This document shows positions 1 through 64,000 of a DNA stretch of 64,000 bases, in pieces. A program made the translations under genes and the position numbers. Under the pieces are notes generated by a model that did no database searches, was not told the DNA's origin, and saw only the letters and a program-made list of their open reading frames with translations. Positions within the stretch are counted from its first letter, which is position 1, and each line of letters starts with the position of its first letter. The DNA is from Pseudomonadota bacterium (GTDB taxonomy: Bacteria; Pseudomonadota; Alphaproteobacteria; Rhizobiales; Beijerinckiaceae), in assembly GCA_021813805.1 (NCBI GenBank), contig JAKAJL010000012.1, positions 1 to 64,000 of the forward strand. The letters are read 5' to 3'.

Positions 1-500
1 TGCAGCCTCCGCCGGCGCCGCGTTTCCCGCTTCCGCCGCGCGTCGGGCCGGCCAAGCCGGCTTTCACGCCGCCGCCGCGCTTCACGCCGCCGGCCGCCCC
101 TGCCGCCGGCGACCAGCCGCCGAGACCTCGCTTCGTCGCGCCGAGCTTCGCCCGGCGCGTGAGCCCGCCGCCCTCCGAGCCGCCTGCCGCTCCACCTCCC
201 GAGGCGCCTTCCCAACAAGCGCCGTCCGAAGCGCCTCCGACGCCTCTCGCGGCTTTGCCGCCGCTATCGGAGTTGCCGCCTTTCCCGGCGCTTGAGCCCA
301 TGCCGGAGGCCACGCAGGACATCAAGCCTGAGCCCGCGACCGAGCCTGAGCCCGCTCCAGAGCCGAAGAATGTTCCTGAAGCCAAGCCGGAGCCGGCGCC
401 CCAACCTGCGCCAGAGCCCAAGCGCGATCTGGATTTCGAACCGCTCGAATCGCTCGAAGAGGAGATGGCCAAGCTGCTGGGACGGCCGCTGAATAAATAA
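1..500 (+). CDS. Proline-rich protein, C-terminal part (5' end outside window)
   Basis: One frame is open from the first bases of the window (phase starts at base 3) to a TAA at 498-500, so this is the 3' end of a gene that begins upstream. The visible 165 or so residues are low-complexity Pro/Ala/Glu sequence (PAPEP and PEP-like repeats). It ends in a short, better-ordered acidic tail, with ESLEEEMAKLLGRP near the C-terminus. No catalytic motif is visible. A similar tail is, as I recall, found in FliO-like proteins near dksA in rhizobia, but the diagnostic membrane domain lies outside the window, so no function is assigned. A strong terminator follows 20 bases after the stop. Confidence 0.7.
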   Translation, partial: QPPPAPRFPLPPRVGPAKPAFTPPPRFTPPAAPAAGDQPPRPRFVAPSFARRVSPPPSEPPAAPPPEAPSQQAPSEAPPTPLAALPPLSELPPFPALEPMPEATQDIKPEPATEPEPAPEPKNVPEAKPEPAPQPAPEPKRDLDFEPLESLEEEMAKLLGRPLNK

Positions 501-519
501 GCCCGGCGTGAAACCGCAC

Positions 520-556
520 GGGCGCGAAAGGCATGGTCCTTTCGCGCCCTTGTTTT
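520..556 (+). terminator. Rho-independent terminator after the proline-rich gene
   Basis: A perfect 12-bp stem (GGGCGCGAAAGG / CCTTTCGCGCCC) with a 6-base loop is followed by TTGTTTT. It lies 20 bases after the upstream stop codon and just before the convergent end of dksA, so it probably ends the plus-strand transcript. Confidence 0.85.
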
Positions 557-596
557 CCTCTAGCGTTCGCCGATCGGGCCGAGGCGGCGGACCGCC

Positions 597-1016
597 TCAA
601 TCGTCGCGATAGACGCGTTCGCGGCGTTCGTGCCGTTCCTGGGCTTCGATCGACAGGGTGGCGATCGGCCGGGCGTCGAGGCGCTTCAGCGAGATCGGGT
701 CGCCGGTTTCTTCGCAATAGCCATAGGTTCCGTCATCGATTCGTCCGATGGCGGCGTCGATCTTGGAGATCAGCTTGCGCTGGCGGTCGCGCGCGCGCAA
801 TTCGATCGCGCGGTCGGTTTCCGAGGAGGCGCGGTCGGCGATGTCGGCGTGGTTTTCGCTTTCGGCCTGGAGCGCGGCAAGCGTCTCGCGCGCCTCCTGA
901 AGTATTTCGTCTTTCCACTTCAATAACTTGCGGCGGAAATAGTCGCGCTGCCGTTCGTTCATGAACGGCTCATCCTCGGATGGGCGGTAGGTTTCTATGT
1001 CATCGGCCGGAGCCAT
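597..1016 (-). CDS. dksA: DksA-type RNA polymerase-binding transcription factor
   Basis: 139 residues from ATG at 1016; a TTG six codons earlier is an alternative start, but GGGGAG lies about ten bases upstream of the ATG. The protein has the long coiled-coil segment typical of DksA (residues about 25-95) and then the C-terminal globular region with YGYCEETGDPIS and an LDARPIATLSIEAQ segment. DksA binds the RNA polymerase secondary channel and mediates the ppGpp stringent response. Only one of the four classical zinc-finger cysteines is present (in GYCEE). This is common in alphaproteobacterial DksA, so it is read as a functional non-zinc variant rather than a damaged gene. Monocistronic in appearance and convergent with the proline-rich gene. 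Confidence 0.9.
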   Translation of the reverse strand: MAPADDIETYRPSEDEPFMNERQRDYFRRKLLKWKDEILQEARETLAALQAESENHADIADRASSETDRAIELRARDRQRKLISKIDAAIGRIDDGTYGYCEETGDPISLKRLDARPIATLSIEAQERHERRERVYRDD

Positions 1017-1125
1017 GAGTCCCAGTCTCCCCAACGAATTTCGCGGCCTGTATATATCGCGCCGTCCAACTCCACAATCGGAACTGGTCGTCGACGTACA
1101 GATCGTGGGTCGAAGGCGCGGCCGT

Positions 1126-1425
1126 TCACAGTTCGGCGGAGCGGGATGGGCCGCGGTCGCGGCTGCAGGGTTCGAGTCGCATGCCCGAAGGCGAATCCTC
1201 GGCGCTGAGAATCGAAAGGCGGAAAAGCGGCAGGCTGTCGCCGCGATGGAGCGCGGCGGTCCAGCAGGATTCAGTTCCCGAATCGGTCGTCGGCGCGTCG
1301 CCGGTCTTGCCCGCCTGCGGCTCCGGGACGCGGCGGGAGCGTGCGATGAAGCGCAGGAAGGATCGAAAGAGCGCGATTTGGTGATGCGACGCGGTTTTGC
1401 CGGCGAACCGGTTCTTTCTTGTCAT
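1126..1425 (-). CDS. Small hypothetical protein
   Basis: 99 codons from ATG at 1425, which is preceded at about 5 bases by a very strong Shine-Dalgarno sequence (GGGGAGGGG). The protein begins MTRKNRF, is basic in its first half (FRSFLRFIARSRR) and otherwise Ser/Thr-rich, and has a single Cys. No domain is recognised. The ribosome binding site is the main argument that it is real. It lies upstream of dksA in the same direction with about 110 bases between them, so the two could be co-transcribed. Confidence 0.45.
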   Translation of the reverse strand: MTRKNRFAGKTASHHQIALFRSFLRFIARSRRVPEPQAGKTGDAPTTDSGTESCWTAALHRGDSLPLFRLSILSAEDSPSGMRLEPCSRDRGPSRSAEL

Positions 1426-1628
1426 TCTCGCCCCTCCCCTTGGTCGATCCGCAGGACTTGTAAAGTTTTCAATAAGGTAAGTTAATTTACGATTTACAAT
1501 GTTAATCATCGCAAAGGAAATGTAAAGTTTTCATTCGTAAATCTGCCGCTCTTTCGCTAAAATTTTCGGGCGCCGGTGGACGTTTTGTGTATGTTCCGTT
1601 TTGCCGGCGCCGCGAAGGGGAGGGCTGA

Positions 1629-2093
1629 ATGGGCGCGGGTTTCGAACAGAATGCCGAATTTCTGGCGCTGGCGGCGCGCGAGGCGCGCGACGAGACGCAC
1701 CGTCTGCTGGCGCGCCTCGAAATCGTCATCGCCGGTCTTGCCGCCAAGGATCCCGCTGCCGGTCTCGACCTGCGCCGTTCCACTGTCGAATTTCTCGCGG
1801 CCGCGGGCGACGGCGCCCGGCGCGGCGAGTCCTTCCTGTCGGTGGTCGGGCGGCCTCAAAGCGAACGGGCCAGCGAAGTCGAACCGATGATCGTCGAAAT
1901 GCTCGAAGGCGAGACCGGCGGCCTGCATGTCGACGCGATTTTCGAGTTGCTCACCGAGACGGGTTTTGAAATTACGAAGGGCAATCTGTCTGTAAAATTA
2001 CACAGAATGCTCAAGGCCGGCCGGCTGATCTCGACCGCGCGCGGCTTCTATGCGCTCTCGACCATGGAGCGGGCGCGGCGTCAGGCGGGGTGA
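1629..2093 (+). CDS. Hypothetical protein with a winged-helix-like C-terminus
   Basis: 154 residues from ATG at 1629 with an AGGGGAGGG ribosome binding site just upstream. The N-terminal half is helical and rich in Ala/Arg/Glu. The C-terminal 65 residues (from about EPMIVEML through KLHRMLKAGRLISTARGFYAL) have the helix-turn-helix-wing layout of small DNA-binding domains, with a final GRLISTARGFYAL strand-turn-strand. A role as a DNA-binding or regulatory protein is an inference from that layout. The 200 bases upstream are AT-rich compared with the rest of the window and probably hold its promoter. Confidence 0.7.
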   Translation: MGAGFEQNAEFLALAAREARDETHRLLARLEIVIAGLAAKDPAAGLDLRRSTVEFLAAAGDGARRGESFLSVVGRPQSERASEVEPMIVEMLEGETGGLHVDAIFELLTETGFEITKGNLSVKLHRMLKAGRLISTARGFYALSTMERARRQAG

Positions 2094-2140
2094 AACAAAA
2101 GGGCGGGCAACGAAGGCCCTCCCGTCGCCGATGCGGATCT

Positions 2141-2186
2141 CGCCGGGCGTCGCCTAAGTGGCGGCTCACGCCGGGCGTCGCTTAGG
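2141..2186. repeat. Short tandem-like direct repeat beside icd
   Basis: Two 18-base copies of CGCCGGGCGTCGCCTAAG and CGCCGGGCGTCGCTTAGG (16 of 18 identical) lie 28 bases apart, between the convergent ends of the winged-helix protein gene and icd. No function can be assigned. Confidence 0.5.
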
Positions 2187-2194
2187 TCGTCAGC

Positions 2195-3409
2195 CTACGC
2201 CGACATGGCCTTTTTCAGGTTCTCGTCGATCTTGTCCAAAAAGCCCGTGGTCGAGAGCCATTTCTGCTCCGGGCCGACCAGCAAGGCGAGGTCCTTGGTC
2301 ATGAAGCCGGATTCGACCGTGTCCACACAGACCTTTTCCAGCGTTGCGGAAAACTTCGCCAGTTCGGCGTTGTTGTCGAGCTTGGCGCGATGGGCGAGGC
2401 CGCGGGTCCAGGCGAAGATCGAGGCGATGGAATTGGTCGAGGTTTCCTTGCCCTTCTGATGCTCGCGATAATGACGGGTGACGGTGCCGTGGGCGGCTTC
2501 CGCCTCCACCGTCTTGCCGTCCGGGGTCATCAGCACGGAGGTCATCAGGCCGAGCGACCCGAAACCCTGGGCCGCCGTGTCAGATTGCACGTCGCCGTCA
2601 TAGTTCTTGCAGGCCCAGACATAGCCGCCCGACCATTTCAGGCAGGAGGCGACCATGTCGTCGATCAGGCGATGCTCGTAATGAATGCCGGCCGCCTTGA
2701 ACTTTTCCGCGAACTCAGCGTCGTAAATTTCCTGGAACAGGTCCTTGAAGCGGCCGTCATAGGCTTTCAGAATGGTGTTCTTGGTCGAGAGATAGACAGG
2801 ATATTTGCGCGCTAGCCCGTAATTGAACGAGGCGCGGGCAAAATCGCGGATCGATTCGTCGAGATTGTACATCGACATTGCGACGCCGGCGCCGGGGAAC
2901 TTGAACACTTCCTTCTCGATGATCGTTCCGTCCTCGCCCTCGAACTTGACGGTCAGACGGCCCTTGCCGGGAACCTTGAAGTCAGTGGCGCGATATTGGT
3001 CGCCGAAAGCGTGACGGCCGATGACGAAGGGCTGTGTCCAGCCGGGCACGAGGCGCGGCACGTTCCTGCAGATGATCGGCTCGCGGAAGATGACCCCGCC
3101 GAGGATATTGCGGATGGTGCCGTTGGGCGACTTCCACATTTCCTTGAGATTGAATTCCTTCACCCGGGCTTCGTCCGGGGTGATGGTCGCGCATTTCACC
3201 GCGACGCCGTATTTCTTGGTCGCCTCCGCCGAATCGACGGTCACCTGGTCGTTGGTGGCGTCGCGGTTCTCGACTGAGAGGTCGTAATATTTGATGTCGA
3301 GGTCGAGATAGGGGTGGATCAGCTTGTCCTTGATCAACTGCCAGATGATACGGGTCATCTCGTCGCCGTCCATCTCGACGACAGGATTGGCGACCTTGAT
3401 CTTGCTCAT
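2195..3409 (-). CDS. icd: Isocitrate dehydrogenase (NADP-dependent)
   Basis: 404 residues, the length of the homodimeric eukaryote-like NADP-IDH family found in alphaproteobacteria (not the 416-residue E. coli type). It begins [21 protein letters not shown], a hallmark of that subfamily. Substrate-binding segments are visible, including [12 protein letters not shown], and the metal/substrate Asp region near [14 protein letters not shown]. It decarboxylates isocitrate to 2-oxoglutarate in the TCA cycle, giving NADPH. The ATG at 3409 follows an AAGG ribosome binding sequence. It stands alone; the neighbouring kinase gene ends 130 bases upstream. Confidence 0.97.
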
Positions 3410-3538
3410 ACGCTGACCTTTCGCTCGGCTTGCCTGCGCCGCGCCCGACGGGGCGCGTTTCCGTCGCGCCTATAGCATCGGCAGTCCCGGTCGCCTAGTA
3501 AGGCTTTTGGCGGGTTCCGCGCAAAATTTCTGCGCCTA

Positions 3539-4660
3539 TCAAAGCTCCGCGCCGCGTCCGGCGTCGGCGGCGGCGGGAAAGTCGATCGCGAAGGCCGAAC
3601 CGACGGTTGGCATGGAGGTCGCGGTCAGTCGCCAGCCATGCCGCTGCGCCACGGTCTTGCAGATCGCGAGACCGATCCCGGTTCCCGGATAATCCCCGCG
3701 ACCGTGCAGGCGCCTGAAGGGCTCGAAGATCGTTTCGGCGTCGGCGGAGGCGAATCCGATGCCGCGATCCGCGATCGTGAGACGGCTCTCGGAGTCGCCG
3801 GGCTCGAGATGGATACTCACCTGCGGCGGGAGATTTGGCTTATGATATTTCAAGGCGTTGGAGAGAATATTCTGAAGCAGTTGATGAAGTTGAAGGCGGT
3901 CGGCCTCAACCGGAAAATCGTCTCCAGTCCATGCAATTTCCGCCTTCGTCTCGGCGACGGTGAGCGACAGCGCGTCCAGCGCGCGCGCCAGCGCCGCCTT
4001 GATCGAGATCGGCTCGACCGAGTGGGATTGGTTCGCCGCGCGGGCGTAAGCTAGCAGGTCGGCGACCAGCCGGCGGGCGTGGAGGGCCGACGACGCCATG
4101 ACGTCGGCGGCGTAGAGCGCCTCGTTGCGGTCGTCCTTGGCCATGGCCGCGGTAAGAATATCGGCGAAGGCGGAAATCTTGCGCAATGGCTCCTGGATGT
4201 CATGGGAGGCGACATAGGCGAAGCGGGCCAGATTCTCATTGGCCATTTCCAGTTCGCCCAGGGCGCGGCGCAGGGCATATTCGGAATCGCGTCGCGCGCT
4301 GACGTCGATGACGAAGGCCACGACCTTGGGGCCCATGGCCGAATCGATCGGCGTCAGGCCGACTTCGATGAAAAATTCGGAGCCGTCGCGGCGCCGGGCC
4401 ACCAGATCGCGGCCGGTTCCCATCTGGCGTTTGGCCGGCGCGGCGGCGAAGCCGGCGCGATGTCCGCGATGCGCCCGGCGCAAGCTCGCCGGCATCAGGC
4501 TTTCGACGCATTTGCCGGCCAGATCCCCTGGACCATAGCCGAACATGCGCTCGCATTCGCCATTGACGAGTTCGATGCGCCCCGCGCCGTCGACCAGCAA
4601 CATTCCGGCGGGGCAGGCTTCGAAAGCCAGCCGCAGCATTTCGTTTTCGTCGCGCATCAT
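3539..4660 (-). CDS. PAS-domain sensor histidine kinase
   Basis: About 373 residues from ATG at 4660 (a GTG two codons upstream is possible; a GAGG lies before the ATG). There is one PAS domain at about residues 10-125 (LLVDGAGRIELVN, MFGYGPGDLAG). A dimerisation/phosphoacceptor segment, SHDIQEPLRKI, puts the phosphorylated His near residue 153, and an HATPase domain carries the N-box NALKYHKP, G1 box DRGIGF and G2 GTGIGLAI. No transmembrane segment is visible, so it is a cytosolic sensor. HDIQEPL-type kinases are often paired with small receiver-only regulators, and one is transcribed divergently from 4873, so they probably form a two-component pair. The sensed signal is unknown. Confidence 0.9.
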   Translation of the reverse strand: MMRDENEMLRLAFEACPAGMLLVDGAGRIELVNGECERMFGYGPGDLAGKCVESLMPASLRRAHRGHRAGFAAAPAKRQMGTGRDLVARRRDGSEFFIEVGLTPIDSAMGPKVVAFVIDVSARRDSEYALRRALGELEMANENLARFAYVASHDIQEPLRKISAFADILTAAMAKDDRNEALYAADVMASSALHARRLVADLLAYARAANQSHSVEPISIKAALARALDALSLTVAETKAEIAWTGDDFPVEADRLQLHQLLQNILSNALKYHKPNLPPQVSIHLEPGDSESRLTIADRGIGFASADAETIFEPFRRLHGRGDYPGTGIGLAICKTVAQRHGWRLTATSMPTVGSAFAIDFPAAADAGRGAEL

Positions 4661-4752
4661 GTCCACGCCTCGTGGAACCCGATCGGCGAAGCGTGAGTCT
4701 TCCCTGTTCGCGCCTCTGTTCCAATTGCAAGTCTAACGTGAGCGTCCTATCA

Positions 4753-4784
4753 TTTCACGCGCTGGTTTCATGCGGCGCGTGAAA
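4753..4784. promoter_or_regulatory. Palindrome in the divergent kinase / regulator intergenic region
   Basis: A perfect 10-bp inverted repeat, TTTCACGCGC / GCGCGTGAAA, has a 12-base spacer and lies between the divergent starts of the histidine kinase (4660) and the response regulator (4873). Its place fits an operator or a shared promoter element, but no cognate regulator is evident. Confidence 0.4.
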
Positions 4785-4872
4785 ATTAGAACGGTTCCGC
4801 CGGGGGGCGAACGATATTGTTCTCGACCGGCCGTCGTGCACAATAGTCCGGCGCAATCGAGAGGATTCGCGG

Positions 4873-5316
4873 ATGACGGCTGACAAACAGGGCCTGGACC
4901 GCGACGTCGAGATCCTGATCATCGAGGACGATCGCGACGACGCTTATCTGCTGACTCGCGCCCTGACCGAGGTCGCCGGGGAGCGCGGGCTCAATCTGGA
5001 CATTCGGCATGTGGTCAACGGCCTGGACGCCATGGGCGACGTCGCGCGCAAGGATCTGCTCAACCGCCTCCCCAAGGTGGTGGTGGTCGATCTCAACATG
5101 CCGGTGATGGACGGCGGGCGTTTTCTAAAGCTGCTGCGTTCCGAAATGGACCTTCCCGACCTGAGGGCCGTTGTGCTGACCACCTCGACCGAGAAGCATG
5201 TCCATGACGAGGCCCGCGCCAATGGCGCCGATATGGTTTTCTCGAAGCCGAGCGAATTTCGCGAGCTGGTCGCCATCGCCCGGCGGATTCTCGAATTCGG
5301 CCCAGTCGCCGGATGA
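4873..5316 (+). CDS. Single-domain response regulator (Rcp1-like receiver)
   Basis: 147 residues consisting of one receiver domain and no output domain. Acidic residues occur in LIIEDDRDDAY. The phosphorylated Asp is D73 in VVVDLNMPVMDG, Thr lies in VLTTSTE and the conserved Lys in VFSKPSEF. The long alpha1-beta2 segment and the acidic EDDRDDAYL motif are typical of the Rcp1 family that works with phytochrome-like or PAS kinases. It is transcribed divergently from the PAS kinase and is the probable phosphorylation partner. With no DNA-binding part it must act through protein contacts or as a phosphate sink. Confidence 0.9.
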   Translation: MTADKQGLDRDVEILIIEDDRDDAYLLTRALTEVAGERGLNLDIRHVVNGLDAMGDVARKDLLNRLPKVVVVDLNMPVMDGGRFLKLLRSEMDLPDLRAVVLTTSTEKHVHDEARANGADMVFSKPSEFRELVAIARRILEFGPVAG

Positions 5317-5394
5317 TGCGAGTCTTTCGCCCAGGCCGGATTTCCCTTTCCGTGATCCTGCATTAGTTTGCGCTCCGTTTTCGGAGGGCGTGCA

Positions 5395-6279
5395 GTGGTC
5401 GGGGCAGGGACGGATCGGACAAAACCGCTTTTCGAGGGCGGCCCGGCGATCATTCTGGTGCGGCCGCAGCTCGCGGTGAATATCGGCATGTGCGCGCGGG
5501 CCATGGCCAATTTCGGCCTGTCCGACCTGCGGCTCGTTTCTCCGCGTGAAGGCTGGCCGCGCACCGGCGCGCGGCGTAAGGGCGCCTATGCGGCGGCCGC
5601 CGGCGCCGTCCATCTGCTGGAGCGCGCCAAGGTTTACGAGTCAACCGAAGCCGCGACGGCGGACCTGAATTTCGTCTGGGCGACGACGGCGCGCGAACGC
5701 GGCCAGTTCAAGCGGGTCGAGACTCCGGCGCGGGCCATGCCGGAATGCGCCGCCGCGACGCTGGCGGGAGAAAAGCACGGCATATTGTTCGGCCCCGAAC
5801 GAACCGGACTCGACAATGACGACATCGCGCTCGCCAGCGCCATCCTGACTTTTCCGGTCAATCCGGCCTACGGCTCGCTCAATCTCGCCCAGGCGGTGCT
5901 GCTGTGCGGCTATGAATATTTTCGCGCGCGAGAAGGGGGCGTCCTGCCTTTCGCGCGCGAAGAACGTTCGCCCCCCGCCCAGCGCGAAATGGTCCTGTCC
6001 TTCTTCGAATTCGTCGAGGGCAAGCTCGACGCGGCCGGTTTCTTCCGCCCCGAATCGAAACGCCCGGTGATGCAGCGCAACCTGCGCAACATGTTCCACC
6101 GCATGAACCTGACCCAACAGGACGTGCGCACCCTCTGGGGCGCCATCGTGAGACTGGTCGAGGGCCCGCGTGAAAAGCCGCAAACGCGCAAACGGATCAA
6201 GCAGACGAAGCCGCCGGCGTCAGAAGGCGACGCGCCTGCTCTCTCCTCCGGTTTAGGTGGAAAGGGGCAGACGCCATAG
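5395..6279 (+). CDS. trmJ: tRNA (cytidine/uridine-2'-O-)-methyltransferase, TrmJ/SpoU family
   Basis: The GTG at 5395 is preferred as start because GGAGGG lies 6 bases upstream (294 residues); an in-frame TTG at 5368 would add 9. This is a SPOUT-fold RNA methyltransferase. The N-terminal motif LVRPQLAVNIGMCARAMANF is followed by the knot-forming motifs GILFGPERTGLDNDD and NPAYGSLNLAQAV that bind S-adenosylmethionine. TrmJ methylates the ribose of position 32 in several tRNAs. The C-terminal tail after about residue 245 is basic (KPQTRKRIKQTKPP) and probably helps RNA binding. Confidence 0.92.
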   Translation: MVGAGTDRTKPLFEGGPAIILVRPQLAVNIGMCARAMANFGLSDLRLVSPREGWPRTGARRKGAYAAAAGAVHLLERAKVYESTEAATADLNFVWATTARERGQFKRVETPARAMPECAAATLAGEKHGILFGPERTGLDNDDIALASAILTFPVNPAYGSLNLAQAVLLCGYEYFRAREGGVLPFAREERSPPAQREMVLSFFEFVEGKLDAAGFFRPESKRPVMQRNLRNMFHRMNLTQQDVRTLWGAIVRLVEGPREKPQTRKRIKQTKPPASEGDAPALSSGLGGKGQTP

Positions 6280-6354
6280 AAGGGAAACCCGCTCGCGCGA
6301 TAACCTTCGCGCAAGATTCGACCACTTTCATCCCATGCGGCTGAGGAGGCGCTG

Positions 6355-6735
6355 ATGTCGGTTCCGGGCTTGAACGGTGTTGGCCCGGACATTGCGGCAG
6401 CGATCCGTCTGGCGCAAAACGCCGCGCCCGCGGCGCCGCGGGCGAGCAACGGCGCCGTTTCCCCACGCGCCGACCCGCCTGAAGACAAGGCCGCCCGGCA
6501 CGCGCTCAACGAGCTTCTGAACGGCGCGGCGCCGTCCGACGCCTCCATCGGCCTCTATTGCGCCGCTCCGGATGCGGCGGCGCTCGCCGTGGAGCTTCAG
6601 GCCTATCAGGCGAGCCTGATCATCGGCCTCCGGACGATGCTCCGCAAATTGCGCAGATTGCCCCAGGACCGGAGGAAAATTCTTCCCGTCCCCGTATTGG
6701 AAGAGGGCGGGACGCGCGAGGACGAACAGGCGTGA
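6355..6735 (+). CDS. Hypothetical protein
   Basis: 126 residues from ATG at 6355, preceded by a strong GAGGAGG 5 bases away. The N-terminal half is Ala/Pro-rich and probably disordered. The second half is helical (ALAVELQAYQASLIIGLRTMLRKLRRL) and ends in an acidic tail. No family is recognised. It lies between trmJ and the convergent dsrE2-tusA pair. Confidence 0.6.
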   Translation: MSVPGLNGVGPDIAAAIRLAQNAAPAAPRASNGAVSPRADPPEDKAARHALNELLNGAAPSDASIGLYCAAPDAAALAVELQAYQASLIIGLRTMLRKLRRLPQDRRKILPVPVLEEGGTREDEQA

Positions 6736-6757
6736 TGCCCGAGGACTCCTCCCGGTT

Positions 6758-7402
6758 TCAGATGAACAAGGTGATGTCGGATTTCTGCGCCATCGGCAGA
6801 AAGCTCGCCGCGCCGACCCAGCCCGCTATATCGGAAATGAAGTCGGGCTTGTCGAAGCCGAAGGCGTCCACCGTCATCTGGCAGGCGTAAAGTTTCACCC
6901 CCGCTTCGACCGATAATTCGCGCAATTCCTCGATTGACGCGACGCCCTTCTGCCGGAACGTGCGCTTCATCAAGGCCGTCGCCATGCGCTCGAAGCCGGG
7001 CAGGTTGGATTTCACGAAATTAGGGATCGGCCAGTCGATCTGGCGAAACCAGTCGGGACCGATCGGCATTTTCATCGGCATGGCGGGATTACCCAACGGC
7101 GTCACTTCCAGATCGAGGTCTTTCTTGAGCAGTTTCAGCCCGTAGAAGGTGAAAAAGATCGACACGTCATAGCCGAGCGCCGCCGCCGTCGAGGCGAGGA
7201 TGAACGGCGGATAGGCCCAGTCGATCGTGCCCTTGGTGGCGATGATCGCCATGGAGGGGGTGCGGGCCGCCTCGCGCTCCCTCATTTTCTGCTCGAAACG
7301 CGCGTCGAACCATCCGTCGAACTTCTGTCGCTCTGCCGGCGAAAACTCTCCCGGCGACGTCGTGGGCTCGCTGGATGTTTTCAGGCTGGTCACATTGGTC
7401 AT
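6758..7402 (-). CDS. DsrE2-like (DsrE/DsrF/DrsH superfamily) sulfur-relay protein
   Basis: 214 residues. After a charged N-terminal 45 residues comes the DsrE-like fold: TPSMAIIATKGTIDWAYPPF, then an alpha-beta core with YGLKLLKKD. It ends with the segment LYACQMTVDAFGF, holding the conserved Cys that can carry persulfide sulfur. It lies 9 bases downstream of tusA in the same operon, the classic DsrE2-TusA pairing seen in sulfur-trafficking and sulfur-oxidising gene sets. A role as an inner-membrane-associated or cytosolic sulfur-transfer protein follows from family and context; the physiological sulfur source is not shown. Confidence 0.85.
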   Translation of the reverse strand: MTNVTSLKTSSEPTTSPGEFSPAERQKFDGWFDARFEQKMREREAARTPSMAIIATKGTIDWAYPPFILASTAAALGYDVSIFFTFYGLKLLKKDLDLEVTPLGNPAMPMKMPIGPDWFRQIDWPIPNFVKSNLPGFERMATALMKRTFRQKGVASIEELRELSVEAGVKLYACQMTVDAFGFDKPDFISDIAGWVGAASFLPMAQKSDITLFI

Positions 7403-7411
7403 GGCCGTCCC

Positions 7412-7660
7412 TCACGCCTTGCGGATCAGGAATTCGAAGACGCCGTCGGCGGCGTTCGACGCCGCCAGTTCGTTGCCGGTCTGGCGGCAGAACGAGGCGA
7501 AATCGGCGACCGAGCCAGGGTCGGTCGAGACGACCTGAAGGACGTCGCCGGCGCCGAGGCCGGAAATGGCCTTTTTGGCCTTCAATATCGGCAGCGGGCA
7601 ATTGAGCCCCTTGGCGTCGAGCGTCTGGGTGACCTGGACCGTTTCGGCTGTAGCGCGCAT
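7412..7660 (-). CDS. tusA: TusA-family sulfur carrier protein
   Basis: 82 residues from ATG at 7660, chosen because GGGAG lies 8 bases upstream; a longer in-frame extension would run through the operator region. It has the CPxP motif of the TusA family: LNCPLPILKAKKAI, with the persulfide-carrying Cys at residue 21. TusA proteins accept sulfur from cysteine desulfurases or rhodaneses and pass it to DsrE-type partners. First gene of a two-gene operon with dsrE2. Its promoter region contains two palindromes facing the divergent TetR gene, so repression by that TetR is likely. Confidence 0.9.
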   Translation of the reverse strand: MRATAETVQVTQTLDAKGLNCPLPILKAKKAISGLGAGDVLQVVSTDPGSVADFASFCRQTGNELAASNAADGVFEFLIRKA

Positions 7661-7706
7661 GGCGAATTCTCCCTTGAAATTGGCTGGATTTCGGTTTTCG
7701 TTTGAA

Positions 7707-7724
7707 ACAAACCAGTTCGTCTGT
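7707..7724. promoter_or_regulatory. Imperfect operator palindrome (tusA side)
   Basis: ACAAACCAGTTCGTCTGT is a degenerate copy of the perfect palindrome at 7739-7756, with the same left arm and 6 of 8 arm positions paired. Two copies in the tusA/tetR intergenic region suggest binding of two TetR dimers. Confidence 0.6.
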
Positions 7725-7738
7725 AAATTGAAGATATT

Positions 7739-7756
7739 ACAAACCAACTGGTTTGT
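7739..7756. promoter_or_regulatory. Operator palindrome between tusA and tetR
   Basis: ACAAACCAACTGGTTTGT has perfect 8-bp arms (ACAAACCA / TGGTTTGT) around 2 bases. It overlaps a second perfect palindrome, TGTCTAGACA, at 7754-7763. The position between the divergent tusA-dsrE2 operon and the TetR gene is typical of TetR-family operators. Confidence 0.7.
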
Positions 7757-7860
7757 CTAGACATATTTCGATCATCGCATATGAAAGCCGTCGAATATGC
7801 GAAATCATCGTGATTTCGGGCGTTTGGCTGAAATCGGACGACGCGACGCGGATTGAGGAT

Positions 7861-8553
7861 ATGATGCCGGAACAGGCGAATCGGATGAGAGATATGGACG
7901 AGAGCGGGGCATCGGCGCGCGCGGCGTCAAGGGCGGGCGAGGCGCGGTCGAGCGAGACCCGCGCGCATCTGCTCGACGTCGCCTTCGCCGAGATGCACGA
8001 ACATGGCTTCCAGGGGCTGCGGATCGATGTTTTGCTTGCCAAGGCGCAACTGACCAAGGGCGCTTTTTATCATTACTTCGCCAGCAAGACCGATCTGGGG
8101 CTCGCGGTGATCGACGAGCTCCTGGCGGGTTATGCCGATCTGATCTGGGGCCAGCATCTTCAGCAGTTCGCGGACCCGCTGGAGGGGATCGAGGCGAGTT
8201 TTTCCTTCGCCATGGGCTTGCTCGGGCCACGTCTGACGACGCTGGGCTGCCCGATGAACAATCTCGCCCAGGAAATGAGCGCGCTGGACGAGCGATTCCG
8301 CGCGAGGCTCGACGCCCTGTTCGTTGGGATCGTGCGTCATATCGCAACGGCGCTCGAAGGCGGAAAGGAACGGGGTCTGATCCGCCCCGACGTCGACTGT
8401 GAAAACGCCGCGACCTTCATCTTCGCCGCCTTTGAAGGCGCCATTGGCCTCGCCAAATCCGCCAAGAACGCAAAGGCGCTCACTTCGGCGCAGAGCGAAA
8501 TGCGCCGCTATTTCGAGACGCTGCGGGCGGATGGAGGGGGCGGAAAGCGCTAG
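7861..8553 (+). CDS. TetR/AcrR-family transcriptional regulator
   Basis: About 230 residues from ATG at 7861 (ATG ATG; the second is equally possible). The N-terminal helix-turn-helix spans roughly residues 30-75: ETRAHLLDVAFAEMHEHGF, then LLAKAQLTKGAFYHYFASK, the canonical TetR recognition helix. The C-terminal ligand domain includes LGCPMNNLAQEMS, with a Cys in a position that could respond to thiols or electrophiles. It is transcribed away from tusA-dsrE2 across a region with two operator-like palindromes, so it probably represses that operon and itself. The ligand is unknown. Confidence 0.88.
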   Translation: MMPEQANRMRDMDESGASARAASRAGEARSSETRAHLLDVAFAEMHEHGFQGLRIDVLLAKAQLTKGAFYHYFASKTDLGLAVIDELLAGYADLIWGQHLQQFADPLEGIEASFSFAMGLLGPRLTTLGCPMNNLAQEMSALDERFRARLDALFVGIVRHIATALEGGKERGLIRPDVDCENAATFIFAAFEGAIGLAKSAKNAKALTSAQSEMRRYFETLRADGGGGKR

Positions 8554-8754
8554 GCGGCTTCCTTCAGTTCACCGACGCAATTCCGTTTTCACCGATTGAA
8601 CCCGTTAGCCGATGGGCGGCAAGCGGCCGCAAATCCGAGCGAAGAAACGCGCCAGACAACGGCTGCTCCGAACGCGCGCACGTACAAGAAAATCCCTCGT
8701 CGCGTGCCGATAATCCGAAACTCAGGAGTGGCCGATCCTGGAATAAGAGAAAAA

Positions 8755-9072
8755 CTATTTTCGCACGACCGCTTCGCTGATCTGGATGATCGGGGTCAGG
8801 TCCGTGTAGTTCGGGATGTCGGCCATGATTTCTTCTGCGTGAGGTCCGAAGCCAGCCTGAAAGGCCTCGACCGAATCGCAGAAGATATGGCACATCGCGA
8901 CATAGGTCGCGGGAGCGTCGGGCGCGCCGCCCGCGAGGCCCTTGTCAATTGTGTAGTATTGGCAGCTGTCGCCCATCCGGGCTTTCACAAGCGGCATATG
9001 CTGATCCCGATAGTACTCGTGATCGAAACGAGCCCCGGGCGTATTGGGATACATAACGCTCACTTTGATCAT
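8755..9072 (-). CDS. EthD-family protein
   Basis: 105 residues from ATG at 9072, with GGAG about 10 bases upstream. The protein is a single EthD/dimeric alpha-beta barrel domain, starting MIKVSVMYP and with FDHEYYRDQHMPLVKARMG, the family signature. EthD proteins are small and mostly of unknown function; some assist cytochrome P450 or ring-cleavage systems. No catabolic genes lie nearby, so the substrate cannot be guessed. About 200 bases on the 3' side (8554-8754) hold no gene I can support. Confidence 0.85.
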   Translation of the reverse strand: MIKVSVMYPNTPGARFDHEYYRDQHMPLVKARMGDSCQYYTIDKGLAGGAPDAPATYVAMCHIFCDSVEAFQAGFGPHAEEIMADIPNYTDLTPIIQISEAVVRK

Positions 9073-9223
9073 GGCTTGCTCCGCTCATCTGGCGCCCGGC
9101 GGCCCGCCCAGCGCCGGCGATCGCGCCGAGGATATGAAAGCACACCATAATTGAACGCAGCCACGCCGGCCATTAATCATTCTGACGACAGCGGTGGGAA
9201 CATGCCGCTTCGGCGGCCTCGGA

Positions 9224-9704
9224 TCAGAAAGTCCGCCCTTGCCCACTTTTCAGCGCGCCCAGAATCGCTTTCGTGGATTGATAGCCGTAGGTGAGCAGGG
9301 AATAGCGATTGTCCTGTCCCTTCCCCGCGATCAAGGTCGGAAATCCCTTGATCCCCACGCCTTGGACCATGGCGGGGCTGAAAAAAACCTCTTCGACGCC
9401 GTGCTTTCGGCCGAAGGGGCGCAGGTCCCCAAAACCCATCCGCGCCTCCGAGAATACGCTCGGCAAGATATTGGCGGGGGCGCGCGGCAGGTGTCGTTCC
9501 GCTCATCCCACGCCTGGGACGCCTTCGCCGCATCGGCCTTCGGAATACGTGCGATGTGGTGCGACCGCCATGGCCAAGCACGCGAGCGCCTGCCCGGAGC
9601 GCTCGATCATGAGGTGCGCGCCCTCGCCGAACCGCCGCCTCTGCTAGCTGTTTTTCAAGCGGATTGACGGGAATTGAAATGACGGCGAAACAGGGATCGG
9701 CCAT
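9224..9704 (-). pseudogene. Decayed DsbA/FrnE-like thioredoxin-fold gene
   Basis: The last 80 residues of one minus-strand frame read like the C-terminus of a DsbA-family disulfide isomerase of FrnE type: VQGVGIKGFPTLIAG (the cis-Pro loop region) and YSLLTYGYQSTKAILGAL. Upstream, the matching N-terminal pieces are split among frames: MADP-Cys at the 9704 end, a RFGEGAHLMIERS-like piece, an in-frame TGA, and IARIPKADAAKASQAW in a third frame. No intact start-to-stop reading frame of 200 or more residues exists. I read it as a frameshifted remnant; the family call rests on the C-terminal part only. Confidence 0.5.
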
Positions 9705-9792
9705 AACTCACCTCAGAGACCGAAACGTCTTTTCGGGTAAATTCATAACCGAGCAACTTCACAGACGGCGCAGCCGGGTAAGGCGAGCAAAA

Positions 9793-10470
9793 ATGGGCGG
9801 TCTTGTTAGAGACGAAAGGCTGTTCACGCCGGATTTCCTCGACGGTCATGACCGCCTGGTCGCTTTTGACGCGGAGACGACCGGCAAGAGGACGCCGGAC
9901 GCCGATTTCATCAAGAAGCAGCCTTTCGCCTGGAAGCCGCCGGGCGTCGTGATCGAGGTCGGCTTTGTCGAAATGCTCCGCGGCGATACCGGCTGGCGCA
10001 AGGCAAGAACCTGGCGGTCGCTCGTCAACCCGGAGGGTCCGATCGATCCGGCGGCCATTGCAATTCACAAGATTCGCCCGGGTGATTTGAAAAAGGCGCC
10101 ACGCTTCGCCGCGATCATGCAAGAACTAAAGGACTTTATCGGCGAAGCGTCCATTGTCGCTCATGCCTATAAGAACGAGCGCGACTTCCTCAATTACGAA
10201 TTCGCTCGGGCCAAGGCGATCAACTGGGGCCAAAACGCCTATGACGAAGAGCGCTACATCTGCACGCAAAGATTGTTCGCGCAGCTTTTCCCCGGCGCCA
10301 GCAAATCGCTGACGTCGATGTGCGATCGACTGGCGCTCGACGCCAGCGAGCGAGACGAAAAACATGGCGCCTTGTTGGACGCCGATATGACCGCCGATGC
10401 GCTGATCCTGTTGGAGCGCCGGTTGAACGAAGGCGGGAGCGACGCGCCCAGATCCTGGACCTTCGATTGA
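9793..10470 (+). CDS. DnaQ-like 3'-5' exonuclease (DEDDh superfamily)
   Basis: About 225 residues from ATG at 9793; an upstream in-frame start at 9664 would overlap the pseudogene and add a poor-quality N-terminus. Exonuclease motif I is VAFDAETTG (Asp26, Glu28). Motif II lies in AHAYKNERDF, and motif III is the HGALLDADMTAD segment with the His and Asp expected of the DEDDh class. The middle part (NPEGPIDPAAIAIHKI) matches the epsilon-subunit family. It is not the main dnaQ context; a stand-alone DNA- or RNA-trimming or repair nuclease is more likely. It sits in the sparsest region of the window. Confidence 0.8.
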   Translation: MGGLVRDERLFTPDFLDGHDRLVAFDAETTGKRTPDADFIKKQPFAWKPPGVVIEVGFVEMLRGDTGWRKARTWRSLVNPEGPIDPAAIAIHKIRPGDLKKAPRFAAIMQELKDFIGEASIVAHAYKNERDFLNYEFARAKAINWGQNAYDEERYICTQRLFAQLFPGASKSLTSMCDRLALDASERDEKHGALLDADMTADALILLERRLNEGGSDAPRSWTFD

Positions 10471-10549
10471 CGCGACCGCGCACAGGATCAATCGACGGAA
10501 AGCGAAATCGGAAAGCTCGAGGCGGCGGGGCGCGCGGTGATCCGCGAGG

Positions 10550-10571
10550 AAAAGGCGCCTGACGCCTTTTT
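10550..10571. terminator. Probable terminator after the exonuclease
   Basis: AAAAGGCG / CGCCTTTT stem, 5-base loop, then one more T. It lies 80 bases after the exonuclease stop. With A and T runs on both sides it could work in both directions, and it also separates the convergent bpt gene. Confidence 0.6.
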
Positions 10572-10674
10572 CAGAAGCGCGCGAAGGCTCATCATCTCAT
10601 CGGTCATCGGTGGTTCCTCGGTTGCGTTGGCGTCTCGCGACCCGAACCTAACCGGAGAATCCTCGGTGGCCGCC

Positions 10675-10730
10675 GAAAGCCGCTCGCTTCGCTATGGCGC
10701 TACGGGGAGCGCGCTTCGCGAGCGGCTTTC
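10675..10730. repeat. 13-bp perfect inverted repeat
   Basis: GAAAGCCGCTCGC and GCGAGCGGCTTTC flank a 30-base loop in the 370-base gap between the exonuclease (ends 10470) and bpt (ends 10842). No gene is supported in that gap. It could be a terminator for bpt, read on the minus strand, or a repetitive extragenic palindrome. Confidence 0.6.
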
Positions 10731-10841
10731 TCCCGCCGTGCTGCACCATGCGCTGGGGCACGACCCCGGCGCTCCACGACCGAAAACGAGGGCGCTCACC
10801 GTCAACCAGACCACAAGTTGGGACGCGATCTCGTCTCCTGC

Positions 10842-11570
10842 CTATCCCACCCGTTTCCACCCGTCCGACCCCAGCCGCTCCTGCGGCAGGTATTGGGCCT
10901 TGTAGCCCATCTTTTTCGAGCCCTCGACCCAATAGCCGAGGTAGAGGTGGGGGAGGCCGAGGGCGCAGGCTCGGGCGATGTGTTCGAGGATCATGTAGGC
11001 GCCGAGCGAGCGTTGCGGTTCGCTCGGGTCGTAGAAGGAATAGACCATCGAAAGGCCGTCCTCGAGCACGTCGGTGAGGCAGGTCGCGACCAGCGCGCCC
11101 CGGCCGTTTGCGGTGGGCCGGCGGTAGGACACCAGCCTCGTGTCCACATGGCTGTCCTCGATCATCATGGAATAATCGAGCATCGCCATGTCGGCCATGC
11201 CGCCGTCGCTGTGGCGGGAGTCGAGATAGGCGCGGAACAGCGCGAATTGCTCGGCGTCGGCCTGCGCCGCGTTCATGGTCGCGGAGAGGTCGGCGTTGCG
11301 GGCGAGAATGCGGCGCTGGGTGCGGCCCGGGTTGAATTCGTCGCACAGGATGCGGACCGAAACGCAGGCCTTGCAATGATCGCAGGCGGGGCGGTAGGCG
11401 ATGGTCTGGGAGCGGCGGAACCCGGAATGGGTCAATGCGTCATTGAGACTGGCCGCGCGCCGGCCGACCAGATGGGTGAAGACCTTGCGTTCCTCCTTGC
11501 CGGGCAGGTAGGGGCAGGGCGCGGGCGAGGTCAGGTAAAACTGCGGCGGGTCGCGCGGCTCGCTGGTCAA
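10842..11570 (-). CDS. bpt: Aspartate/glutamate leucyltransferase (Bpt)
   Basis: 242 residues, starting at TTG 11570 with GGGGGAAAGG upstream. It belongs to the bacterial protein-transferase family related to eukaryotic Ate1. The N-terminal [16 protein letters not shown] and the CDHCKAC motif are diagnostic, and the C-terminal half has the GNAT-like YMILEHIA and [12 protein letters not shown]. It transfers leucine from Leu-tRNA to proteins with N-terminal Asp or Glu, making them N-degron substrates. Those substrates are delivered by ClpS to ClpA-ClpP, and clpS and clpA lie in this same window (41729-44621). Confidence 0.95.
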
Positions 11571-11623
11571 GGCCTTTCCCCCTCAAACGGTTCCCGCGAG
11601 ATCGGCGGGCAATCCCGAACAGG

Positions 11624-12091
11624 TCATGCGCGGCGTAGCACGATGACCCCAGCCAGAATGTCGTGCAGACATCTTTTGTCCGAAGCGAAGAGCGAAAACA
11701 GCAGGATAGGCGGGAAAAGATAGAGGCTCAAGTAGAACAGGACGGCATGGACGGATGCGTTGACGAAGGGGACCCGCGCGCCGTCGGTCAGCCGCATTTC
11801 GAGATCCATCGCCTTCATGCCCGGCGTCGCCATGTTCGCGCCGGAGACGGCCAGGCCGTTGTAGAAAAAGGCGACGAGCGGAAAGAGCGACGGCAGCAGC
11901 AGCCAGCCGAGCCCCAGGGTCAGCAGGCCGAGCAAGAACCAGAGCGCGAAAGAGAGCAGCGAAACCAGGATCAGGTCGAGCAGGATCGCGAAGACGCGAC
12001 GCCGCCGCACGCCCTCCAGGGCGCTGGCCGGCAGGGGGGCCAGGGGATAGACCGCGGGACGGCCTGCGTTCCAGCTGTTGGCGTTGCTCAT
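11624..12091 (-). CDS. RDD-family membrane protein
   Basis: 155 residues from ATG at 12091 (GGAG about 10 bases upstream). The first 35 residues are soluble. Then comes the RDD signature region (RRRVFAILLDLILVSLLSF) followed by hydrophobic segments, and a cytosolic turn with KAMDLEMR between membrane helices. RDD proteins are small integral membrane proteins of mostly unknown function, some implicated in ion homeostasis. It lies directly upstream of bpt in the same direction, 53 bases apart, so the two may share a transcript. Confidence 0.8.
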   Translation of the reverse strand: MSNANSWNAGRPAVYPLAPLPASALEGVRRRRVFAILLDLILVSLLSFALWFLLGLLTLGLGWLLLPSLFPLVAFFYNGLAVSGANMATPGMKAMDLEMRLTDGARVPFVNASVHAVLFYLSLYLFPPILLFSLFASDKRCLHDILAGVIVLRRA

Positions 12092-12174
12092 GGTCGCGCG
12101 CTCCACGCTTGCTGCGGAAGCTTAATCTGGCGGCGCGCGATGCGCGGCGCAAGAGGCGGCGCGGGGGAAGCCGA

Positions 12175-12738
12175 TCAATCCACGATGGCCGGCGCGTCGA
12201 AAATCAGCAGACTGGCGCCTTTGCGCGTCGCGGCGTCCTCGCTCGGCGCGAAGCCGAGCTTTTTCAGAAGCCGCCAGGAGGCGGAATTTTCGCGTGGGCA
12301 CTCGGCGACGATGCGGCGCTCGGGGAAGACTTCGAGTAGACGGTCGAGCATGCCCGCCGCCATTTCCGCGCCGTAACGCCTGCCATGGTAAGGCGCGCCG
12401 AGCCAGAAGCCGATCTCGATATCGAAGGCGTTGCGCGAGAGGGCGCCGGCGCAGCCGATCATGGGCCCGTCCTTGCCCGCGCGAACGGCGGCGAAACAGC
12501 CCTTCTGGTCGCGGGGCATGGCGATCAGGGCTTGGGCGTCGGCGAGCGAGAAGGGTTGGCGCAGGAAGGAGACGCCTGCGGCCACCAGGGGATCGTTGGT
12601 GAGCACGACGAGTTGAAAGGCGTCCGCGGCCTGAAGCGGCCGGAAGAACAGGCGGCGCGTGTTCAATCCCTCGTCGGGGAACAATTTTTGCTGGATATGC
12701 TCAATCCGCGCCGAACTCGCGCCACGCCTGCCGCCCAT
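12175..12738 (-). CDS. GNAT-family N-acetyltransferase
   Basis: 187 residues from ATG at 12738 with GGAGG 7 bases upstream. The fold begins at LNTRRLFFRPLQAADAF, typical of the RimJ/RimL-like acetyltransferases, and includes the motif A region IEIGFWLGAPYHGRRYGAEM (acetyl-CoA pyrophosphate loop) and the ECPRENSASWRLLKKLGF motif B. The substrate is unknown; ribosomal protein or small-molecule amines are both possible. It lies 84 bases upstream of the RDD gene, in the same direction. Confidence 0.85.
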   Translation of the reverse strand: MGGRRGASSARIEHIQQKLFPDEGLNTRRLFFRPLQAADAFQLVVLTNDPLVAAGVSFLRQPFSLADAQALIAMPRDQKGCFAAVRAGKDGPMIGCAGALSRNAFDIEIGFWLGAPYHGRRYGAEMAAGMLDRLLEVFPERRIVAECPRENSASWRLLKKLGFAPSEDAATRKGASLLIFDAPAIVD

Positions 12739-12826
12739 GCCCAAGCCTCCGCACAGAGGACGTTTCCCCGCATTCCGGCGGAAGCGCCCGGCGCGTGGAG
12801 TCCGGCTTGGCGATCAGTCCAGGCCG

Positions 12827-13921
<1,095 letters not shown>

Positions 13922-13964
13922 TCAAATGCGCTATCGCGGAAGGGGGCGGGAGCAGGACGAGACG

Positions 13965-14504
13965 ATGGACAAGTCGATAAACAGGCTCTCCCCCGCGCGC
14001 GGGGAGGCTGATGCGGAAGAGACGGGCGCTATCAGGGTCGGCGCGCGTCCGGGGCCCGAGGCCGAGGAGGCGCGCCGTCTGTTCGCCCTGACCCTGTTCG
14101 CCCGCGTCGTCGCGCTGTGGTGGATCGTTCAGGCGCTGGAGCAATGGCTGCGCATCGTCGCTCCGGCGCAAGGCTCCTTCGCCGATCTGACGCCCGCGAC
14201 GATGACGGCGATCATTTTTTTCGCCGTGCTCAATCCCGTCGCGGCGGTGGGCCTGTGGCTGCTCGCGCCCTGGGGCGGGGTCGTCTGGCTCCTGACCCTG
14301 GTGGCGCAGGTTTTCGTGGCCTCGTTCAAGCCGTCCTTCTTCCTCTTCGGTCCCGCGCTCAAATTCGTCGACGCTCTGCTGTTCGCGCTTTATCTCTTCC
14401 TGTCCTGGCGCGCCGGCAGCCTTCGCCACGAGCCTTCCGCCATCGAACATTTCATCGTGGGCCTGCGTGAACTGGCGCGCCGGAACAACGACAAAGTTGA
14501 ATAA
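13965..14504 (+). CDS. Uncharacterised inner-membrane protein (DUF6163-like)
   Basis: About 179 residues from ATG at 13965, preceded by GGAGCAGGACGAG. The first 45 residues are polar. Four hydrophobic segments follow (around LFALTLFARVVALWWIVQAL, MTAIIFFAVLNPVAAVGLWLL, GVVWLLTLVAQVFVASF and ALLFALYLFLSW), with a polar C-terminus. I recall similar proteins next to hemB in Rhizobiales, under the label DUF6163; function unknown. It is divergent from hemB. Confidence 0.75.
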   Translation: MDKSINRLSPARGEADAEETGAIRVGARPGPEAEEARRLFALTLFARVVALWWIVQALEQWLRIVAPAQGSFADLTPATMTAIIFFAVLNPVAAVGLWLLAPWGGVVWLLTLVAQVFVASFKPSFFLFGPALKFVDALLFALYLFLSWRAGSLRHEPSAIEHFIVGLRELARRNNDKVE

Positions 14505-14584
14505 ACATCAGCGTAAAAACTTGTTTTAATTCACTGAAGATTCACCGCGAATCCCGCAAAACGCGGTAACGAGGGATTCAGCCT

Positions 14585-14620
14585 GTTGTTTAAACTGGTT
14601 TTCATTCGCGCTGTTTAAAT
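14585..14620. promoter_or_regulatory. Repeated TGTTTAAA boxes upstream of ldtR
   Basis: TGTTTAAAC (14587-14595) and TGTTTAAAT (14612-14620) are spaced 25 bases, in the AT-rich stretch 60-95 bases before the ldtR start. The spacing and position suit autoregulation by the MarR-type LdtR or a promoter element; no binding data are implied. Confidence 0.35.
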
Positions 14621-14679
14621 TGCGTCCTATCGAGGCGGCCGGATGATTTCGGCGCAATCAAACCGCAGGGACGATCACG

Positions 14680-15192
14680 ATGAACACGATGACGAAAAAC
14701 AGCCAAGCCGCCGCCCGGGCGGAACGTTGCGCCGAGGTTCGCCCGGTTTACCTTGAAGCCCTGACTTTGGTCGAGCGCCTGCACCGCCGGCTGCTCGACG
14801 TCATCAAGGACGAATTCGACCGCCGCGGCCGCTCCGACATCAACGCCGTGCAGGCGCTGTTGCTCTATAACATCGGGGATTCCGAACTCACCGCCGGCGA
14901 ATTGCGCACTCGCGGCTATTACCTCGGCTCCAACGTTTCCTATAACGTCAAGAAGATGGTTGAGATGGATTATCTCCACCATTCCCGCTCCCGCGTCGAC
15001 CGCCGCTCGGTCCGCATCAGCCTCACCCCTCAGGGCAAGGAAATCCGCGACATCGTCGCTGGGCTTTACGAAAAGCACGTCCTCACGGTCGAGCAGATCG
15101 GCGGCGTGTCGGTCGATGAATTCAGGACGGTCAACAACGCCCTGAGCCGTCTGGAGCGCTTCTGGACCGACCAGATCAAATATCGCCTGTAA
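14680..15192 (+). CDS. ldtR: LdtR-type MarR-family transcriptional regulator
   Basis: 170 residues. A MarR winged helix spans about residues 45-125: INAVQALLLYNIGDSELTAGELR, recognition helix GSNVSYNVKKMVEMDYL, wing RSRVDRRSVRISLTPQGKEI. It matches, from memory, the LdtR regulators of Rhizobiales and Liberibacter, which activate a nearby L,D-transpeptidase gene and affect osmotic tolerance. The next gene downstream is exactly such an L,D-transpeptidase, which strengthens the call. A terminator 42 bases after the stop shows the two are separate transcripts. Confidence 0.88.
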   Translation: MNTMTKNSQAAARAERCAEVRPVYLEALTLVERLHRRLLDVIKDEFDRRGRSDINAVQALLLYNIGDSELTAGELRTRGYYLGSNVSYNVKKMVEMDYLHHSRSRVDRRSVRISLTPQGKEIRDIVAGLYEKHVLTVEQIGGVSVDEFRTVNNALSRLERFWTDQIKYRL

Positions 15193-15233
15193 TCTCCGCG
15201 CGCCGCGTTTCCCACCTCGATCTCGGAACGACG

Positions 15234-15263
15234 CGCCGGGCCCATTTGGCCCGGCGTTTTCAT
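15234..15263 (+). terminator. Rho-independent terminator after ldtR
   Basis: Perfect 9-bp stem CGCCGGGCC / GGCCCGGCG with loop CATTT, followed by TTTTCATTT. It lies 42 bases after the ldtR stop. Confidence 0.85.
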
Positions 15264-15459
15264 TTGGCTCCCGCAAAACCTTGCGGAAAAGCGGCTTCCG
15301 GCCTAAAGAAGCGCCGTCGATCGCCTTAAAATCGCCGCTCTATTCGCGCCTTTTTAACCATCGTCGCCGACTGTTCCGCCTAAGCCCTTCCGCTCCCGTG
15401 AGCGCGCCTCCGCGCCGGAACGATCAGCCTGGACCCTTGGGTTAATTGGAGCCTCACTC

Positions 15460-16836
15460 TTGAAACTCGCCGACTTGTCGCGCTTTCCTCCTTTTTCGCA
15501 GCGAATTCCTGGCGCCGCGACTCGTTTCGCCACCCGTTTCGTGTCCCTTTTTGCCTTGGGCGCCGCCGCGGGCGCCTTGGCCTGCGCCGTCCCGGCCTTC
15601 GCCATTGACGGTTTCGGCCAGGCTGAATGGGCGCAGCATTATGACGCCGACGCCAGCGTGTCGGTGGAGCGCTCCAGCACGCCGCTGCTGTCGCCGCGCA
15701 CGCTCGCCGCGACCGAACTGGCGGTCCAGAAATATCAGGCGATCGTGGCGAATGGCGGCTGGAACAAGGTTCCCGCCGCCGCCGCGCTCAAGCTGGGAGC
15801 GAGCGGGCCGGCGGTGCTGGCTCTGCGCAAGCGCCTCGCCATCACCGGCGATCTCAATCCGGCGGCTTCGGAATCGGGGATTTTCGATTCCTATGTCGAG
15901 GCGGGGGTCAAAAGGTTTCAGGCGCGCCACGGCCTCATCCCGACCGGCGTCGCCAGCCGGGAAACCCTCGCGGTGATGAATGTTCCTGCGGATTACCGCC
16001 TGCATCAATTGCAAGTCAATCTCATTCGGCTTCGCTCCTTCGCCGCCAATCTCGGCGATCGTTTCGTCGAGGCCAATATTCCCGCCGCGATGGTCGATAC
16101 TGTCGAGAACGACACGATCGTCACCCGGCACCGCGCTGGCGTCGGCCGCATCGACCGCCAGTCCCCGGTGATGCAGACCCGCGCGCTCGACGTGGATTTC
16201 AATCCCTACTGGACGGTGCCGGCCTCGCTCATCCGCAAGGATCTGATCCCGCGCATGCAGGCCAATCCGAACTACCTGACCGAAAACCACATCCGCATCT
16301 ACGACAAGAACAACAACGAAATCCAGCCAAGTCAGATCAACTGGCACTCGATGGAAGCCGTCAACTACCGCTTCCGCGAGGATCCGAGCACCGCCAATTC
16401 GCTCGGCGTGGTGCGCATCAACATCAACAACCCTTACGGGGTCTATATGCACGACACGCCGGAGAAGGGCGTGTTCGGCGACGACTTCCGCTTCGTCTCC
16501 TCGGGCTGCATGCGCCTCCAGAACGTGCGCGACTATGTCGCCTGGCTGCTCAAGAACCAGCCGGGCTGGGACCGCGACCATATCGATCAGGTCATCGCTT
16601 CCGGCGAGAGGCTCGACGTGAAGATCGATCCCCCGGTCAATGTCTATTGGGTCTATATCACCGCCTGGGGCACGCCTGAGGGCGTGGCGCAGTTCCGCGA
16701 GGACATCTATCAGCGCGACGGCTTCTCGACCGCGAGCGCCGGCGCCGGCCCCCTGGTCCAGCCGATCGCGCAGGACGGCGTCAATCCCAACATCGATCGC
16801 GGCCCTGGTCTCGATCCCGGACCGGACGACCGGTAA
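15460..16836 (+). CDS. ldtP: L,D-transpeptidase with peptidoglycan-binding domain (LdtP-like)
   Basis: 458 residues from TTG at 15460 (TTGGAG 9 bases upstream). There is a signal peptide, residues about 1-48, ending ACAVPAFA. A peptidoglycan-binding domain (LGASGPAVLALRKRL, GVKRFQARHGLIPTG) covers roughly residues 115-175. The YkuD catalytic domain follows, with the conserved GVYMHDTPEKGVFG and the active-site SSGCMRLQNVRD (Cys). It forms 3-3 cross-links in periplasmic peptidoglycan. It is adjacent to ldtR, its presumed activator. The C-terminal 30 residues are Pro/Asp-rich and not part of the domain. Confidence 0.92.
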   Translation: MKLADLSRFPPFSQRIPGAATRFATRFVSLFALGAAAGALACAVPAFAIDGFGQAEWAQHYDADASVSVERSSTPLLSPRTLAATELAVQKYQAIVANGGWNKVPAAAALKLGASGPAVLALRKRLAITGDLNPAASESGIFDSYVEAGVKRFQARHGLIPTGVASRETLAVMNVPADYRLHQLQVNLIRLRSFAANLGDRFVEANIPAAMVDTVENDTIVTRHRAGVGRIDRQSPVMQTRALDVDFNPYWTVPASLIRKDLIPRMQANPNYLTENHIRIYDKNNNEIQPSQINWHSMEAVNYRFREDPSTANSLGVVRININNPYGVYMHDTPEKGVFGDDFRFVSSGCMRLQNVRDYVAWLLKNQPGWDRDHIDQVIASGERLDVKIDPPVNVYWVYITAWGTPEGVAQFREDIYQRDGFSTASAGAGPLVQPIAQDGVNPNIDRGPGLDPGPDDR

Positions 16837-16856
16837 TCGGTCCTTCGCCTTTTCAC

Positions 16857-16893
16857 GCGCCCCGGCGGCCTGGCCTCCGGGGCGCCGCTTTTT
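16857..16893 (+). terminator. Rho-independent terminator after ldtP
   Basis: 9-bp stem GCGCCCCGG / CCGGGGCGC around a 11-base loop, then CGCTTTTT, 20 bases after the ldtP stop. Confidence 0.75.
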
Positions 16894-16965
16894 CGCGCGC
16901 GGCCTTTCTTCGTGGCTTGCCGCGTGATAATTGGCCCCGGAGTCCCTCTCACCAAGGAGCGCGCC

Positions 16966-18270
16966 ATGAGCCCCACCAACGCCGCGACGGCCCAAAAACT
17001 CTCCAACAGCTTTTTCGGCGCGTCGCTCGCGGAGTCCGATCCGGAGATCGCCCGCGCCATCGGGCTGGAGCTTGGCCGCCAGCGCAGGGAGATCGAATTG
17101 ATCGCCTCCGAAAACATTGTTTCGCGCGCGGTGCTGGAGGCCCAGGGGTCGGTGCTCACAAACAAATATGCCGAGGGCTATCCCGGCAAGCGCTATTACG
17201 GCGGCTGCCAGTTCGTGGACATCGCCGAAAATCTCGCCATCGAGCGCGTGACCAAACTTTTCGGCTGCCGCTTCGCCAATGTGCAGCCCAATTCCGGCAG
17301 CCAGGCCAATCAGGCGGTCTTTCTGGCGCTGCTGCAGCCGGGCGACGTTTTCATGGGCCTCGACCTCGCGGCGGGCGGCCATCTTACCCATGGATCGCCG
17401 GTCAATATGTCGGGCCGCTGGTTCCGGCCGGTGTCCTATGGCGTGAGCCACGGAACCGGGCGCATCGACATGGACGAGGTCGAAAGACTGGCCCATGAGC
17501 ACCATCCGAAACTGATCATCGCCGGTGGCTCGGCCTATGCCCGCTTCTGGGATTTCGCGCGCTTCCGCGCGATCGCCGACGCGGTCGGCGCTTATCTCTT
17601 CGTGGACATGGCGCATTTCGCCGGTCTGGTCGCGGGCGGCGCCCATCCCTCGCCCTTTCCCCACGCCCATGTCGTGACCTCCACCACCCACAAGACCTTG
17701 CGCGGCCCGCGCGGCGGCCTGGTGCTGACGGACGACGAGGAGATCGCCAAGAAGATCAATTCGGCGATCTTCCCCGGCCTGCAGGGCGGCCCGCTGATGC
17801 ATGTCATCGCCGGCAAGGCGGTCGCCTTCGGCGAGGCCTTGCGCCCAGAATTCAAGGCTTATGCGCGTCAGGTCGTGGACAACGCCAGGGCGCTGGCGGA
17901 AACCTTGCTTGCGGGTGGGCTCGACCTCGTAACGGGCGGCACCGACAACCACCTGATGCTGGTCGATCTGCGGCCCAAGAAAATCACGGGCAAGGCGGCG
18001 GAAACCGCGCTTGGCCGCGCTGAAATCACCTGCAACAAGAACGGCGTGCCGTTCGATCCGGAAAAGCCGTGGATCACTTCTGGCATCCGCCTCGGCGCCC
18101 CCGCGGCGACTTCGCGTGGCTTCGGAACCGCCGAATTCAGACAGGTCGGCGAGCTGATCGTCGAGACTCTGGACGGCCTCGCCGAGAACGGCGAAGCGGG
18201 CAACGGCGGGGTCGAGGCGGCGGTGAAAATGCGCGTTGAGGCCCTGACCGACCGTTTCCCCATCTACTGA
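16966..18270 (+). CDS. glyA: Serine hydroxymethyltransferase
   Basis: 434 residues from ATG at 16966, with AAGGAG upstream; the in-frame extension to 16912 is not needed. This PLP enzyme converts serine and tetrahydrofolate to glycine and methylene-tetrahydrofolate. Visible motifs are [25 protein letters not shown], and the PLP-lysine motif [12 protein letters not shown] with Lys243. The length fits the family. The divergent-looking long frame on the opposite strand over this gene is a shadow. Confidence 0.97.
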
Positions 18271-18293
18271 CCCAAGCCTGAGCGTCACTTTTC

Positions 18294-18325
18294 AGCCGCG
18301 CCCTTGCCTCACGGCCGCGGCTTTT
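18294..18325 (+). terminator. Probable terminator after glyA
   Basis: AGCCGCG / CGCGGCT stem with a 15-base loop, ending in TTTT, 24 bases after the glyA stop. Confidence 0.6.
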
Positions 18326-18373
18326 GCGCTTCAGATTGGGGAACAAACGCCCCCGCGCGGCGTTGCCTGATTG

Positions 18374-19225
18374 ATGGCGCGGCGCTGGAAACCGCGCGGA
18401 CGCGGATACGCAGAAAGGCGAAAACTGTTGAAATTTGGGGCGCCAGGACCAGGACCGGCGGAACTGCTCGACCTTCGGCGGCGCGACGGCGCCAAACTGG
18501 CGCTCTTCCTCGATTTCGACGGCACATTGCTCGAAGTGGCGCCGACCCCCGGCGCCGCGGTCGCGCCGGAGGGTCTGCCAGATCTATTGGGCGAGCTTTC
18601 AGCCGCACTGGGTGGCGCGCTCGCTTTGGTGACCGGACGCGAGATCGCCGATCTCGATCTCCGGCTTGCGCCCTATCGAGGGGCGGCGGCGGGAGTTCAT
18701 GGCGCGGAAATCCGCTTCGATCCAGAGCGCCAAGCCACCCTTAAAGCCGAGGCGCTTGATCCCGCGGTGCTGGAAGACATCAGACGGCTCGCCGGTTTCG
18801 AGCCGCGCTTCCTGATCGAGGACAAGGGCGCTTCGATCGCGGTTCATTTCCGCGCCGCCGAGACGGCTGAGCCGTTTCTCGAACGCAAACTGACGGATTA
18901 TGTCGCCGGGTCGCGCGGCGGCCTGCGCCTGTTGCGGGGCCGCAAGGTGTTCGAAGTCCTCGGCGGCGGCTTTTCCAAGGGCGAGGCGGTCGCGCGTTTC
19001 ATGGCGGCGCAGCCCTTCGCCGGCCGGACGCCGGTGATGATCGGCGACGACCTTACGGACCAACTGGCGATGCAGGCCTGTATTGCGCTGGGCGGTTTCG
19101 GTTTCGCTGTCGCGGGCGATCTTTTTCGCGCCGACCAGGCCGATTTCGCGGGGCCGGAAGCGGTGCGCGCCTGGCTCCGGGAGCTGGCGGCGCTCATGGG
19201 AGACGCGGGAGGGCGAGCGCCATGA
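18374..19225 (+). CDS. otsB: Trehalose-6-phosphate phosphatase
   Basis: About 283 residues from ATG at 18374; the ribosome binding site is weak, and an in-frame TTG at 18428 is an alternative start. The HAD phosphatase motifs are clear: LFLDFDGTLLEV (nucleophile Asp), LVTGREIADLD, the cap residues in GRKVFEVLGGGFSKGEAV, and MIGDDLTD (Mg site). It dephosphorylates trehalose 6-phosphate. It is the first gene of a three-gene operon: its TGA overlaps the next gene's ATG (ATGA at 19222-19225). Confidence 0.93.
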   Translation: MARRWKPRGRGYAERRKLLKFGAPGPGPAELLDLRRRDGAKLALFLDFDGTLLEVAPTPGAAVAPEGLPDLLGELSAALGGALALVTGREIADLDLRLAPYRGAAAGVHGAEIRFDPERQATLKAEALDPAVLEDIRRLAGFEPRFLIEDKGASIAVHFRAAETAEPFLERKLTDYVAGSRGGLRLLRGRKVFEVLGGGFSKGEAVARFMAAQPFAGRTPVMIGDDLTDQLAMQACIALGGFGFAVAGDLFRADQADFAGPEAVRAWLRELAALMGDAGGRAP

Positions 19226-21015
19226 CGATCCAACCTTCGCTGGATGTCGCCGTGATCGGCAACGGCAATCTGTCGGCCCTCGTGGACCGCTCGGGCGCCA
19301 TTGTCTGGATGTGCTGGCCGCGGGTGGACGGCGACCCGGTGTTCTGCGCCCTGATCGACGGCGAAAGCCCCGAGGACGGCTTCTTTTCCGTCGCCTTCGA
19401 CGACGACAAGGGCGAGACCGAACAGAGCTATCTGCGCAATTCGGCCATCGTCCGCACCGTCGTGCGCTCGGGCGGCGGGGCCGCCTTCTCGATCACCGAT
19501 TTTGCGCCGCGTTTCGACTTTCATGGCCGGCTCTACAATCCGCCCACCATCGTGCGCATTCTCGAGCCCTTGTCGGGCCTGTGCCGCATCCGCATCCGGA
19601 TGCGTCCGCGCATGTGCTCTGGCAGCCTGCGTCCGCGTCCGGCGATCGGCAGCAACCATGTGCGTTACGCGACGGACGGCGGCTCGATCCGGCTCACCAC
19701 GGACGCGCCGATCTCTTACGTCGTGACCGAAGGCGCCTTTGTCCTGTCGCGGCGTCTGACTCTGATTCTCCACGCCGACGAGCCCCTGGCGGATTCGATC
19801 GCGCGCGTCGGCCGCGAATTCCAGGACAAGACCCTGGAGGGCTGGCAAGGCTGGGTGCGCCATCTCAATCTGCCGTTCGAATGGCAGGAAACCGTGATCC
19901 GCGCCGCCATCACCCTGCAGTTGTGCAGTTTCGAGCAGACCGGGGCCATTGTCGCGGCGCTCACCACCTCGATCCCCGAGGCGCCGGGCTCGCAGCGCAA
20001 CTGGGATTACCGCTATTGCTGGATTCGCGACGCCTATTTCACCGTGCTCGCCCTCAATCGCGTCGGCGCCTCGGTGACCATGGAGCATTTCATCGATTAC
20101 GTGACCAATGTGATTTCGATGGAGGGCGGCGCGAACCTGCGGCCGGTTTACGCCGTCCTGCCGGAGAAAAATCTGGAGGAGCGGACCGCGCCGGATTTTT
20201 CTGGCTATCGTGGCCAAGGTCCGGTGCGGATCGGCAATGACGCGGTCAATCAGATCCAGCACGACGTCTATGGCAGCGTGATCCTTGCCGCCTCGCAGAT
20301 GTTCTTCGACGATCGTTTGCCGAAAAAGGGCGACGAAGCCTTGTTCGCCATGTTGGAGCCGCTCGGCATGCGGGCGCTCGCCGTGGCGCTGACGGTGGAT
20401 TCCGGCATCTGGGAATATCGCGACAAGCCCTCGATTCACACCTATTCGGCCGCCATGTGCTGGGTCGCCTGCGACCGGCTGGCGCGCATCGCGACGCGGC
20501 TCGGCCTGCACGAACGCGCGCAGCAATGGCGCAAATCGGCCGACGGCTTGCGCGAGACGATTCTCGCGCGCGCCTGGAACCCCGGCTTGAAGGCGTTCAC
20601 CGGCAGCCTCGATTCCGACCATATCGACGCCAGCGCGCTGCTGCTCGCCGAACTCGGCCTGGTGAGGGCCGACGATCCGAAATTTGTCTCGACCGTCGAG
20701 GTCATCGGCCATGCCCTCGGGCGCAAGGGCTATCTCTTCCGTTACGCCGAGCCCGACGATTTCGGCGCGCCCTCGACCGCCTTCACCATCTGCAGCTTCT
20801 GGTATGTCGAGGCTCTCGCCGCGATCGGCCGCGCCGACGAGGCGCGGAGCCTGTTCGAGAAAATTCTCGCCCGCCGCAATCACGTCGGGCTTCTGTCGGA
20901 GGACATCGATCCGGAAACCGGCGAGCTCTGGGGCAATTTTCCGCAGACCTATTCGCTGGTTGGCATCATCCTCTGCGCCTGGCGCCTGTCGAAGAACTGG
21001 GAGGAGGCGCGATGA
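19222..21015 (+). CDS. Glycoside hydrolase family 15 protein (glucoamylase/trehalase-like)
   Basis: 597 residues. The GH15 signature RNWDYRYCWIRDAYF lies near residue 260. The general-acid Glu is in SGIWEYRDKPSIHTYS, and the second catalytic Glu lies near the end, in EDIDPETGELWGNFPQTYS. The N-terminal beta domain begins SLDVAVIGNGNLSALVDRSG. Bacterial GH15 members hydrolyse alpha-glucosidic bonds, and some are trehalases. Being sandwiched between otsB and otsA with start/stop overlaps on both sides, it probably turns over trehalose or a related alpha-glucoside. Substrate specificity cannot be read from sequence. Confidence 0.9.
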   Translation: MTIQPSLDVAVIGNGNLSALVDRSGAIVWMCWPRVDGDPVFCALIDGESPEDGFFSVAFDDDKGETEQSYLRNSAIVRTVVRSGGGAAFSITDFAPRFDFHGRLYNPPTIVRILEPLSGLCRIRIRMRPRMCSGSLRPRPAIGSNHVRYATDGGSIRLTTDAPISYVVTEGAFVLSRRLTLILHADEPLADSIARVGREFQDKTLEGWQGWVRHLNLPFEWQETVIRAAITLQLCSFEQTGAIVAALTTSIPEAPGSQRNWDYRYCWIRDAYFTVLALNRVGASVTMEHFIDYVTNVISMEGGANLRPVYAVLPEKNLEERTAPDFSGYRGQGPVRIGNDAVNQIQHDVYGSVILAASQMFFDDRLPKKGDEALFAMLEPLGMRALAVALTVDSGIWEYRDKPSIHTYSAAMCWVACDRLARIATRLGLHERAQQWRKSADGLRETILARAWNPGLKAFTGSLDSDHIDASALLLAELGLVRADDPKFVSTVEVIGHALGRKGYLFRYAEPDDFGAPSTAFTICSFWYVEALAAIGRADEARSLFEKILARRNHVGLLSEDIDPETGELWGNFPQTYSLVGIILCAWRLSKNWEEAR

Positions 21016-23246
21016 CCAGCGCGCGGCAGAAATTCAGGGATTTCATTGGCAGGCCCGGCGTCCTCTACTCCCTGCTCGGCGTCGCCGCCGGCGTTATCCT
21101 GATCGCCTCCCTTGCGTCGCTGTCGTCGCTGATCGTCAATGGCTGGATCAGGCACGATATGGACATGCGCGCCGAACTGATCTACCGCTCGATCCGCGAC
21201 CAGGCCGCAGCGTCTGGCGTCAGCGAGAAAAGCGTGCTGAGCAAGGTCATGCAGCAGATTTCCGAGGATGAGAGGATTCTCGGCCTCGGATTCTGCACCC
21301 GGGACGGCAAGCTCGCGATCTCGACGTCTGAAATGCCGGCCAACCTCGATTGCGCCGAATTCGCGCATCAGACGGCGGAGGGAGCGACGTTCATCACTCC
21401 AAAGGGCGAGCACATCCGAATCAATTTCTTCCCGCTAACCGTGGGCGAGACTTCGGGAAAGCTCTTGGTCGTCCATGATCTCGACATTGTCGATCAACGC
21501 GAACGCGACGCGCGCCTTTTTGTGACGGTGACGATGGCGACGGTGGCCGCGGCCTTCGCCATTCTCGCCATGGTCCTGGCCCTTGCCTTGCGACGAAGCT
21601 GGATGCAATCCCTGCGGCGGGCCCTGGAAGAAAGCGCTCGTCCGGCGTCCGACGCGGCGGGGCCGGGAGTCCTGGCGAACCGTGACCGCCAGATCGATGC
21701 GCTGCTCGCGGATATCCGCGTCCGAAGGAGGTTCACCCATGGCGTTTCGGCCAAATGGTCGCCCGAGAGTCTGCGCGATCTGCTGCATGACGAATTGCCC
21801 GGCGCCCAGGTGATCATCGTCTCCAATCGCGAGCCCTATATCCATAATCGGATCGATGGCGAAATCCGGCTGCAAATCCCGGCGAGCGGGCTGGTCTCGG
21901 CGCTGGAGCCGGTGATGCGGGCCTGCCGCGGCGTCTGGATCGCCCATGGGGGGGGCTCCGCGGATCGCGACACGGTCGATCGTGACGACCGGCTGCCGGT
22001 CCCGCCAGCCGATCCGGCTTATAGCCTGCGCCGCGTCTGGCTCAGCGATGAGGAGCAGGACGGCTATTATTACGGCGCCGCCAACGAGGGGCTTTGGCCG
22101 CTCTGCCACATCGCCTTCATCCGTCCGACCTTCCGCGAGCAGGACTGGGCGATGTACAAGGCCGTCAATCAGCGTTTCGCCGACATCGTCGTGGAGGAGG
22201 CGACCTGCGAAAACCCGGTCGTGCTGGTTCAAGATTATCATTTCGCGCTGCTGCCGCGCATGGTCCGCAAACGCCTGCCCAAAGCGACAATCGTGACCTT
22301 CTGGCATATTCCCTGGCCCAACGCCGAGACTTTCTCGATCTGTCCGTGGCGCGAGGAAATCCTCGACGGCCTGCTCGGCTCGTCGATCCTCGGCTTCCAC
22401 ACCCAGTACCACTGCAACAATTTCTTTGACGCCGCCGACCGCTGCATCGAAAGCCGGATCGACCGCGAGAATTCCTCGATCTGGCTGCGCTGCGCCGAGA
22501 CTTTGGTGCGGCCCTATCCGATCTCGATCGAATGGCCGCCGCGCGCGCTCGCCGGCCAGCCGCCGGCCGCGCAATGCCGCGCCAATGTCCGCGCCCGCTT
22601 CGGCCTCGGCGAGGATGTCCGCATCGCTGTAGGCGTCGAACGCTTCGACTACACCAAAGGCATTCTCGACCGGATGCGCGCGGTGGACGATCTCTTGACC
22701 CAGTCGTCGGAATGGATTGGGAAATTCGTGCTGATCCAGGTCGCGGCGCCGACGCGCTCGAAGCTCGACGCCTACGCCGCCCTGCAGCGCGAAGCTGAAG
22801 CGCTGGCCAACGAGATCAATGCGCGATATGCGCGGGAAGGATGGAAGCCGATCCATCTGGTCGTGCGTCATCATGAGCCGGACGAGGTGTTCGAATTGTT
22901 CCGCGCCGCCGACGCTTGCGTGGTGTCGAGCCTGCACGACGGCATGAATCTCGTCGCCAAGGAATTCGTCGCCGCCCGCGACGACCGGCGCGGCGTGCTG
23001 ATCCTGTCGAGCTTCGCTGGCGCCGCCTTCGAACTGCCGGAGGCCCTGATCGTCAATCCCTATGATTCCCACGGAATGGCCAAGGCCTATGACCGGGCTT
23101 TACGCATGAGCGCGGAGGAGCAGGCCGACCGCATGCGGGTGATGGGGGAGCAAATCAGCGACCGCAATGTCTATCGCTGGGCGGCGCAAATGCTGCTCGA
23201 CGCCGCCTGGCTGCGCAAACGCGAGAAGATCGCTGCGCGGGCGTGA
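21012..23246 (+). CDS. otsA: Membrane-anchored trehalose-6-phosphate synthase (GT20) with N-terminal sensor-like module
   Basis: 744 residues from ATG at 21012, overlapping the GH15 stop as ATGA. The first 240 residues are unlike classical OtsA. Transmembrane segment 1 is at about 17-43 and transmembrane segment 2 at about 169-193. An extracytoplasmic loop of about 125 residues lies between them ([14 protein letters not shown], a PAS/Cache-like look), followed by an amphipathic linker. The GT20 catalytic domain starts near residue 265: [57 protein letters not shown]. It transfers glucose from a nucleotide sugar to glucose-6-phosphate. A glucosylglycerol-phosphate synthase is the alternative, but the otsB neighbour favours trehalose. 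Confidence 0.9.
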
Positions 23247-23282
23247 GTCCTTCGCCAGCGGACAAAACGCGGGGGACGGAAT

Positions 23283-26147
23283 TCAGCCCCTGCCGGCGGC
23301 CTTCTTCCTGGCCGGCTTTTTCGTGGGCGCGTCGGGCTCGAAAGGCGGCTCGTCGGACTCGACGATGGCTTTCCTCGCCTTGGCCGTTTTCGCGGCCTTG
23401 GCCGCGGGCTTTTTCGCCGCCGCCTTTTTCGCCGCGGGCTTTTTGGGCGCCTTGACCCCGCCGGCCGCGATCCGGTCCTGGATGAGACGGATCGCCTGTT
23501 CCAGCCCGATGTCGTCGAGCGTCATCGACTTGGGCAATGTGGCGTTGATCTTTTCCCATGACACATAGGGGCCGAAGCGTCCCGCGCGGGCGACGATCTG
23601 GCCGCCGTCGGGATGTTCGCCAAGGATACGCCCGCCGCCCGGCGCGCCGGAGGCCTTGGCGTTGACCAGCTCCACCGCCTTTTCCAGCGTCAGGCCGGTC
23701 ATGTCGGTTCCCCGCGGCAGGGTGGCGTTGACCTTGCCCCAGGCGAGATAAGGCCCGAAACGGCCGGCCTTGAGGGCGATGGCGCCGCCTTCGGGATGGT
23801 CGCCGATCACGCGGATTTCACCGCCCGCGCCCCGCGCGCCGCCCGCTTCCTTGGTGATGATCAGGTCGATGGCGCGATTGGCCCCGATCTCCAGGACATT
23901 GTCGTCCTTGGTGAGATTGGCGTAGGTTTTTCCGTGCTGGACATAAGAGCCGTAGCGGCCGATGCCGGCCAGAATCGGCTCGCCGGTCTCAGGATGTCTC
24001 GCCACCTCGCGCGGCAGCGCCAGCAGCGCCAGCGCCTTGTCCAGCGTGACGTCCTCCGGCTTGAGCGTGGAGGGCAGGGAGGAGCGCGGCGGCTTGTCGC
24101 CTTCGCCTTGCTGAACATAGGCGCCGAAGCGCCCGTCGCGCAGAGTGATTTCCTGTCCGGTCTTGGGGTCCTCGCCCAAAACCTTCACGCCCGGGCGCTC
24201 GCCCTCGGCGCCCGCCGACATTTCGCCGCGGTCGGACAGAGTGCGGGTATATTTGCACTCCGGATAATTCGAACAGCCGATGAAGGCGCCGAACTTGCCG
24301 AGTTTCAGCGACAATTGTCCGTTGCCGCAAACGGGGCAGGCCCTGGCGTTGGAGCCGTCTTCCTTGGCCGGGAAAATATGCGGCCCCAGCAGATCGTTGA
24401 GGCTGTCGAGCACCTGCGCGGTGCGCAGATCCTTCGTGCCGTCGATGGCGGCGGAGAAATCGCGCCAGAAATCGCGCAAAACCTGCTTCCAGTCGATTTC
24501 GGCGTTGGAAATCCGGTCGAGCTGTTCTTCCAGCCCGGCTGTGAAGCCATATTCGACATAACGGCCGAAGAAGCTTTCGAGAAAAGCGATGACCAGCCGG
24601 CCCTTGTCCTCGGGGACGAGGCGCTTCTTTTCGAGTTTGACGTAATCGCGGTCGCGCAGCACCGCGAGAGTCGCGGCATAGGTCGAGGGGCGGCCGATGC
24701 CCAGTTCTTCCATGCGCTTGACCAGCGTCGCCTCGGTATAGCGCGGCGGCGGCTCGGTGAAATGCTGGGTGGCGTCGATCTTGTCCTTTTGCAGGACCTC
24801 GTCCCTGGCCAGAGGCGGCAGGCGGCCGGACTCCTCGTCCTCCTCGTCGTCCTTGCCTTCCTGATAGAGTTTCAGGAAACCGTCGAAACGCACAACCTGT
24901 CCGGTGGCGCGCAGGTCGAGCGCGCGGCTTCCAACTTTCGCTTCGATTTCGGCCGTCGTGCGCTCCAGAAGCGCGGATTCCATCTGGCTTGCCACCATGC
25001 GGGTCCAGATCAGCTCATAGAGCTTCGCCTGATCGGGCTGGACATGGCGCGCCATGTCCCTCGGCAGGCGGGACACATCGGTGGGGCGGATCGCCTCGTG
25101 CGCTTCCTGGGCGTTCTTGGCCTTGACCTGATATTTGCGTGGCGCATGCGGGACATATTTGTCGCCGAATTCGCGGCCGATCACCGATCGGGCGGCGGAA
25201 ATGGCCTCGGGCGCGACGTCCACGCCGTCGGTGCGCATATAGGTGATGAGTCCGACAGTCTCGCCGCCGATATCCACGCCCTCATAAAGTTTTTGCGCCA
25301 CCCGCATCGTCATTTCCGGCGCCATGCCGAGTTTGCGCGAGGCTTCCTGCTGCAGGGTCGAGGTGGTGAAGGGCGCATAGGGGTGGCGCTTGGCCGGCTT
25401 GGACTCGACCGAGACGACCTTGAACGCCGCGTTTTCGAGGTCGCGCTTGAAGGCCTCGGCTTCCGCGCCGGCGCCGATGTCCAGCCGCGAGATTTTTTTG
25501 CCGTCGGCTCCCACCAGGCGCGCGGAAAAAGGCGCGCCGGCCTGGCTGCGCAGATGCGCGATCAGCGACCAATATTCGCGCGCGACGAATTTCTCGATTT
25601 CAAGCTCGCGGTCGCAGACCAGGCGCAAAGCCACCGATTGGACGCGTCCCGCCGAACGCGCGCCGGGCAGCTTGCGCCACAGCACCGGCGAGAGATTGAA
25701 GCCGACCAGATAATCCAGCGCGCGGCGGGCGAGATAGGCCTCGACAAGGCTTTCGTCGATCCGGCGGGGATGTTTCATCGCCTCCAGGATCGCGTCCTTG
25801 GTGATCGCGTTGAACACCACCCGCTCGACCGGCTTGTCTTTCAGGACGCGCTTGGCGCGCAAGACCTCCAGCACATGCCAGGAAATGGCCTCGCCCTCGC
25901 GGTCCGGGTCGGTGGCGAGAACGATTCTGTCGGCGTTCTTGACCTTGGCGGCGATGTCGGACAGGCGCTTGCCCGCCTTGCCGTCCACTTCCCACAGCAT
26001 TTTGAAATCGGCGGCGGGATCGACCGAGCCGTCCTTGGCGGGCAGGTCGCGCACATGGCCGAAGGAGGCCACGACATCGAAATTCCGGCCCAGATATTTG
26101 TTGATCGTCTTGGCCTTGGCGGGCGATTCGACGATGACGACATCCAT
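23283..26147 (-). CDS. topA: DNA topoisomerase I
   Basis: 954 residues. The toprim domain is at the N-terminus ([34 protein letters not shown]). The catalytic Tyr is Y303 in [13 protein letters not shown]4 zinc ribbon is near residue 610 ([18 protein letters not shown], then [13 protein letters not shown]). Several topoisomerase C-terminal repeats follow ([39 protein letters not shown]). The tail is Lys/Ala/Pro-rich and basic, as in other alphaproteobacterial TopA. It relaxes negative supercoils. The gene is divergent from pyrB. Confidence 0.97.
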
Positions 26148-26318
26148 GCGGCAACCCCGAGGGCCGTGCGACCGGCCCGCAAACTTCCGGGCCCCCCGGC
26201 CCCGAACGGCGGGGGAAAATGGGCGAGCGGGGCGCTGATGTCAAATGGTCCTTGCGTAGCGCATGAAATTTGCGCATGCATCTCGCGCCGCCGCCGCTTT
26301 CCCGGATCGAGCCCGAAA

Positions 26319-27263
26319 ATGTCCTTTCCCGGCTTTTCCTTCCCCCATAAGCACCTGTTGGGCATAGAGGGCCTCAACCGGCTCGACATCCTCCATCTGC
26401 TCGATCTCGCCGAAAAGGCGATTCTCGTGTCGCGCCAGGTGGAGAAGAAAAAGGACACGCTCTCCGGCCGCACCCTGATCAACCTGTTCTTCGAGGCCTC
26501 GACCCGCACCCAGTCGTCCTTCGAACTCGCCGGCAAGCGACTCGGCGCCGATGTGATGAACATGTCGGTGGCGACCAGCTCGGTCAAAAAGGGCGAGACG
26601 CTGATCGACACCGCGATCACGCTCAACGCGATGCGGCCCGACATTATCGTGGTGCGCCATCATCAGGCCGGCGCCGCCCATCTTCTGGCGCGAAAGGTCG
26701 ATTGCGCCGTGGTCAACGCCGGCGACGGCGCCCATGAGCATCCGACGCAAGCCCTGCTCGACGCTTTGACCATGCGCCGCGCCAAGGGCCGGGTCGAGGG
26801 GCTGGTGGTGGCGATCTGCGGCGACGTGCTCCATTCGCGCGTGGCGCGCTCCAACATCATCCTGCTGTCGGCGCTCGGCGCGCGGGTGCGCGTGGTCGGG
26901 CCGTCCACCCTGATGCCCACCGGCATCGGCCGAATGGGCGTCGAGGTTCATCACAACATGCGCGATGGCCTGCGCGACGCCGACATCGTGATGATGCTGC
27001 GCCTGCAGCGCGAGCGCATGTCCGGTTCCTTCATTCCCTCGACCCGCGAATATTTCCGCTTTTTCGGGCTCGATTCCGACAAGCTGGCTTATGCCAGGCC
27101 CGACGCTCTGGTGATGCATCCGGGGCCGATGAACCGGGGCGTGGAAATCGATTCCAGCGTCGCCGACGGCGAGCAGAGCCTGATCCGCGAACAGGTCGAA
27201 ATGGGCGTCGCCGTGCGCATGGCGGTGCTGGAGGCTTTGGCGCGCAATCTGCCCAACGCATAA
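26319..27263 (+). CDS. pyrB: Aspartate carbamoyltransferase, catalytic subunit
   Basis: 314 residues from ATG at 26319. The open frame continues far upstream, but that part is antisense to topA and is rejected. Carbamoyl-phosphate-binding [21 protein letters not shown] is near residue 55-75, and aspartate-binding residues occur in [10 protein letters not shown]. It makes carbamoyl-aspartate in pyrimidine synthesis. There is no regulatory pyrI and no pyrC directly downstream, although pyrC often follows pyrB in this group; the next gene is PhoH-like. Confidence 0.95.
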
Positions 27264-27337
27264 GCAAAGCAAGAAGAAATAATTTACTTTGTATTCGGAG
27301 CGAATCGCCTATCCTGATCTCAGCGAGGAGCAGGCCG

Positions 27338-27427
27338 ATGGCGTCACTCAAAGGAAAGCGCGCAAAAGCCGCTCCCGCTTTGTCTCCAGTAAATCCGCAT
27401 ATCCCTCCACCGTGCTGTTCGCCTTGA
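27338..27427 (+). CDS. Possible 29-residue small ORF upstream of phoH
   Basis: ATG at 27338 is preceded by GAGGAG at about 8 bases. It encodes a 29-residue peptide beginning MASLKGKRAKAAPAL and ending PPPCCSP. It lies in the 207-base pyrB-phoH gap. Basic at the N-terminus, Pro-rich and with a double Cys at the C-terminus. Only the ribosome binding site supports it; it could equally be a leader or chance. Confidence 0.25.
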   Translation: MASLKGKRAKAAPALSPVNPHIPPPCCSP

Positions 27428-27469
27428 GCTGACAGCGCGCCCGTCGATTCACATCCGAGGAGTCTGCGC

Positions 27470-28210
27470 GTGGGCAAGCAACTGGACCGAAGAAAGAGCC
27501 GCAATTCCCGTCAGCATGGAGACGCCGAAATCATCGAGTTCAAGGGAAGCAAGTTCCAGAAAGATCGCGTGCTTCCTCCCATCAAGGCCCTCAATCCCAC
27601 GCAGGCGCAATATCTCGCCGCTTTGAAATCCAGCCAGCAAGTCGTCGTCCTCGGCCCCGCCGGAACCGGAAAGACCTGGATCGCCGCCACACACGCCGCC
27701 GATCTCTTCCGCGCCGGGCGCATCGAAAAAATCATCCTCACCCGCCCCAATGTTCCCTGCGGCCGCTCGCTCGGCTTTTTCCCCGGCTCGCTCCAGGAAA
27801 AATTCGCGCCCTGGGCGGTTCCGATCGTGGACGCGATCAAGGAGCGCATCGGCGACGCGGCCTTCGACATCGCGCTGAAGCGCGGCAATATCGAAATGGC
27901 GCCCTTCGAGGTCATGCGCGGGCGCTCATGGAAAAACGCCTTTATCCTGCTCGACGAGGCGCAGAACACCACGGTCTCCGAGATCAAGACCTTTTTGACC
28001 CGCGTCGGCGAGAACTGCGTCAGCGTGGTCAATGGCGACGTCAACCAGTCCGACATCCATCAGGCTTCAGGCCTGCGCAAGATGATCGACCTGATCCGCG
28101 CCCACGGCCTCCCGGTGCCGGTGGTCGAATTCGAGATCGACGACATCGTGCGCTCAGGCGTCTGCGCCATGTGGGTGCGGGCGTTTGAAGGCGAGGGCGC
28201 CGCGTTTTAG
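27470..28210 (+). CDS. PhoH-family ATPase
   Basis: 246 residues from GTG at 27470, with GAGGAG about 10 bases upstream. The P-loop VVVLGPAGTGKTWIA is near residue 60-75 and a Walker B-like FILLDEAQNTT near residue 160; the short PhoH layout includes PNVPCGRSLGFFPGS. PhoH proteins are RNA/nucleotide-binding ATPases, some with helicase activity or joined to PIN RNases. This one is the short single-domain form without KH or PIN parts, different from the PhoH-YbeY-type neighbour set. Confidence 0.88.
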   Translation: MGKQLDRRKSRNSRQHGDAEIIEFKGSKFQKDRVLPPIKALNPTQAQYLAALKSSQQVVVLGPAGTGKTWIAATHAADLFRAGRIEKIILTRPNVPCGRSLGFFPGSLQEKFAPWAVPIVDAIKERIGDAAFDIALKRGNIEMAPFEVMRGRSWKNAFILLDEAQNTTVSEIKTFLTRVGENCVSVVNGDVNQSDIHQASGLRKMIDLIRAHGLPVPVVEFEIDDIVRSGVCAMWVRAFEGEGAAF

Positions 28211-28790
28211 CGCGGCGCATTCCAGCCCTCTTCCCGTGCGGCGAAGGCGTGGTCGGGGACAATGAGCGTTTAACCCGAATCCAGACGCAGGGGCCGATCC
28301 TCGTGCGCAACCGGCTCGCCGCGTTGCCGCCGCTGTGACCTCGACCGGTTGCCCGGCAGCTGGCGGCGGAAACCCGCTTTCCCAACCCGCCCCTTCGCCG
28401 ATCGCGGCGTCTTGCCGCGGTCTGCCGCTCGCAGGCGACACCGACCTCCGGACGAATCCGGCCGCCGACGACCAACCGGCCTTCCGGCTGGTCGCCCGTC
28501 TACGGCTGCGCCATATCGTCTGGGGGCGCGGGTTGCCGGAGGCATGACGCCAGGCGGCCGGATCTAATCCAGTTTCTTAAAGAGGAAACGGGTCGAAGGC
28601 GCGCCCTGCCGCCGCGAGGCGGGCGTCGAGCAGGCCACTTTGCCGCGACATGGCGGCGCGTCATGGCGCCGCGAACTTGCCCGTCCAGCCAGGGAATCGA
28701 CGCTACGCTGGCGGGAAGCGAAGTTTCCCTGTTTCCGCTCTGAGTCTGGCCCGAAAGGCGCGGAATTGGCGCATTGACCGCGGTGGCGCG
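28211..28790. other. Long gene-free stretch upstream of the CS2-hydrolase-like gene
   Basis: No reading frame in these 580 bases has a ribosome binding site or a recognisable product. The stretch contains hairpin-forming inverted repeats. The clearest is CGACCAACCGG / CCGGCTGGTCG at 28469-28494 (one mismatch, 4-base loop). Another pair, GCAACCGG / CCGGTTGC, lies around 28308-28352. It ends at the sigma-54 promoter, so upstream activator sites are expected here. Confidence 0.5.
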
Positions 28791-28794
28791 CGGT

Positions 28795-28809
28795 TGGCAC
28801 GGCGCATGC
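28795..28809 (+). promoter_or_regulatory. Sigma-54 (-24/-12) promoter
   Basis: TGGCACGGCGCATGC matches the RpoN consensus TGGCACG-N4-TTGC in all positions except one T (ATGC for TTGC), with GG and GC at the exact required spacing. It lies 94 bases before the ATG of the CS2-hydrolase-like gene, predicting a transcript start near 28821. A sigma-54 activator gene is two genes downstream. Confidence 0.8.
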
Positions 28810-28902
28810 TGTTTCACTCGTCGTCCGGCGGCGGACCATCTGTCCGATGGCGGATCGCGCGAATCGACCGAAAGCGCGCGGAAACAACATGGAGGAAACG
28901 CG

Positions 28903-29556
28903 ATGTCCACTCTGAAAGAGCAGCTTGCCGCACGGGTCAAGGAATACGATCACTGGGCGACTAGGCGGCGTTACGGCGCCGACGGCCCCAACAACCGCAG
29001 GCTCTGGGTTCTCGCCTGCATGGATGAGCGCCTGCCGGTGGACGAAGCCCTCGGTATCCGCGTCGATTCGCCCGCGGGCGGCGGCGACGCCCATTGCTTC
29101 CGCAACGCGGGGGGAATTGTCACCGACGACGCCATCCGCTCGGCGATGCTGACCTGCAACTTTTTCGGGACCAAGGAGATCGTCATCGTCCAGCATACCC
29201 AGTGCGGCATGCTGTCGGCCAACGCCAACGACCTTGAAGCCGCCCTGCGCAAGCGCGGCGTGGACATCGACAGCCTGACCCTCGATCCTACCCTTCCCGA
29301 GTTGAGCCTTGCCAAAGGCGGCTTCGCGAAATGGATCGGCATGATGGACGACGTCGATCAAGCCTGTATGCGGACGGTGGAAACCTTCCGCAATCATCCG
29401 CTCATCCCCCGCGACGTCGTGGTCAGCGGATGGATCTGGGAGGTCGAGACCCGGCGTCTGCGGGCGCCCAGCCTCGACGCCTCCCGCACCGGCAGAACCG
29501 ACGTGACGTCCGCACAATTCGGCGTCAAGGAAGGCCAGCCTCCGCGTTGGTCGTAA
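28903..29556 (+). CDS. Beta-carbonic-anhydrase-fold hydrolase, carbon disulfide hydrolase-like
   Basis: 217 residues from ATG at 28903, with GGAGG 7 bases upstream. Zinc ligands of the beta-CA fold are Cys39, His98 and Cys101 (ACMDER, HTQCG), and the Asp41-Arg43 dyad is present. From memory, segments such as PNNRRLWVLACMDER, RNAGGIVTDDAIRSA, NFFGTKEIVIV and TFRNHPLIP resemble the archaeal CS2 hydrolase of Acidianus far more than ordinary carbonic anhydrases. That enzyme turns CS2 and COS into H2S and CO2. It has its own sigma-54 promoter and is followed by fmdB and a sigma-54 activator. An ordinary or COS-specific hydrolase remains possible. Confidence 0.8.
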   Translation: MSTLKEQLAARVKEYDHWATRRRYGADGPNNRRLWVLACMDERLPVDEALGIRVDSPAGGGDAHCFRNAGGIVTDDAIRSAMLTCNFFGTKEIVIVQHTQCGMLSANANDLEAALRKRGVDIDSLTLDPTLPELSLAKGGFAKWIGMMDDVDQACMRTVETFRNHPLIPRDVVVSGWIWEVETRRLRAPSLDASRTGRTDVTSAQFGVKEGQPPRWS

Positions 29557-29567
29557 AACTCCGCGCC

Positions 29568-29597
29568 GCCCCCGCCGGCGACTCCGCCGGCGGGGGC
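29568..29597 (+). other. Perfect 13-bp hairpin between the hydrolase and fmdB
   Basis: GCCCCCGCCGGCG / CGCCGGCGGGGGC with loop ACTC, 12 bases after the stop of the hydrolase gene. There is no T-tract, so it is more likely an mRNA-stabilising or attenuating hairpin that lowers expression of the downstream genes than a full terminator. Confidence 0.65.
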
Positions 29598-29641
29598 TCC
29601 GATCAAGACGAGGTCATCCGAAACCAGGCGGGGGAACGTCC

Positions 29642-29875
29642 ATGCCGACCTATGATTATTTTTGCCCCAGTTGCCGGCATTCCTTTGCCGCTCACCACAA
29701 AATGTCCGAACCGCGCCCTTCCTGCCCCCAATGCGGCGGCTTGGTCGAACGGGCTTTCCTCACGGCCCCGGCCATTCACGGCGGCGCCGCGCGCGGCCGC
29801 GAAGCCGCGATTCGCTCGCTCACCGCAACCGCGGCCGACAGTGGACACGGCCCCAAATGCCCCTGTTGCCATTGA
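29642..29875 (+). CDS. FmdB-family zinc ribbon protein
   Basis: 77 residues from ATG at 29642. The N-terminal zinc ribbon is MPTYDYFCPSC...CPQCG (Cys8, Cys11, Cys28, Cys31), which is the FmdB signature. A second Cys cluster, CPCCH, ends the protein. FmdB proteins were named from the formamidase gene cluster of Methylophilus and are often encoded next to amidases and similar hydrolases. The function is unsettled; a regulatory or metal-delivery role is proposed. Here it sits between the CS2-hydrolase-like gene and the sigma-54 activator, probably in one transcript. Confidence 0.85.
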   Translation: MPTYDYFCPSCRHSFAAHHKMSEPRPSCPQCGGLVERAFLTAPAIHGGAARGREAAIRSLTATAADSGHGPKCPCCH

Positions 29876-30031
29876 CGGAAGCATCCGCCCGCAGACGGCG
29901 GACGTCTTCTGCGGTCACCCAGTTGGATTCCCCGCCGCCGATCGCCTAATGTGGTGACGTGGCCGGCCGGAGACGGCGCTCCGCTCCGGCCGCGCCCGTT
30001 CTCCTTTCGCGACGATCGACGAGGTGAATTC

Positions 30032-31636
30032 ATGGCGCAGTTCCCTGCGAAGTCGCTCACGCCGATTTCGTTCCTGCAGTCGTTCATTTGCCAAAGCGCT
30101 CGAACGCTCGAACGCCAGGGCGGAAGCAGCGGCTTGGAGCGTTTCATCGAAGGGGTGGGGCTGGCCGCCAGCTTTTCCCTCGAAATGAACGCCCGTGACG
30201 ACTTGGGCTGCGCCGGCGCGATCACCCCCGACGCCTATGCCGAGATCATCATCGCCCTCAAGAATGAGATCGGCGGCCATTTCTCACGCGCTTCGGCCGA
30301 AGCAGGCGCGGTCCGGATCGTCAATCGCATCTGTCCGTTTGGCGACCACGTCAAGCAGGCGCCCGAATTGTGCCGGATGACGGCCAGCGTGTTCGGAGGC
30401 ATCGCGGCGCGCAATTTCGGCTATGCCAAGGTCGAATTGAAGCAGCGGATCGCGCTCGGGCACGAATGCTGCGAGGTTTGCGTCCATCTTGATCCGGCGA
30501 CGGTCGGCGACCGGCCCGGCGACGAATACCACCGCGAGGGCGACGAGATTGTCTCGCGCTCAGGATCGTCCGAAGCCCGGGCGCGCGTCGAGGCGCGGTT
30601 GCGACAGGTGTGGCGTCCGCCCGCCGCCGATCATACCGGCCGGACGCGGCCGCCGCCCGCCATCGTCGCCGAGTCGGCGAGCCTGCGCGCGGTTCTCGAG
30701 GTCATCGAAACCATTGCGCCGACTCCGGCGACCATCCTCATCACCGGGGAAACGGGTGTAGGCAAGGAGGTCGTCGCTCGATCCATCCACGCCATGAGCG
30801 AGCGGGCCGACCGCAACTTTCTCGCCATAAATTGCGGCGCGATTCCCGAATCCCTGATCGAAAGCACGCTGTTCGGCCACGAGAAGGGCGCATTCACCGG
30901 CGCCTTTACTGTCCACCAGGGCTTTTTCGAACGGGCCGACCGCGGGACGCTCCTGCTTGACGAAATCGACAGCCTGCCGGTCGCTGCGCAGTCCCGCCTG
31001 CTGCGTGTCCTTCAGGAGGGCGAGTTCGAGCGGGTCGGCGGGCGTCGGACATTGCGGACGGATGTGCGCATTATCGCCGCGTCGAACCAGGATTTGGAAG
31101 ACGCGGTGCGCCGAGGCCGGTTCCGCAGCGACCTTTATTATCGCTTGAAGGTCATCCCGATCCATATTCCGCCGCTGCGCGACCGTCCCGACGATCTTGG
31201 GCCGCTCGTGCGTCATTTCCTCGACCGACTGGCGCAAAAATACGGCGGCGTCGCCAAAACTCTGGACGAAGGGGTGTGGCGCCGCATTCGCAGTTATTCC
31301 TGGCCCGGCAATTTGCGGGAACTGGAAAACGTCATGGAGCGGGCGTTTCTGTTCAGCCGCGGTCCGATCATCGATCGCATCGACGTCGGAGCCGATCTCG
31401 TCCCGGATGCGAAATCGCCGTTGGCGACGGCGCCCTTGCGGTTGCTGCGCGATGACGCCGCCAGAGAGGCCGAAGGCAAAGCCATCGCCGATGCGCTGCG
31501 GCAAAGCGGCGGCAATGTCCGCGCCGCCGCCCGCCGGATGGGCGTTACGCCGCGCGCCCTGCACATGCGCCTGAAACGTCTGGGCATCGCCGCCGTCGCT
31601 TTTCGCGGCCATGGTTCGGGAAATCCGGCCGAATAA
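30032..31636 (+). CDS. Sigma-54-dependent transcriptional activator with cysteine-rich N-terminal sensor domain
   Basis: 534 residues from ATG at 30032 (GAGGTGAATTC upstream). Residues about 60-155 form a sensor domain resembling methanogen output domain 1, with CPFGDHVKQAPELCRMT and VFGGIAARNFGYAKVEL. Cysteines 101, 114, 146, 147 and 150 make a candidate metal or thiol site. The AAA+ domain follows: Walker A ITGETGVGKE near 238-246, GAFTGAF at 286-292 (sigma-54 contact), Walker B LLLDEIDSLP. The C-terminal Fis helix-turn-helix is near 490-525 (GNVRAAARRMGVTPRALHMRLKRL). There is no receiver domain, so it senses a ligand directly. It most likely drives the sigma-54 promoter at 28795. Confidence 0.9.
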   Translation: MAQFPAKSLTPISFLQSFICQSARTLERQGGSSGLERFIEGVGLAASFSLEMNARDDLGCAGAITPDAYAEIIIALKNEIGGHFSRASAEAGAVRIVNRICPFGDHVKQAPELCRMTASVFGGIAARNFGYAKVELKQRIALGHECCEVCVHLDPATVGDRPGDEYHREGDEIVSRSGSSEARARVEARLRQVWRPPAADHTGRTRPPPAIVAESASLRAVLEVIETIAPTPATILITGETGVGKEVVARSIHAMSERADRNFLAINCGAIPESLIESTLFGHEKGAFTGAFTVHQGFFERADRGTLLLDEIDSLPVAAQSRLLRVLQEGEFERVGGRRTLRTDVRIIAASNQDLEDAVRRGRFRSDLYYRLKVIPIHIPPLRDRPDDLGPLVRHFLDRLAQKYGGVAKTLDEGVWRRIRSYSWPGNLRELENVMERAFLFSRGPIIDRIDVGADLVPDAKSPLATAPLRLLRDDAAREAEGKAIADALRQSGGNVRAAARRMGVTPRALHMRLKRLGIAAVAFRGHGSGNPAE

Positions 31637-31758
31637 TTTCCGCTTGCCGAAAACGGGGGCTTGTCCCCGCCCGAGGGCCCAACGACCGGCGCCGGACGAT
31701 TGCCTTCGGCAAACGCGGTCGCGAGTCGCCTCTTATTGGGGCGAAGAGCCATCGACGG

Positions 31759-31785
31759 GAGGTCCGCATGAGTCATGCGGACCTC
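31759..31785. terminator. Palindrome between convergent activator and moaC genes
   Basis: GAGGTCCGCATG / CATGCGGACCTC, a 12-bp perfect stem with loop AGT, ends 3 bases before the moaC stop. It lies between converging genes and could be a bidirectional transcription stop, though it lacks a T run. Confidence 0.5.
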
Positions 31786-31788
31786 ATG

Positions 31789-32280
31789 TCACCCGCTTCT
31801 GAAATAATCGCCCGATTTGCCGCCAGTCTTTTGAACCAGCGCGATTCCCTCGATCCGCATGGCGCGATCGGCGGCTTTCAGCATGTCGTAGATCGTCAGG
31901 CAGGCGACCGAGACGGCGGTCAGCGCCTCCATTTCCACGCCCGTTTCGCCCAAAACTTTTGCTCGCGCAACGACCCGGAGGCCGGGGAGCGACTCGTCCG
32001 GCGCAATCTCGACCTCGACCTTGGTCAGGTTGATCGGGTGGCACAGCGGGATGAGCTCATGGGTCTTCTTCGCCGCCATGATCCCGGCGATGCGCGCGGC
32101 GGCGAAAACGTCACCTTTCTTCGCCTGGCCTGAAAGGCACAAGGCCAGCGTTTCCGCCTTCATCACCACGGCGCCGCGCGCGACAGCCTCGCGCGCCGAG
32201 CGCGGCTTGTCCGAGACATCGACCATGAATGCCTCGCCCGCCGCGTTGATGTGGGTCAGGGCTGGCCTTTTCGGGCTCAT
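31789..32280 (-). CDS. moaC: Cyclic pyranopterin monophosphate synthase
   Basis: 163 residues from ATG at 32280, overlapping the trpC stop (ATGA). MoaC converts the GTP-derived intermediate made by MoaA into cyclic pyranopterin monophosphate for molybdenum cofactor. Family motifs are seen: [48 protein letters not shown] and the C-terminal KTGGKSG. The trpG-trpD-trpC-moaC order is common in alphaproteobacteria, where moeA and lexA usually come next; here they are absent. Confidence 0.96.
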
Positions 32281-33089
32281 GCCGGCTGGGCGGCTGGCGC
32301 GCCGGTGAGGAGGCGGTGGGTCGCTTCCTTCACATCGGGCTGACGCATCAGGGATTCGCCGACGAGGAAGGCGTTGACGCCGGCCTTGCGCAGCCGCGCG
32401 ATGTCGTCATGTGAAGAAATGCCGCTTTCGGCGACGATCAGCCGGTCCTTGGGCGCGCGGGCGGCGAGGCGCTCGGTGGTTTCGAGCGAGACAGAAAAAT
32501 CGCGCAGGTTTCGGTTGTTGATCCCGACCAGCCGTGTCTCCAAAGCCAGCGCCCGGTCGAGTTCGGCTTCGTCATGGGCTTCGACCAGCACGTCCATGTG
32601 CAGGTCGTGGGCGGCGGTGTTGAGCGCCTTGGCCTCGCGGTCGTTGACGCAGGCCAGGATAATGAGAATGCAATCGGCCCCGGCCGCGCGCGCCTCGTAA
32701 ACCTGATAGGGGTCGAACAGGAAATCCTTGCGCAGCGCCGGCAGATGAGTTGCGGCGCGGGCGGCGGTGAGATCGTCGAGCTTGCCCTGGAAGGAAGGGC
32801 CGTCGGTAAGGACCGAAAGGCAGGTGGCGCCGCCCGCCTCATAGGCGCGGGCGAGCGCCGGCGGGTCGAATTTCTCCCGGATCAGGCCCTTGGACGGGCT
32901 GGCCTTCTTCACCTCGGCGATCAGGGCCGGCAGGCCTGCGCGGACCCGGGACTCGATGGCGCGCAGAAAACCGCGCGGCGGGTCGCGGTCATGGGCCCTG
33001 CGCTCCAGGGTGGCGAAAGGCACGCGCACCTTCGCATCCGAGATTTCGGTGCGCTTATAGGCTTCGATCTTTCTCAATATGTCCGACAT
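32277..33089 (-). CDS. trpC: Indole-3-glycerol phosphate synthase
   Basis: 270 residues. TIM-barrel enzyme of tryptophan synthesis that closes the indole ring. The catalytic Lys/Glu segments are [16 protein letters not shown] and [35 protein letters not shown] and [16 protein letters not shown] are also diagnostic. It lies 16 bases downstream of trpD and overlaps moaC by 4 bases, so it is translationally coupled in one operon. Confidence 0.96.
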
Positions 33090-33105
33090 GACCTGACCTT
33101 AGCGC

Positions 33106-34149
33106 CTATTTCGCCGCCTGTGTACTTCGGCTTTCCGCCTGATTGGAAATTTTTATCAGTTTTTCGAGCGTCGCGCGCGCCCGGCCGCTGTCGAGCGCCT
33201 CTTCGGCAAGGCGGCGCCCCGTCTTGAGGTCTGCGGCCTTGCCGGCCACGATCAGGGCGGCGGCGGCGTTGAGCGCCGCTATGTCGCGATAGGCGTTCTT
33301 CTTCCCGCCAAGAACGGCGCGCAGGGCGGCGGCGTTATGGGCTGGGTCGCCGCCGCGCAGTTCGGCGAGCGTGGCGCGGGGCAGGCCGGCGTCTTCCGGC
33401 GTGATCGAGAAGCGGCGGGTGCGGCCGGAGTCGAGTTCGATGATTTCCGTCGGGCCGGTGGTGGTGATCTCATCGAGACCGTCCGATCCATGGGCGATCC
33501 AGACCTTTTCGGCGCCCAGCCGGTCCAGCGTCTGGGCGATGTGGTCCATCCAGCGCGCGTCGGCGACGCCGATCAACGCCCGTTTCACGCCCGCCGGGTT
33601 GGAGAGCGGGCCGAGCAGGTTGAACAGGGTGCGGACGCCAAGCTCCTTGCGAGTGGGCGCGACGAGCGCCATGGCGGGATGATGGGCTTGGGCGGTCATG
33701 AAGCCGATATTGGCCTCGCGCAGGCATGTTTCGACATTTTCGACCGGAGCGCCGATCCGCACGCCCAGGCCGGTCAGCACGTCGGAGGCGCCGGAAAAGG
33801 AGCTGGCGGCGCGATTGCCATGCTTGGCGACCGGCGCGCCGCAGGCGGCGACGATAATCGCCGTGAGGGTCGAGATATTGTAGGTTTGCGCTCCGTCGCC
33901 GCCCGTGCCGACGACGTCGATGGCGCCCTCCGGCGCCGTCACCCGCAACATGCGCGCGCGCATGGCGGAAACCGCGCCGGTCAACTCGTCCAGCGTCTCT
34001 CCGCGCACGCGAAGGCCCATGAGGAAGGCGCCGATCTGCGCGGGCGAGGCCTCGCCGGAAAGGATCAGGCCGAAGGCTTCCTCGGCCTCTGGGCGGCTCA
34101 AGGACTTGCGGTCGGCGATCTTGGCGAGAAAGGGCTTGAAGGCTTCCAT
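33106..34149 (-). CDS. trpD: Anthranilate phosphoribosyltransferase
   Basis: 347 residues. It transfers the phosphoribosyl group of PRPP to anthranilate. The glycine-rich PRPP motif [16 protein letters not shown] and the [17 protein letters not shown] segment are clear, and the C-terminal [18 protein letters not shown] is present. It is downstream of trpG (79-base gap) and upstream of trpC in the same operon. Confidence 0.96.
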
Positions 34150-34228
34150 AAATCTCTACCGGATTCGTTGCCGCGCCGGTTGACGACGTCGGACGCCGAT
34201 GCTTCCGCAGGAAGCAATGGCAAATGAG

Positions 34229-34828
34229 TCAATGCCTTTTGGCGGCGTTCCAGGCTTTCGCCAGATCGAGGAAATTGCGCAGCAGGGCGTGGCCGTGTTC
34301 CGAAGCGATGCTTTCAGGATGGAACTGCACGCCATGGGTCGGGCGGGTGATATGGCTCAGGCCCATGATCAGGCCGTCCCCGGTGTTGGCGGTGACCGCG
34401 AGTTCGGTCGGCAGCGTGTCGCGGCGCACCACCAGGGAGTGGTAGCGCGTGGCTTTGAAGGGGCTGGGCAGGCCGCGGAACACCATTTCCCCGGTGTGGA
34501 AGATTTCGGCGATCTTGCCGTGGATCGGCTGGGGCGCGCGCACCACCTCGCCGCCGAAGGCCTCGCCGATGGCCTGATGGCCGAGGCAGACGCCGAAGAT
34601 CGGGATGCGCGGGCTCGCCACCCGGATCAGATCGAGGCAGATTCCAGCTTCGTGCGGCGTGCAGGGACCTGGCGAGAGCACGATGCAGTCCGGCTCCTCG
34701 TCCGCGACCTCTTCGGCGGTCGCCGCATCGTTGCGCAGAACCTTGACCTTGGCGCCGAGTTCGCCGAGGTAATGCACCAGATTGAAGGTGAAGGAATCGT
34801 AATTGTCAATCAGCGTGACGGACGTCAT
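34229..34828 (-). CDS. trpG: Anthranilate synthase glutamine amidotransferase subunit
   Basis: 199 residues from ATG at 34828; an in-frame start 54 bases further upstream adds a poor N-terminus. Class I glutaminase: VTLIDNYDSFTFNLVHYL at the start, the nucleophile Cys in IFGVCLGHQAIGEAFGG, and the catalytic His-x-Glu in GVQFHPESI. It delivers ammonia to TrpE, or to PabB if shared with folate synthesis. trpE is not in the window. Confidence 0.95.
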   Translation of the reverse strand: MTSVTLIDNYDSFTFNLVHYLGELGAKVKVLRNDAATAEEVADEEPDCIVLSPGPCTPHEAGICLDLIRVASPRIPIFGVCLGHQAIGEAFGGEVVRAPQPIHGKIAEIFHTGEMVFRGLPSPFKATRYHSLVVRRDTLPTELAVTANTGDGLIMGLSHITRPTHGVQFHPESIASEHGHALLRNFLDLAKAWNAAKRH

Positions 34829-34883
34829 GGAACACTCTGCCTGGACCGGTTCTCTATTGAGCGCATGACCCGGCGAAGTCAAT

Positions 34884-34924
34884 CAGCGACAGACCCGCGC
34901 CCCCTGGGCGCGGGTCTGTCGCTG
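34884..34924. terminator. Very strong 19-bp hairpin between trpG and the esterase gene
   Basis: CAGCGACAGACCCGCGCCC pairs perfectly with GGGCGCGGGTCTGTCGCTG across a 3-base loop. It lies 30 bases past the stop of the minus-strand autotransporter gene and so probably ends that transcript before trpG. No T-tract is seen in either direction, which is unusual for an intrinsic terminator. Confidence 0.6.
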
Positions 34925-34953
34925 TCGCCTTGGCAGGCGGCGGCGAAAAAGAC

Positions 34954-36828
34954 TCAGAACGACCAGTTGAGGGCGCCGGAGGCGGCGAAGTCCTGGCCGC
35001 CGGGTTGGCCGACCGTCTGCGAAAGATACAGCGTCGAGGACATGCTGGAGGTCAGCTTGACCTCCGCGCCCAGCGCGACGCGCGCGAAGGCGTGGTTGGG
35101 CAGTTGCTGCGCGTCATAAGTGTTGACGATCAGCGGCGCCGAGAGCGCCGAGAACTGGATGACGCGCCCATAGCCCTGGAAATTGTTTTCTGCGGTGACA
35201 TTGAGGAATGTGTCCACCGCGTCGCCGCCGATTTCGAAAGCGTGGCGCAATTGCGCTCCTGCGGAGCCAAGGGTCGCTTCGAGATTTTGTTTGGCGACGT
35301 TCAGATTCAGCAAAGGGTCGCCGCTTTCGGCATAGGCGCCGATATTGGACTGGGCGTAGATGACGCCCAGGATCGGGCCGAGCCGGGTAGAAGGATTGAT
35401 GTCGAAGAGATAGCCGGTCTTGGCGGCCAGGCCGAAGGTCTCGCCGGTCGGGCTTGATGTGATCGTGCTGACCACGCCGGGGCGGGAATTGCTGTAGTCG
35501 AGCCAGCCAAAGGAGACCACGCCCTGGGCGAAAAGGCTCCTGCCGCTCCATGCGCTGTAAAGGCCGAGTTGGGTCGATTGCAGCTGGGAGGAGCCGGCGC
35601 CCCCGTTCAGAGTCTGATACTGGCCGGTCATGTCCAGCGCGCCGCCGACGAGCCAGTTCGGGGCGAGCCTGTATTCGAGGCCGATCGAGCCGCCAAGCGC
35701 CGACCAGTCATAGCCGGCGGCGTTGCCCGCGCTCGACCGTGAGCCGAGGCCCCCACGCGGCTGGATATAGACCTGCCATGGGCTCCCTGAAGCGGAGTCG
35801 ACGCCGCCGGGCCCGGCATAGGCCAGGAAGCCCGAGGAGGCGGAAAGCCCGGGCGCGTTGAACAGATCCATTCGCGCCATCATGGCGCCGGCGAAGGCGC
35901 TGATCGGATAGAGGCTGAGATCGGAGGCCGGCGCGATGGTTTCGGGCGCGTTCAGGCGATTGGCGATATATTCGCCGAGAATGGCGAAGCCAAGCGAGGT
36001 GAGGTGGACGCCATCGACATAGAACAGATATTCGCTTTGCAGCGCCGGATTGCCGATGCAGCTCGCGGGGCAGACGCCGGGATTGGCGACGCCATAGCGC
36101 GCGGGATCGGCGTAGATCTCCTTCTGGAGCAGGGACAGGTCGACATACTCCACCCGCACGCCGGCGGCGGCGATCCGCGCCAGCTGGGCCTGCATCAGAT
36201 TGTTGTATGTCTGGCTGTATGCGGAGGCGACGCCGGCGATGGTCGGTCCGGAGGCGATGTTATAGGGCAGGCCGCCGGTGTCGCCGGCCGTCCAGACCAG
36301 GGTGCGGGCGCCGGAGGCGACCAAAGCCTTGAGGCTGGTTGTGGCGAGCGCCGCGCTGCCGGCGGCTGCGGTTGGCGCGCCAGCGAGCGATCCGCCGCCA
36401 TGCGCGTAATAATCCGCGTCGTTGCCGCCGATATTGACGAGCAGCAGGGAACTCGGCGGGACGGCGCCGCCCAGGCCCAGGAAGCCCGTCGTCTGCAGGG
36501 CGAAACTCGGAACCGGCCCGGGAATGGCGCCCGTGGTGGCGCCGCCCCAGGCCAGATTCAACACCGGAAGCCTGTAGATCGCGCTCAGCGTGTCGACGTA
36601 ATTGGTTCCGCCGCTGAAACGGCCCGTCGGATAAGTGGCGAGCAGCGCGGGGTCGGCCCGGACGGCGTTGCCGGTGTCGACGTAGGAATCGCCAAAGCCG
36701 ACGATGGACGAATAATGTTGGGCGTGGGCCGGCAGGGCCAGGCCCAGGGAGCCGGCCGCGGCCAGAGCCAGCCGACGCGAAAGGATTTTGAATCGCGCCC
36801 CGCCGCGCCCTCCAACTTGTTTGCGCAT
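34954..36828 (-). CDS. SGNH/GDSL esterase autotransporter (type V secretion)
   Basis: 624 residues from ATG at 36828, with AGGGGG 6 bases upstream; two more ATG/GTG starts lie just before. Signal peptide: a long basic n-region with RRLALAAAGSLGLALPAHAQ. The passenger domain has the SGNH blocks GFGDSYVDTGN (nucleophile Ser), GGNDADYY and DGVHLTSLGF (Asp-x-x-His). The C-terminal 260 or so residues alternate as an outer-membrane beta-barrel and end in LNWSF, with terminal Phe as in autotransporters. It is likely displayed or anchored at the cell surface, hydrolysing lipids or esters. Confidence 0.9.
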   Translation of the reverse strand: MRKQVGGRGGARFKILSRRLALAAAGSLGLALPAHAQHYSSIVGFGDSYVDTGNAVRADPALLATYPTGRFSGGTNYVDTLSAIYRLPVLNLAWGGATTGAIPGPVPSFALQTTGFLGLGGAVPPSSLLLVNIGGNDADYYAHGGGSLAGAPTAAAGSAALATTSLKALVASGARTLVWTAGDTGGLPYNIASGPTIAGVASAYSQTYNNLMQAQLARIAAAGVRVEYVDLSLLQKEIYADPARYGVANPGVCPASCIGNPALQSEYLFYVDGVHLTSLGFAILGEYIANRLNAPETIAPASDLSLYPISAFAGAMMARMDLFNAPGLSASSGFLAYAGPGGVDSASGSPWQVYIQPRGGLGSRSSAGNAAGYDWSALGGSIGLEYRLAPNWLVGGALDMTGQYQTLNGGAGSSQLQSTQLGLYSAWSGRSLFAQGVVSFGWLDYSNSRPGVVSTITSSPTGETFGLAAKTGYLFDINPSTRLGPILGVIYAQSNIGAYAESGDPLLNLNVAKQNLEATLGSAGAQLRHAFEIGGDAVDTFLNVTAENNFQGYGRVIQFSALSAPLIVNTYDAQQLPNHAFARVALGAEVKLTSSMSSTLYLSQTVGQPGGQDFAASGALNWSF

Positions 36829-37009
36829 GTCCATCCCCCTATTGTTTATTAATGAACTTAGCAGGGCAATATCCGCTAAAGAACAGCCGGAACGCCCGAA
36901 TTTATCCAAAACTTTCCGGGAAGCAGCGCTGCTGCGCGGCCCCTCGCGACATTTTGCGCCGGACTGTTGCGCGCGAGAAACACTCCGATCCTCGGCGATG
37001 TCGACTCGG

Positions 37010-37432
37010 CTAAATCAGCCCCAGCTCCGACAATTGCCGGCGCAGCTCTTCCGGCATTTCGGCGAGCCCGGTTGCGGCGGCGTCGAGGTCGGGCGGGGCT
37101 TCGGCCGGGTCGAAATAGCGCCAGCCCTGGAAGGCGCGATGCGGGCGCGGGCGCAGGGCGATCACTTCGTCGTCGAGGCGCAGCGCGCAGCGTTTCACGC
37201 CGGCGGAATCGACGAAAGGTTCGACGCCGATCAGTTTTTGCCGCGCGGAAATCTGGCCCTTGATCACCCAGTAGAGCGAACCGCCGTCGAGCAGTTCCTC
37301 AGCCCGCCGGGGAAACATCCTCGTGACATGGGCGTGGACGCCCGTCCCGCGCGAGCGGCGCATTCTGGTCCAGGCCCGCAGATCGGCGACCGATTCCGCG
37401 CCGACGCAGAGTTTTAGCAAATGCAGCGTCAT
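37010..37432 (-). CDS. DUF1489 family protein
   Basis: 140 residues. The N-terminal MTLHLLKLCVGAESVADL and the segment GGSLYWVIKGQISARQKLIG match the DUF1489 family, a small conserved protein of alphaproteobacteria with unknown function. It stands alone between the esterase and VWA genes, the latter transcribed divergently. Confidence 0.8.
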   Translation of the reverse strand: MTLHLLKLCVGAESVADLRAWTRMRRSRGTGVHAHVTRMFPRRAEELLDGGSLYWVIKGQISARQKLIGVEPFVDSAGVKRCALRLDDEVIALRPRPHRAFQGWRYFDPAEAPPDLDAAATGLAEMPEELRRQLSELGLI

Positions 37433-37524
37433 GCCCCGTTGTAGTTCCGTGGAGGGCGGCGCGGAAGAGCGGGCTTGCCTTTGCTTCCCGCTTGTCCATC
37501 TAATCGGAAGCAGGGGAGAGTCTT

Positions 37525-38241
37525 TTGGGCGAGGACGGCAGGAATCCGGTGGCGCGGGCGGGACGGGCGGCGGTCGAGGCCTTCGCCGAGGCCATGCGGC
37601 GCGCGCCAGTGAAAGTGACAGGCCGGAGCGAGCCTGGGCGCGGGCGGCTGATCTTCGCGCTCGACGCCACCATGAGCCGGCAGCCGACCTGGGACGTCGC
37701 CCAGCAAGTCCAGGCCGAGATGTTCGCCGCCGCCGCGGCCTGCGGCGGACTCGATATCCAGCTCGTCTATTTTCGCGGCTTCAACGAATGCCGCGCCTCA
37801 AGCTTCATGCGCGACGGCGCCGGGCTCGGCTCGGCCATGGCGGCGATCTCGGTGAGGGGCGGGCAGACACAGATCGGGCGGGTCCTGCGCCATATCCGGG
37901 TGGAAAGACGCGCGGGGCCGCTGGGCGCCTTTGTCTATATCGGCGACGCGATGGAGGAAAAGGCCGACGATCTCGGCCGGATCGCCGGCGAGCTTGGTCT
38001 GCTTGGCGTCAAAGGCTTTTTCTTCCATGAGGGCGGCGACGCCGGGGCGGCGGCCTGCTTCAAGGATCTGGCGCGGTTGACCGGCGGGGCTTTCGCCACC
38101 TTCGATTCGCGCGCGCCGGACCGTCTCGCCGCCTTGCTGCGGGCGGCGGCGGCTTTTGCCGCGGGAGGCCAAAAGGCTTTGCGCGACCGCGCCGAAGCCG
38201 GCGACGCCGAGGCCCGCCTGCTGCTCGGTCAGCTGAAATAA
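37525..38241 (+). CDS. VWA-like protein paired with a J-domain protein
   Basis: 238 residues from TTG at 37525, preceded by AGGGGAGAG. A von Willebrand A-like fold begins at RGRLIFALDATMSRQPTWD (MIDAS-like DATMS) and includes LVYFRGFNECRAS and GGQTQIGRVLRHI. No signal peptide or membrane segment is seen. It is 12 bases upstream of a membrane J-domain protein, an arrangement I recall in other Rhizobiales. The function is unknown; the pairing suggests a chaperone-linked metal-dependent adhesion or scaffold role. Confidence 0.8.
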   Translation: MGEDGRNPVARAGRAAVEAFAEAMRRAPVKVTGRSEPGRGRLIFALDATMSRQPTWDVAQQVQAEMFAAAAACGGLDIQLVYFRGFNECRASSFMRDGAGLGSAMAAISVRGGQTQIGRVLRHIRVERRAGPLGAFVYIGDAMEEKADDLGRIAGELGLLGVKGFFFHEGGDAGAAACFKDLARLTGGAFATFDSRAPDRLAALLRAAAAFAAGGQKALRDRAEAGDAEARLLLGQLK

Positions 38242-38253
38242 ATTGGAGTTTTC

Positions 38254-38985
38254 ATGCCGTTTCTGCTGATCGGGCTTCTGACGCTGATTCTCGGCGTCTA
38301 TCTGCTGCGCGAACTCGGACGCGCCTCGCCCGCGCGGGTTGCGGGCTATGTCCGCAACGGCGGCGGCTTTCTCGCGGCGGCGGCGGCGTTGCTCCTGCTG
38401 TTGCGCGGGCGGCCGAGCCTCGCGATCGGCTTGGGTGGGCTGGCCTTCTATCTGTTCAACGGCGATCGCTTTTCCTGGAGCAGGATCTTCGCGCGTCGCC
38501 AGCCGGGGGGCGGCGCGTCGCGGATCCGCACGGCTTTTCTCGAAATGACCCTCGATCACGCCAGCGGCCAGGTCGATGGGGTCGTTCACGCCGGCGCTTT
38601 CGCCGGCGCGAGGCTGAGCGCCCTGATGCGCGGCGAAATCCTGCGCCTGCGCGAGGACTGCGCCGCCTTCGATCCCGATTCGGTTCTACTGCTGGATAAT
38701 TATCTCGACCGCCGCTTTCCCGGATGGGGCGCGGCAGGCGAGGATGACGCGAACGCGCGGCGGCAAGGGTCCGACCAGCAAGGGCCGGGGCGGCGCGGCG
38801 GCGGCGATATGAGCGAGCAGGAGGCTTATGAGACGCTGGGTCTTCGACCGGGCGCGAGCCCGGAGGAGATCGTTCGGGCGCACCGGCGGCTCATGAAGGA
38901 ACGCCATCCCGACCACGGGGGGACGACGGATGACGCGGCCCGGATCAATCAGGCCAAGGATCGGCTGATGCGTCGTCACGGCTGA
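38254..38985 (+). CDS. Membrane-anchored J-domain protein
   Basis: 243 residues. Hydrophobic segments occur at about residues 2-20 (FLLIGLLTLILGVYLL) and 34-70. A soluble middle with a helical bundle follows, and the C-terminal J domain starts near residue 187 (EAYETLGLRPGASPEEIVRAHRRLM). It contains the HPD motif in KERHPDHGG that stimulates DnaK. This topology (membrane N-terminus, J domain at the C-terminus) is like the Tim14/DjlC type and would recruit DnaK to the inner membrane. It forms an operon with the VWA gene. Confidence 0.88.
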   Translation: MPFLLIGLLTLILGVYLLRELGRASPARVAGYVRNGGGFLAAAAALLLLLRGRPSLAIGLGGLAFYLFNGDRFSWSRIFARRQPGGGASRIRTAFLEMTLDHASGQVDGVVHAGAFAGARLSALMRGEILRLREDCAAFDPDSVLLLDNYLDRRFPGWGAAGEDDANARRQGSDQQGPGRRGGGDMSEQEAYETLGLRPGASPEEIVRAHRRLMKERHPDHGGTTDDAARINQAKDRLMRRHG

Positions 38986-38995
38986 TACGCTCCCC

Positions 38996-39026
38996 AACTC
39001 GAAACACGCGGACGAACTCGAAACAC
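38996..39026. repeat. 12-base direct repeat
   Basis: AACTCGAAACAC occurs at 38996-39007 and again at 39015-39026, between the J-domain gene and dacF. Too short to interpret. Confidence 0.4.
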
Positions 39027-39059
39027 TCTCGCCATGGGAGGGCCGCTCCCCTGGCCGGA

Positions 39060-40727
39060 TCAATCCTTGATCGTGAAGCAGCTGAAGCCGGAATGTTTCA
39101 GTGCCTTGCAGGCGGCTTCCGCCTTCGATGGCTCAAGCCCGGCGAAACGGGCGCGATAGATGGTTCCGCGGCCCTTCTGGACCTTTTCGGTATAGGGCTT
39201 GGCGGAAGCGAGCAGCGCGCCGCGCTTGGCCTTGGCCTTGTCGAGCAGTTCCGCGGCCTTGCCAGCGTCGTCGGTCGCGCCGATCTGGATCATCCAGCCC
39301 GACGCCGGCGGTTTGGCGGGCAGGGCGCCGAGGGTTTTTCGTGCGGGGGCGTCGTCGTCCGATGGCGCTTCGGCTTTGGCCAGACGCCGGGGCTCTTGCC
39401 GGGGCTGGCGAGCGGCGTCATTCGAAGCGGCGCGCGTCCGCGATTCGGCGGCGCCGTCCTTGGAATGGAAGCGCGTCGCGGCGCGCAGGGCGGAGACGCC
39501 GGAAGGGCCCACGATCCAATGGCTGACCGGGGTCGGCACGCTGGTCGCCGCGGCGGTGGTGGCGCTTTGGACTTCGGCGTGGCGGCGTGGGATCGTGGCG
39601 GTGGCGATCGAGCCTTCGTCCTTGGCGCGGGCGCGGGAGTTTTCGGCTGAGGCCGAGACGAAGGCGGGGCGCGGGGCGCGGTCGGCCGCCGCGGGCGTTC
39701 GCGACGCAGGCCCGGCCGCCGGGGGCGCGGCATCCGCGCCAGGATCGGCCGGCGCCGCCGCCTCGTGTTCCGCGACCTCCGCGGCGTCGCGTGGCGAGCC
39801 GCCTTCGCGGATGTATTTGCTGACCAGCGTTTCCATATAGGCGTCGCGCGAGCGCCAGGTCCGGCCGCCCATGACCACGGCGACGATGTAATGGCCGTTG
39901 CGCCTGGCCGAAGTGAGCAGGTTGTAGCCCGAAGCGGCGGTGAAGCCTGTCTTGATGCCGTCCACGCCCGGAACCCGGCCTAGAAGATGATCGTGGTTGT
40001 GGAGATGGACGCCGTGGACGGAGGCCTCGCGGAGCGAGAAATAGTGGAAATATCCGGGGAAGCGGGCCCGGATCGCCCGGCCGAGGGTGGCGAGGTCGCG
40101 AGCCGTGGTGATCTGGTCGGGGTTGGGCAGGCCCGAGGCGTTGGCGTAATGGGTGCTGGCCATGCCGAGCGCATGGGCCTTTTCCGTCATTTCCTCGGCG
40201 AAATGGCTTTCCGAGCCGCCGATATATTCCGCGACCGCGACGGCCATGTCATTGGCCGATTTGGTGACAATCGCCTTGATCGCGTCCTCGACCCGGATCG
40301 ACGAACCGGCCCTCAGTCCGAGCTTGGACGGCGCCTGGGCGGCGGCGTGGGCGGAAACCGGCATTTCGTCGTTTAAGCTGATTCGTCCCTTTTCCATCTG
40401 CTCGAACAGCAGATAGAGCGTCATGACCTTGGTGATGGAGGCGGGATGGCGCAGCGCGTCTTCGTCCACGCCGAAGAGCATGCGGCCGGTCGCCCCGTCC
40501 ACCACGATCGCGGCATTGGTCGAGACCGCAGTCGTCGCGCCATGGCCGCGCCGATGATGGACGGCGGCATGGACGTGGCGGCTGGCGTGGGCGTGATGGG
40601 CGCGATGATGGCGGTGGTGATGGCCGGCCTGGGCCGGGGTCGCGACAACCGCCCCCGCGAAAACGAGCGTGAGGGCGGAAACAAGCGTCCTGGCGCTAAA
40701 GCCGACACGAAAGTCACACTTGAACAT
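39060..40727 (-). CDS. D-alanyl-D-alanine carboxypeptidase with SPOR domain
   Basis: 555 residues. The signal peptide is residues about 1-34, ending ATPAQA. It is followed by a striking His-rich stretch, residues 36-62, with 13 His in 27. The penicillin-binding peptidase domain has SITK (Ser97, Lys100), the SxN motif SANDMAV and KTG in DGIKTGFTAASGYN. A long Ala/Pro/Arg-rich linker (about residues 340-470) leads to a C-terminal SPOR domain (GWMIQIGATDDAGKAAELL...), which binds denuded septal peptidoglycan. It trims D-Ala from pentapeptides in the periplasm, probably at the division site. Confidence 0.93.
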   Translation of the reverse strand: MFKCDFRVGFSARTLVSALTLVFAGAVVATPAQAGHHHRHHRAHHAHASRHVHAAVHHRRGHGATTAVSTNAAIVVDGATGRMLFGVDEDALRHPASITKVMTLYLLFEQMEKGRISLNDEMPVSAHAAAQAPSKLGLRAGSSIRVEDAIKAIVTKSANDMAVAVAEYIGGSESHFAEEMTEKAHALGMASTHYANASGLPNPDQITTARDLATLGRAIRARFPGYFHYFSLREASVHGVHLHNHDHLLGRVPGVDGIKTGFTAASGYNLLTSARRNGHYIVAVVMGGRTWRSRDAYMETLVSKYIREGGSPRDAAEVAEHEAAAPADPGADAAPPAAGPASRTPAAADRAPRPAFVSASAENSRARAKDEGSIATATIPRRHAEVQSATTAAATSVPTPVSHWIVGPSGVSALRAATRFHSKDGAAESRTRAASNDAARQPRQEPRRLAKAEAPSDDDAPARKTLGALPAKPPASGWMIQIGATDDAGKAAELLDKAKAKRGALLASAKPYTEKVQKGRGTIYRARFAGLEPSKAEAACKALKHSGFSCFTIKD

Positions 40728-40848
40728 ACGATGATCCGATGGTCGTTTCCCGGACGCGAAACGAGGCGTCGCGACGTGATCCTGACAAAACTTTAAGGGA
40801 ATGCGGTTACCCAGCGGTTAAACCGAAGCTGGCGTTCCGCAAAAATTG

Positions 40849-40857
40849 TGCAATGCA
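40849..40857. promoter_or_regulatory. PhaR-like site 1 upstream of the phasin gene
   Basis: TGCAATGCA (with flanking ACA) is a TGC/GCA half-site pair of the kind bound by the polyhydroxyalkanoate regulator PhaR. It sits just upstream of the -35 box. Confidence 0.5.
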
Positions 40858-40866
40858 ACAAAACTC

Positions 40867-40895
40867 TTGACAAATTTGTGCGGCGCACATAAATT
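40867..40895 (+). promoter_or_regulatory. Phasin promoter with operator in the spacer
   Basis: -35 TTGACA (40867-40872) and -10 TAAATT (40890-40895) are separated by exactly 17 bases. The spacer holds the palindrome TGTGCGGCGCACA (40877-40889), with TGC/GCA arms. A repressor bound there would block RNA polymerase. Fits PhaR control of a phasin gene. Confidence 0.75.
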
Positions 40896-40968
40896 CCCTT
40901 CATGAACAGCGGCATGAATCGCTGTTCGGGGTTCAGGCCGCCCGGCGGCCCTTCAGACAGGTGTTCAA

Positions 40969-41310
40969 ATGGCCATCAACTTCGAGGAATATCAAAACTT
41001 CGGCAAGGAACAGTTCGAAGCCGTCCAGACCGCGGCGACGGAGCTGTCGAAGCAGTTCCAGGCGATCGCCGCCGAAACTACCGATTATTCGAAGCGTTCG
41101 CTGGAAAGCGGCGCCGCTTTCGTCGAGAAGCTCCTCGGCGTGACCAAGTTCGATCAGGCGATCGCGCTGCAGCAGGATTTCGCCAAGGCTTCCTATGAGG
41201 GCTTTGTCGCCGAAATGTCGAAGCTCGGCGAGATGTACGCGGCTGTCGCCAAGGAAGCGTTCAAGCCCGTCGAGGGCGCGATCGCCAAGGTCAAGGCTTC
41301 GGCGAACTGA
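40969..41310 (+). CDS. Phasin family protein
   Basis: 113 residues with phasin features: small, Ala/Lys/Glu-rich, all helical, no Cys, beginning MAINFEEYQNFGKEQFEAVQ and with SRSLESGAAFVEKLLG-like helices in the middle (KRSLESGAAFVEKLL). Phasins coat polyhydroxyalkanoate granules and prevent their fusion. There is a clear own promoter with PhaR-type sites and its own terminator, so it is a monocistronic, probably strongly expressed gene. phaC, phaA and phaB are not in the window. Confidence 0.88.
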   Translation: MAINFEEYQNFGKEQFEAVQTAATELSKQFQAIAAETTDYSKRSLESGAAFVEKLLGVTKFDQAIALQQDFAKASYEGFVAEMSKLGEMYAAVAKEAFKPVEGAIAKVKASAN

Positions 41311-41379
41311 GGTCGTCAGCTTCGAGTTTGCCTCGGAACGGCGTTCCGGGGCGGCGTTAAGTTCATGCAGTTGGAATGC

Positions 41380-41412
41380 AAAGCCCGGCCGCCGCGCCGG
41401 GCTTTTGTTTTT
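41380..41412 (+). terminator. Rho-independent terminator after the phasin gene
   Basis: AAAGCCCGGC / GCCGGGCTTT, a 10-bp stem with a 6-base loop, then TGTTTTT. It lies 70 bases past the stop. Confidence 0.9.
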
Positions 41413-41728
41413 CAGACGCATCGTCGGCGAAATGGGCTTTGCGCCGAAAATTTGAGCGGCTCGGCGGCGTCTTTTCGTCGCCAGACGCCCAGACGTCGCA
41501 GGGGCCGGGTTTGTCAGGTTTCGGGCAAGAATTGCGGCTCAATTTTTTTCGATTCGGCTAAAATCTCGCCGCCGCATCTGGCGCATGGCGCGAGCGGCGC
41601 ATAAATTGCTTTGAGGATGATGCGCTGATGCGCTCCGTCGAGCGGCTGAACGAATGCCTAAATTGTCGCGTATAAGATTGTTCGGGGGAGCGGGTCGGCG
41701 ACGCATCGGATCTTGAGGAGAGGACGCC

Positions 41729-42184
41729 TTGTTCACGCGTGAGAACCATCCAGGCATGATCGATCCGAACCGCCTTGCGGCCGCGCCCGACATGGTTGTG
41801 ACCCGGCTCCCGCGCGACAGGCGCCCGCCGGCTACGGTCCTGGCCGGAAAGGGCGGAAGAAAGTCGAGCGGCGACGGCCCGGGCCAGGGGACGGGAACCG
41901 CTGTCATCACCCGCGTCAAACCGAAGACCCAACGCCCCTCGATGTATCGCGTCCTGTTGTTGAACGATGATTATACGCCGATGGATTTCGTGGTGGGCGT
42001 GTTGTGCACATTTTTCCATAAGAACGTCGACGACGCCAATCGGATCATGTGGCAGGTCCATAATAATGGCGTCGGAGAATGTGGTGTTTATACATACGAA
42101 GTCGCCGACACCAAGGTGACCCAGGTCATGGAGTACGCCAGAAAGCATCAGCATCCGCTTCAATGTGTCATGGAAAAGAAATGA
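41729..42184 (+). CDS. clpS: ATP-dependent Clp protease adaptor ClpS
   Basis: 151 residues from TTG at 41729 (GAGGAGAGG upstream); ATG at 41756 would shorten it by 9. The core domain from about residue 70 has [17 protein letters not shown] and [19 protein letters not shown], the N-end-rule pocket. The tail is [17 protein letters not shown]. The first 65 residues are an extended, Pro/Gly-rich arm. ClpS brings N-degron proteins to ClpA. It lies 10 bases upstream of clpA, in one operon. Confidence 0.96.
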
Positions 42185-42194
42185 GGTTGAACCA

Positions 42195-44621
42195 ATGCCG
42201 TCTTTCTCCCGCAACCTCGAACAGACCCTGCACCGCGCTCTTGCCGCCGCCTCCGAGCGCCGGCACGAATATGCGACGCTCGAACATCTCCTGCTGAGCC
42301 TGCTGGACGACGCGGAAGCCGCCGCAGTGATGCGCGCCTGCTCTGTTGACCTGGAAGCCTTGCGCAAGAGCCTCGTCGGCTATATCGAGCACGATCTCGA
42401 AAATCTGGTTACCGAAATGCACGAGGATCCCAAGCCGACCTCGGGCTTCCAGCGCGTCATCCAGCGCGCCGTGATCCATGTGCAATCCTCCGGCCGCGAG
42501 GAAGTCACCGGCGCGAATGTGCTGGTTGCGATCTTCGCCGAGCGCGAGAGCCACGCCGCCTATTTCCTGCAGGAGCAGGAAATGACCCGCTATGACGCGG
42601 TCAATTATATCAGCCACGGCATCGCCAAGCGGCCCGGCGCCTCCGACACGGCCAAGACGCCGCGCGGCGTCGAGGAGGAAACCGATCGCGTCGATTCGGC
42701 GCGCGAAGGCAAGGAGCACGAGTCCAAAAGGAAGGAAACCGCGCTCGAAGCCTATTGCATCAACCTGAACAATAAGGCGAGAGACGGCCGCATCGATCCG
42801 CTGATCGGCCGCGAGGCCGAAGTGCAGCGCACGATCCAGGTTCTGTGCCGCCGCCACAAGAACAATCCGCTCCTGGTCGGCGACCCCGGCGTCGGCAAGA
42901 CCGCGATCGCCGAAGGCCTCGCTCGCAAGATCGTGCGCGGCGAGACGCCGGAAGTGCTCAAAGGGGCGACAGTCTATGCCCTCGACATGGGCGCGCTTCT
43001 CGCTGGCACCCGTTATCGCGGCGATTTCGAAGAACGCCTCAAGCAGGTGATGAAGGAAATCGAGCAGCACAAGAAGGCCATCCTCTTCATCGACGAAATC
43101 CATACGGTGATCGGCGCCGGGGCGACCTCGGGCGGCTCGATGGACGCCTCCAACCTGCTCAAGCCCGCGCTCGCGCAGGGGGGGCTGCGCTGTATCGGTT
43201 CGACCACCTACAAGGAATTCCGCCAATATTTCGAGAAGGACCGCGCGCTGGTCCGGCGGTTCCAGAAGATCGACGTCAACGAGCCGTCGATCGATGACAC
43301 GATCGAGATCCTCAAAGGGCTGAAGCCGTATTTCGAGGAGTTCCACAAGCTGCGCTACACCAGTGACGCGATCAAGGCGGCGGTGGAGTTGTCAGCGCGC
43401 TATATCCACGACCGCAAGCTGCCCGACAAGGCGATCGACGTGATCGACGAAACCGGCGCCTCGCAGATGCTGGCCCCCGAATCCAAGCGCAAGCGCACGA
43501 TCGGGGTGAAGGAGATCGAGACGACCATCGCCACCATGGCGCGCATTCCGCCCAAGACTGTGTCGAAGGACGACGCCGAGGTGCTGCAGCATCTCGAAAC
43601 GACCCTGCGCCGTGTGGTCTACGGCCAGGACGCCGCCATCGCGGCCCTGGCTTCGTCGATCAAGCTGGCGCGCGCCGGACTGCGCGACGTCGAAAAGCCG
43701 ATCGGCTGCTATCTCTTCTCCGGCCCGACCGGCGTCGGCAAGACCGAGGTCGCCAATCAACTCGCCAAGGCGCTCGGTGTCGAAATGGTGCGCTTCGACA
43801 TGTCGGAATATATGGAGCGCCATACCGTGAGCCGCCTGATCGGCGCGCCTCCCGGCTATGTCGGCTTCGAGCAGGGCGGCCTGCTGACCGACGCCATCGA
43901 TCAGCATCCGCATTGCGTGCTGCTGCTCGACGAGATCGAAAAGGCCCATCCCGACCTTTACAACATCCTGTTGCAGGTCATGGACCACGGCAAGCTGACC
44001 GACCACAACGGCAAGCAGATTTCGTTCCGCAACGTCATTCTGGTGATGACCACCAACGCCGGCGCGGCCGATATGGCGCGCCCGGCCTTCGGCTTCACCC
44101 GGAGCAAGCGCGAGGGCGATGACGTCGAGGCGGTCAACCGCATGTTCGCGCCGGAATTCCGCAACCGGCTCGACGCCATCGTGCCCTTCTCCCATCTGCC
44201 GACCGAGGTCATCGCCAAGGTGGTGGACAAGTTCATCATGCAGCTCGAAGCGCAACTGGCGGACCGCAACGTCTCGATCGAGCTTTCGGACGAGGCGCGG
44301 CTCTGGCTTATCCAGCACGGCTATGACGAGTCGATGGGCGCGCGGCCGATGGCGCGGATCATCCAGACCCATATCAAGACGCCGCTCGCCGACGAGGTTC
44401 TGTTCGGCCGGCTCAAGGACGGCGGCACGGTGCGGGTGGTGACGGCGGGCTCGGGCGACGACGCCAGGCTCGCCTTCGTCTTCCCGGAAGGACCGGTGCT
44501 GCCGCGTCCCGACAAGGAAATCGTCGAGGCGCGGCGCAAGAAGGCGCGCGCGGAGCCGGAAACGCGCGCCCGTAAGGGCAAGCCGAAAGCTGCGGCGCAG
44601 CCCGCCGGCCACGCCCGATAG
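42195..44621 (+). CDS. clpA: ATP-dependent Clp protease ATP-binding subunit ClpA
   Basis: 808 residues from ATG at 42195. The N-domain ([27 protein letters not shown]) binds ClpS. Two AAA+ modules follow: D1 Walker [15 protein letters not shown]2 Walker [15 protein letters not shown], with Walker [13 protein letters not shown] and [12 protein letters not shown]. It unfolds substrates for ClpP. The C-terminal 40 residues are basic ([23 protein letters not shown]), somewhat longer than in E. coli. A terminator follows. Confidence 0.97.
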
Positions 44622-44647
44622 GCCGGCTCGGTTTCGTTAAAACATGG

Positions 44648-44674
44648 CGGCGGCCGTCCTGGCCGCCGTTTTCT
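44648..44674 (+). terminator. Terminator after clpA
   Basis: CGGCGGCC / GGCCGCCG stem, loop GTCCT, then TTTTCTT, 26 bases after the clpA stop. Confidence 0.85.
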
Positions 44675-44775
44675 TGTCCGCCGGCCGCTGGAGCCGCGCC
44701 CCGGCGCGGCTGAAAATCGCCGCCGGCCTTGACCCTCCCCGACGGCCGCGACAAAAGGAAACAAAGGGAGAGCAC

Positions 44776-45369
44776 ATGCATCAGATTCGCAATATCTGCG
44801 TCTATTGCGGCTCGTCGCTCGGCGATGACCCGGTTTTCGTCGCGGCGGCGCGGGATTTGGGAACGACGCTTGCGGAAAACGGCGTCGGCCTTGTTTATGG
44901 CGGCGGCAATCTCGGCCTGATGGGGGCGGTGGCCCATGCGGCGCTGGAGGCCGGCGGCCATGTCACCGGGATCATCCCGCATTTCCTGGAAAAGCGCGAA
45001 CATGCGCTGGAAAACGTGCAGGAGCTGATCGTCGTCGGCGACATGCACGAACGCAAGCGCCTGATGTTCGAGAAGGCCGACGCCTTCATCGCGCTGCCGG
45101 GCGGGATCGGCACGCTGGAGGAATTGGTCGAGCAGCTCACCTGGGTGCAGTTGCAGCGCCACGACAAGCCGGTTCTGATCGCCGATATCGGCGGCTTCTG
45201 GGCGCCGCTGCTGGCGCTGATCGACCATATGCGCGCCCAAGCGTTCATTCGCCCGGAATACGAGGCGCGCTTTCTCGTTCGCGACAAGGTCGAGGACATG
45301 ATTCCCGCTTTGCGCGAGGCTTTCGCCAAGGCCCGCGTGTCGCATCTGGCCTTGCGCCCGGAGTTTTGA
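44776..45369 (+). CDS. LOG-family nucleotide 5'-monophosphate nucleosidase
   Basis: 197 residues from ATG at 44776 (AAAGGGAG 7 bases upstream). LOG (lysine decarboxylase-like) motifs: CVYCGSSLGDD, YGGGNLGLMG, and the catalytic PGGIGTLEEL with Arg in MHERKRLMF. Members cleave cytokinin riboside monophosphates or other nucleotide monophosphates to base and ribose-5-phosphate. The bacterial role is often nucleotide salvage. No neighbouring cytokinin genes. Confidence 0.9.
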   Translation: MHQIRNICVYCGSSLGDDPVFVAAARDLGTTLAENGVGLVYGGGNLGLMGAVAHAALEAGGHVTGIIPHFLEKREHALENVQELIVVGDMHERKRLMFEKADAFIALPGGIGTLEELVEQLTWVQLQRHDKPVLIADIGGFWAPLLALIDHMRAQAFIRPEYEARFLVRDKVEDMIPALREAFAKARVSHLALRPEF

Positions 45370-45385
45370 GCTTTTTTCGGCATTG

Positions 45386-45470
45386 ACCCGCATTTCTCAT
45401 CCAGCCGCCCTGCGTTGCGATTTCGACGAGTCGAAAGCAAGGAGGACGACCCCGTATGAGAAATGCGGGT
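45386..45470. repeat. 85-base element with perfect 15-bp terminal inverted repeats
   Basis: ACCCGCATTTCTCAT at 45386-45400 and ATGAGAAATGCGGGT at 45456-45470 bound a 55-base core between convergent genes. Its right end touches the stop codon of the minus-strand gene. The size and layout resemble a repetitive palindromic element or tiny MITE-like scar; no duplicated target site is obvious. Confidence 0.6.
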
Positions 45471-46249
45471 TAATCGTCCGAGATCGTTTCGGGGCCGATC
45501 ACGCCGCGGCTGGTCTGCACCACCCAGTTCGGACCGCGACGCTCGATGCGCTGGACCATCGCGCCGCCGAGCAGGACGTCGCCGGGCTGGACTCGCTCCA
45601 TTCCCTCAGGCCCTTCGACCCAGGCGTGGCCGCGGTCGACGGCGCGCAGGACATAGGCGTGATAGGAGCCGAGCGCCGCATGGGCGGCGGGAGCCGGAAG
45701 GGAGGCCGGCGCCGGCTTGGGCAGGGGCTTGCCGATCGAGCCGGTCGGCGTGCGGTCGACCTTCGCTTTAGCCATTTTCTCGGTTTCGGATCTCACCTTT
45801 TCAAGTCTGGTCTGAAGCTGGAAGGCGCTGAGCGCCGCGTCGGCCTTCGCGTCGGCGACATTCCTCTGGAGCGCGGCGATGGTCGCCTCTTCGGCGCGGG
45901 ACTTGCGCGCCTCGGCGTCGAGCTTGTTCCTCAGACTGTCGACGTGGACGCGCAACGCGGCCAGTTCTTCGCCCTGGGCCTTGGCGGCTTCGACGGCCTG
46001 GGCCGCGGCAAGCGCGACCGGATCGGGTTTGGCCGGCGCGGCCGGCTCGAAGGCGTCCATGCGATAGGCCGCAGCCCAGCCGAGGCCGATCGTTAGCAGC
46101 AGGGCCACGCCGGAGGCGGCGATGAATCGGCGCCTCTCGCCACGGGGATCGACGGCTCGGAATTCGATCTCGGGCCGCTCGTCCGCACGGAGCCGGAAGG
46201 GTTCATGAGTCGCCGGTACGGGTTTCGAAGGCGGGATAAGGTCGTTCAT
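45470..46249 (-). CDS. Uncharacterised membrane-anchored coiled-coil protein
   Basis: 259 residues from ATG at 46249 (GGAG 7-8 bases upstream). Residues 1-42 are cytosolic, with one transmembrane helix at about 44-62 (FIAASGVALLLTIGLGWAAAY). A long coiled coil follows (about 80-160; EELAALRVHVDSLRNKLDAEARKSRAEE). After a Pro/Ala linker, a C-terminal beta domain (SYHAYVLRAVDRGHAWVEGPEGM...) resembles a small SH3/PilP-like fold. It is probably a periplasmic-side scaffold, but no family is named with confidence. Confidence 0.7.
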   Translation of the reverse strand: MNDLIPPSKPVPATHEPFRLRADERPEIEFRAVDPRGERRRFIAASGVALLLTIGLGWAAAYRMDAFEPAAPAKPDPVALAAAQAVEAAKAQGEELAALRVHVDSLRNKLDAEARKSRAEEATIAALQRNVADAKADAALSAFQLQTRLEKVRSETEKMAKAKVDRTPTGSIGKPLPKPAPASLPAPAAHAALGSYHAYVLRAVDRGHAWVEGPEGMERVQPGDVLLGGAMVQRIERRGPNWVVQTSRGVIGPETISDD

Positions 46250-46366
46250 GGTCGACTCCGCGCGGACGGTTTGCATCCGCTCTCCATGAGCCGATATTTT
46301 CCGGCTTTCAGATTAACCCATGATTAACGACGCCGTGATTTTTGCCTGGCCTGTCGCCGATTTACA

Positions 46367-48526
46367 TCACTCGGCCGCCGCGGAGCTGGTCTCCGGCAGG
46401 CGGGCGAGCAGCGCGATCAGGGCGCGATCCTGCATCAGGGCGGCGCGCTCCTTGCGCTGGATCCAGGCGGAGGCCTCGTCGATCGAGCGCGCCTCCCCGA
46501 GCTTGGCGATCGCCATCGCCCGCTCAGGGCTGATGTCGCCGCGGGCGCGATGGAGGGCGGGCGGCAGGAAGGCCTCGTGAACGTCGCGGAATTCAGCGTC
46601 CTGGTACAGGACGCGCAGCCCGTCCGCCTTGTCGAAGCCCTCCGCCGCGAGTTCGTCGGACAGAGCATTGGCGCGTGTCGCGACTGGCGGCGGGGCGCGC
46701 TCCTCGGGCGTATCCAGAAGGCCGATGCGGCGGAAGGCCAAGCCGACGGATTTCAGTCCCGTGCCCCAGGACAGGGGGATCGCCAGGATCAGGCCGGCGA
46801 TGGTGGGAGACATCCAGGCGGCGAGCGAAGGCGAAAGCAGCAGCGCTGCGACCAGCGAAATGACGCCGAGAATGACATGGTCGCGGTGACGACGGATGAT
46901 CGACTTGAACGGCACCGAGCCGTCGTCGCGCCTCTGCGGCTCCCATCCCGTGTCGAAGCCGAACAGGATGTGCAGCACATGGCCGGAATGGACCAGCATC
47001 ATGATCGGCGCAAGCAGGGCCGACATAAAAACCTCGAACAGGGTCGAGAGCACGAGCCGGATCGCGCCGCCGGAGCCGCGCCGGGTCGGGCCGTCGAACA
47101 GAGCGACGATCAGGCCGAACAGCTTTGGCGCGAGCAGCACCGCCATGGTGAGGATGAACAGTTCCAGCGACCGCTCGGCGTCGAACACCGGCCAGGTCGG
47201 GTACAGGGTGAACTCGCGGGAGAAATATTCCGGCCGGATATATTTCGCCTGCAGGACCAGCAGAAGACCGACCAGCAACTGGGCGAGCCAGAGCGGCGAG
47301 GCCAGATAGGCCATGATCCCGGTGGCGAAATGTTGGCGGGTCGCGGGGACGAGGCCCTTGGCCGGCAGGACGCTGATGTGCTGGAGATTGCCCTGGCACC
47401 AGCGGCGGTCACGAATGGCCGTATCGATCAGCGAGGGCGGGGATTCCTCATAGGAGCCGGGCAGGGAGGCCAGCATATAGACGCTATAGCCGGCTCGGCG
47501 CATCAGCGCGGCCTCAACGAAATCATGGGAGAGAATATGGCCGCCGAATGGCGGCTTGCCCCTGAGATGGGGCAAGCCGCAATGGGCGGCGAAGGCCTTG
47601 ACGCGAATGATCGCGTTATGGCCCCAGTAATTGCCGTCGCGGCCCATCCAGCACGCCAGGCCGTCGGCGATGACCGGGCCGTAAATGCGGGCGGCGAATT
47701 GCTGGACGCGGGCGAAAAGCGTGTTGCGGTTGATGATCAGCGGCAGGGTCTGGATGATGCCGGCGTCGGGATCGGCCTCCATGGTCGCCGCGAGCGTGAC
47801 GATGGCGTGGCCGGTCATCAGGCTGTCGGCGTCGAGCACGACCATGTGGTCGTAGGCGCCGCCCCAGCGTGAGACGAAATCGCCGACATTGCCGGCCTTG
47901 CGCGCGATATTCTTGGCGCGGTGGCGGTAATAGACCCGGGCGTCCGGCCCCAACCGGCGCCGCAGGGCGATCAGCGCCCGCTCCTCGGCGATCCAGACGT
48001 CGGGATCGGTCGAATCCGACAGCAGGAACCAGTCGAAGGACGCGCCATGGCCGGTCGCCTCGACATCCTCGTGGATGGCCTGGATCGCCCCGAAGACGCG
48101 GGAAGGCGCCTCATTGTAGATCGGCATGATGACGGCGTTGCGCGTCGTCAGCTTGTCGGGCAGCGCCGGCGGCTTGGGACGGCCGATCAGCAGGTGGAGA
48201 AAACCGACGATCGCGGCGGCGAAGGACAGGGCGATCCAGGAGAAATTGGCGACGAACAGGACGAGCAGCGCCCATTTCGGAAAGGTGATGCCGCCGACAT
48301 CGATGACCAGGAACATCTGATAGCCGCCCCAGGCGGTCAGAGCGAGGCCGCCGCCGAAAGTGACGATCCGCGACAGCCAGGGCGCGCGGACGCGGCGGGC
48401 GAATTTGCGCCGCTCCTTCGACGCGTCGAAGCGAAACAGCTTCTGCTCCGGCATGGGAATGGGAGCGTCCTTCGGTATGGCCGGCGCGGGCGGGGCGACG
48501 GCGGCCGAGGAGGGGGCGGAATCCAT
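46367..48526 (-). CDS. opgH: Periplasmic glucan biosynthesis glucosyltransferase OpgH
   Basis: About 719 residues from the ATG overlapping the opgG stop as TAATG (48526); an ATG 12 bases upstream is also possible. It is a family 2 glycosyltransferase embedded in the inner membrane. Helices lie near IVTFGGGLALTAWGGYQMF and in the C-terminal third. Catalytic motifs are IMPIYNEAPSRVFG, VLDADSLMTG (DxD-like) and RRWCQGNLQHI (QxxRW-like, WCQGN). It extends the beta-1,2-glucan backbone of osmoregulated periplasmic glucans. Confidence 0.95.
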   Translation of the reverse strand: MDSAPSSAAVAPPAPAIPKDAPIPMPEQKLFRFDASKERRKFARRVRAPWLSRIVTFGGGLALTAWGGYQMFLVIDVGGITFPKWALLVLFVANFSWIALSFAAAIVGFLHLLIGRPKPPALPDKLTTRNAVIMPIYNEAPSRVFGAIQAIHEDVEATGHGASFDWFLLSDSTDPDVWIAEERALIALRRRLGPDARVYYRHRAKNIARKAGNVGDFVSRWGGAYDHMVVLDADSLMTGHAIVTLAATMEADPDAGIIQTLPLIINRNTLFARVQQFAARIYGPVIADGLACWMGRDGNYWGHNAIIRVKAFAAHCGLPHLRGKPPFGGHILSHDFVEAALMRRAGYSVYMLASLPGSYEESPPSLIDTAIRDRRWCQGNLQHISVLPAKGLVPATRQHFATGIMAYLASPLWLAQLLVGLLLVLQAKYIRPEYFSREFTLYPTWPVFDAERSLELFILTMAVLLAPKLFGLIVALFDGPTRRGSGGAIRLVLSTLFEVFMSALLAPIMMLVHSGHVLHILFGFDTGWEPQRRDDGSVPFKSIIRRHRDHVILGVISLVAALLLSPSLAAWMSPTIAGLILAIPLSWGTGLKSVGLAFRRIGLLDTPEERAPPPVATRANALSDELAAEGFDKADGLRVLYQDAEFRDVHEAFLPPALHRARGDISPERAMAIAKLGEARSIDEASAWIQRKERAALMQDRALIALLARLPETSSAAAE

Positions 48527-50055
48527 TACAGCGTCCATCGGTAAAGCCAGGTCTCGGTCTGGGGCGCGCCCTGGAAATCCAGCGTCAGGCGGATTTCGCA
48601 GGCGGCTTCGCCGGCGGGATCGATGTCGAACTGAACATAGCAGCTCTTGCGCTCCGCCGCCGGAGTGACGCGGTGGGCGACGACCTTTCCAGGGTTGACG
48701 GAAAGATTGGGGTTGAAGGCCGCGACGCGGGCCGGGTCGCCCATTCCGTCGCCGTGGAACTCGACAAGGAAGCGCCGCTGCTTGGCGGCGGGAGCGCGTC
48801 CGCCGCGCGAAATGGCCGTTTCCGCGCCGGCGGGGCGCGACGGCGGCGTCCAGCACCAGAACTGGCGATAGGCGAAATCGGCCTGCTGGCCTTTGACCAG
48901 CGGAGTCTTCGAGCGCCAGAAGGCGACGATGTTCTGAGCGGTTTCGTTGTCGGACGGAATTTCGACCAGTTCCACCGAGCCGTCGCCCCAATCGCCGATC
49001 GGCTCGATCCACAGCGAGGGGCGCAGCTCCCAATGGGCGTCGAAATCATAAAAATCGCTGAAGGCGCGATGGCGCTGGAGAAAGCCGAAGCCTTTAGGAT
49101 TCTGGTCGATGAATTCGGAAATCTGCAGGGTGGACCGGTTGCTGACGGGGCGCCAGATCCATTCGCCGCGGCCGGTCAACATTTGCAGGCCGCCGATTTC
49201 TTCCGCCGCGTCGCGCACGTCGTCGTCGCCGCGCCGGTCGAGTGGGCTGAACAGGCTGGTCGCGCCCATCGTCGCAAGCCCGAAGACATCGATCGGGGCG
49301 CGGGGGAACAGCGAGGATTCGACGTCGATGATGGTGACGTCGCCGGGATGGATGGTGAAACGATAGGCGCCGGCGACGCTCTCGGAATCGAGCAGGGCGC
49401 TGATCGTCAGGGCGTTGTCGGCGACGCTGCCCTTCTCGATCCACACCGCGCGGAACAGCGGGAATTCCTCGCCCCGCGGGTCGCCGGTGCGGATCGAAAG
49501 CCCGCGCGACGTCACGCCGAGCTTCTGGCCGGGCGCGGCGGAGCGGAAGAAGCTCGCGCCCTGGAACACCGCCAGTTCGCGCAACTCGCCCTGGTCGTTG
49601 CGCTGCAGCACGCGAAACCCGGAAAAATCGAGATTTGTCGGCATCGCGCGCAGCCGCAGATTGCCGAAATCGAAATCGGCGGCGTTGTAATTGAGCCGCC
49701 GCGCGGCTCCGTTCTCGACCAGATTGATCTGCATCGGAGAAGTATAGACGAAGCCACGATGCAGGGGCTCGATGACGAAGCCGCTGGACTTGTCGTTCCA
49801 GATCAAGGCGTCCGGCTTGGCCTTGATTGCGGCAAAAGCCTCGCGCGTCAAATCCGAAAAGGCGCCTGGCAGGTCCGCCGACGGGGCGGAATAGGATTTG
49901 GCCGCGAGGCTTTTCGCCAGTTCGACCACGGTGGCGTGGCTGAAGGGCGCGGTTTGCGGCGCCTGCCCCTCGGCGAGGGCGGGGGAAACAGGGGTGACGG
50001 CGGCGAAAGCGGCGGCTGATCCGGCCAATTGCAAGAGGTCGCGTCGCTTCAACAT
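48526..50055 (-). CDS. opgG: Periplasmic glucan biosynthesis protein OpgG
   Basis: 509 residues from ATG at 50055. A twin-arginine-type signal (MLKRRDLLQLAGSAAAFA, cleavage near PALAE) indicates Tat export. The body has the MdoG fold, with FVYTSPMQINLVENG, GEEFPLFRAVWIEKG and RHRAFSDFYDFDAHWELRPSLW. OpgG acts in the periplasm on nascent glucans. It overlaps opgH, forming the usual opgGH operon; the divergent neighbour is glmU. Confidence 0.95.
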   Translation of the reverse strand: MLKRRDLLQLAGSAAAFAAVTPVSPALAEGQAPQTAPFSHATVVELAKSLAAKSYSAPSADLPGAFSDLTREAFAAIKAKPDALIWNDKSSGFVIEPLHRGFVYTSPMQINLVENGAARRLNYNAADFDFGNLRLRAMPTNLDFSGFRVLQRNDQGELRELAVFQGASFFRSAAPGQKLGVTSRGLSIRTGDPRGEEFPLFRAVWIEKGSVADNALTISALLDSESVAGAYRFTIHPGDVTIIDVESSLFPRAPIDVFGLATMGATSLFSPLDRRGDDDVRDAAEEIGGLQMLTGRGEWIWRPVSNRSTLQISEFIDQNPKGFGFLQRHRAFSDFYDFDAHWELRPSLWIEPIGDWGDGSVELVEIPSDNETAQNIVAFWRSKTPLVKGQQADFAYRQFWCWTPPSRPAGAETAISRGGRAPAAKQRRFLVEFHGDGMGDPARVAAFNPNLSVNPGKVVAHRVTPAAERKSCYVQFDIDPAGEAACEIRLTLDFQGAPQTETWLYRWTL

Positions 50056-50250
50056 CGACAGGGCCGTCCAATCCGTCCCGAAAGGTGATTGCGGGCTGGG
50101 CGGATCGCCCGTTCGCGCGCAAATTTTCTGATTCCGGGGGTTATACCGCAATTTGCGGCGGAGGCGAGGTTGATTTTTCGCTTTGCGGGCATTTGCCGCT
50201 CCCCTATACGTTCCACCCGATTTTCGCCGTGCGATATTGGGGGAATTCCG

Positions 50251-51630
50251 ATGACCACGCCAAAGGACCCCGGCGCCGCGCCGCGCCGCTGCCTCGCGGT
50301 CGTTCTTGCCGCCGGCGAGGGCAAACGGATGCGCTCTCATCTGCCGAAAGCGCTGCACATGATCGCGGGGCGCTCCATGCTCGCCCATGTGCTCGACGCC
50401 GTGGGGAAGGCGGGGGCCGACGCGCTGGCCGTGGTGGTGGGGCCGGGGCGCGACGATGTCGCCGCCGAGGCGCGTTCGGCGGCGCCGGACGCCCGGGTCT
50501 TCGTTCAGGCCGAGCGCCTCGGCACCGCCCACGCGGTTCTGGCGGCGCGCGAAGCCTTTCGCCAGGGCTTTGACGACATTCTGGTTCTTTTCGCCGACAC
50601 GCCTCTGGTCCGTCCCGAAACCTTTTCGCATTTGCGCGAGAAACTGGCCGAGGGCGCGGGTGTGGCGGCGCTCGGCTTTGCGCCCGCCGACCCGACCGGC
50701 TATGGCCGCCTGTTGACCGACGGCGAAGGGGGGCTGCTGGCGATCCGCGAGCACAAGGACGCGACGCCGGAGGAACTGGCTGTCGGCATGTGCAACGCCG
50801 GGCTGATGGCGCTCGACGGCGCGCGCGCGATTAGCTGGCTGGAGCGGATCGACAATTGTAACGCCCAGAAGGAATATTACCTGCCCGACGTGGTGGCGGT
50901 CGCGCGCGGCGAGGGCGCGGCCTGCGCTTATGTCATGGCGCCGGCGGAGGAAGTGCTCGGCGTCAACGACCGCGTCCAGTTGGCCGCCGCGGAGGCGGAA
51001 ATCCAGAAGCGGCTGCGCGCGGTCGCCATGCTGAACGGCGCGACTCTGGTCGCGCCGGAGACGGTGTTCCTTTCCCATGACACATGTCTCGGCGCGGACG
51101 TCCTGGTCGAACCCCATGTCGTTTTCGGCCCCGGCGTAAGCGTCGGCGACGGCTGCGTCATTCATGCCTTCTCGCATCTCGAAGGCGCGACCCTGGCGAA
51201 AGACGCCGCCATCGGCCCCTATGCCCGGTTGCGCCCCGGCGCCAGATTGGCGGCCAAGGCGAAGATCGGCAATTTCGTTGAGATCAAGAAGGCGGAGATC
51301 GGCGAGGGCGCCAAGGTCAATCACCTGACCTATATCGGCGACGCCAGCATCGGCCCGCGCGCCAATATCGGCGCCGGCGTCATCACCTGCAATTACGACG
51401 GTTTTTTGAAATATAAGACGACCATCGGCGCCGACGCCTTCGTCGGCTCGAATTCGGCGCTGGTGGCGCCGGTCGTGATTGGCGACCGCGCTTTTGTCGG
51501 CTCGGGCTCGGTGGTGACCGGAGATGTCGAAGCCGACGCCCTGGCGGTCGCGCGCGGTCGGCAGGCCGTCATCCCCGGCTGGGCGGCGGCATTCCGCAAG
51601 AAGATGGCGGCGATCAAGGCGGCGAAGTGA
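50251..51630 (+). CDS. glmU: Bifunctional UDP-GlcNAc pyrophosphorylase / glucosamine-1-phosphate acetyltransferase
   Basis: 459 residues from ATG at 50251 (GGGGGAATTCCG upstream). The N-terminal uridyltransferase has [18 protein letters not shown]. The C-terminal left-handed beta helix of hexapeptide repeats starts near residue 255 ([19 protein letters not shown]), with [15 protein letters not shown] and [13 protein letters not shown] at the acetyltransferase site. It makes UDP-GlcNAc for peptidoglycan and LPS. glmS, usually the next gene in this group, lies 3.6 kb downstream behind two signalling genes. Confidence 0.97.
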
Positions 51631-51760
51631 TCGCGCCGCCGGCGCCATGGTCGGCGAGCGAAATCTGACGCCCCCCGCATGACGCCGGAGACCCCGGCGG
51701 AGCCGGCGTTGGCTGCCGAATGGCGAGCGTCTGGCTTGAAAAGCGTCCGGCAATAGCTCA

Positions 51761-54178
51761 TTGTTGTTATTGCAGGATATTCTCTCTCTCCTGGCGTTGC
51801 GGATAGATGTGACCGGTAAAGCCGACCAAAGCCTTGACGCCGTGCTTGGCGACGCGGCGCGCCTCGCCGCCCTGCGCGCGACGGGCTTGCTCGATAGCCC
51901 TCCGGAAAACGCCTTCGACCGGCTCGCCGGCCTTGCGCGGCGCGTGCTGCGCGCCCCCGTGTGCCTGATCTCGCTGGTCGACGGCGACCGCGCCTTTTTC
52001 AAAAGCTGCGTCGGATTGGCGGAGCCATGGGCGTCGCGTCGCGAGGCGCCGCTGTCGCATTCATTTTCGCCGTATGTCGTCGCCACGGGCGCTCCCGTCG
52101 TGGTCGAAGACGCTCGCGCGGACCCGCTGCTGCGCGACCGCCTCGCCGTGTCCGAGATGAACGTGATCGCATATCTCGGCACGCCCCTCGTCACCGCCGA
52201 GGCGCAGACTCTAGGAAGCTTTTGCGTCATCGACACGCGGCCCAGGAACTGGACGCCGGAGGAAATCGCCCTGATGCGCGACCTCGCGGATTCCGTCGTG
52301 AGCGAAATCGAACTGAGCGTGAGCAACAAGGCGGCGCGAGAAAGGGAAGCCGAGCTTCGCCGGCGCAATGACGAATTTCAGGCCGCCCTTGCGGCGGCCG
52401 AAAACGCGCGCCTTCGGGCCGAACAGGCCGCCGCCGCGCAGCGCGAAAGCGAGACGCAGTTCCACAGGCTGGCCGACGCCATTCCGCAATTGGCGTGGAT
52501 CGCGGACGCCGACGGATGGATCATCTGGTACAACCGCCGCTGGTACGAATACACCGGCGCCACGCCGGAGCACATGGAAGGCTGGGGCTGGCAGAGCGTC
52601 CACGATCCCCAGACGCTGCCGGAAGTGCTGGAGCGGTGGCGCCGCTCCATCGCGAGCGGCGAGCCGTTCGAAATGGTTTTCCCGCTGCGTGGCGCCGACG
52701 GCGCGTTCCGGAACTTTCTGACCCGTGTCCAGCCGATCAGGAGCGGGGATGGAAGGCTAACGCGGTGGTTCGGGACAAATACCGACGTGGACGAACTCAA
52801 GCGGGTCGAGGAAGCCCTGCGCGAGACCAATGCGCGGCTCGAAAAGGTATTGGAGGTCGAGACCGTCGGGGTGATGTTCTGGGATCTGGGGACAGGCCTT
52901 CTGACCGACGCCAACGAAACCTTCCTGAAAATGCTGGGCTACAGCCGGTCGGACCTCGAGGCTGGAGAGCTGACCTGGCAGAAGCTCACGCCGCCGGAAC
53001 ACCATGCCGCGAGCCTGGCCGAATTGGAAAAGTTCAAGGTCAGCGGCCGCGTCGGGCCTTACGAGAAAGAATATTTGCACAAGGACGGGACGCGCCAGTG
53101 GTTCGTCTTCGCCGGCAGTTCGATCGGCGGGAAAAGCTGCGTCGAATTCTGCGTGGATGTTTCCGCCCGAAAGAATGTCGAGATCCAGCTTCGTGAAAGC
53201 CAGCAACGCACCTTATTGGCCACGGAGGCGGCCGAGGTGGGGATATGGGAATGGAATGTCGCCACCGGCAAAATTTGGTGGGACGCTCAGATGTTCCGGA
53301 TTTACGGCATGGCTCCGACCGACGACGGCGTCATTCCATTTGCCGACTGGGCCGCCGCGGTCGCGCCGGAGGATCTGCTCCACCGGAAAGAGGCCGCGGA
53401 CACGACCGTTCACGAAGGCGGGCGCAGCGAGCGCGAGTTCCGCATCCGGCGCAGGGACAATGGCGAAGTCCGCGACATCCGCGCCATCGAGACGGTTCGC
53501 GTCAACCCCGAAGGAAAGGTCGAATGGCTGGTGGGGACCAATCTCGACATCACCCGACGCAAGGAGGCTGACGAGCACATCCGCTTGCTGATGGGGGAAG
53601 TCAATCATCGCTCGCGCAACCTGCTTGGCGTCGTCCAGTCGATCGCGAAACTGTCCGCGCGACACGCCGATCCCGTCCGCTACGTCTCGGATCTTTCGGA
53701 ACGCATTTCGAGCCTCGCCGCTTGTCAGAACCTTCTCGTCGCCAGCGACTGGAAGGGGATCGACATCGCGGATCTGACGCGCGCGCAACTCAGCTCCTTC
53801 CGCGACATCCTCGGCCGCCGCATACTCCTCGATGGCGGCCCCGCGCGGCTGCGTCCCTCCGCGGCGCAGGGGCTCGGCCTCGCCCTGCATGAGCTTGCGA
53901 CCAACGCCGCCAAATATGGCGCGCTGTCAAACGGCGACGGCCTGGTCCGCATCAGTTGGGGCGTCGCATCCGGAGAAATGGAGCCGATGTTCTGGATGCA
54001 TTGGGTTGAGGAGGGGGGTCCGCGCGTCGCCGCGCCTACCCGAACCGGATTTGGCCGAACGGTGATCGTTTCCATGATGCAACACGCCGTCAAAGGGCAA
54101 GTCGCCGTCGATTATCCCGAAACCGGCCTGTCGTGGAGGCTGCTCGCCCCGGTGCGATCGACCCTCGATAGTGAATGA
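51761..54178 (+). CDS. GAF-PAS-PAS-PAS HWE-family sensor histidine kinase
   Basis: 805 residues if the TTG at 51761 is the start; later GTG starts are possible and the ribosome binding site is unclear. A GAF domain spans about residues 30-180 (RRVLRAPVCLISLVDGDRAF). PAS 1 is near 235-350 (AIPQLAWIADADGWIIWYNRRW), PAS 2 near 360-480 and PAS 3 near 490-600 (EVGIWEWNVATGKIWW). The HWE-type transmitter follows, with phosphoacceptor His in GEVNHRSRNLLGVVQSIAK, ALHELATNAAKYGALS (N box) and WVEEGGPRV. No membrane helix. HWE kinases are enriched in Rhizobiales. The likely partner is the receiver protein 200 bases downstream. Confidence 0.9.
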   Translation: MLLLQDILSLLALRIDVTGKADQSLDAVLGDAARLAALRATGLLDSPPENAFDRLAGLARRVLRAPVCLISLVDGDRAFFKSCVGLAEPWASRREAPLSHSFSPYVVATGAPVVVEDARADPLLRDRLAVSEMNVIAYLGTPLVTAEAQTLGSFCVIDTRPRNWTPEEIALMRDLADSVVSEIELSVSNKAAREREAELRRRNDEFQAALAAAENARLRAEQAAAAQRESETQFHRLADAIPQLAWIADADGWIIWYNRRWYEYTGATPEHMEGWGWQSVHDPQTLPEVLERWRRSIASGEPFEMVFPLRGADGAFRNFLTRVQPIRSGDGRLTRWFGTNTDVDELKRVEEALRETNARLEKVLEVETVGVMFWDLGTGLLTDANETFLKMLGYSRSDLEAGELTWQKLTPPEHHAASLAELEKFKVSGRVGPYEKEYLHKDGTRQWFVFAGSSIGGKSCVEFCVDVSARKNVEIQLRESQQRTLLATEAAEVGIWEWNVATGKIWWDAQMFRIYGMAPTDDGVIPFADWAAAVAPEDLLHRKEAADTTVHEGGRSEREFRIRRRDNGEVRDIRAIETVRVNPEGKVEWLVGTNLDITRRKEADEHIRLLMGEVNHRSRNLLGVVQSIAKLSARHADPVRYVSDLSERISSLAACQNLLVASDWKGIDIADLTRAQLSSFRDILGRRILLDGGPARLRPSAAQGLGLALHELATNAAKYGALSNGDGLVRISWGVASGEMEPMFWMHWVEEGGPRVAAPTRTGFGRTVIVSMMQHAVKGQVAVDYPETGLSWRLLAPVRSTLDSE

Positions 54179-54379
54179 CGCTTTGCAAGCCAAGCGCCGG
54201 CGCTTGAAAGATTTCGCCAAATAGGCGGCCGCGGCGTCGCCGTTTTGCGTGCGCCGTTTGAAGGAAAGGAAAGCCGCTTTCGGCGGCTGCAGCAAAAAAA
54301 AGTTGCGGCGCCGCCGATCGGGCGTAAGTTGTCCGCGGTCATTTGGCGTCGGTTTTTTGGATTGGACGGAGTCGCTTCA

Positions 54380-54724
54380 ATGGCGCGAATCCTGGTTATA
54401 GAAGATGAGTTCTTCGTCGCGGCCCATCTCGATAACGTATTGAGCGACAGCGGACATGAAGTCGTCGGGCCAGTCGGGACGCTGGATGAGGCGACTTTTC
54501 TGGCGCGCGCGGAAAATCTCGACGCGGCTCTGCTTGACGTCAATCTCGCCGGCGGCCGCGTCGATGAAGTCGCCGATATTCTGGCGGATCGTCAGGTGCC
54601 GTTTGCGTTCGTGACCGCTTATGGCGTCGAAAATCTGCCGCCACGACATCGAAACGCCGGCGTCGTGCACAAGCCGTTCATCGACGCGGACTTGATGCGG
54701 GAAGTGCGACGGCTTGGACGCTAG
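54380..54724 (+). CDS. Single-domain response regulator
   Basis: 114 residues from ATG at 54380. A receiver only: acidic pair in VIEDEFFVA, phosphorylated Asp53 in ALLDVNLAGG, Thr/Ala in FVTAYG, Lys in VVHKPF. The VIEDEFFVA..L-DVNL layout is typical of receivers linked to HWE/HisKA2 kinases in Rhizobiales. It has no output domain, so the signal must pass on through another protein. Same direction as the HWE kinase. Confidence 0.88.
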   Translation: MARILVIEDEFFVAAHLDNVLSDSGHEVVGPVGTLDEATFLARAENLDAALLDVNLAGGRVDEVADILADRQVPFAFVTAYGVENLPPRHRNAGVVHKPFIDADLMREVRRLGR

Positions 54725-55219
54725 CGCATCATCCAAAGAAGCTGCGGACTTTTTTGATCGGATTATATATTAAAAACAAAAAGGTATAGCAAAATCCCAA
54801 TTCGGCGTGAACGGATTTCGCTCTAGCTTCCTGTCGGGCGGGAAAGTCAGCGGCGCCTTTGGCTCGGGCGCGAAAGAACGATAATTGACGCTGATTTCGA
54901 CGTCGCCGAATGAGAAGGGAGATTCTCGGCGACGACGGGATCGCGTCGTTCGCGAAAGTCTCGGCGAAAAAAAATTATTGATTCCCATTTGCCGCTCTCG
55001 ATGCGAGCGGGATCGCCGGTCAGGCCGGCGCCTTTCGGCCCCGAGCGGTTTCTCCCGCGGTTTCCGCGTCCCGGAACTGTCGGCGCTTCCCGCCTGTCAT
55101 GGGCGGGCCTCGCCGGCGAGACGACGCCCTCGTGTCAATGATGTCATCAAATTTGACTTGCGCCCGGGCTGGATCATGGCCTTTCCTGCGGCGAGGATTC
55201 GTTGGGAGACGGCAGATTC
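54725..55219. other. 495-base gene-free leader region before glmS
   Basis: No convincing gene on either strand. It starts with an AT-rich patch (54755-54790). A hairpin, CGTCGCCGA / TCGGCGACG, is at 54901-54934, with a GAGAA / TTCTC inner pair. An A-rich run lies at 54966-54976. The glmS promoter and a long 5' leader are the likely content. It does not resemble the glmS ribozyme of Firmicutes. Confidence 0.45.
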
Positions 55220-57049
55220 ATGTGCGGCATTGTCGGCATTCTCGGTCAGGGCCCCGTCGCGGGCTCCCTGATCGACGCCTTGAAGCGGCTCGAATATCGC
55301 GGCTACGATTCGGCGGGCGTCGCGACGTTGGAAGAGGGCAGGCTTGAGCGCCGGCGCGTCGAGGGCAAGCTGCGCAATCTCGAAGCCTTGCTTCGCGAAA
55401 AACCCCTGCATGGCGCGGTTGGCGTCGGCCACACCCGCTGGGCGACTCATGGCCGCCCGACGGCGAACAACGCCCATCCCCACGCCACCGACAAGCTCGC
55501 GGTGGTCCATAACGGGATCATCGAGAATTTCCGCGAATTGCGCGAAGAACTGGTCGCCAAGGGCCATGAATTCGTCACCCAGACCGACACCGAGGCGGTC
55601 GTCCATCTGGTGACAGAACAGCTTAACCACGGCATGACGCCGGTCGAGGCGGTGGCGGCGAGCCTGCACCGGCTCAAGGGCGCCTTCGCGCTCGCCTTCC
55701 TGTTCAACGGCGAGGACAATCTGCTGATCGGCGCGCGGCGCGGCGCGCCTCTGGCGGTGGGCTATGGCGAGGGCGGGGAAATGTATCTCGGCTCCGACGC
55801 CTTGGCGCTCGCAGCCTTCACCGACACCATCACTTATCTCGAAGACGGCGACTGGGTGATCCTGCGGCGCGGCGCGGCCGAGTTCCGCGACGAGGACAAT
55901 CGCATCGTCGAACGCTCCAAAATCAAGACCCAGGCCTCGGCCTTCCTGGTGGACAAGGGCAATTACCGGCATTTCATGGCCAAGGAAATCCATGAGCAGC
56001 CGGAGGTCGTGGCGCGCACGCTGGCCCATTACATCGATTTCGCGGCCGGCTGCGTGCGCCTGCCTTTTGAATTGCCGTTCGACGCGGCAAAGCTGAACAG
56101 CGTCACGCTCACCGCCTGCGGCACGGCCTATTACGCCGGCATGATCGCGAAATACTGGTTCGAGCGGTTCGCCCGGCTGCCCGTCGAGGTCGATGTCGCT
56201 TCCGAATTCCGCTATCGCGACGCGCCGCTGCCCGAAGAGGGACTGATGATCGTGGTCTCGCAATCGGGCGAGACGGCGGACACGCTGGCGAGCCTGCGCT
56301 TCGCCAGGGCGCACGGCCAGAAGGTGATCGGCGTGGTGAATGTGCCGACCTCGACCATCGCGCGCGAAAGCGATGTCGCCGCGCCGACTTTGGCCGGGCC
56401 GGAAATCGGCGTCGCCTCGACCAAGGCCTTCACCTGCCAGCTTACCGTTCTGGCGGCGCTCGCCGTCGCGCTGGGTCGGGCGCGCGGCGTGCTCGACGCG
56501 GCGCAAGAGAAAAAGTTGGTCAACGAGCTGATGGTGGTCCCCGGCCTGCTGGCCGAGGCGATGAAGCTCGAACCGGGGATCGAGGCTCTGGCCCATCACC
56601 TGGCAAAGGCCAGCGACGTGCTCTATCTCGGACGCGGCCCGTCCTACCCGCTGGCGCTCGAAGGCGCGCTGAAGCTGAAGGAAATTTCTTATATCCACGC
56701 CGAGGGCTATGCGGCGGGCGAGTTGAAGCACGGACCGATCGCGCTGATCGACGAGCAACTGCCGGTGATCGTGATCGCGCCGACCGACCCGGTGCTGGAA
56801 AAGACGGTGTCGAACCTGCAGGAAGTCGCGGCGCGCGGCGGGCGGATCATCATGGTCGGCGATTCCCACGCCATCGACGCTTCGGCGGTTTCGCTCGCCG
56901 GCGAAATCCGTCTGCCCGACATGGCCCCCGATTTCGCGGCCATCGTCTATGCCGCCCCGATCCAGATGCTGGCCTACGCCACGGCGGTCTTCATGGGCAA
57001 GGACGTCGATCAGCCGCGCAATCTCGCCAAGAGCGTGACGGTGGAGTGA
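55220..57049 (+). CDS. glmS: Glutamine-fructose-6-phosphate aminotransferase (isomerising)
   Basis: 609 residues from ATG at 55220, so the mature enzyme begins with the catalytic Cys (MCGIVGILGQ). The glutaminase half includes GVGHTRWATHGRPTANNAHPH; two SIS domains follow (TACGTAYYAGMIAKYWFE, VVSQSGETADTLASL), with the C-terminal KSVTVE. It makes glucosamine-6-phosphate, the first committed step toward UDP-GlcNAc. Confidence 0.97.
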   Translation: MCGIVGILGQGPVAGSLIDALKRLEYRGYDSAGVATLEEGRLERRRVEGKLRNLEALLREKPLHGAVGVGHTRWATHGRPTANNAHPHATDKLAVVHNGIIENFRELREELVAKGHEFVTQTDTEAVVHLVTEQLNHGMTPVEAVAASLHRLKGAFALAFLFNGEDNLLIGARRGAPLAVGYGEGGEMYLGSDALALAAFTDTITYLEDGDWVILRRGAAEFRDEDNRIVERSKIKTQASAFLVDKGNYRHFMAKEIHEQPEVVARTLAHYIDFAAGCVRLPFELPFDAAKLNSVTLTACGTAYYAGMIAKYWFERFARLPVEVDVASEFRYRDAPLPEEGLMIVVSQSGETADTLASLRFARAHGQKVIGVVNVPTSTIARESDVAAPTLAGPEIGVASTKAFTCQLTVLAALAVALGRARGVLDAAQEKKLVNELMVVPGLLAEAMKLEPGIEALAHHLAKASDVLYLGRGPSYPLALEGALKLKEISYIHAEGYAAGELKHGPIALIDEQLPVIVIAPTDPVLEKTVSNLQEVAARGGRIIMVGDSHAIDASAVSLAGEIRLPDMAPDFAAIVYAAPIQMLAYATAVFMGKDVDQPRNLAKSVTVE

Positions 57050-57144
57050 GGGCGGCAGGAAAGTTCATACTTGAACCACGCGCTCTTCAGGCTATCCTGG
57101 CGAACGCGGCCAAAAAGACGCCGCGAGCCGGGGAGGAGGCAAGG

Positions 57145-57522
57145 ATGAACAAGGTGAAGACGATCGTTCTCGCAACGGCCTTGATCGCGGTTTCGGCGCC
57201 CGCCGCCTGGGCCGGCGACGCGACCGGCGTCTGGCTGCGCACGGACGGCAAGACCAAGGTGAAATTCTCGCATTGCGGGGCCGCGCTTTGCGGCGTCGTC
57301 GTCTGGCTGCGGGACAAGGATTCGCCGGCCCATATCGGCCAGCGCGTCTTTTACGACATGAAGCCGGCCGGCGACAACGAATGGCGCGGCTCCGCCTTCA
57401 ATCCCGACGACGGCCACACCTATTCGGGCAAGATGACGCTTTCGGGCGGTTCGCTGACCACCGCCGGCTGCGTGCTCGGCGGCTGGATCTGCAAAAGCTA
57501 CGCGTGGAGCCGCGCCAACTGA
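57145..57522 (+). CDS. Secreted DUF2147 protein
   Basis: 125 residues from ATG at 57145. The signal peptide is residues 1-23 (ending PAAWA). The mature part is a single DUF2147 domain: GVWLRTDGKTKVKFSHCGAALCG and ending GWICKSYAWSR, with four Cys that could form disulfides. A periplasmic protein of unknown function, related to a second DUF2147 protein at 61007-61363. Confidence 0.8.
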   Translation: MNKVKTIVLATALIAVSAPAAWAGDATGVWLRTDGKTKVKFSHCGAALCGVVVWLRDKDSPAHIGQRVFYDMKPAGDNEWRGSAFNPDDGHTYSGKMTLSGGSLTTAGCVLGGWICKSYAWSRAN

Positions 57523-57657
57523 CGCGGCGGGGCGCCCGGTCCCGGAAGGAACGCGTCAGGCTTGTCCTTTCAAATGCTTTCGTCACGCGCTATGAGCAGT
57601 CCGCAAAATGGCGAGACTGTCGCCGGAGACGTGAAATTGGCTTTTGAAGGGATGTTG

Positions 57658-58149
57658 ATGCTTGATCCGCAGGCCTATCGCGACGCGATGAGCGAAATCG
57701 CCTCACCGGTCCATCTCATCGCGACCGACGGGCCGGCGGGACTCGCGGGCATGACGGTGACCGCGCTCGCTTCCGTCACCGACCATCCGGCGACCCTGCT
57801 CGTCTGCGTCAACCGGAAGTCGCCCTCGGCGCCGCGTTTTCTGGAAAACAAGGTGTTCAGCGTCAATTCGCTCGGCGTCGAGGACCAGAAGCTCGCGGAT
57901 ATCTTCGCCGGCCGCACCCACGAGCATTTCGCCGAGAAATTCACCCATGGCGCGTGGCGCAAGGGCGCGACCGGCGCGCCGCTGTTCATCGGCGCGCTCG
58001 CGAATTTCGATTGCCGCCTGATCGAGGTGAAGGACATCGGCACCCACCATATCCTGTTCGGCCGGGTCGAGGCGGTGGCGCGCCGCGACGAGGGCGCGAG
58101 CCTGCTCTACCACCGGCGCGGCTACCGGCGCGGCGACGACCATCTGTGA
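57658..58149 (+). CDS. Flavin reductase family protein
   Basis: 163 residues from ATG at 57658, chosen because GAAGGG is 6 bases upstream and homologues begin about ten residues before the first strand. Starts at 57592 or 57562 are alternatives. The split-barrel FMN-binding domain has HLIATDGPAGLAGMTVTALASV, CVNRKSPSAPRFLENKVFSVN and HHILFGRVEAV. It reduces FMN with NAD(P)H, often for a two-component monooxygenase; no oxygenase is adjacent. Confidence 0.85.
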   Translation: MLDPQAYRDAMSEIASPVHLIATDGPAGLAGMTVTALASVTDHPATLLVCVNRKSPSAPRFLENKVFSVNSLGVEDQKLADIFAGRTHEHFAEKFTHGAWRKGATGAPLFIGALANFDCRLIEVKDIGTHHILFGRVEAVARRDEGASLLYHRRGYRRGDDHL

Positions 58150-58265
58150 GAATCGTCTAATTGCCGCACAAAGAATGGGTTAACCTTTCCAACCGTTGAC
58201 TCTGATCGTTTAGCTTCGGGCAAGTCGGGGCGGTTTAGCGTCTTCCCATGACGGAGACTCAAACC

Positions 58266-58733
58266 ATGAACCACGCCGGCGCCGCGAAAATTTCCCTGTT
58301 CGGGCTGGAGGCTCTCGACGAGCGCCGCGCCCTGATTTCCTCCCTCGTCCAATCGGGACGGGACCTGCTCCCGTCCGACGTGCGCCAGTTGCGCCGCGCC
58401 CTGTTCGAGGACGAAGGCGCCAGCCGCGAAGAGGCGCAGGCCCTGTTCGAGCTTGAGCGCACGCAGGCCGCGCCCTGCGCCGAATGGACCGCATTTTTCA
58501 TCGAATGTCTGACGGACCATGTGGTCTGGCAGTGCCGGCCGACAGGAATCGTCGTCGACGAGCAGGCCGAATGGCTGGTGCGCGAAGCCGACCGCTGCCG
58601 CCTGGCGACCGGCGCGGCGCTTCTGGCGAATGTGCTCGCCGAGGCGCACCGCGCGCCGGGCTGGCTGATCGCCGCCGTCCGCGCCCGCGTCGCCGCGCCC
58701 GAGGTTCAGGCCGAACTCGCGCGCGAAGACTGA
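58266..58733 (+). CDS. Conserved-looking hypothetical protein
   Basis: 155 residues from ATG at 58266 (GGAG 10 bases upstream; ATG at 58248 also possible). Largely helical. It has FGLEALDERRALISSLVQSG and PSDVRQLRRALFEDEGASREEAQALFELER, an EF-hand-like or tellurite-resistance-like acidic helical pattern, then ECLTDHVVWQ. I do not recognise it as a named family. Two Cys are near each other in the middle. It lies between the flavin reductase and pccA. Confidence 0.6.
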   Translation: MNHAGAAKISLFGLEALDERRALISSLVQSGRDLLPSDVRQLRRALFEDEGASREEAQALFELERTQAAPCAEWTAFFIECLTDHVVWQCRPTGIVVDEQAEWLVREADRCRLATGAALLANVLAEAHRAPGWLIAAVRARVAAPEVQAELARED

Positions 58734-58897
58734 ACGGAAACGCCCGTCCCGCGAGGGCGCCTCCATTTTGGCGCCTCTGCTTAAACCTTTGGCTGCTGGA
58801 CGAGCGCCGCCGGTTCCCATAAAAGCGGAGCGATCATAAGAATGCCAGCATTGGCCTTGTCGCGCCAAGGCCGGGCTCGTTCCGCTGCGGGGCCTGA

Positions 58898-60904
<2,007 letters not shown>

Positions 60905-60928
60905 CGGCGGTTTCCCTCTCCCCGCATT

Positions 60929-60956
60929 GGGCGTCCGCAAAAGACGCCCGTTTTTT
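60929..60956 (+). terminator. Rho-independent terminator after pccA
   Basis: GGGCGTC / GACGCCC stem, 7-base loop CGCAAAA, then G and six T, 25 bases after the pccA stop. Confidence 0.9.
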
Positions 60957-61006
60957 GACGGGCGATGCGGGAAGAGGGCTGGACGGAGGGGGTGGCGTTT
61001 AGAAAA

Positions 61007-61363
61007 TCAGATGCGGGTCCAGCTTTCGGAATCGCACATCGATTCGCCGACCGCGCAGCCCTTGATGGTCAGGCCGCCGCCGGAAAAGGTGACCGTGCCG
61101 TTGAAGGTCATCATGCCGGGCATGGACGGATGTTTCATGTTGGCGCCCTTCCACACCGAACCCCCGGCGTTGGTCATGCCGTGGCACATTTCGAAGCCCG
61201 GCTGGCTGCCCGAAACGATCTTGCAATAGAGCCTGCCGCCGGAGACGGAGACCTTCACCTTGTCGCCGTTCGACCGCTGGTACATGCCCCCCGGTTCAGC
61301 CGCAGCCTGACCGATCATTCCGGCGGTGAACAGGATGGCGACGGCGAATTTTACGATTTTCAT
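61007..61363 (-). CDS. Secreted DUF2147 protein (second copy)
   Basis: 118 residues with signal peptide about 1-22 (ending GQAAAE). A DUF2147 domain follows: GMYQRSNGDKVKVSVSGGRLYC, VWKGANMKHPSMPGMM, SGGGLTIKGCAVGESMC. Met-rich middle (KHPSMPGMM), four Cys. Paralogous to the protein at 57145 but divergent. Periplasmic, function unknown. Confidence 0.75.
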   Translation of the reverse strand: MKIVKFAVAILFTAGMIGQAAAEPGGMYQRSNGDKVKVSVSGGRLYCKIVSGSQPGFEMCHGMTNAGGSVWKGANMKHPSMPGMMTFNGTVTFSGGGLTIKGCAVGESMCDSESWTRI

Positions 61364-61464
61364 TTGTTTCCTCCCACTTCGGCTTATATCTGCCGTGACG
61401 CTACGAACGCGCCTTCGTCATCCTCACATTCAAACACGCAAATATCAATCGGATAATCCGCGCC

Positions 61465-61947
61465 ATGCCGCTGCATTTCGCCTATGGCTCCAACATGGAC
61501 GCCGCCGCCATGGCGCGGCGCTGCGCCGGGGCGCGGGCGCGCGGCCTGGCCTTTTTGCCGCGCCATCGTTTCGCGTTGATGGCGGACGGCTTCGCGACTG
61601 TCGTTCGCGATCCCGCCGCCCATGTCGCGGGCGTGCTGTGGGATGTCGGCTTTGGCGATCTTGCCGCGCTCGACCGCTATGAGGGCGTGGGGCAGGGCGC
61701 CTATATCAAGATTTCGACGCCGGTTCTGCGAGAGGGAGCCGCGCCGGTCCGCGCCCTGGTTTATGTCGGCGTCCCCGAAAAAAGCGCCGGCCGGGCGCCG
61801 GCCGATTACATGGAAAAAATCGTCGCGGCCGCGCGCGCCCAGGGTCTGGCGCCGGACTATGTCGATGTCCTGCGCCGCCTGGGCGGCGAGGACGTTCCCG
61901 AAGCGCCGAAGAAATTCCGCGCCATCAAAATTCCTGTCGTTCCATGA
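61465..61947 (+). CDS. Gamma-glutamylcyclotransferase-like protein
   Basis: 160 residues. The GGCT fold starts with HFAYGSNMDAAAMARRC, the family's YGSN substrate loop; GVLWDVGFGDLAALDRYEGV carries the expected acidic catalytic region (ALDRYEG). Enzymes of the family cleave gamma-glutamyl compounds to 5-oxoproline. It lies 7 bases upstream of panC, so it is probably co-translated with it. Confidence 0.85.
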   Translation: MPLHFAYGSNMDAAAMARRCAGARARGLAFLPRHRFALMADGFATVVRDPAAHVAGVLWDVGFGDLAALDRYEGVGQGAYIKISTPVLREGAAPVRALVYVGVPEKSAGRAPADYMEKIVAAARAQGLAPDYVDVLRRLGGEDVPEAPKKFRAIKIPVVP

Positions 61948-61954
61948 GTCCGCA

Positions 61955-62809
61955 ATGACCGCCGAGCCGATCGTCTTCCAGAAAATTTCCGACATGCGTC
62001 GGGCCGTCGCCCAATGGCGCGCCGCTGGCGAAAAAGTGGCGCTGATCCCGACCATGGGGGCGCTGCACGCCGGCCATATCTCGCTGGTCGAGGCATCGCG
62101 CGGAAAAGCCCGCCGGGCTGTCGTGTCGATCTTCGTCAATCCGACGCAGTTCGCGCCGACCGAGGATTTCTCCGCTTACCCGCGCACGCTCGACGCTGAT
62201 CTCGCCAGATTGGCGGAGGCCGGCTGCGACGGCTGTTTTGCGCCCACGGCCTCGGAAATGTATCCGGAAGGCTTCTCGACCAAAATCATCCCGGGCGGCC
62301 CGGCGCAGGCCGGGCTGGAGGACCGTTTCCGGCCGGATCATTTCGCCGGCGTGGCGCAGGTGGTGGCGAAATTGCTCAACCAGGCGCAGGCCGATTGCGC
62401 CTTTTTCGGCGAGAAGGATTTCCAGCAACTCGCGGTGATCCGCCGGATGGCCGCCGATCTCGACATTCCGACGAAGATCTTCGGGGTTCCAACCATGCGC
62501 GAGGCGGACGGTCTCGCCATGTCTTCGCGCAACATCTATCTATCGCCCGAAGAGCGGGGGCGGGCGGTGGCGCTGTCCCGCGCGCTGCGCGCCAGCGCCG
62601 AAAAGATCGCGGCGGGAGCGCCCGTCGGCGAGGTCATGGCGCAAGGAGGACGGGAGGTCGAGGCCGCCGGCTTTGTCCTCGATTATTTCGAGGCGCGCCA
62701 TGCCGAAAGCCTCGCGCCCGCCGCCTCGCGCGCCGACGGGCCGATCCGGCTGCTGGCGGCGGCGCGCCTGGGCCGGACCCGGCTCATCGACAATTGGGCT
62801 GTCGAATAA
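61955..62809 (+). CDS. panC: Pantothenate synthetase
   Basis: 284 residues from ATG at 61955; the longer open frame upstream overlaps the GGCT gene and is rejected. Motifs: PTMGALHAGHISLV (HIGH-like), FVNPTQFAPTEDF, GEKDFQQLAVIRRM, and KMSS-like MSSRNIYLSPEER. It joins pantoate and beta-alanine using ATP. panB is not adjacent. Confidence 0.96.
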   Translation: MTAEPIVFQKISDMRRAVAQWRAAGEKVALIPTMGALHAGHISLVEASRGKARRAVVSIFVNPTQFAPTEDFSAYPRTLDADLARLAEAGCDGCFAPTASEMYPEGFSTKIIPGGPAQAGLEDRFRPDHFAGVAQVVAKLLNQAQADCAFFGEKDFQQLAVIRRMAADLDIPTKIFGVPTMREADGLAMSSRNIYLSPEERGRAVALSRALRASAEKIAAGAPVGEVMAQGGREVEAAGFVLDYFEARHAESLAPAASRADGPIRLLAAARLGRTRLIDNWAVE

Positions 62810-62945
62810 AAACAGAAAATCTTAGTGTTTTCTTTTACTGGCGCGAAAGCGCAAGGCTAAACAACTTCCCCAACGGTATGTTAATCAGGATTAACTAGGT
62901 GTAAATACGTCAGCTTCGTTCCGGTGCATCAGGCGAGGTCTGGCC

Positions 62946-63572
62946 ATGATCGATCGATTGTTCTGGCTCTTGTTCTCGTTTCGCGGGCGGATTGGACGCG
63001 CGGATTTCGCAATCTTCTGGTTCATCCAACTCGCTGTGTGGGGAATTTACCAGGTTGCGCTCTGGCGGCGCTATCTGGTCGTCACTTATGACGCGGCGCA
63101 TAAAGCTCACATCGCTCTCGACGCGCCGCCTGTCGTCAGGGTTGTCATGTTCTTCCTGTCCGCTGTCGCCTTGTGGGTTTCCCTGGCGGTCCAGATCAAG
63201 CGGCTGCATGATTTCAACTGGAGCGGCTGGCTGCTTGCCGTTCCGATCGGCGGCGCTTCCGTCGGCGGGTTGCTTGTGGGATTGGCCGCCGCGCTTCAGT
63301 TGCGCTCCCTCGTCATCCTTGCCGCCGTGGTTTTCTCCGTCGCTGGGCTGGCAGGCCTGACGCTCATCCTGATGATGTTCTCGCGGGTCGGCTACTGGGG
63401 CGACAACGGCCATCCGCGAGGGCCGGACGAGGATGCGGCGGCGGGCCGCGGGGACGTGTCGACCGGTTCGGCCCCGGAGGCGCGCCGCGCGTTCGCGCCA
63501 AAATCGTCGCCGCCCGGCTTCGGTCGCCCCGGCGCGGCTCAGACGTTCGGACGCCGCAGCGTCCGCCCGTGA
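62946..63572 (+). CDS. DUF805 membrane protein
   Basis: 208 residues from ATG at 62946. A DUF805 domain of about 150 residues: FWLLFSFRGRIGRADFAIFWF at the start, four hydrophobic segments, and the signature KRLHDFNWSGWL. A charged, Arg/Pro-rich C-terminal tail of about 50 residues follows (GRRSVRP at the end). Inner-membrane protein of unknown function. The upstream 137 bases are AT-rich and probably hold the promoter. Confidence 0.85.
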   Translation: MIDRLFWLLFSFRGRIGRADFAIFWFIQLAVWGIYQVALWRRYLVVTYDAAHKAHIALDAPPVVRVVMFFLSAVALWVSLAVQIKRLHDFNWSGWLLAVPIGGASVGGLLVGLAAALQLRSLVILAAVVFSVAGLAGLTLILMMFSRVGYWGDNGHPRGPDEDAAAGRGDVSTGSAPEARRAFAPKSSPPGFGRPGAAQTFGRRSVRP

Positions 63573-63661
63573 ATTTCAGGGGCTTCCGCCGCCTCCGACG
63601 GCCGTTTCGATCGCGAGGCAGGCCGGCCCCTGTGAGTGAAAAATGCGGGCGCGGCGCTTTC

Positions 63662-63696
63662 ATACGAATACCGAATGTTGCATTCGGTATTCGTAT
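63662..63696. repeat. 16-bp perfect inverted repeat, 3-base loop
   Basis: ATACGAATACCGAATG / CATTCGGTATTCGTAT around TTG. AT-rich compared with its surroundings. First of three hairpins in a row between the converging DUF805 and channel genes. Confidence 0.75.
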
Positions 63697-63702
63697 TCAG
63701 CT

Positions 63703-63742
63703 GGCGCGAAAATCGGTCCGCGGCTTATGGGATTTTCGCGCC
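63703..63742. repeat. 12-bp perfect inverted repeat, 16-base loop
   Basis: GGCGCGAAAATC / GATTTTCGCGCC. Second of three consecutive hairpins; a third, CGTTTCCGC / GCGGAAAACG (one bulge), spans 63747-63783 and ends 2 bases before the stop of the channel gene. Confidence 0.7.
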
Positions 63743-63785
63743 ATATCGTTTCCGCGGATTGCGAAGCGATCTTGCGGAAAACGTA

Positions 63786-64000
63786 TCAGTCTGCGTCCGC
63801 CGCCTCCTGCGGTTCGGCGACGTTGAGCTGGCGGTAATCGATGCGCGGCACGCCGTCCTCGCCGGTGATGAGGATATCGGCGAAAAGCGCGCCGAATTTG
63901 ATGTCCCGCCAGGCATAGCTCTTGCGGACATGGACGTTCTGGCCGGAGACGTCGTCGAGGCCGACGAAATTGACCACGAAAAAGGCGTCCAGCGCCTCCA
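63786..64000 (-). CDS. Inward-rectifier potassium channel (Kir-like), C-terminal fragment
   Basis: 71 codons are visible, open to the right window edge, so the N-terminus with the membrane pore lies outside. The sequence FVGLDDVSGQNVHVRKSYAW, then FADILITGEDGVPRIDYRQ, matches the end of the cytoplasmic immunoglobulin-like domain of bacterial Kir channels (where GxDetSGQtVhar..Y is typical). The pore and selectivity filter cannot be seen, so the call rests on this domain alone. Confidence 0.7.
   Translation of the reverse strand, partial: EALDAFFVVNFVGLDDVSGQNVHVRKSYAWRDIKFGALFADILITGEDGVPRIDYRQLNVAEPQEAADAD

Follow-up and report, generated by a model that had tools for sequence, protein, structure and literature searches.

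Positions 28713-31636 (palindrome included) of the 64,000-nucleotide stretch of Beijerinckiaceae DNA analysed here, hereafter the window, carry a three-gene module that is probably an inducible system for the hydrolysis of carbon disulfide (CS2), and probably also of carbonyl sulfide (COS). The basis of this explanation is the clade and signature residues of the enzyme, the linkage of the genes, a promoter and a palindrome upstream of them, the sulfide genes of relatives, and the COS hydrolase (COSase) and SoxZ of the host. The module is a new regulatory variant of an already known kind of enzyme: the three genes most likely sense CS2 or a related sulfur gas and turn on the enzyme that degrades that gas. 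The first-pass annotation had described three plus-strand genes following one sigma-54 promoter, and open reading frames, Pfam/NCBIfam profiles and promoter conservation bear out this arrangement. The comparative counts below refer to the 82 closest loci, which are mutually related and comprise the best 80 of 188 relatives, a Methylobacter plasmid (L022) and the window.

The first gene (P0003; 28903..29556, plus strand) encodes a 217-residue protein of the beta-carbonic-anhydrase fold, assigned to the Pfam family Pro_CA. Its best solved relative is the CS2 hydrolase of Acidianus A1-3 (PDB 3ten; also 3TEO), matched at E 4.3e-50 with 89 of 179 aligned residues identical (~50%). The CS2 hydrolase of Acidithiobacillus thiooxidans is the other closest known enzyme, with likeness measured against Acidianus 3ten alone; beyond these reported Acidianus and Acidithiobacillus enzymes, we found no assays of family members. 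In a 45-sequence tree that includes one characterised CS2 hydrolase and five reference rows from PDB (four of them partial chains), the bacterial enzymes form a clade with UFBoot 100 and join Acidianus and two haloarchaea, again with UFBoot 100. The window enzyme falls outside the compared carbonic anhydrases (UFBoot 100) and outside the 3VQJ COSase group, in which a host paralogue (L003) is placed. This phylogeny supports membership of the CS2 hydrolase clade rather than of a carbonic anhydrase or COSase clade, in agreement with the resemblance to CS2 hydrolase first proposed from the sequence.

The residues expected of a CS2 hydrolase are present in the window enzyme: the predicted Cys-His-Cys zinc ligands (C39, H98 and C101) and the Asp-Arg catalytic dyad (D41/R43) are kept in 82/82 closest loci. 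So is a Phe-Phe motif at F87-F88, a position occupied by LL or QL in all ten compared anhydrases and COS hydrolases; an excerpt of PMC6382920 describes Phe-Phe as characteristic of CS2 hydrolase. Excerpts of a second source report negligible or zero CO2 hydration for CS2 hydrolases and COSase (PMC8209446). The CMDER signature and the DP-LP...W central insert are likewise shared with the Acidianus enzyme, from which the window gene differs, apart from its level of identity, in being accompanied by FmdB, a MetOD1 activator and a sigma-54 promoter. CS2 hydrolase forms ring oligomers; the structure prediction for the window enzyme is poor (pLDDT 61).

Codirectional sulfide-disposal genes lie within 5 kb downstream of the enzyme gene in 13 of the 82 closest loci, mostly in nitrifiers, a count limited by ten loci in which no more than 3 kb of sequence follows the start of the enzyme gene. 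In the nitrifier loci these neighbours encode SQR, persulfide dioxygenase (PDO) and sulfite export (TauE). Within the same 5 kb they are absent from the remaining 69 loci, and none is adjacent in the window. Such genes are expected if the product of the enzyme is H2S, and they fit poorly with a specialised carbonic anhydrase supplying CO2 or bicarbonate in autotrophs under an activator that senses zinc or CO2 shortage. That reading draws on the beta-carbonic-anhydrase fold and the catalytic Cys-Asp-Arg-His-Cys set found in every one of the 82 loci, on the autotrophy of many module hosts, and on a zinc theme suggested by the ZIP transporter that forms part of the operon in three loci of methanotrophs (L022, L039 and L040). 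We consider it improbable, since the enzyme is separated from the compared carbonic anhydrases in the tree, its Phe-Phe and CMDER motifs match CS2 hydrolase, and the host owns two other Pro_CA matches, both stronger than that of the window enzyme (G000:C35 and C88).

The host also encodes, elsewhere in its genome, a COSase of the THI115 type (3vqj match, E 8.6e-112), without the promoter and palindrome of the module. The two hydrolases therefore do not form one regulon, and a shared regulon of module and host COSase has no support. The THI115 COS hydrolase of Thiobacillus thioparus (3VQJ) and the window enzyme have in common the clade D beta-carbonic-anhydrase fold, but the latter belongs to a separate clade and carries Phe-Phe in place of the Leu-Leu of COSase. 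These differences, together with the separate COSase already in the host, leave little probability for a module devoted mainly to COS, for example after breakdown of thiocyanate or methylated sulfur compounds, with CS2 as an incidental substrate. In favour of such a role, CS2 hydrolase is counted among the clade D COS-degrading enzymes in an excerpt of PMC8209446, and Thiohalobacter thiocyanaticus, named for its use of thiocyanate, carries the module enzyme.

The second gene (29642..29875, plus strand) encodes the 77-residue FmdB-type zinc ribbon protein that the first-pass annotation had recognised; it matches Zn_ribbon_8/TIGR02605 with 53 bits against a cut-off of 31.3. Two CxxC motifs and a C-terminal HGPxCxC are conserved across 78 extracted proteins, and the protein perhaps supplies zinc to the enzyme or the activator. 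Between the enzyme and FmdB genes lies a GC-rich 13-bp stem-loop without a T-run (29568..29597, plus strand). The fold z-score of this intergenic region is -2.0 in the window, with a median of -1.64 over 73 loci and values below -2 in 24 of them, which is too weak to claim a conserved RNA hairpin.

The candidate sigma-54 (-24/-12) promoter, TGGCACGGCGCATGC, has the form TGGCAC-N5-ATGC, with one mismatch (28795..28809, plus strand), and lies 108 nt before the enzyme ATG. Matches with up to two mismatches are fewer than chance in the window alone (38 against 61 expected), so significance was assessed by conservation. In 76 of the 82 closest loci the 400 bp upstream of the enzyme contain a promoter site that scores 9 or more out of 11, compared with 9.2% of shuffles; a Pseudonocardia locus (L089, score 7) is among those without a good one. 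The host has a single copy of RpoN. Further upstream, an imperfect copy of a palindrome with the core GAA-N7-TTC, GGGAAGCGAAGTTTCCC (28713..28729, no strand assigned), is likely the binding site (UAS) of the activator, judging from its conservation, and its core begins 81 bp before the -24 element. Of 76 loci, 72 have GAA-N7-TTC upstream of the promoter, against a background of 10.1% in shuffles and 7.5% in 1313 other stretches; this count was made on the same related loci in which the palindrome was discovered and leaves out the six loci with a best promoter score below 9 (L037, L051, L089, L090, L098 and L101). Helical phasing of the palindromes was not significant (best of eight periods p ~0.04, uncorrected; 10 sites, 34 dereplicated loci). 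Searched as one strict pattern, the composite of palindrome and promoter occurs once in the 3.67 Mb host genome, at the window operon.

The third gene (30032..31636, plus strand) encodes a sigma-54 activator of 534 residues when read from an ATG that has a GAGGTG resembling a Shine-Dalgarno sequence; translation could alternatively start from a GTG at 29951. Pfam/NCBIfam profiles detect MetOD1, Sigma54_activat and HTH_8 and no receiver domain, as had been proposed, and both hallmarks of a bEBP are present, the AAA+ domain with its GAFTGA loop and the Fis-type HTH. The earlier description of the activator as cysteine-rich is loose, with eight cysteines in 534 residues; three of these, C101, C114 and C147 in the sensor, are invariant in 73/73 activators of at least 480 residues (three of 76 being shorter). 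The sensor spans residues 48-150 (30173..30481, plus strand) and matches PF18546 over the Pfam cut-off (E 6.2e-11); neither V4R nor XylR_N was found by Pfam in the N-terminal part. Its predicted structure matches the folds of TRAPP Bet3, the DmpR/MopR/PoxR sensors and H-NOX, with TRAPP subunits ranking highest and DmpR, MopR and PoxR lower (E 2e-3 to 8e-3, TM ~0.5). No relatives of the sensor were confirmed in viral contigs.

The window activator shares with XylR, DmpR, MopR and PoxR the sensor-AAA-Fis layout and may share a V4R/H-NOX-type sensor fold with a three-cysteine cluster, but its sensor is MetOD1 by Pfam, and its presumed target is a gas hydrolase rather than an aromatic pathway, the target of DmpR and XylR. 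The domain itself is known from methanogen response regulators, which have the three cysteines as well; here a bacterial sigma-54 activator has it as its N-terminal sensor. Excerpts of PMC5847659 liken MetOD1 to V4R/HNOB, with the three cysteines of PoxR/MopR sensors, and describe it as an output domain awaiting characterisation. A three-cysteine site could also bind a metal or react with sulfide, and FmdB and ZIP suggest zinc, so the activator might instead sense thiols, sulfide or metal, with the enzyme as one component of a general response to sulfide or metal stress. We regard this as doubtful: the composite, searched as one strict pattern, was found at a single operon of the host, which favours a dedicated regulator over a global one.

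The layout had been taken as special to one alphaproteobacterium, a view that does not hold. The same module occurs in many beta- and gammaproteobacteria, and hosts among the closest loci include ammonia oxidisers, methanotrophs and sulfur oxidisers. FmdB accompanies the enzyme in 79 of the 82 closest loci and the activator in 76. Identities of enzyme and activator correlate (r 0.705, 73 loci), and a blastn match between the window and L027 is confined to 28889-31609, the module itself; the GC content of the module (65.4%) and of the window (64.4%) does not point to a recent import. Six loci yielded no activator. Three of them (L037, L089 and L091) offer just 0.4-1.7 kb after the enzyme, while L065, L098 and L101 have 2.6-2.8 kb after it and 1.3-2.2 kb before it, long enough to reveal an activator, so that in these three it is not adjacent. 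In a Mycobacterium plasmid copy (L023), neither zinc ribbon nor activator is annotated, the annotation being incomplete.

The CS2 system would work as follows. The three-cysteine site of MetOD1, probably a zinc site, may bind CS2, COS or a product of the reaction, and this binding would free the AAA+ domain; the activator, presumably seated on GAA-N7-TTC ~80 bp upstream, would then open the sigma-54 holoenzyme at 28795. The enzyme would hydrolyse CS2 via COS to H2S and CO2, and the H2S would be oxidised by Sox in this host, which has SoxZ twice, and by SQR, persulfide dioxygenase and sulfite export in nitrifiers. More tentatively, the MetOD1 activator could detect CS2 (or COS) directly and drive a horizontally spread CS2-disposal island that defends the copper monooxygenase AMO/pMMO, a target of CS2 inhibition, in ammonia oxidisers and methanotrophs and feeds Sox in sulfur oxidisers such as the host. 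Protection of AMO/pMMO is ruled out as the role in this host, which lacks a PF02461 match, unlike other genomes in which the family was recovered (the AMO and SoxZ search covered the 50 genomes behind loci L026-L076 in rank order, without L043, whose contig name shares the L036 assembly). AMO/pMMO exceeds the cut-off in two genomes of the phylum sample, and one of them, G017 from the host's own family, is without the module.

CS2 is a soil gas and, going by the title of a 1990 paper by Hyman, Kim and Arp, reportedly inhibits ammonia monooxygenase. Should an inducible CS2 hydrolase with sulfide disposal be present in nitrifiers and methanotrophs, this could explain why they differ in how well they tolerate sulfur gases and treatments that release CS2. 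It would also mean a biological sink for CS2 and COS beyond the few known organisms and assign a sensing role to MetOD1, and activator, palindrome and promoter would make up a small, testable gas biosensor. The module gives a testable link to the CS2 tolerance of nitrifiers and methanotrophs.

The three plus-strand genes that the first-pass annotation had placed behind a -24/-12 promoter element (28795–28809, plus strand) were all found where described, from the sequence and by domain search: an enzyme with a Pro_CA domain (28903–29556), an FmdB zinc ribbon protein (29642–29875) and an activator (30032–31636). The activator was described there as a receiver-less sigma-54 activator, and domain search indeed detected MetOD1, sigma-54 AAA and HTH_8 domains only, with no receiver domain. 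A GC-rich hairpin without a T-run lies in the gap between the enzyme and FmdB genes (29568–29597). According to Pfam, the module is flanked by ordinary chromosome, with a PhoH-like gene and, further away, a DNA topoisomerase gene upstream, and with MoaC, indole-3-glycerol phosphate synthase and a glycosyl transferase family 3 protein, which we take to be TrpD, following downstream on the opposite strand.

Among solved structures, the enzyme best matched the Acidianus CS2 hydrolase 3ten (phmmer, E 4.3e-50), followed by a putative carbonic anhydrase (E 5.3e-22). In a tree of 45 sequences built on 130 columns of the window protein, the bacterial enzymes (32 sequences) formed a group with UFBoot 100, as did this group together with Acidianus and two haloarchaea, while ten carbonic anhydrases and COS hydrolases were placed outside. 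The Zn ligands, the dyad, E42 and F87-F88 were identical in all 82 enzymes compared (the best 80 of 188 relatives, the Methylobacter plasmid copy L022 and the window), and the ten outside sequences carry CMDAR or CMDSR and have LL or QL at the Phe-Phe position. In a Thioalkalivibrio survey, Phe-Phe is given as characteristic of CS2 hydrolase (PMC6382920). Since both the tree and the residues (Phe-Phe, E42) separate it from the ten anhydrases and COS hydrolases, the enzyme does not fall within an ordinary anhydrase clade, the point on which the first-pass annotation had called for a phylogeny.

The same cluster was then sought in other genomes, and among the 82 loci (the best 80 of 188 relatives, L022 and the window) 79 carry FmdB and 76 the activator, the latter located downstream (42), divergently upstream (30), upstream and codirectional (3) or otherwise (1). 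Three of the six loci lacking an activator have sequence ending soon after the enzyme; in the others (L065, L098 and L101), no adjacent activator was found despite sufficient sequence to show one. Enzyme and activator identities were correlated (r 0.705, 73 loci).

A -24/-12 site matching at least 9 of 11 positions precedes the enzyme in 76 of these 82 loci, compared with 9.2% of shuffles, and one matching at least 10 in 56, compared with 0.5%. Dyad analysis of 35 dereplicated loci revealed a palindrome upstream of the promoter. Of 76 loci, 72 carry GAA-N7-TTC no more than 260 bp upstream of the promoter, the motif having been discovered and tallied on the same loci; the corresponding figures are 10.1% for shuffles and 7.5% for 1313 stretches taken from elsewhere. 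Other spacings of GAA/TTC, from 3 to 12, were found in 1–20 of the 76. For the longer form KGAAGY-N3-RCTTCM, 48 of 76 loci agree at 11 or all 12 positions, as do <1% of the sequences in either control. In the window, the palindrome core (28714–28728) scores 11/12 and begins 81 bp upstream of the -24 element. The strict palindrome-plus-promoter pattern has a single match in the host genome (3.67 Mb), located at the module operon, and zero matches in the reversed control; RpoN has one match in the host. We read the palindrome as a putative activator binding site.

C101, C114 and C147 were invariant in all 73 activators from the 82 loci that reach 480 aa or more. Modelled with AlphaFold (pLDDT 84), the sensor found its best fold matches in TRAPP Bet3 subunits, with the phenol sensors DmpR, MopR and PoxR and H-NOX ranking below. 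MetOD1 has been described as resembling V4R and HNOB and as having three cysteines in common with PoxR/MopR sensors (PMC5847659). The natural reading of the domain is a small-molecule or gas sensor.

Enzyme copies at this similarity level are sporadic. Matches occurred in 16 of 149 host-family genomes sampled, host included, the other 15 at 32–38% identity, and in 2 of 398 phylum-sample genomes at E 1e-30: the host and G246, whose enzyme is 76% identical. Among the best 80 of 188 relatives, copies of 73–97% identity belong to Nitrosomonas, Nitrosospira, Nitrosovibrio, Methylomonas, Methylobacter, Thiocapsa, Thiobacillus, Thiohalobacter, Sulfuricella and many MAGs. The close relative L026 aligns with the window over 12.4 kb, and L027 over 28889–31609 only, the module itself. 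Horizontal transfer of the module is suggested by this patchy distribution and by homology confined to the module. The plasmid L022 encodes an enzyme of 82% identity accompanied by FmdB, ZIP, activator and cupin, and has an IscB gene (5347–6876) with IS3 and IS1 transposase genes nearby. In the methanotroph copies (L022:11116–11961, L039 and L040), the gene order is FmdB, a ZIP zinc transporter, the activator and then a cupin protein whose start looks signal-like. The Mycobacterium paragordonae plasmid copy (L023:8001–8843) has an additional cysteine-containing C-terminal part that resembles a YHS domain, and neither FmdB nor an activator is annotated next to it.

In 13 of the 82 loci (best 80 of 188 relatives plus two), codirectional sulfide genes lie no more than 5 kb downstream of the enzyme; 10 of these loci are named Nitrosomonas, Nitrosospira or Nitrosovibrio. 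Twelve have both SQR and TauE; the thirteenth, L099, has solely a weak SQR match (25% identity). The SQR, which matches SQR structures at E 2e-92, has a sulfurtransferase domain at its N terminus. The metallo-beta-lactamase protein matches 4ysk, presumably a persulfide dioxygenase, at E 2e-109; its match to the persulfide dioxygenase ETHE1 is weaker (E 6e-15). A TauE/SafE gene is also among these genes, and DsrE-like genes lie upstream of the enzyme in seven loci. In the nitrifier loci L050, L057, L070, L088 and L095, the persulfide-dioxygenase-like protein, SQR-sulfurtransferase and TauE/SafE exporter are codirectional, 0–5 kb past the enzyme. Such SQR, persulfide-dioxygenase-like, TauE/SafE and DsrE-like neighbours suit sulfide as the enzyme product.

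The kind of enzyme is already known and the regulatory arrangement is new; its anatomy is well supported, and we infer a sulfur gas as substrate and inducer of the module. In the literature, CS2 hydrolase is mentioned in 23 papers and carbon disulfide (or disulphide) hydrolase in 2. Exact-term searches returned no paper on carbon disulfide hydrolase with sigma-54 (searched under that name), carbonyl sulfide with sigma-54, CS2 hydrolase with FmdB, or Nitrosomonas, carbon disulfide and carbonic anhydrase jointly; within these searches the layout is absent from print, and a 2013 Acidithiobacillus paper may discuss further homologues.

AMO/pMMO scored above the cut-off in 15 of 50 module genomes versus 2 of 398 phylum-sample genomes (Fisher p 7e-14, ignoring relatedness of genomes), these two being G246, with the module, and G017, from the host's own family, without it. 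SoxZ did so in 28 of 50 versus 126 of 398 (p 7e-4). CS2 is reported to be an AMO inhibitor. The host genome has no AMO match and two SoxZ matches. It also encodes another clade D enzyme, closely resembling the COS hydrolase of Thiobacillus thioparus THI115 (L003:1384–2034, G000:C69; E 8.6e-112), and the module promoter and palindrome were not found at this gene. With no AMO, SoxZ matched twice and a THI115-like COS hydrolase, sulfur use or detoxification is therefore the likelier role of the module in this host.
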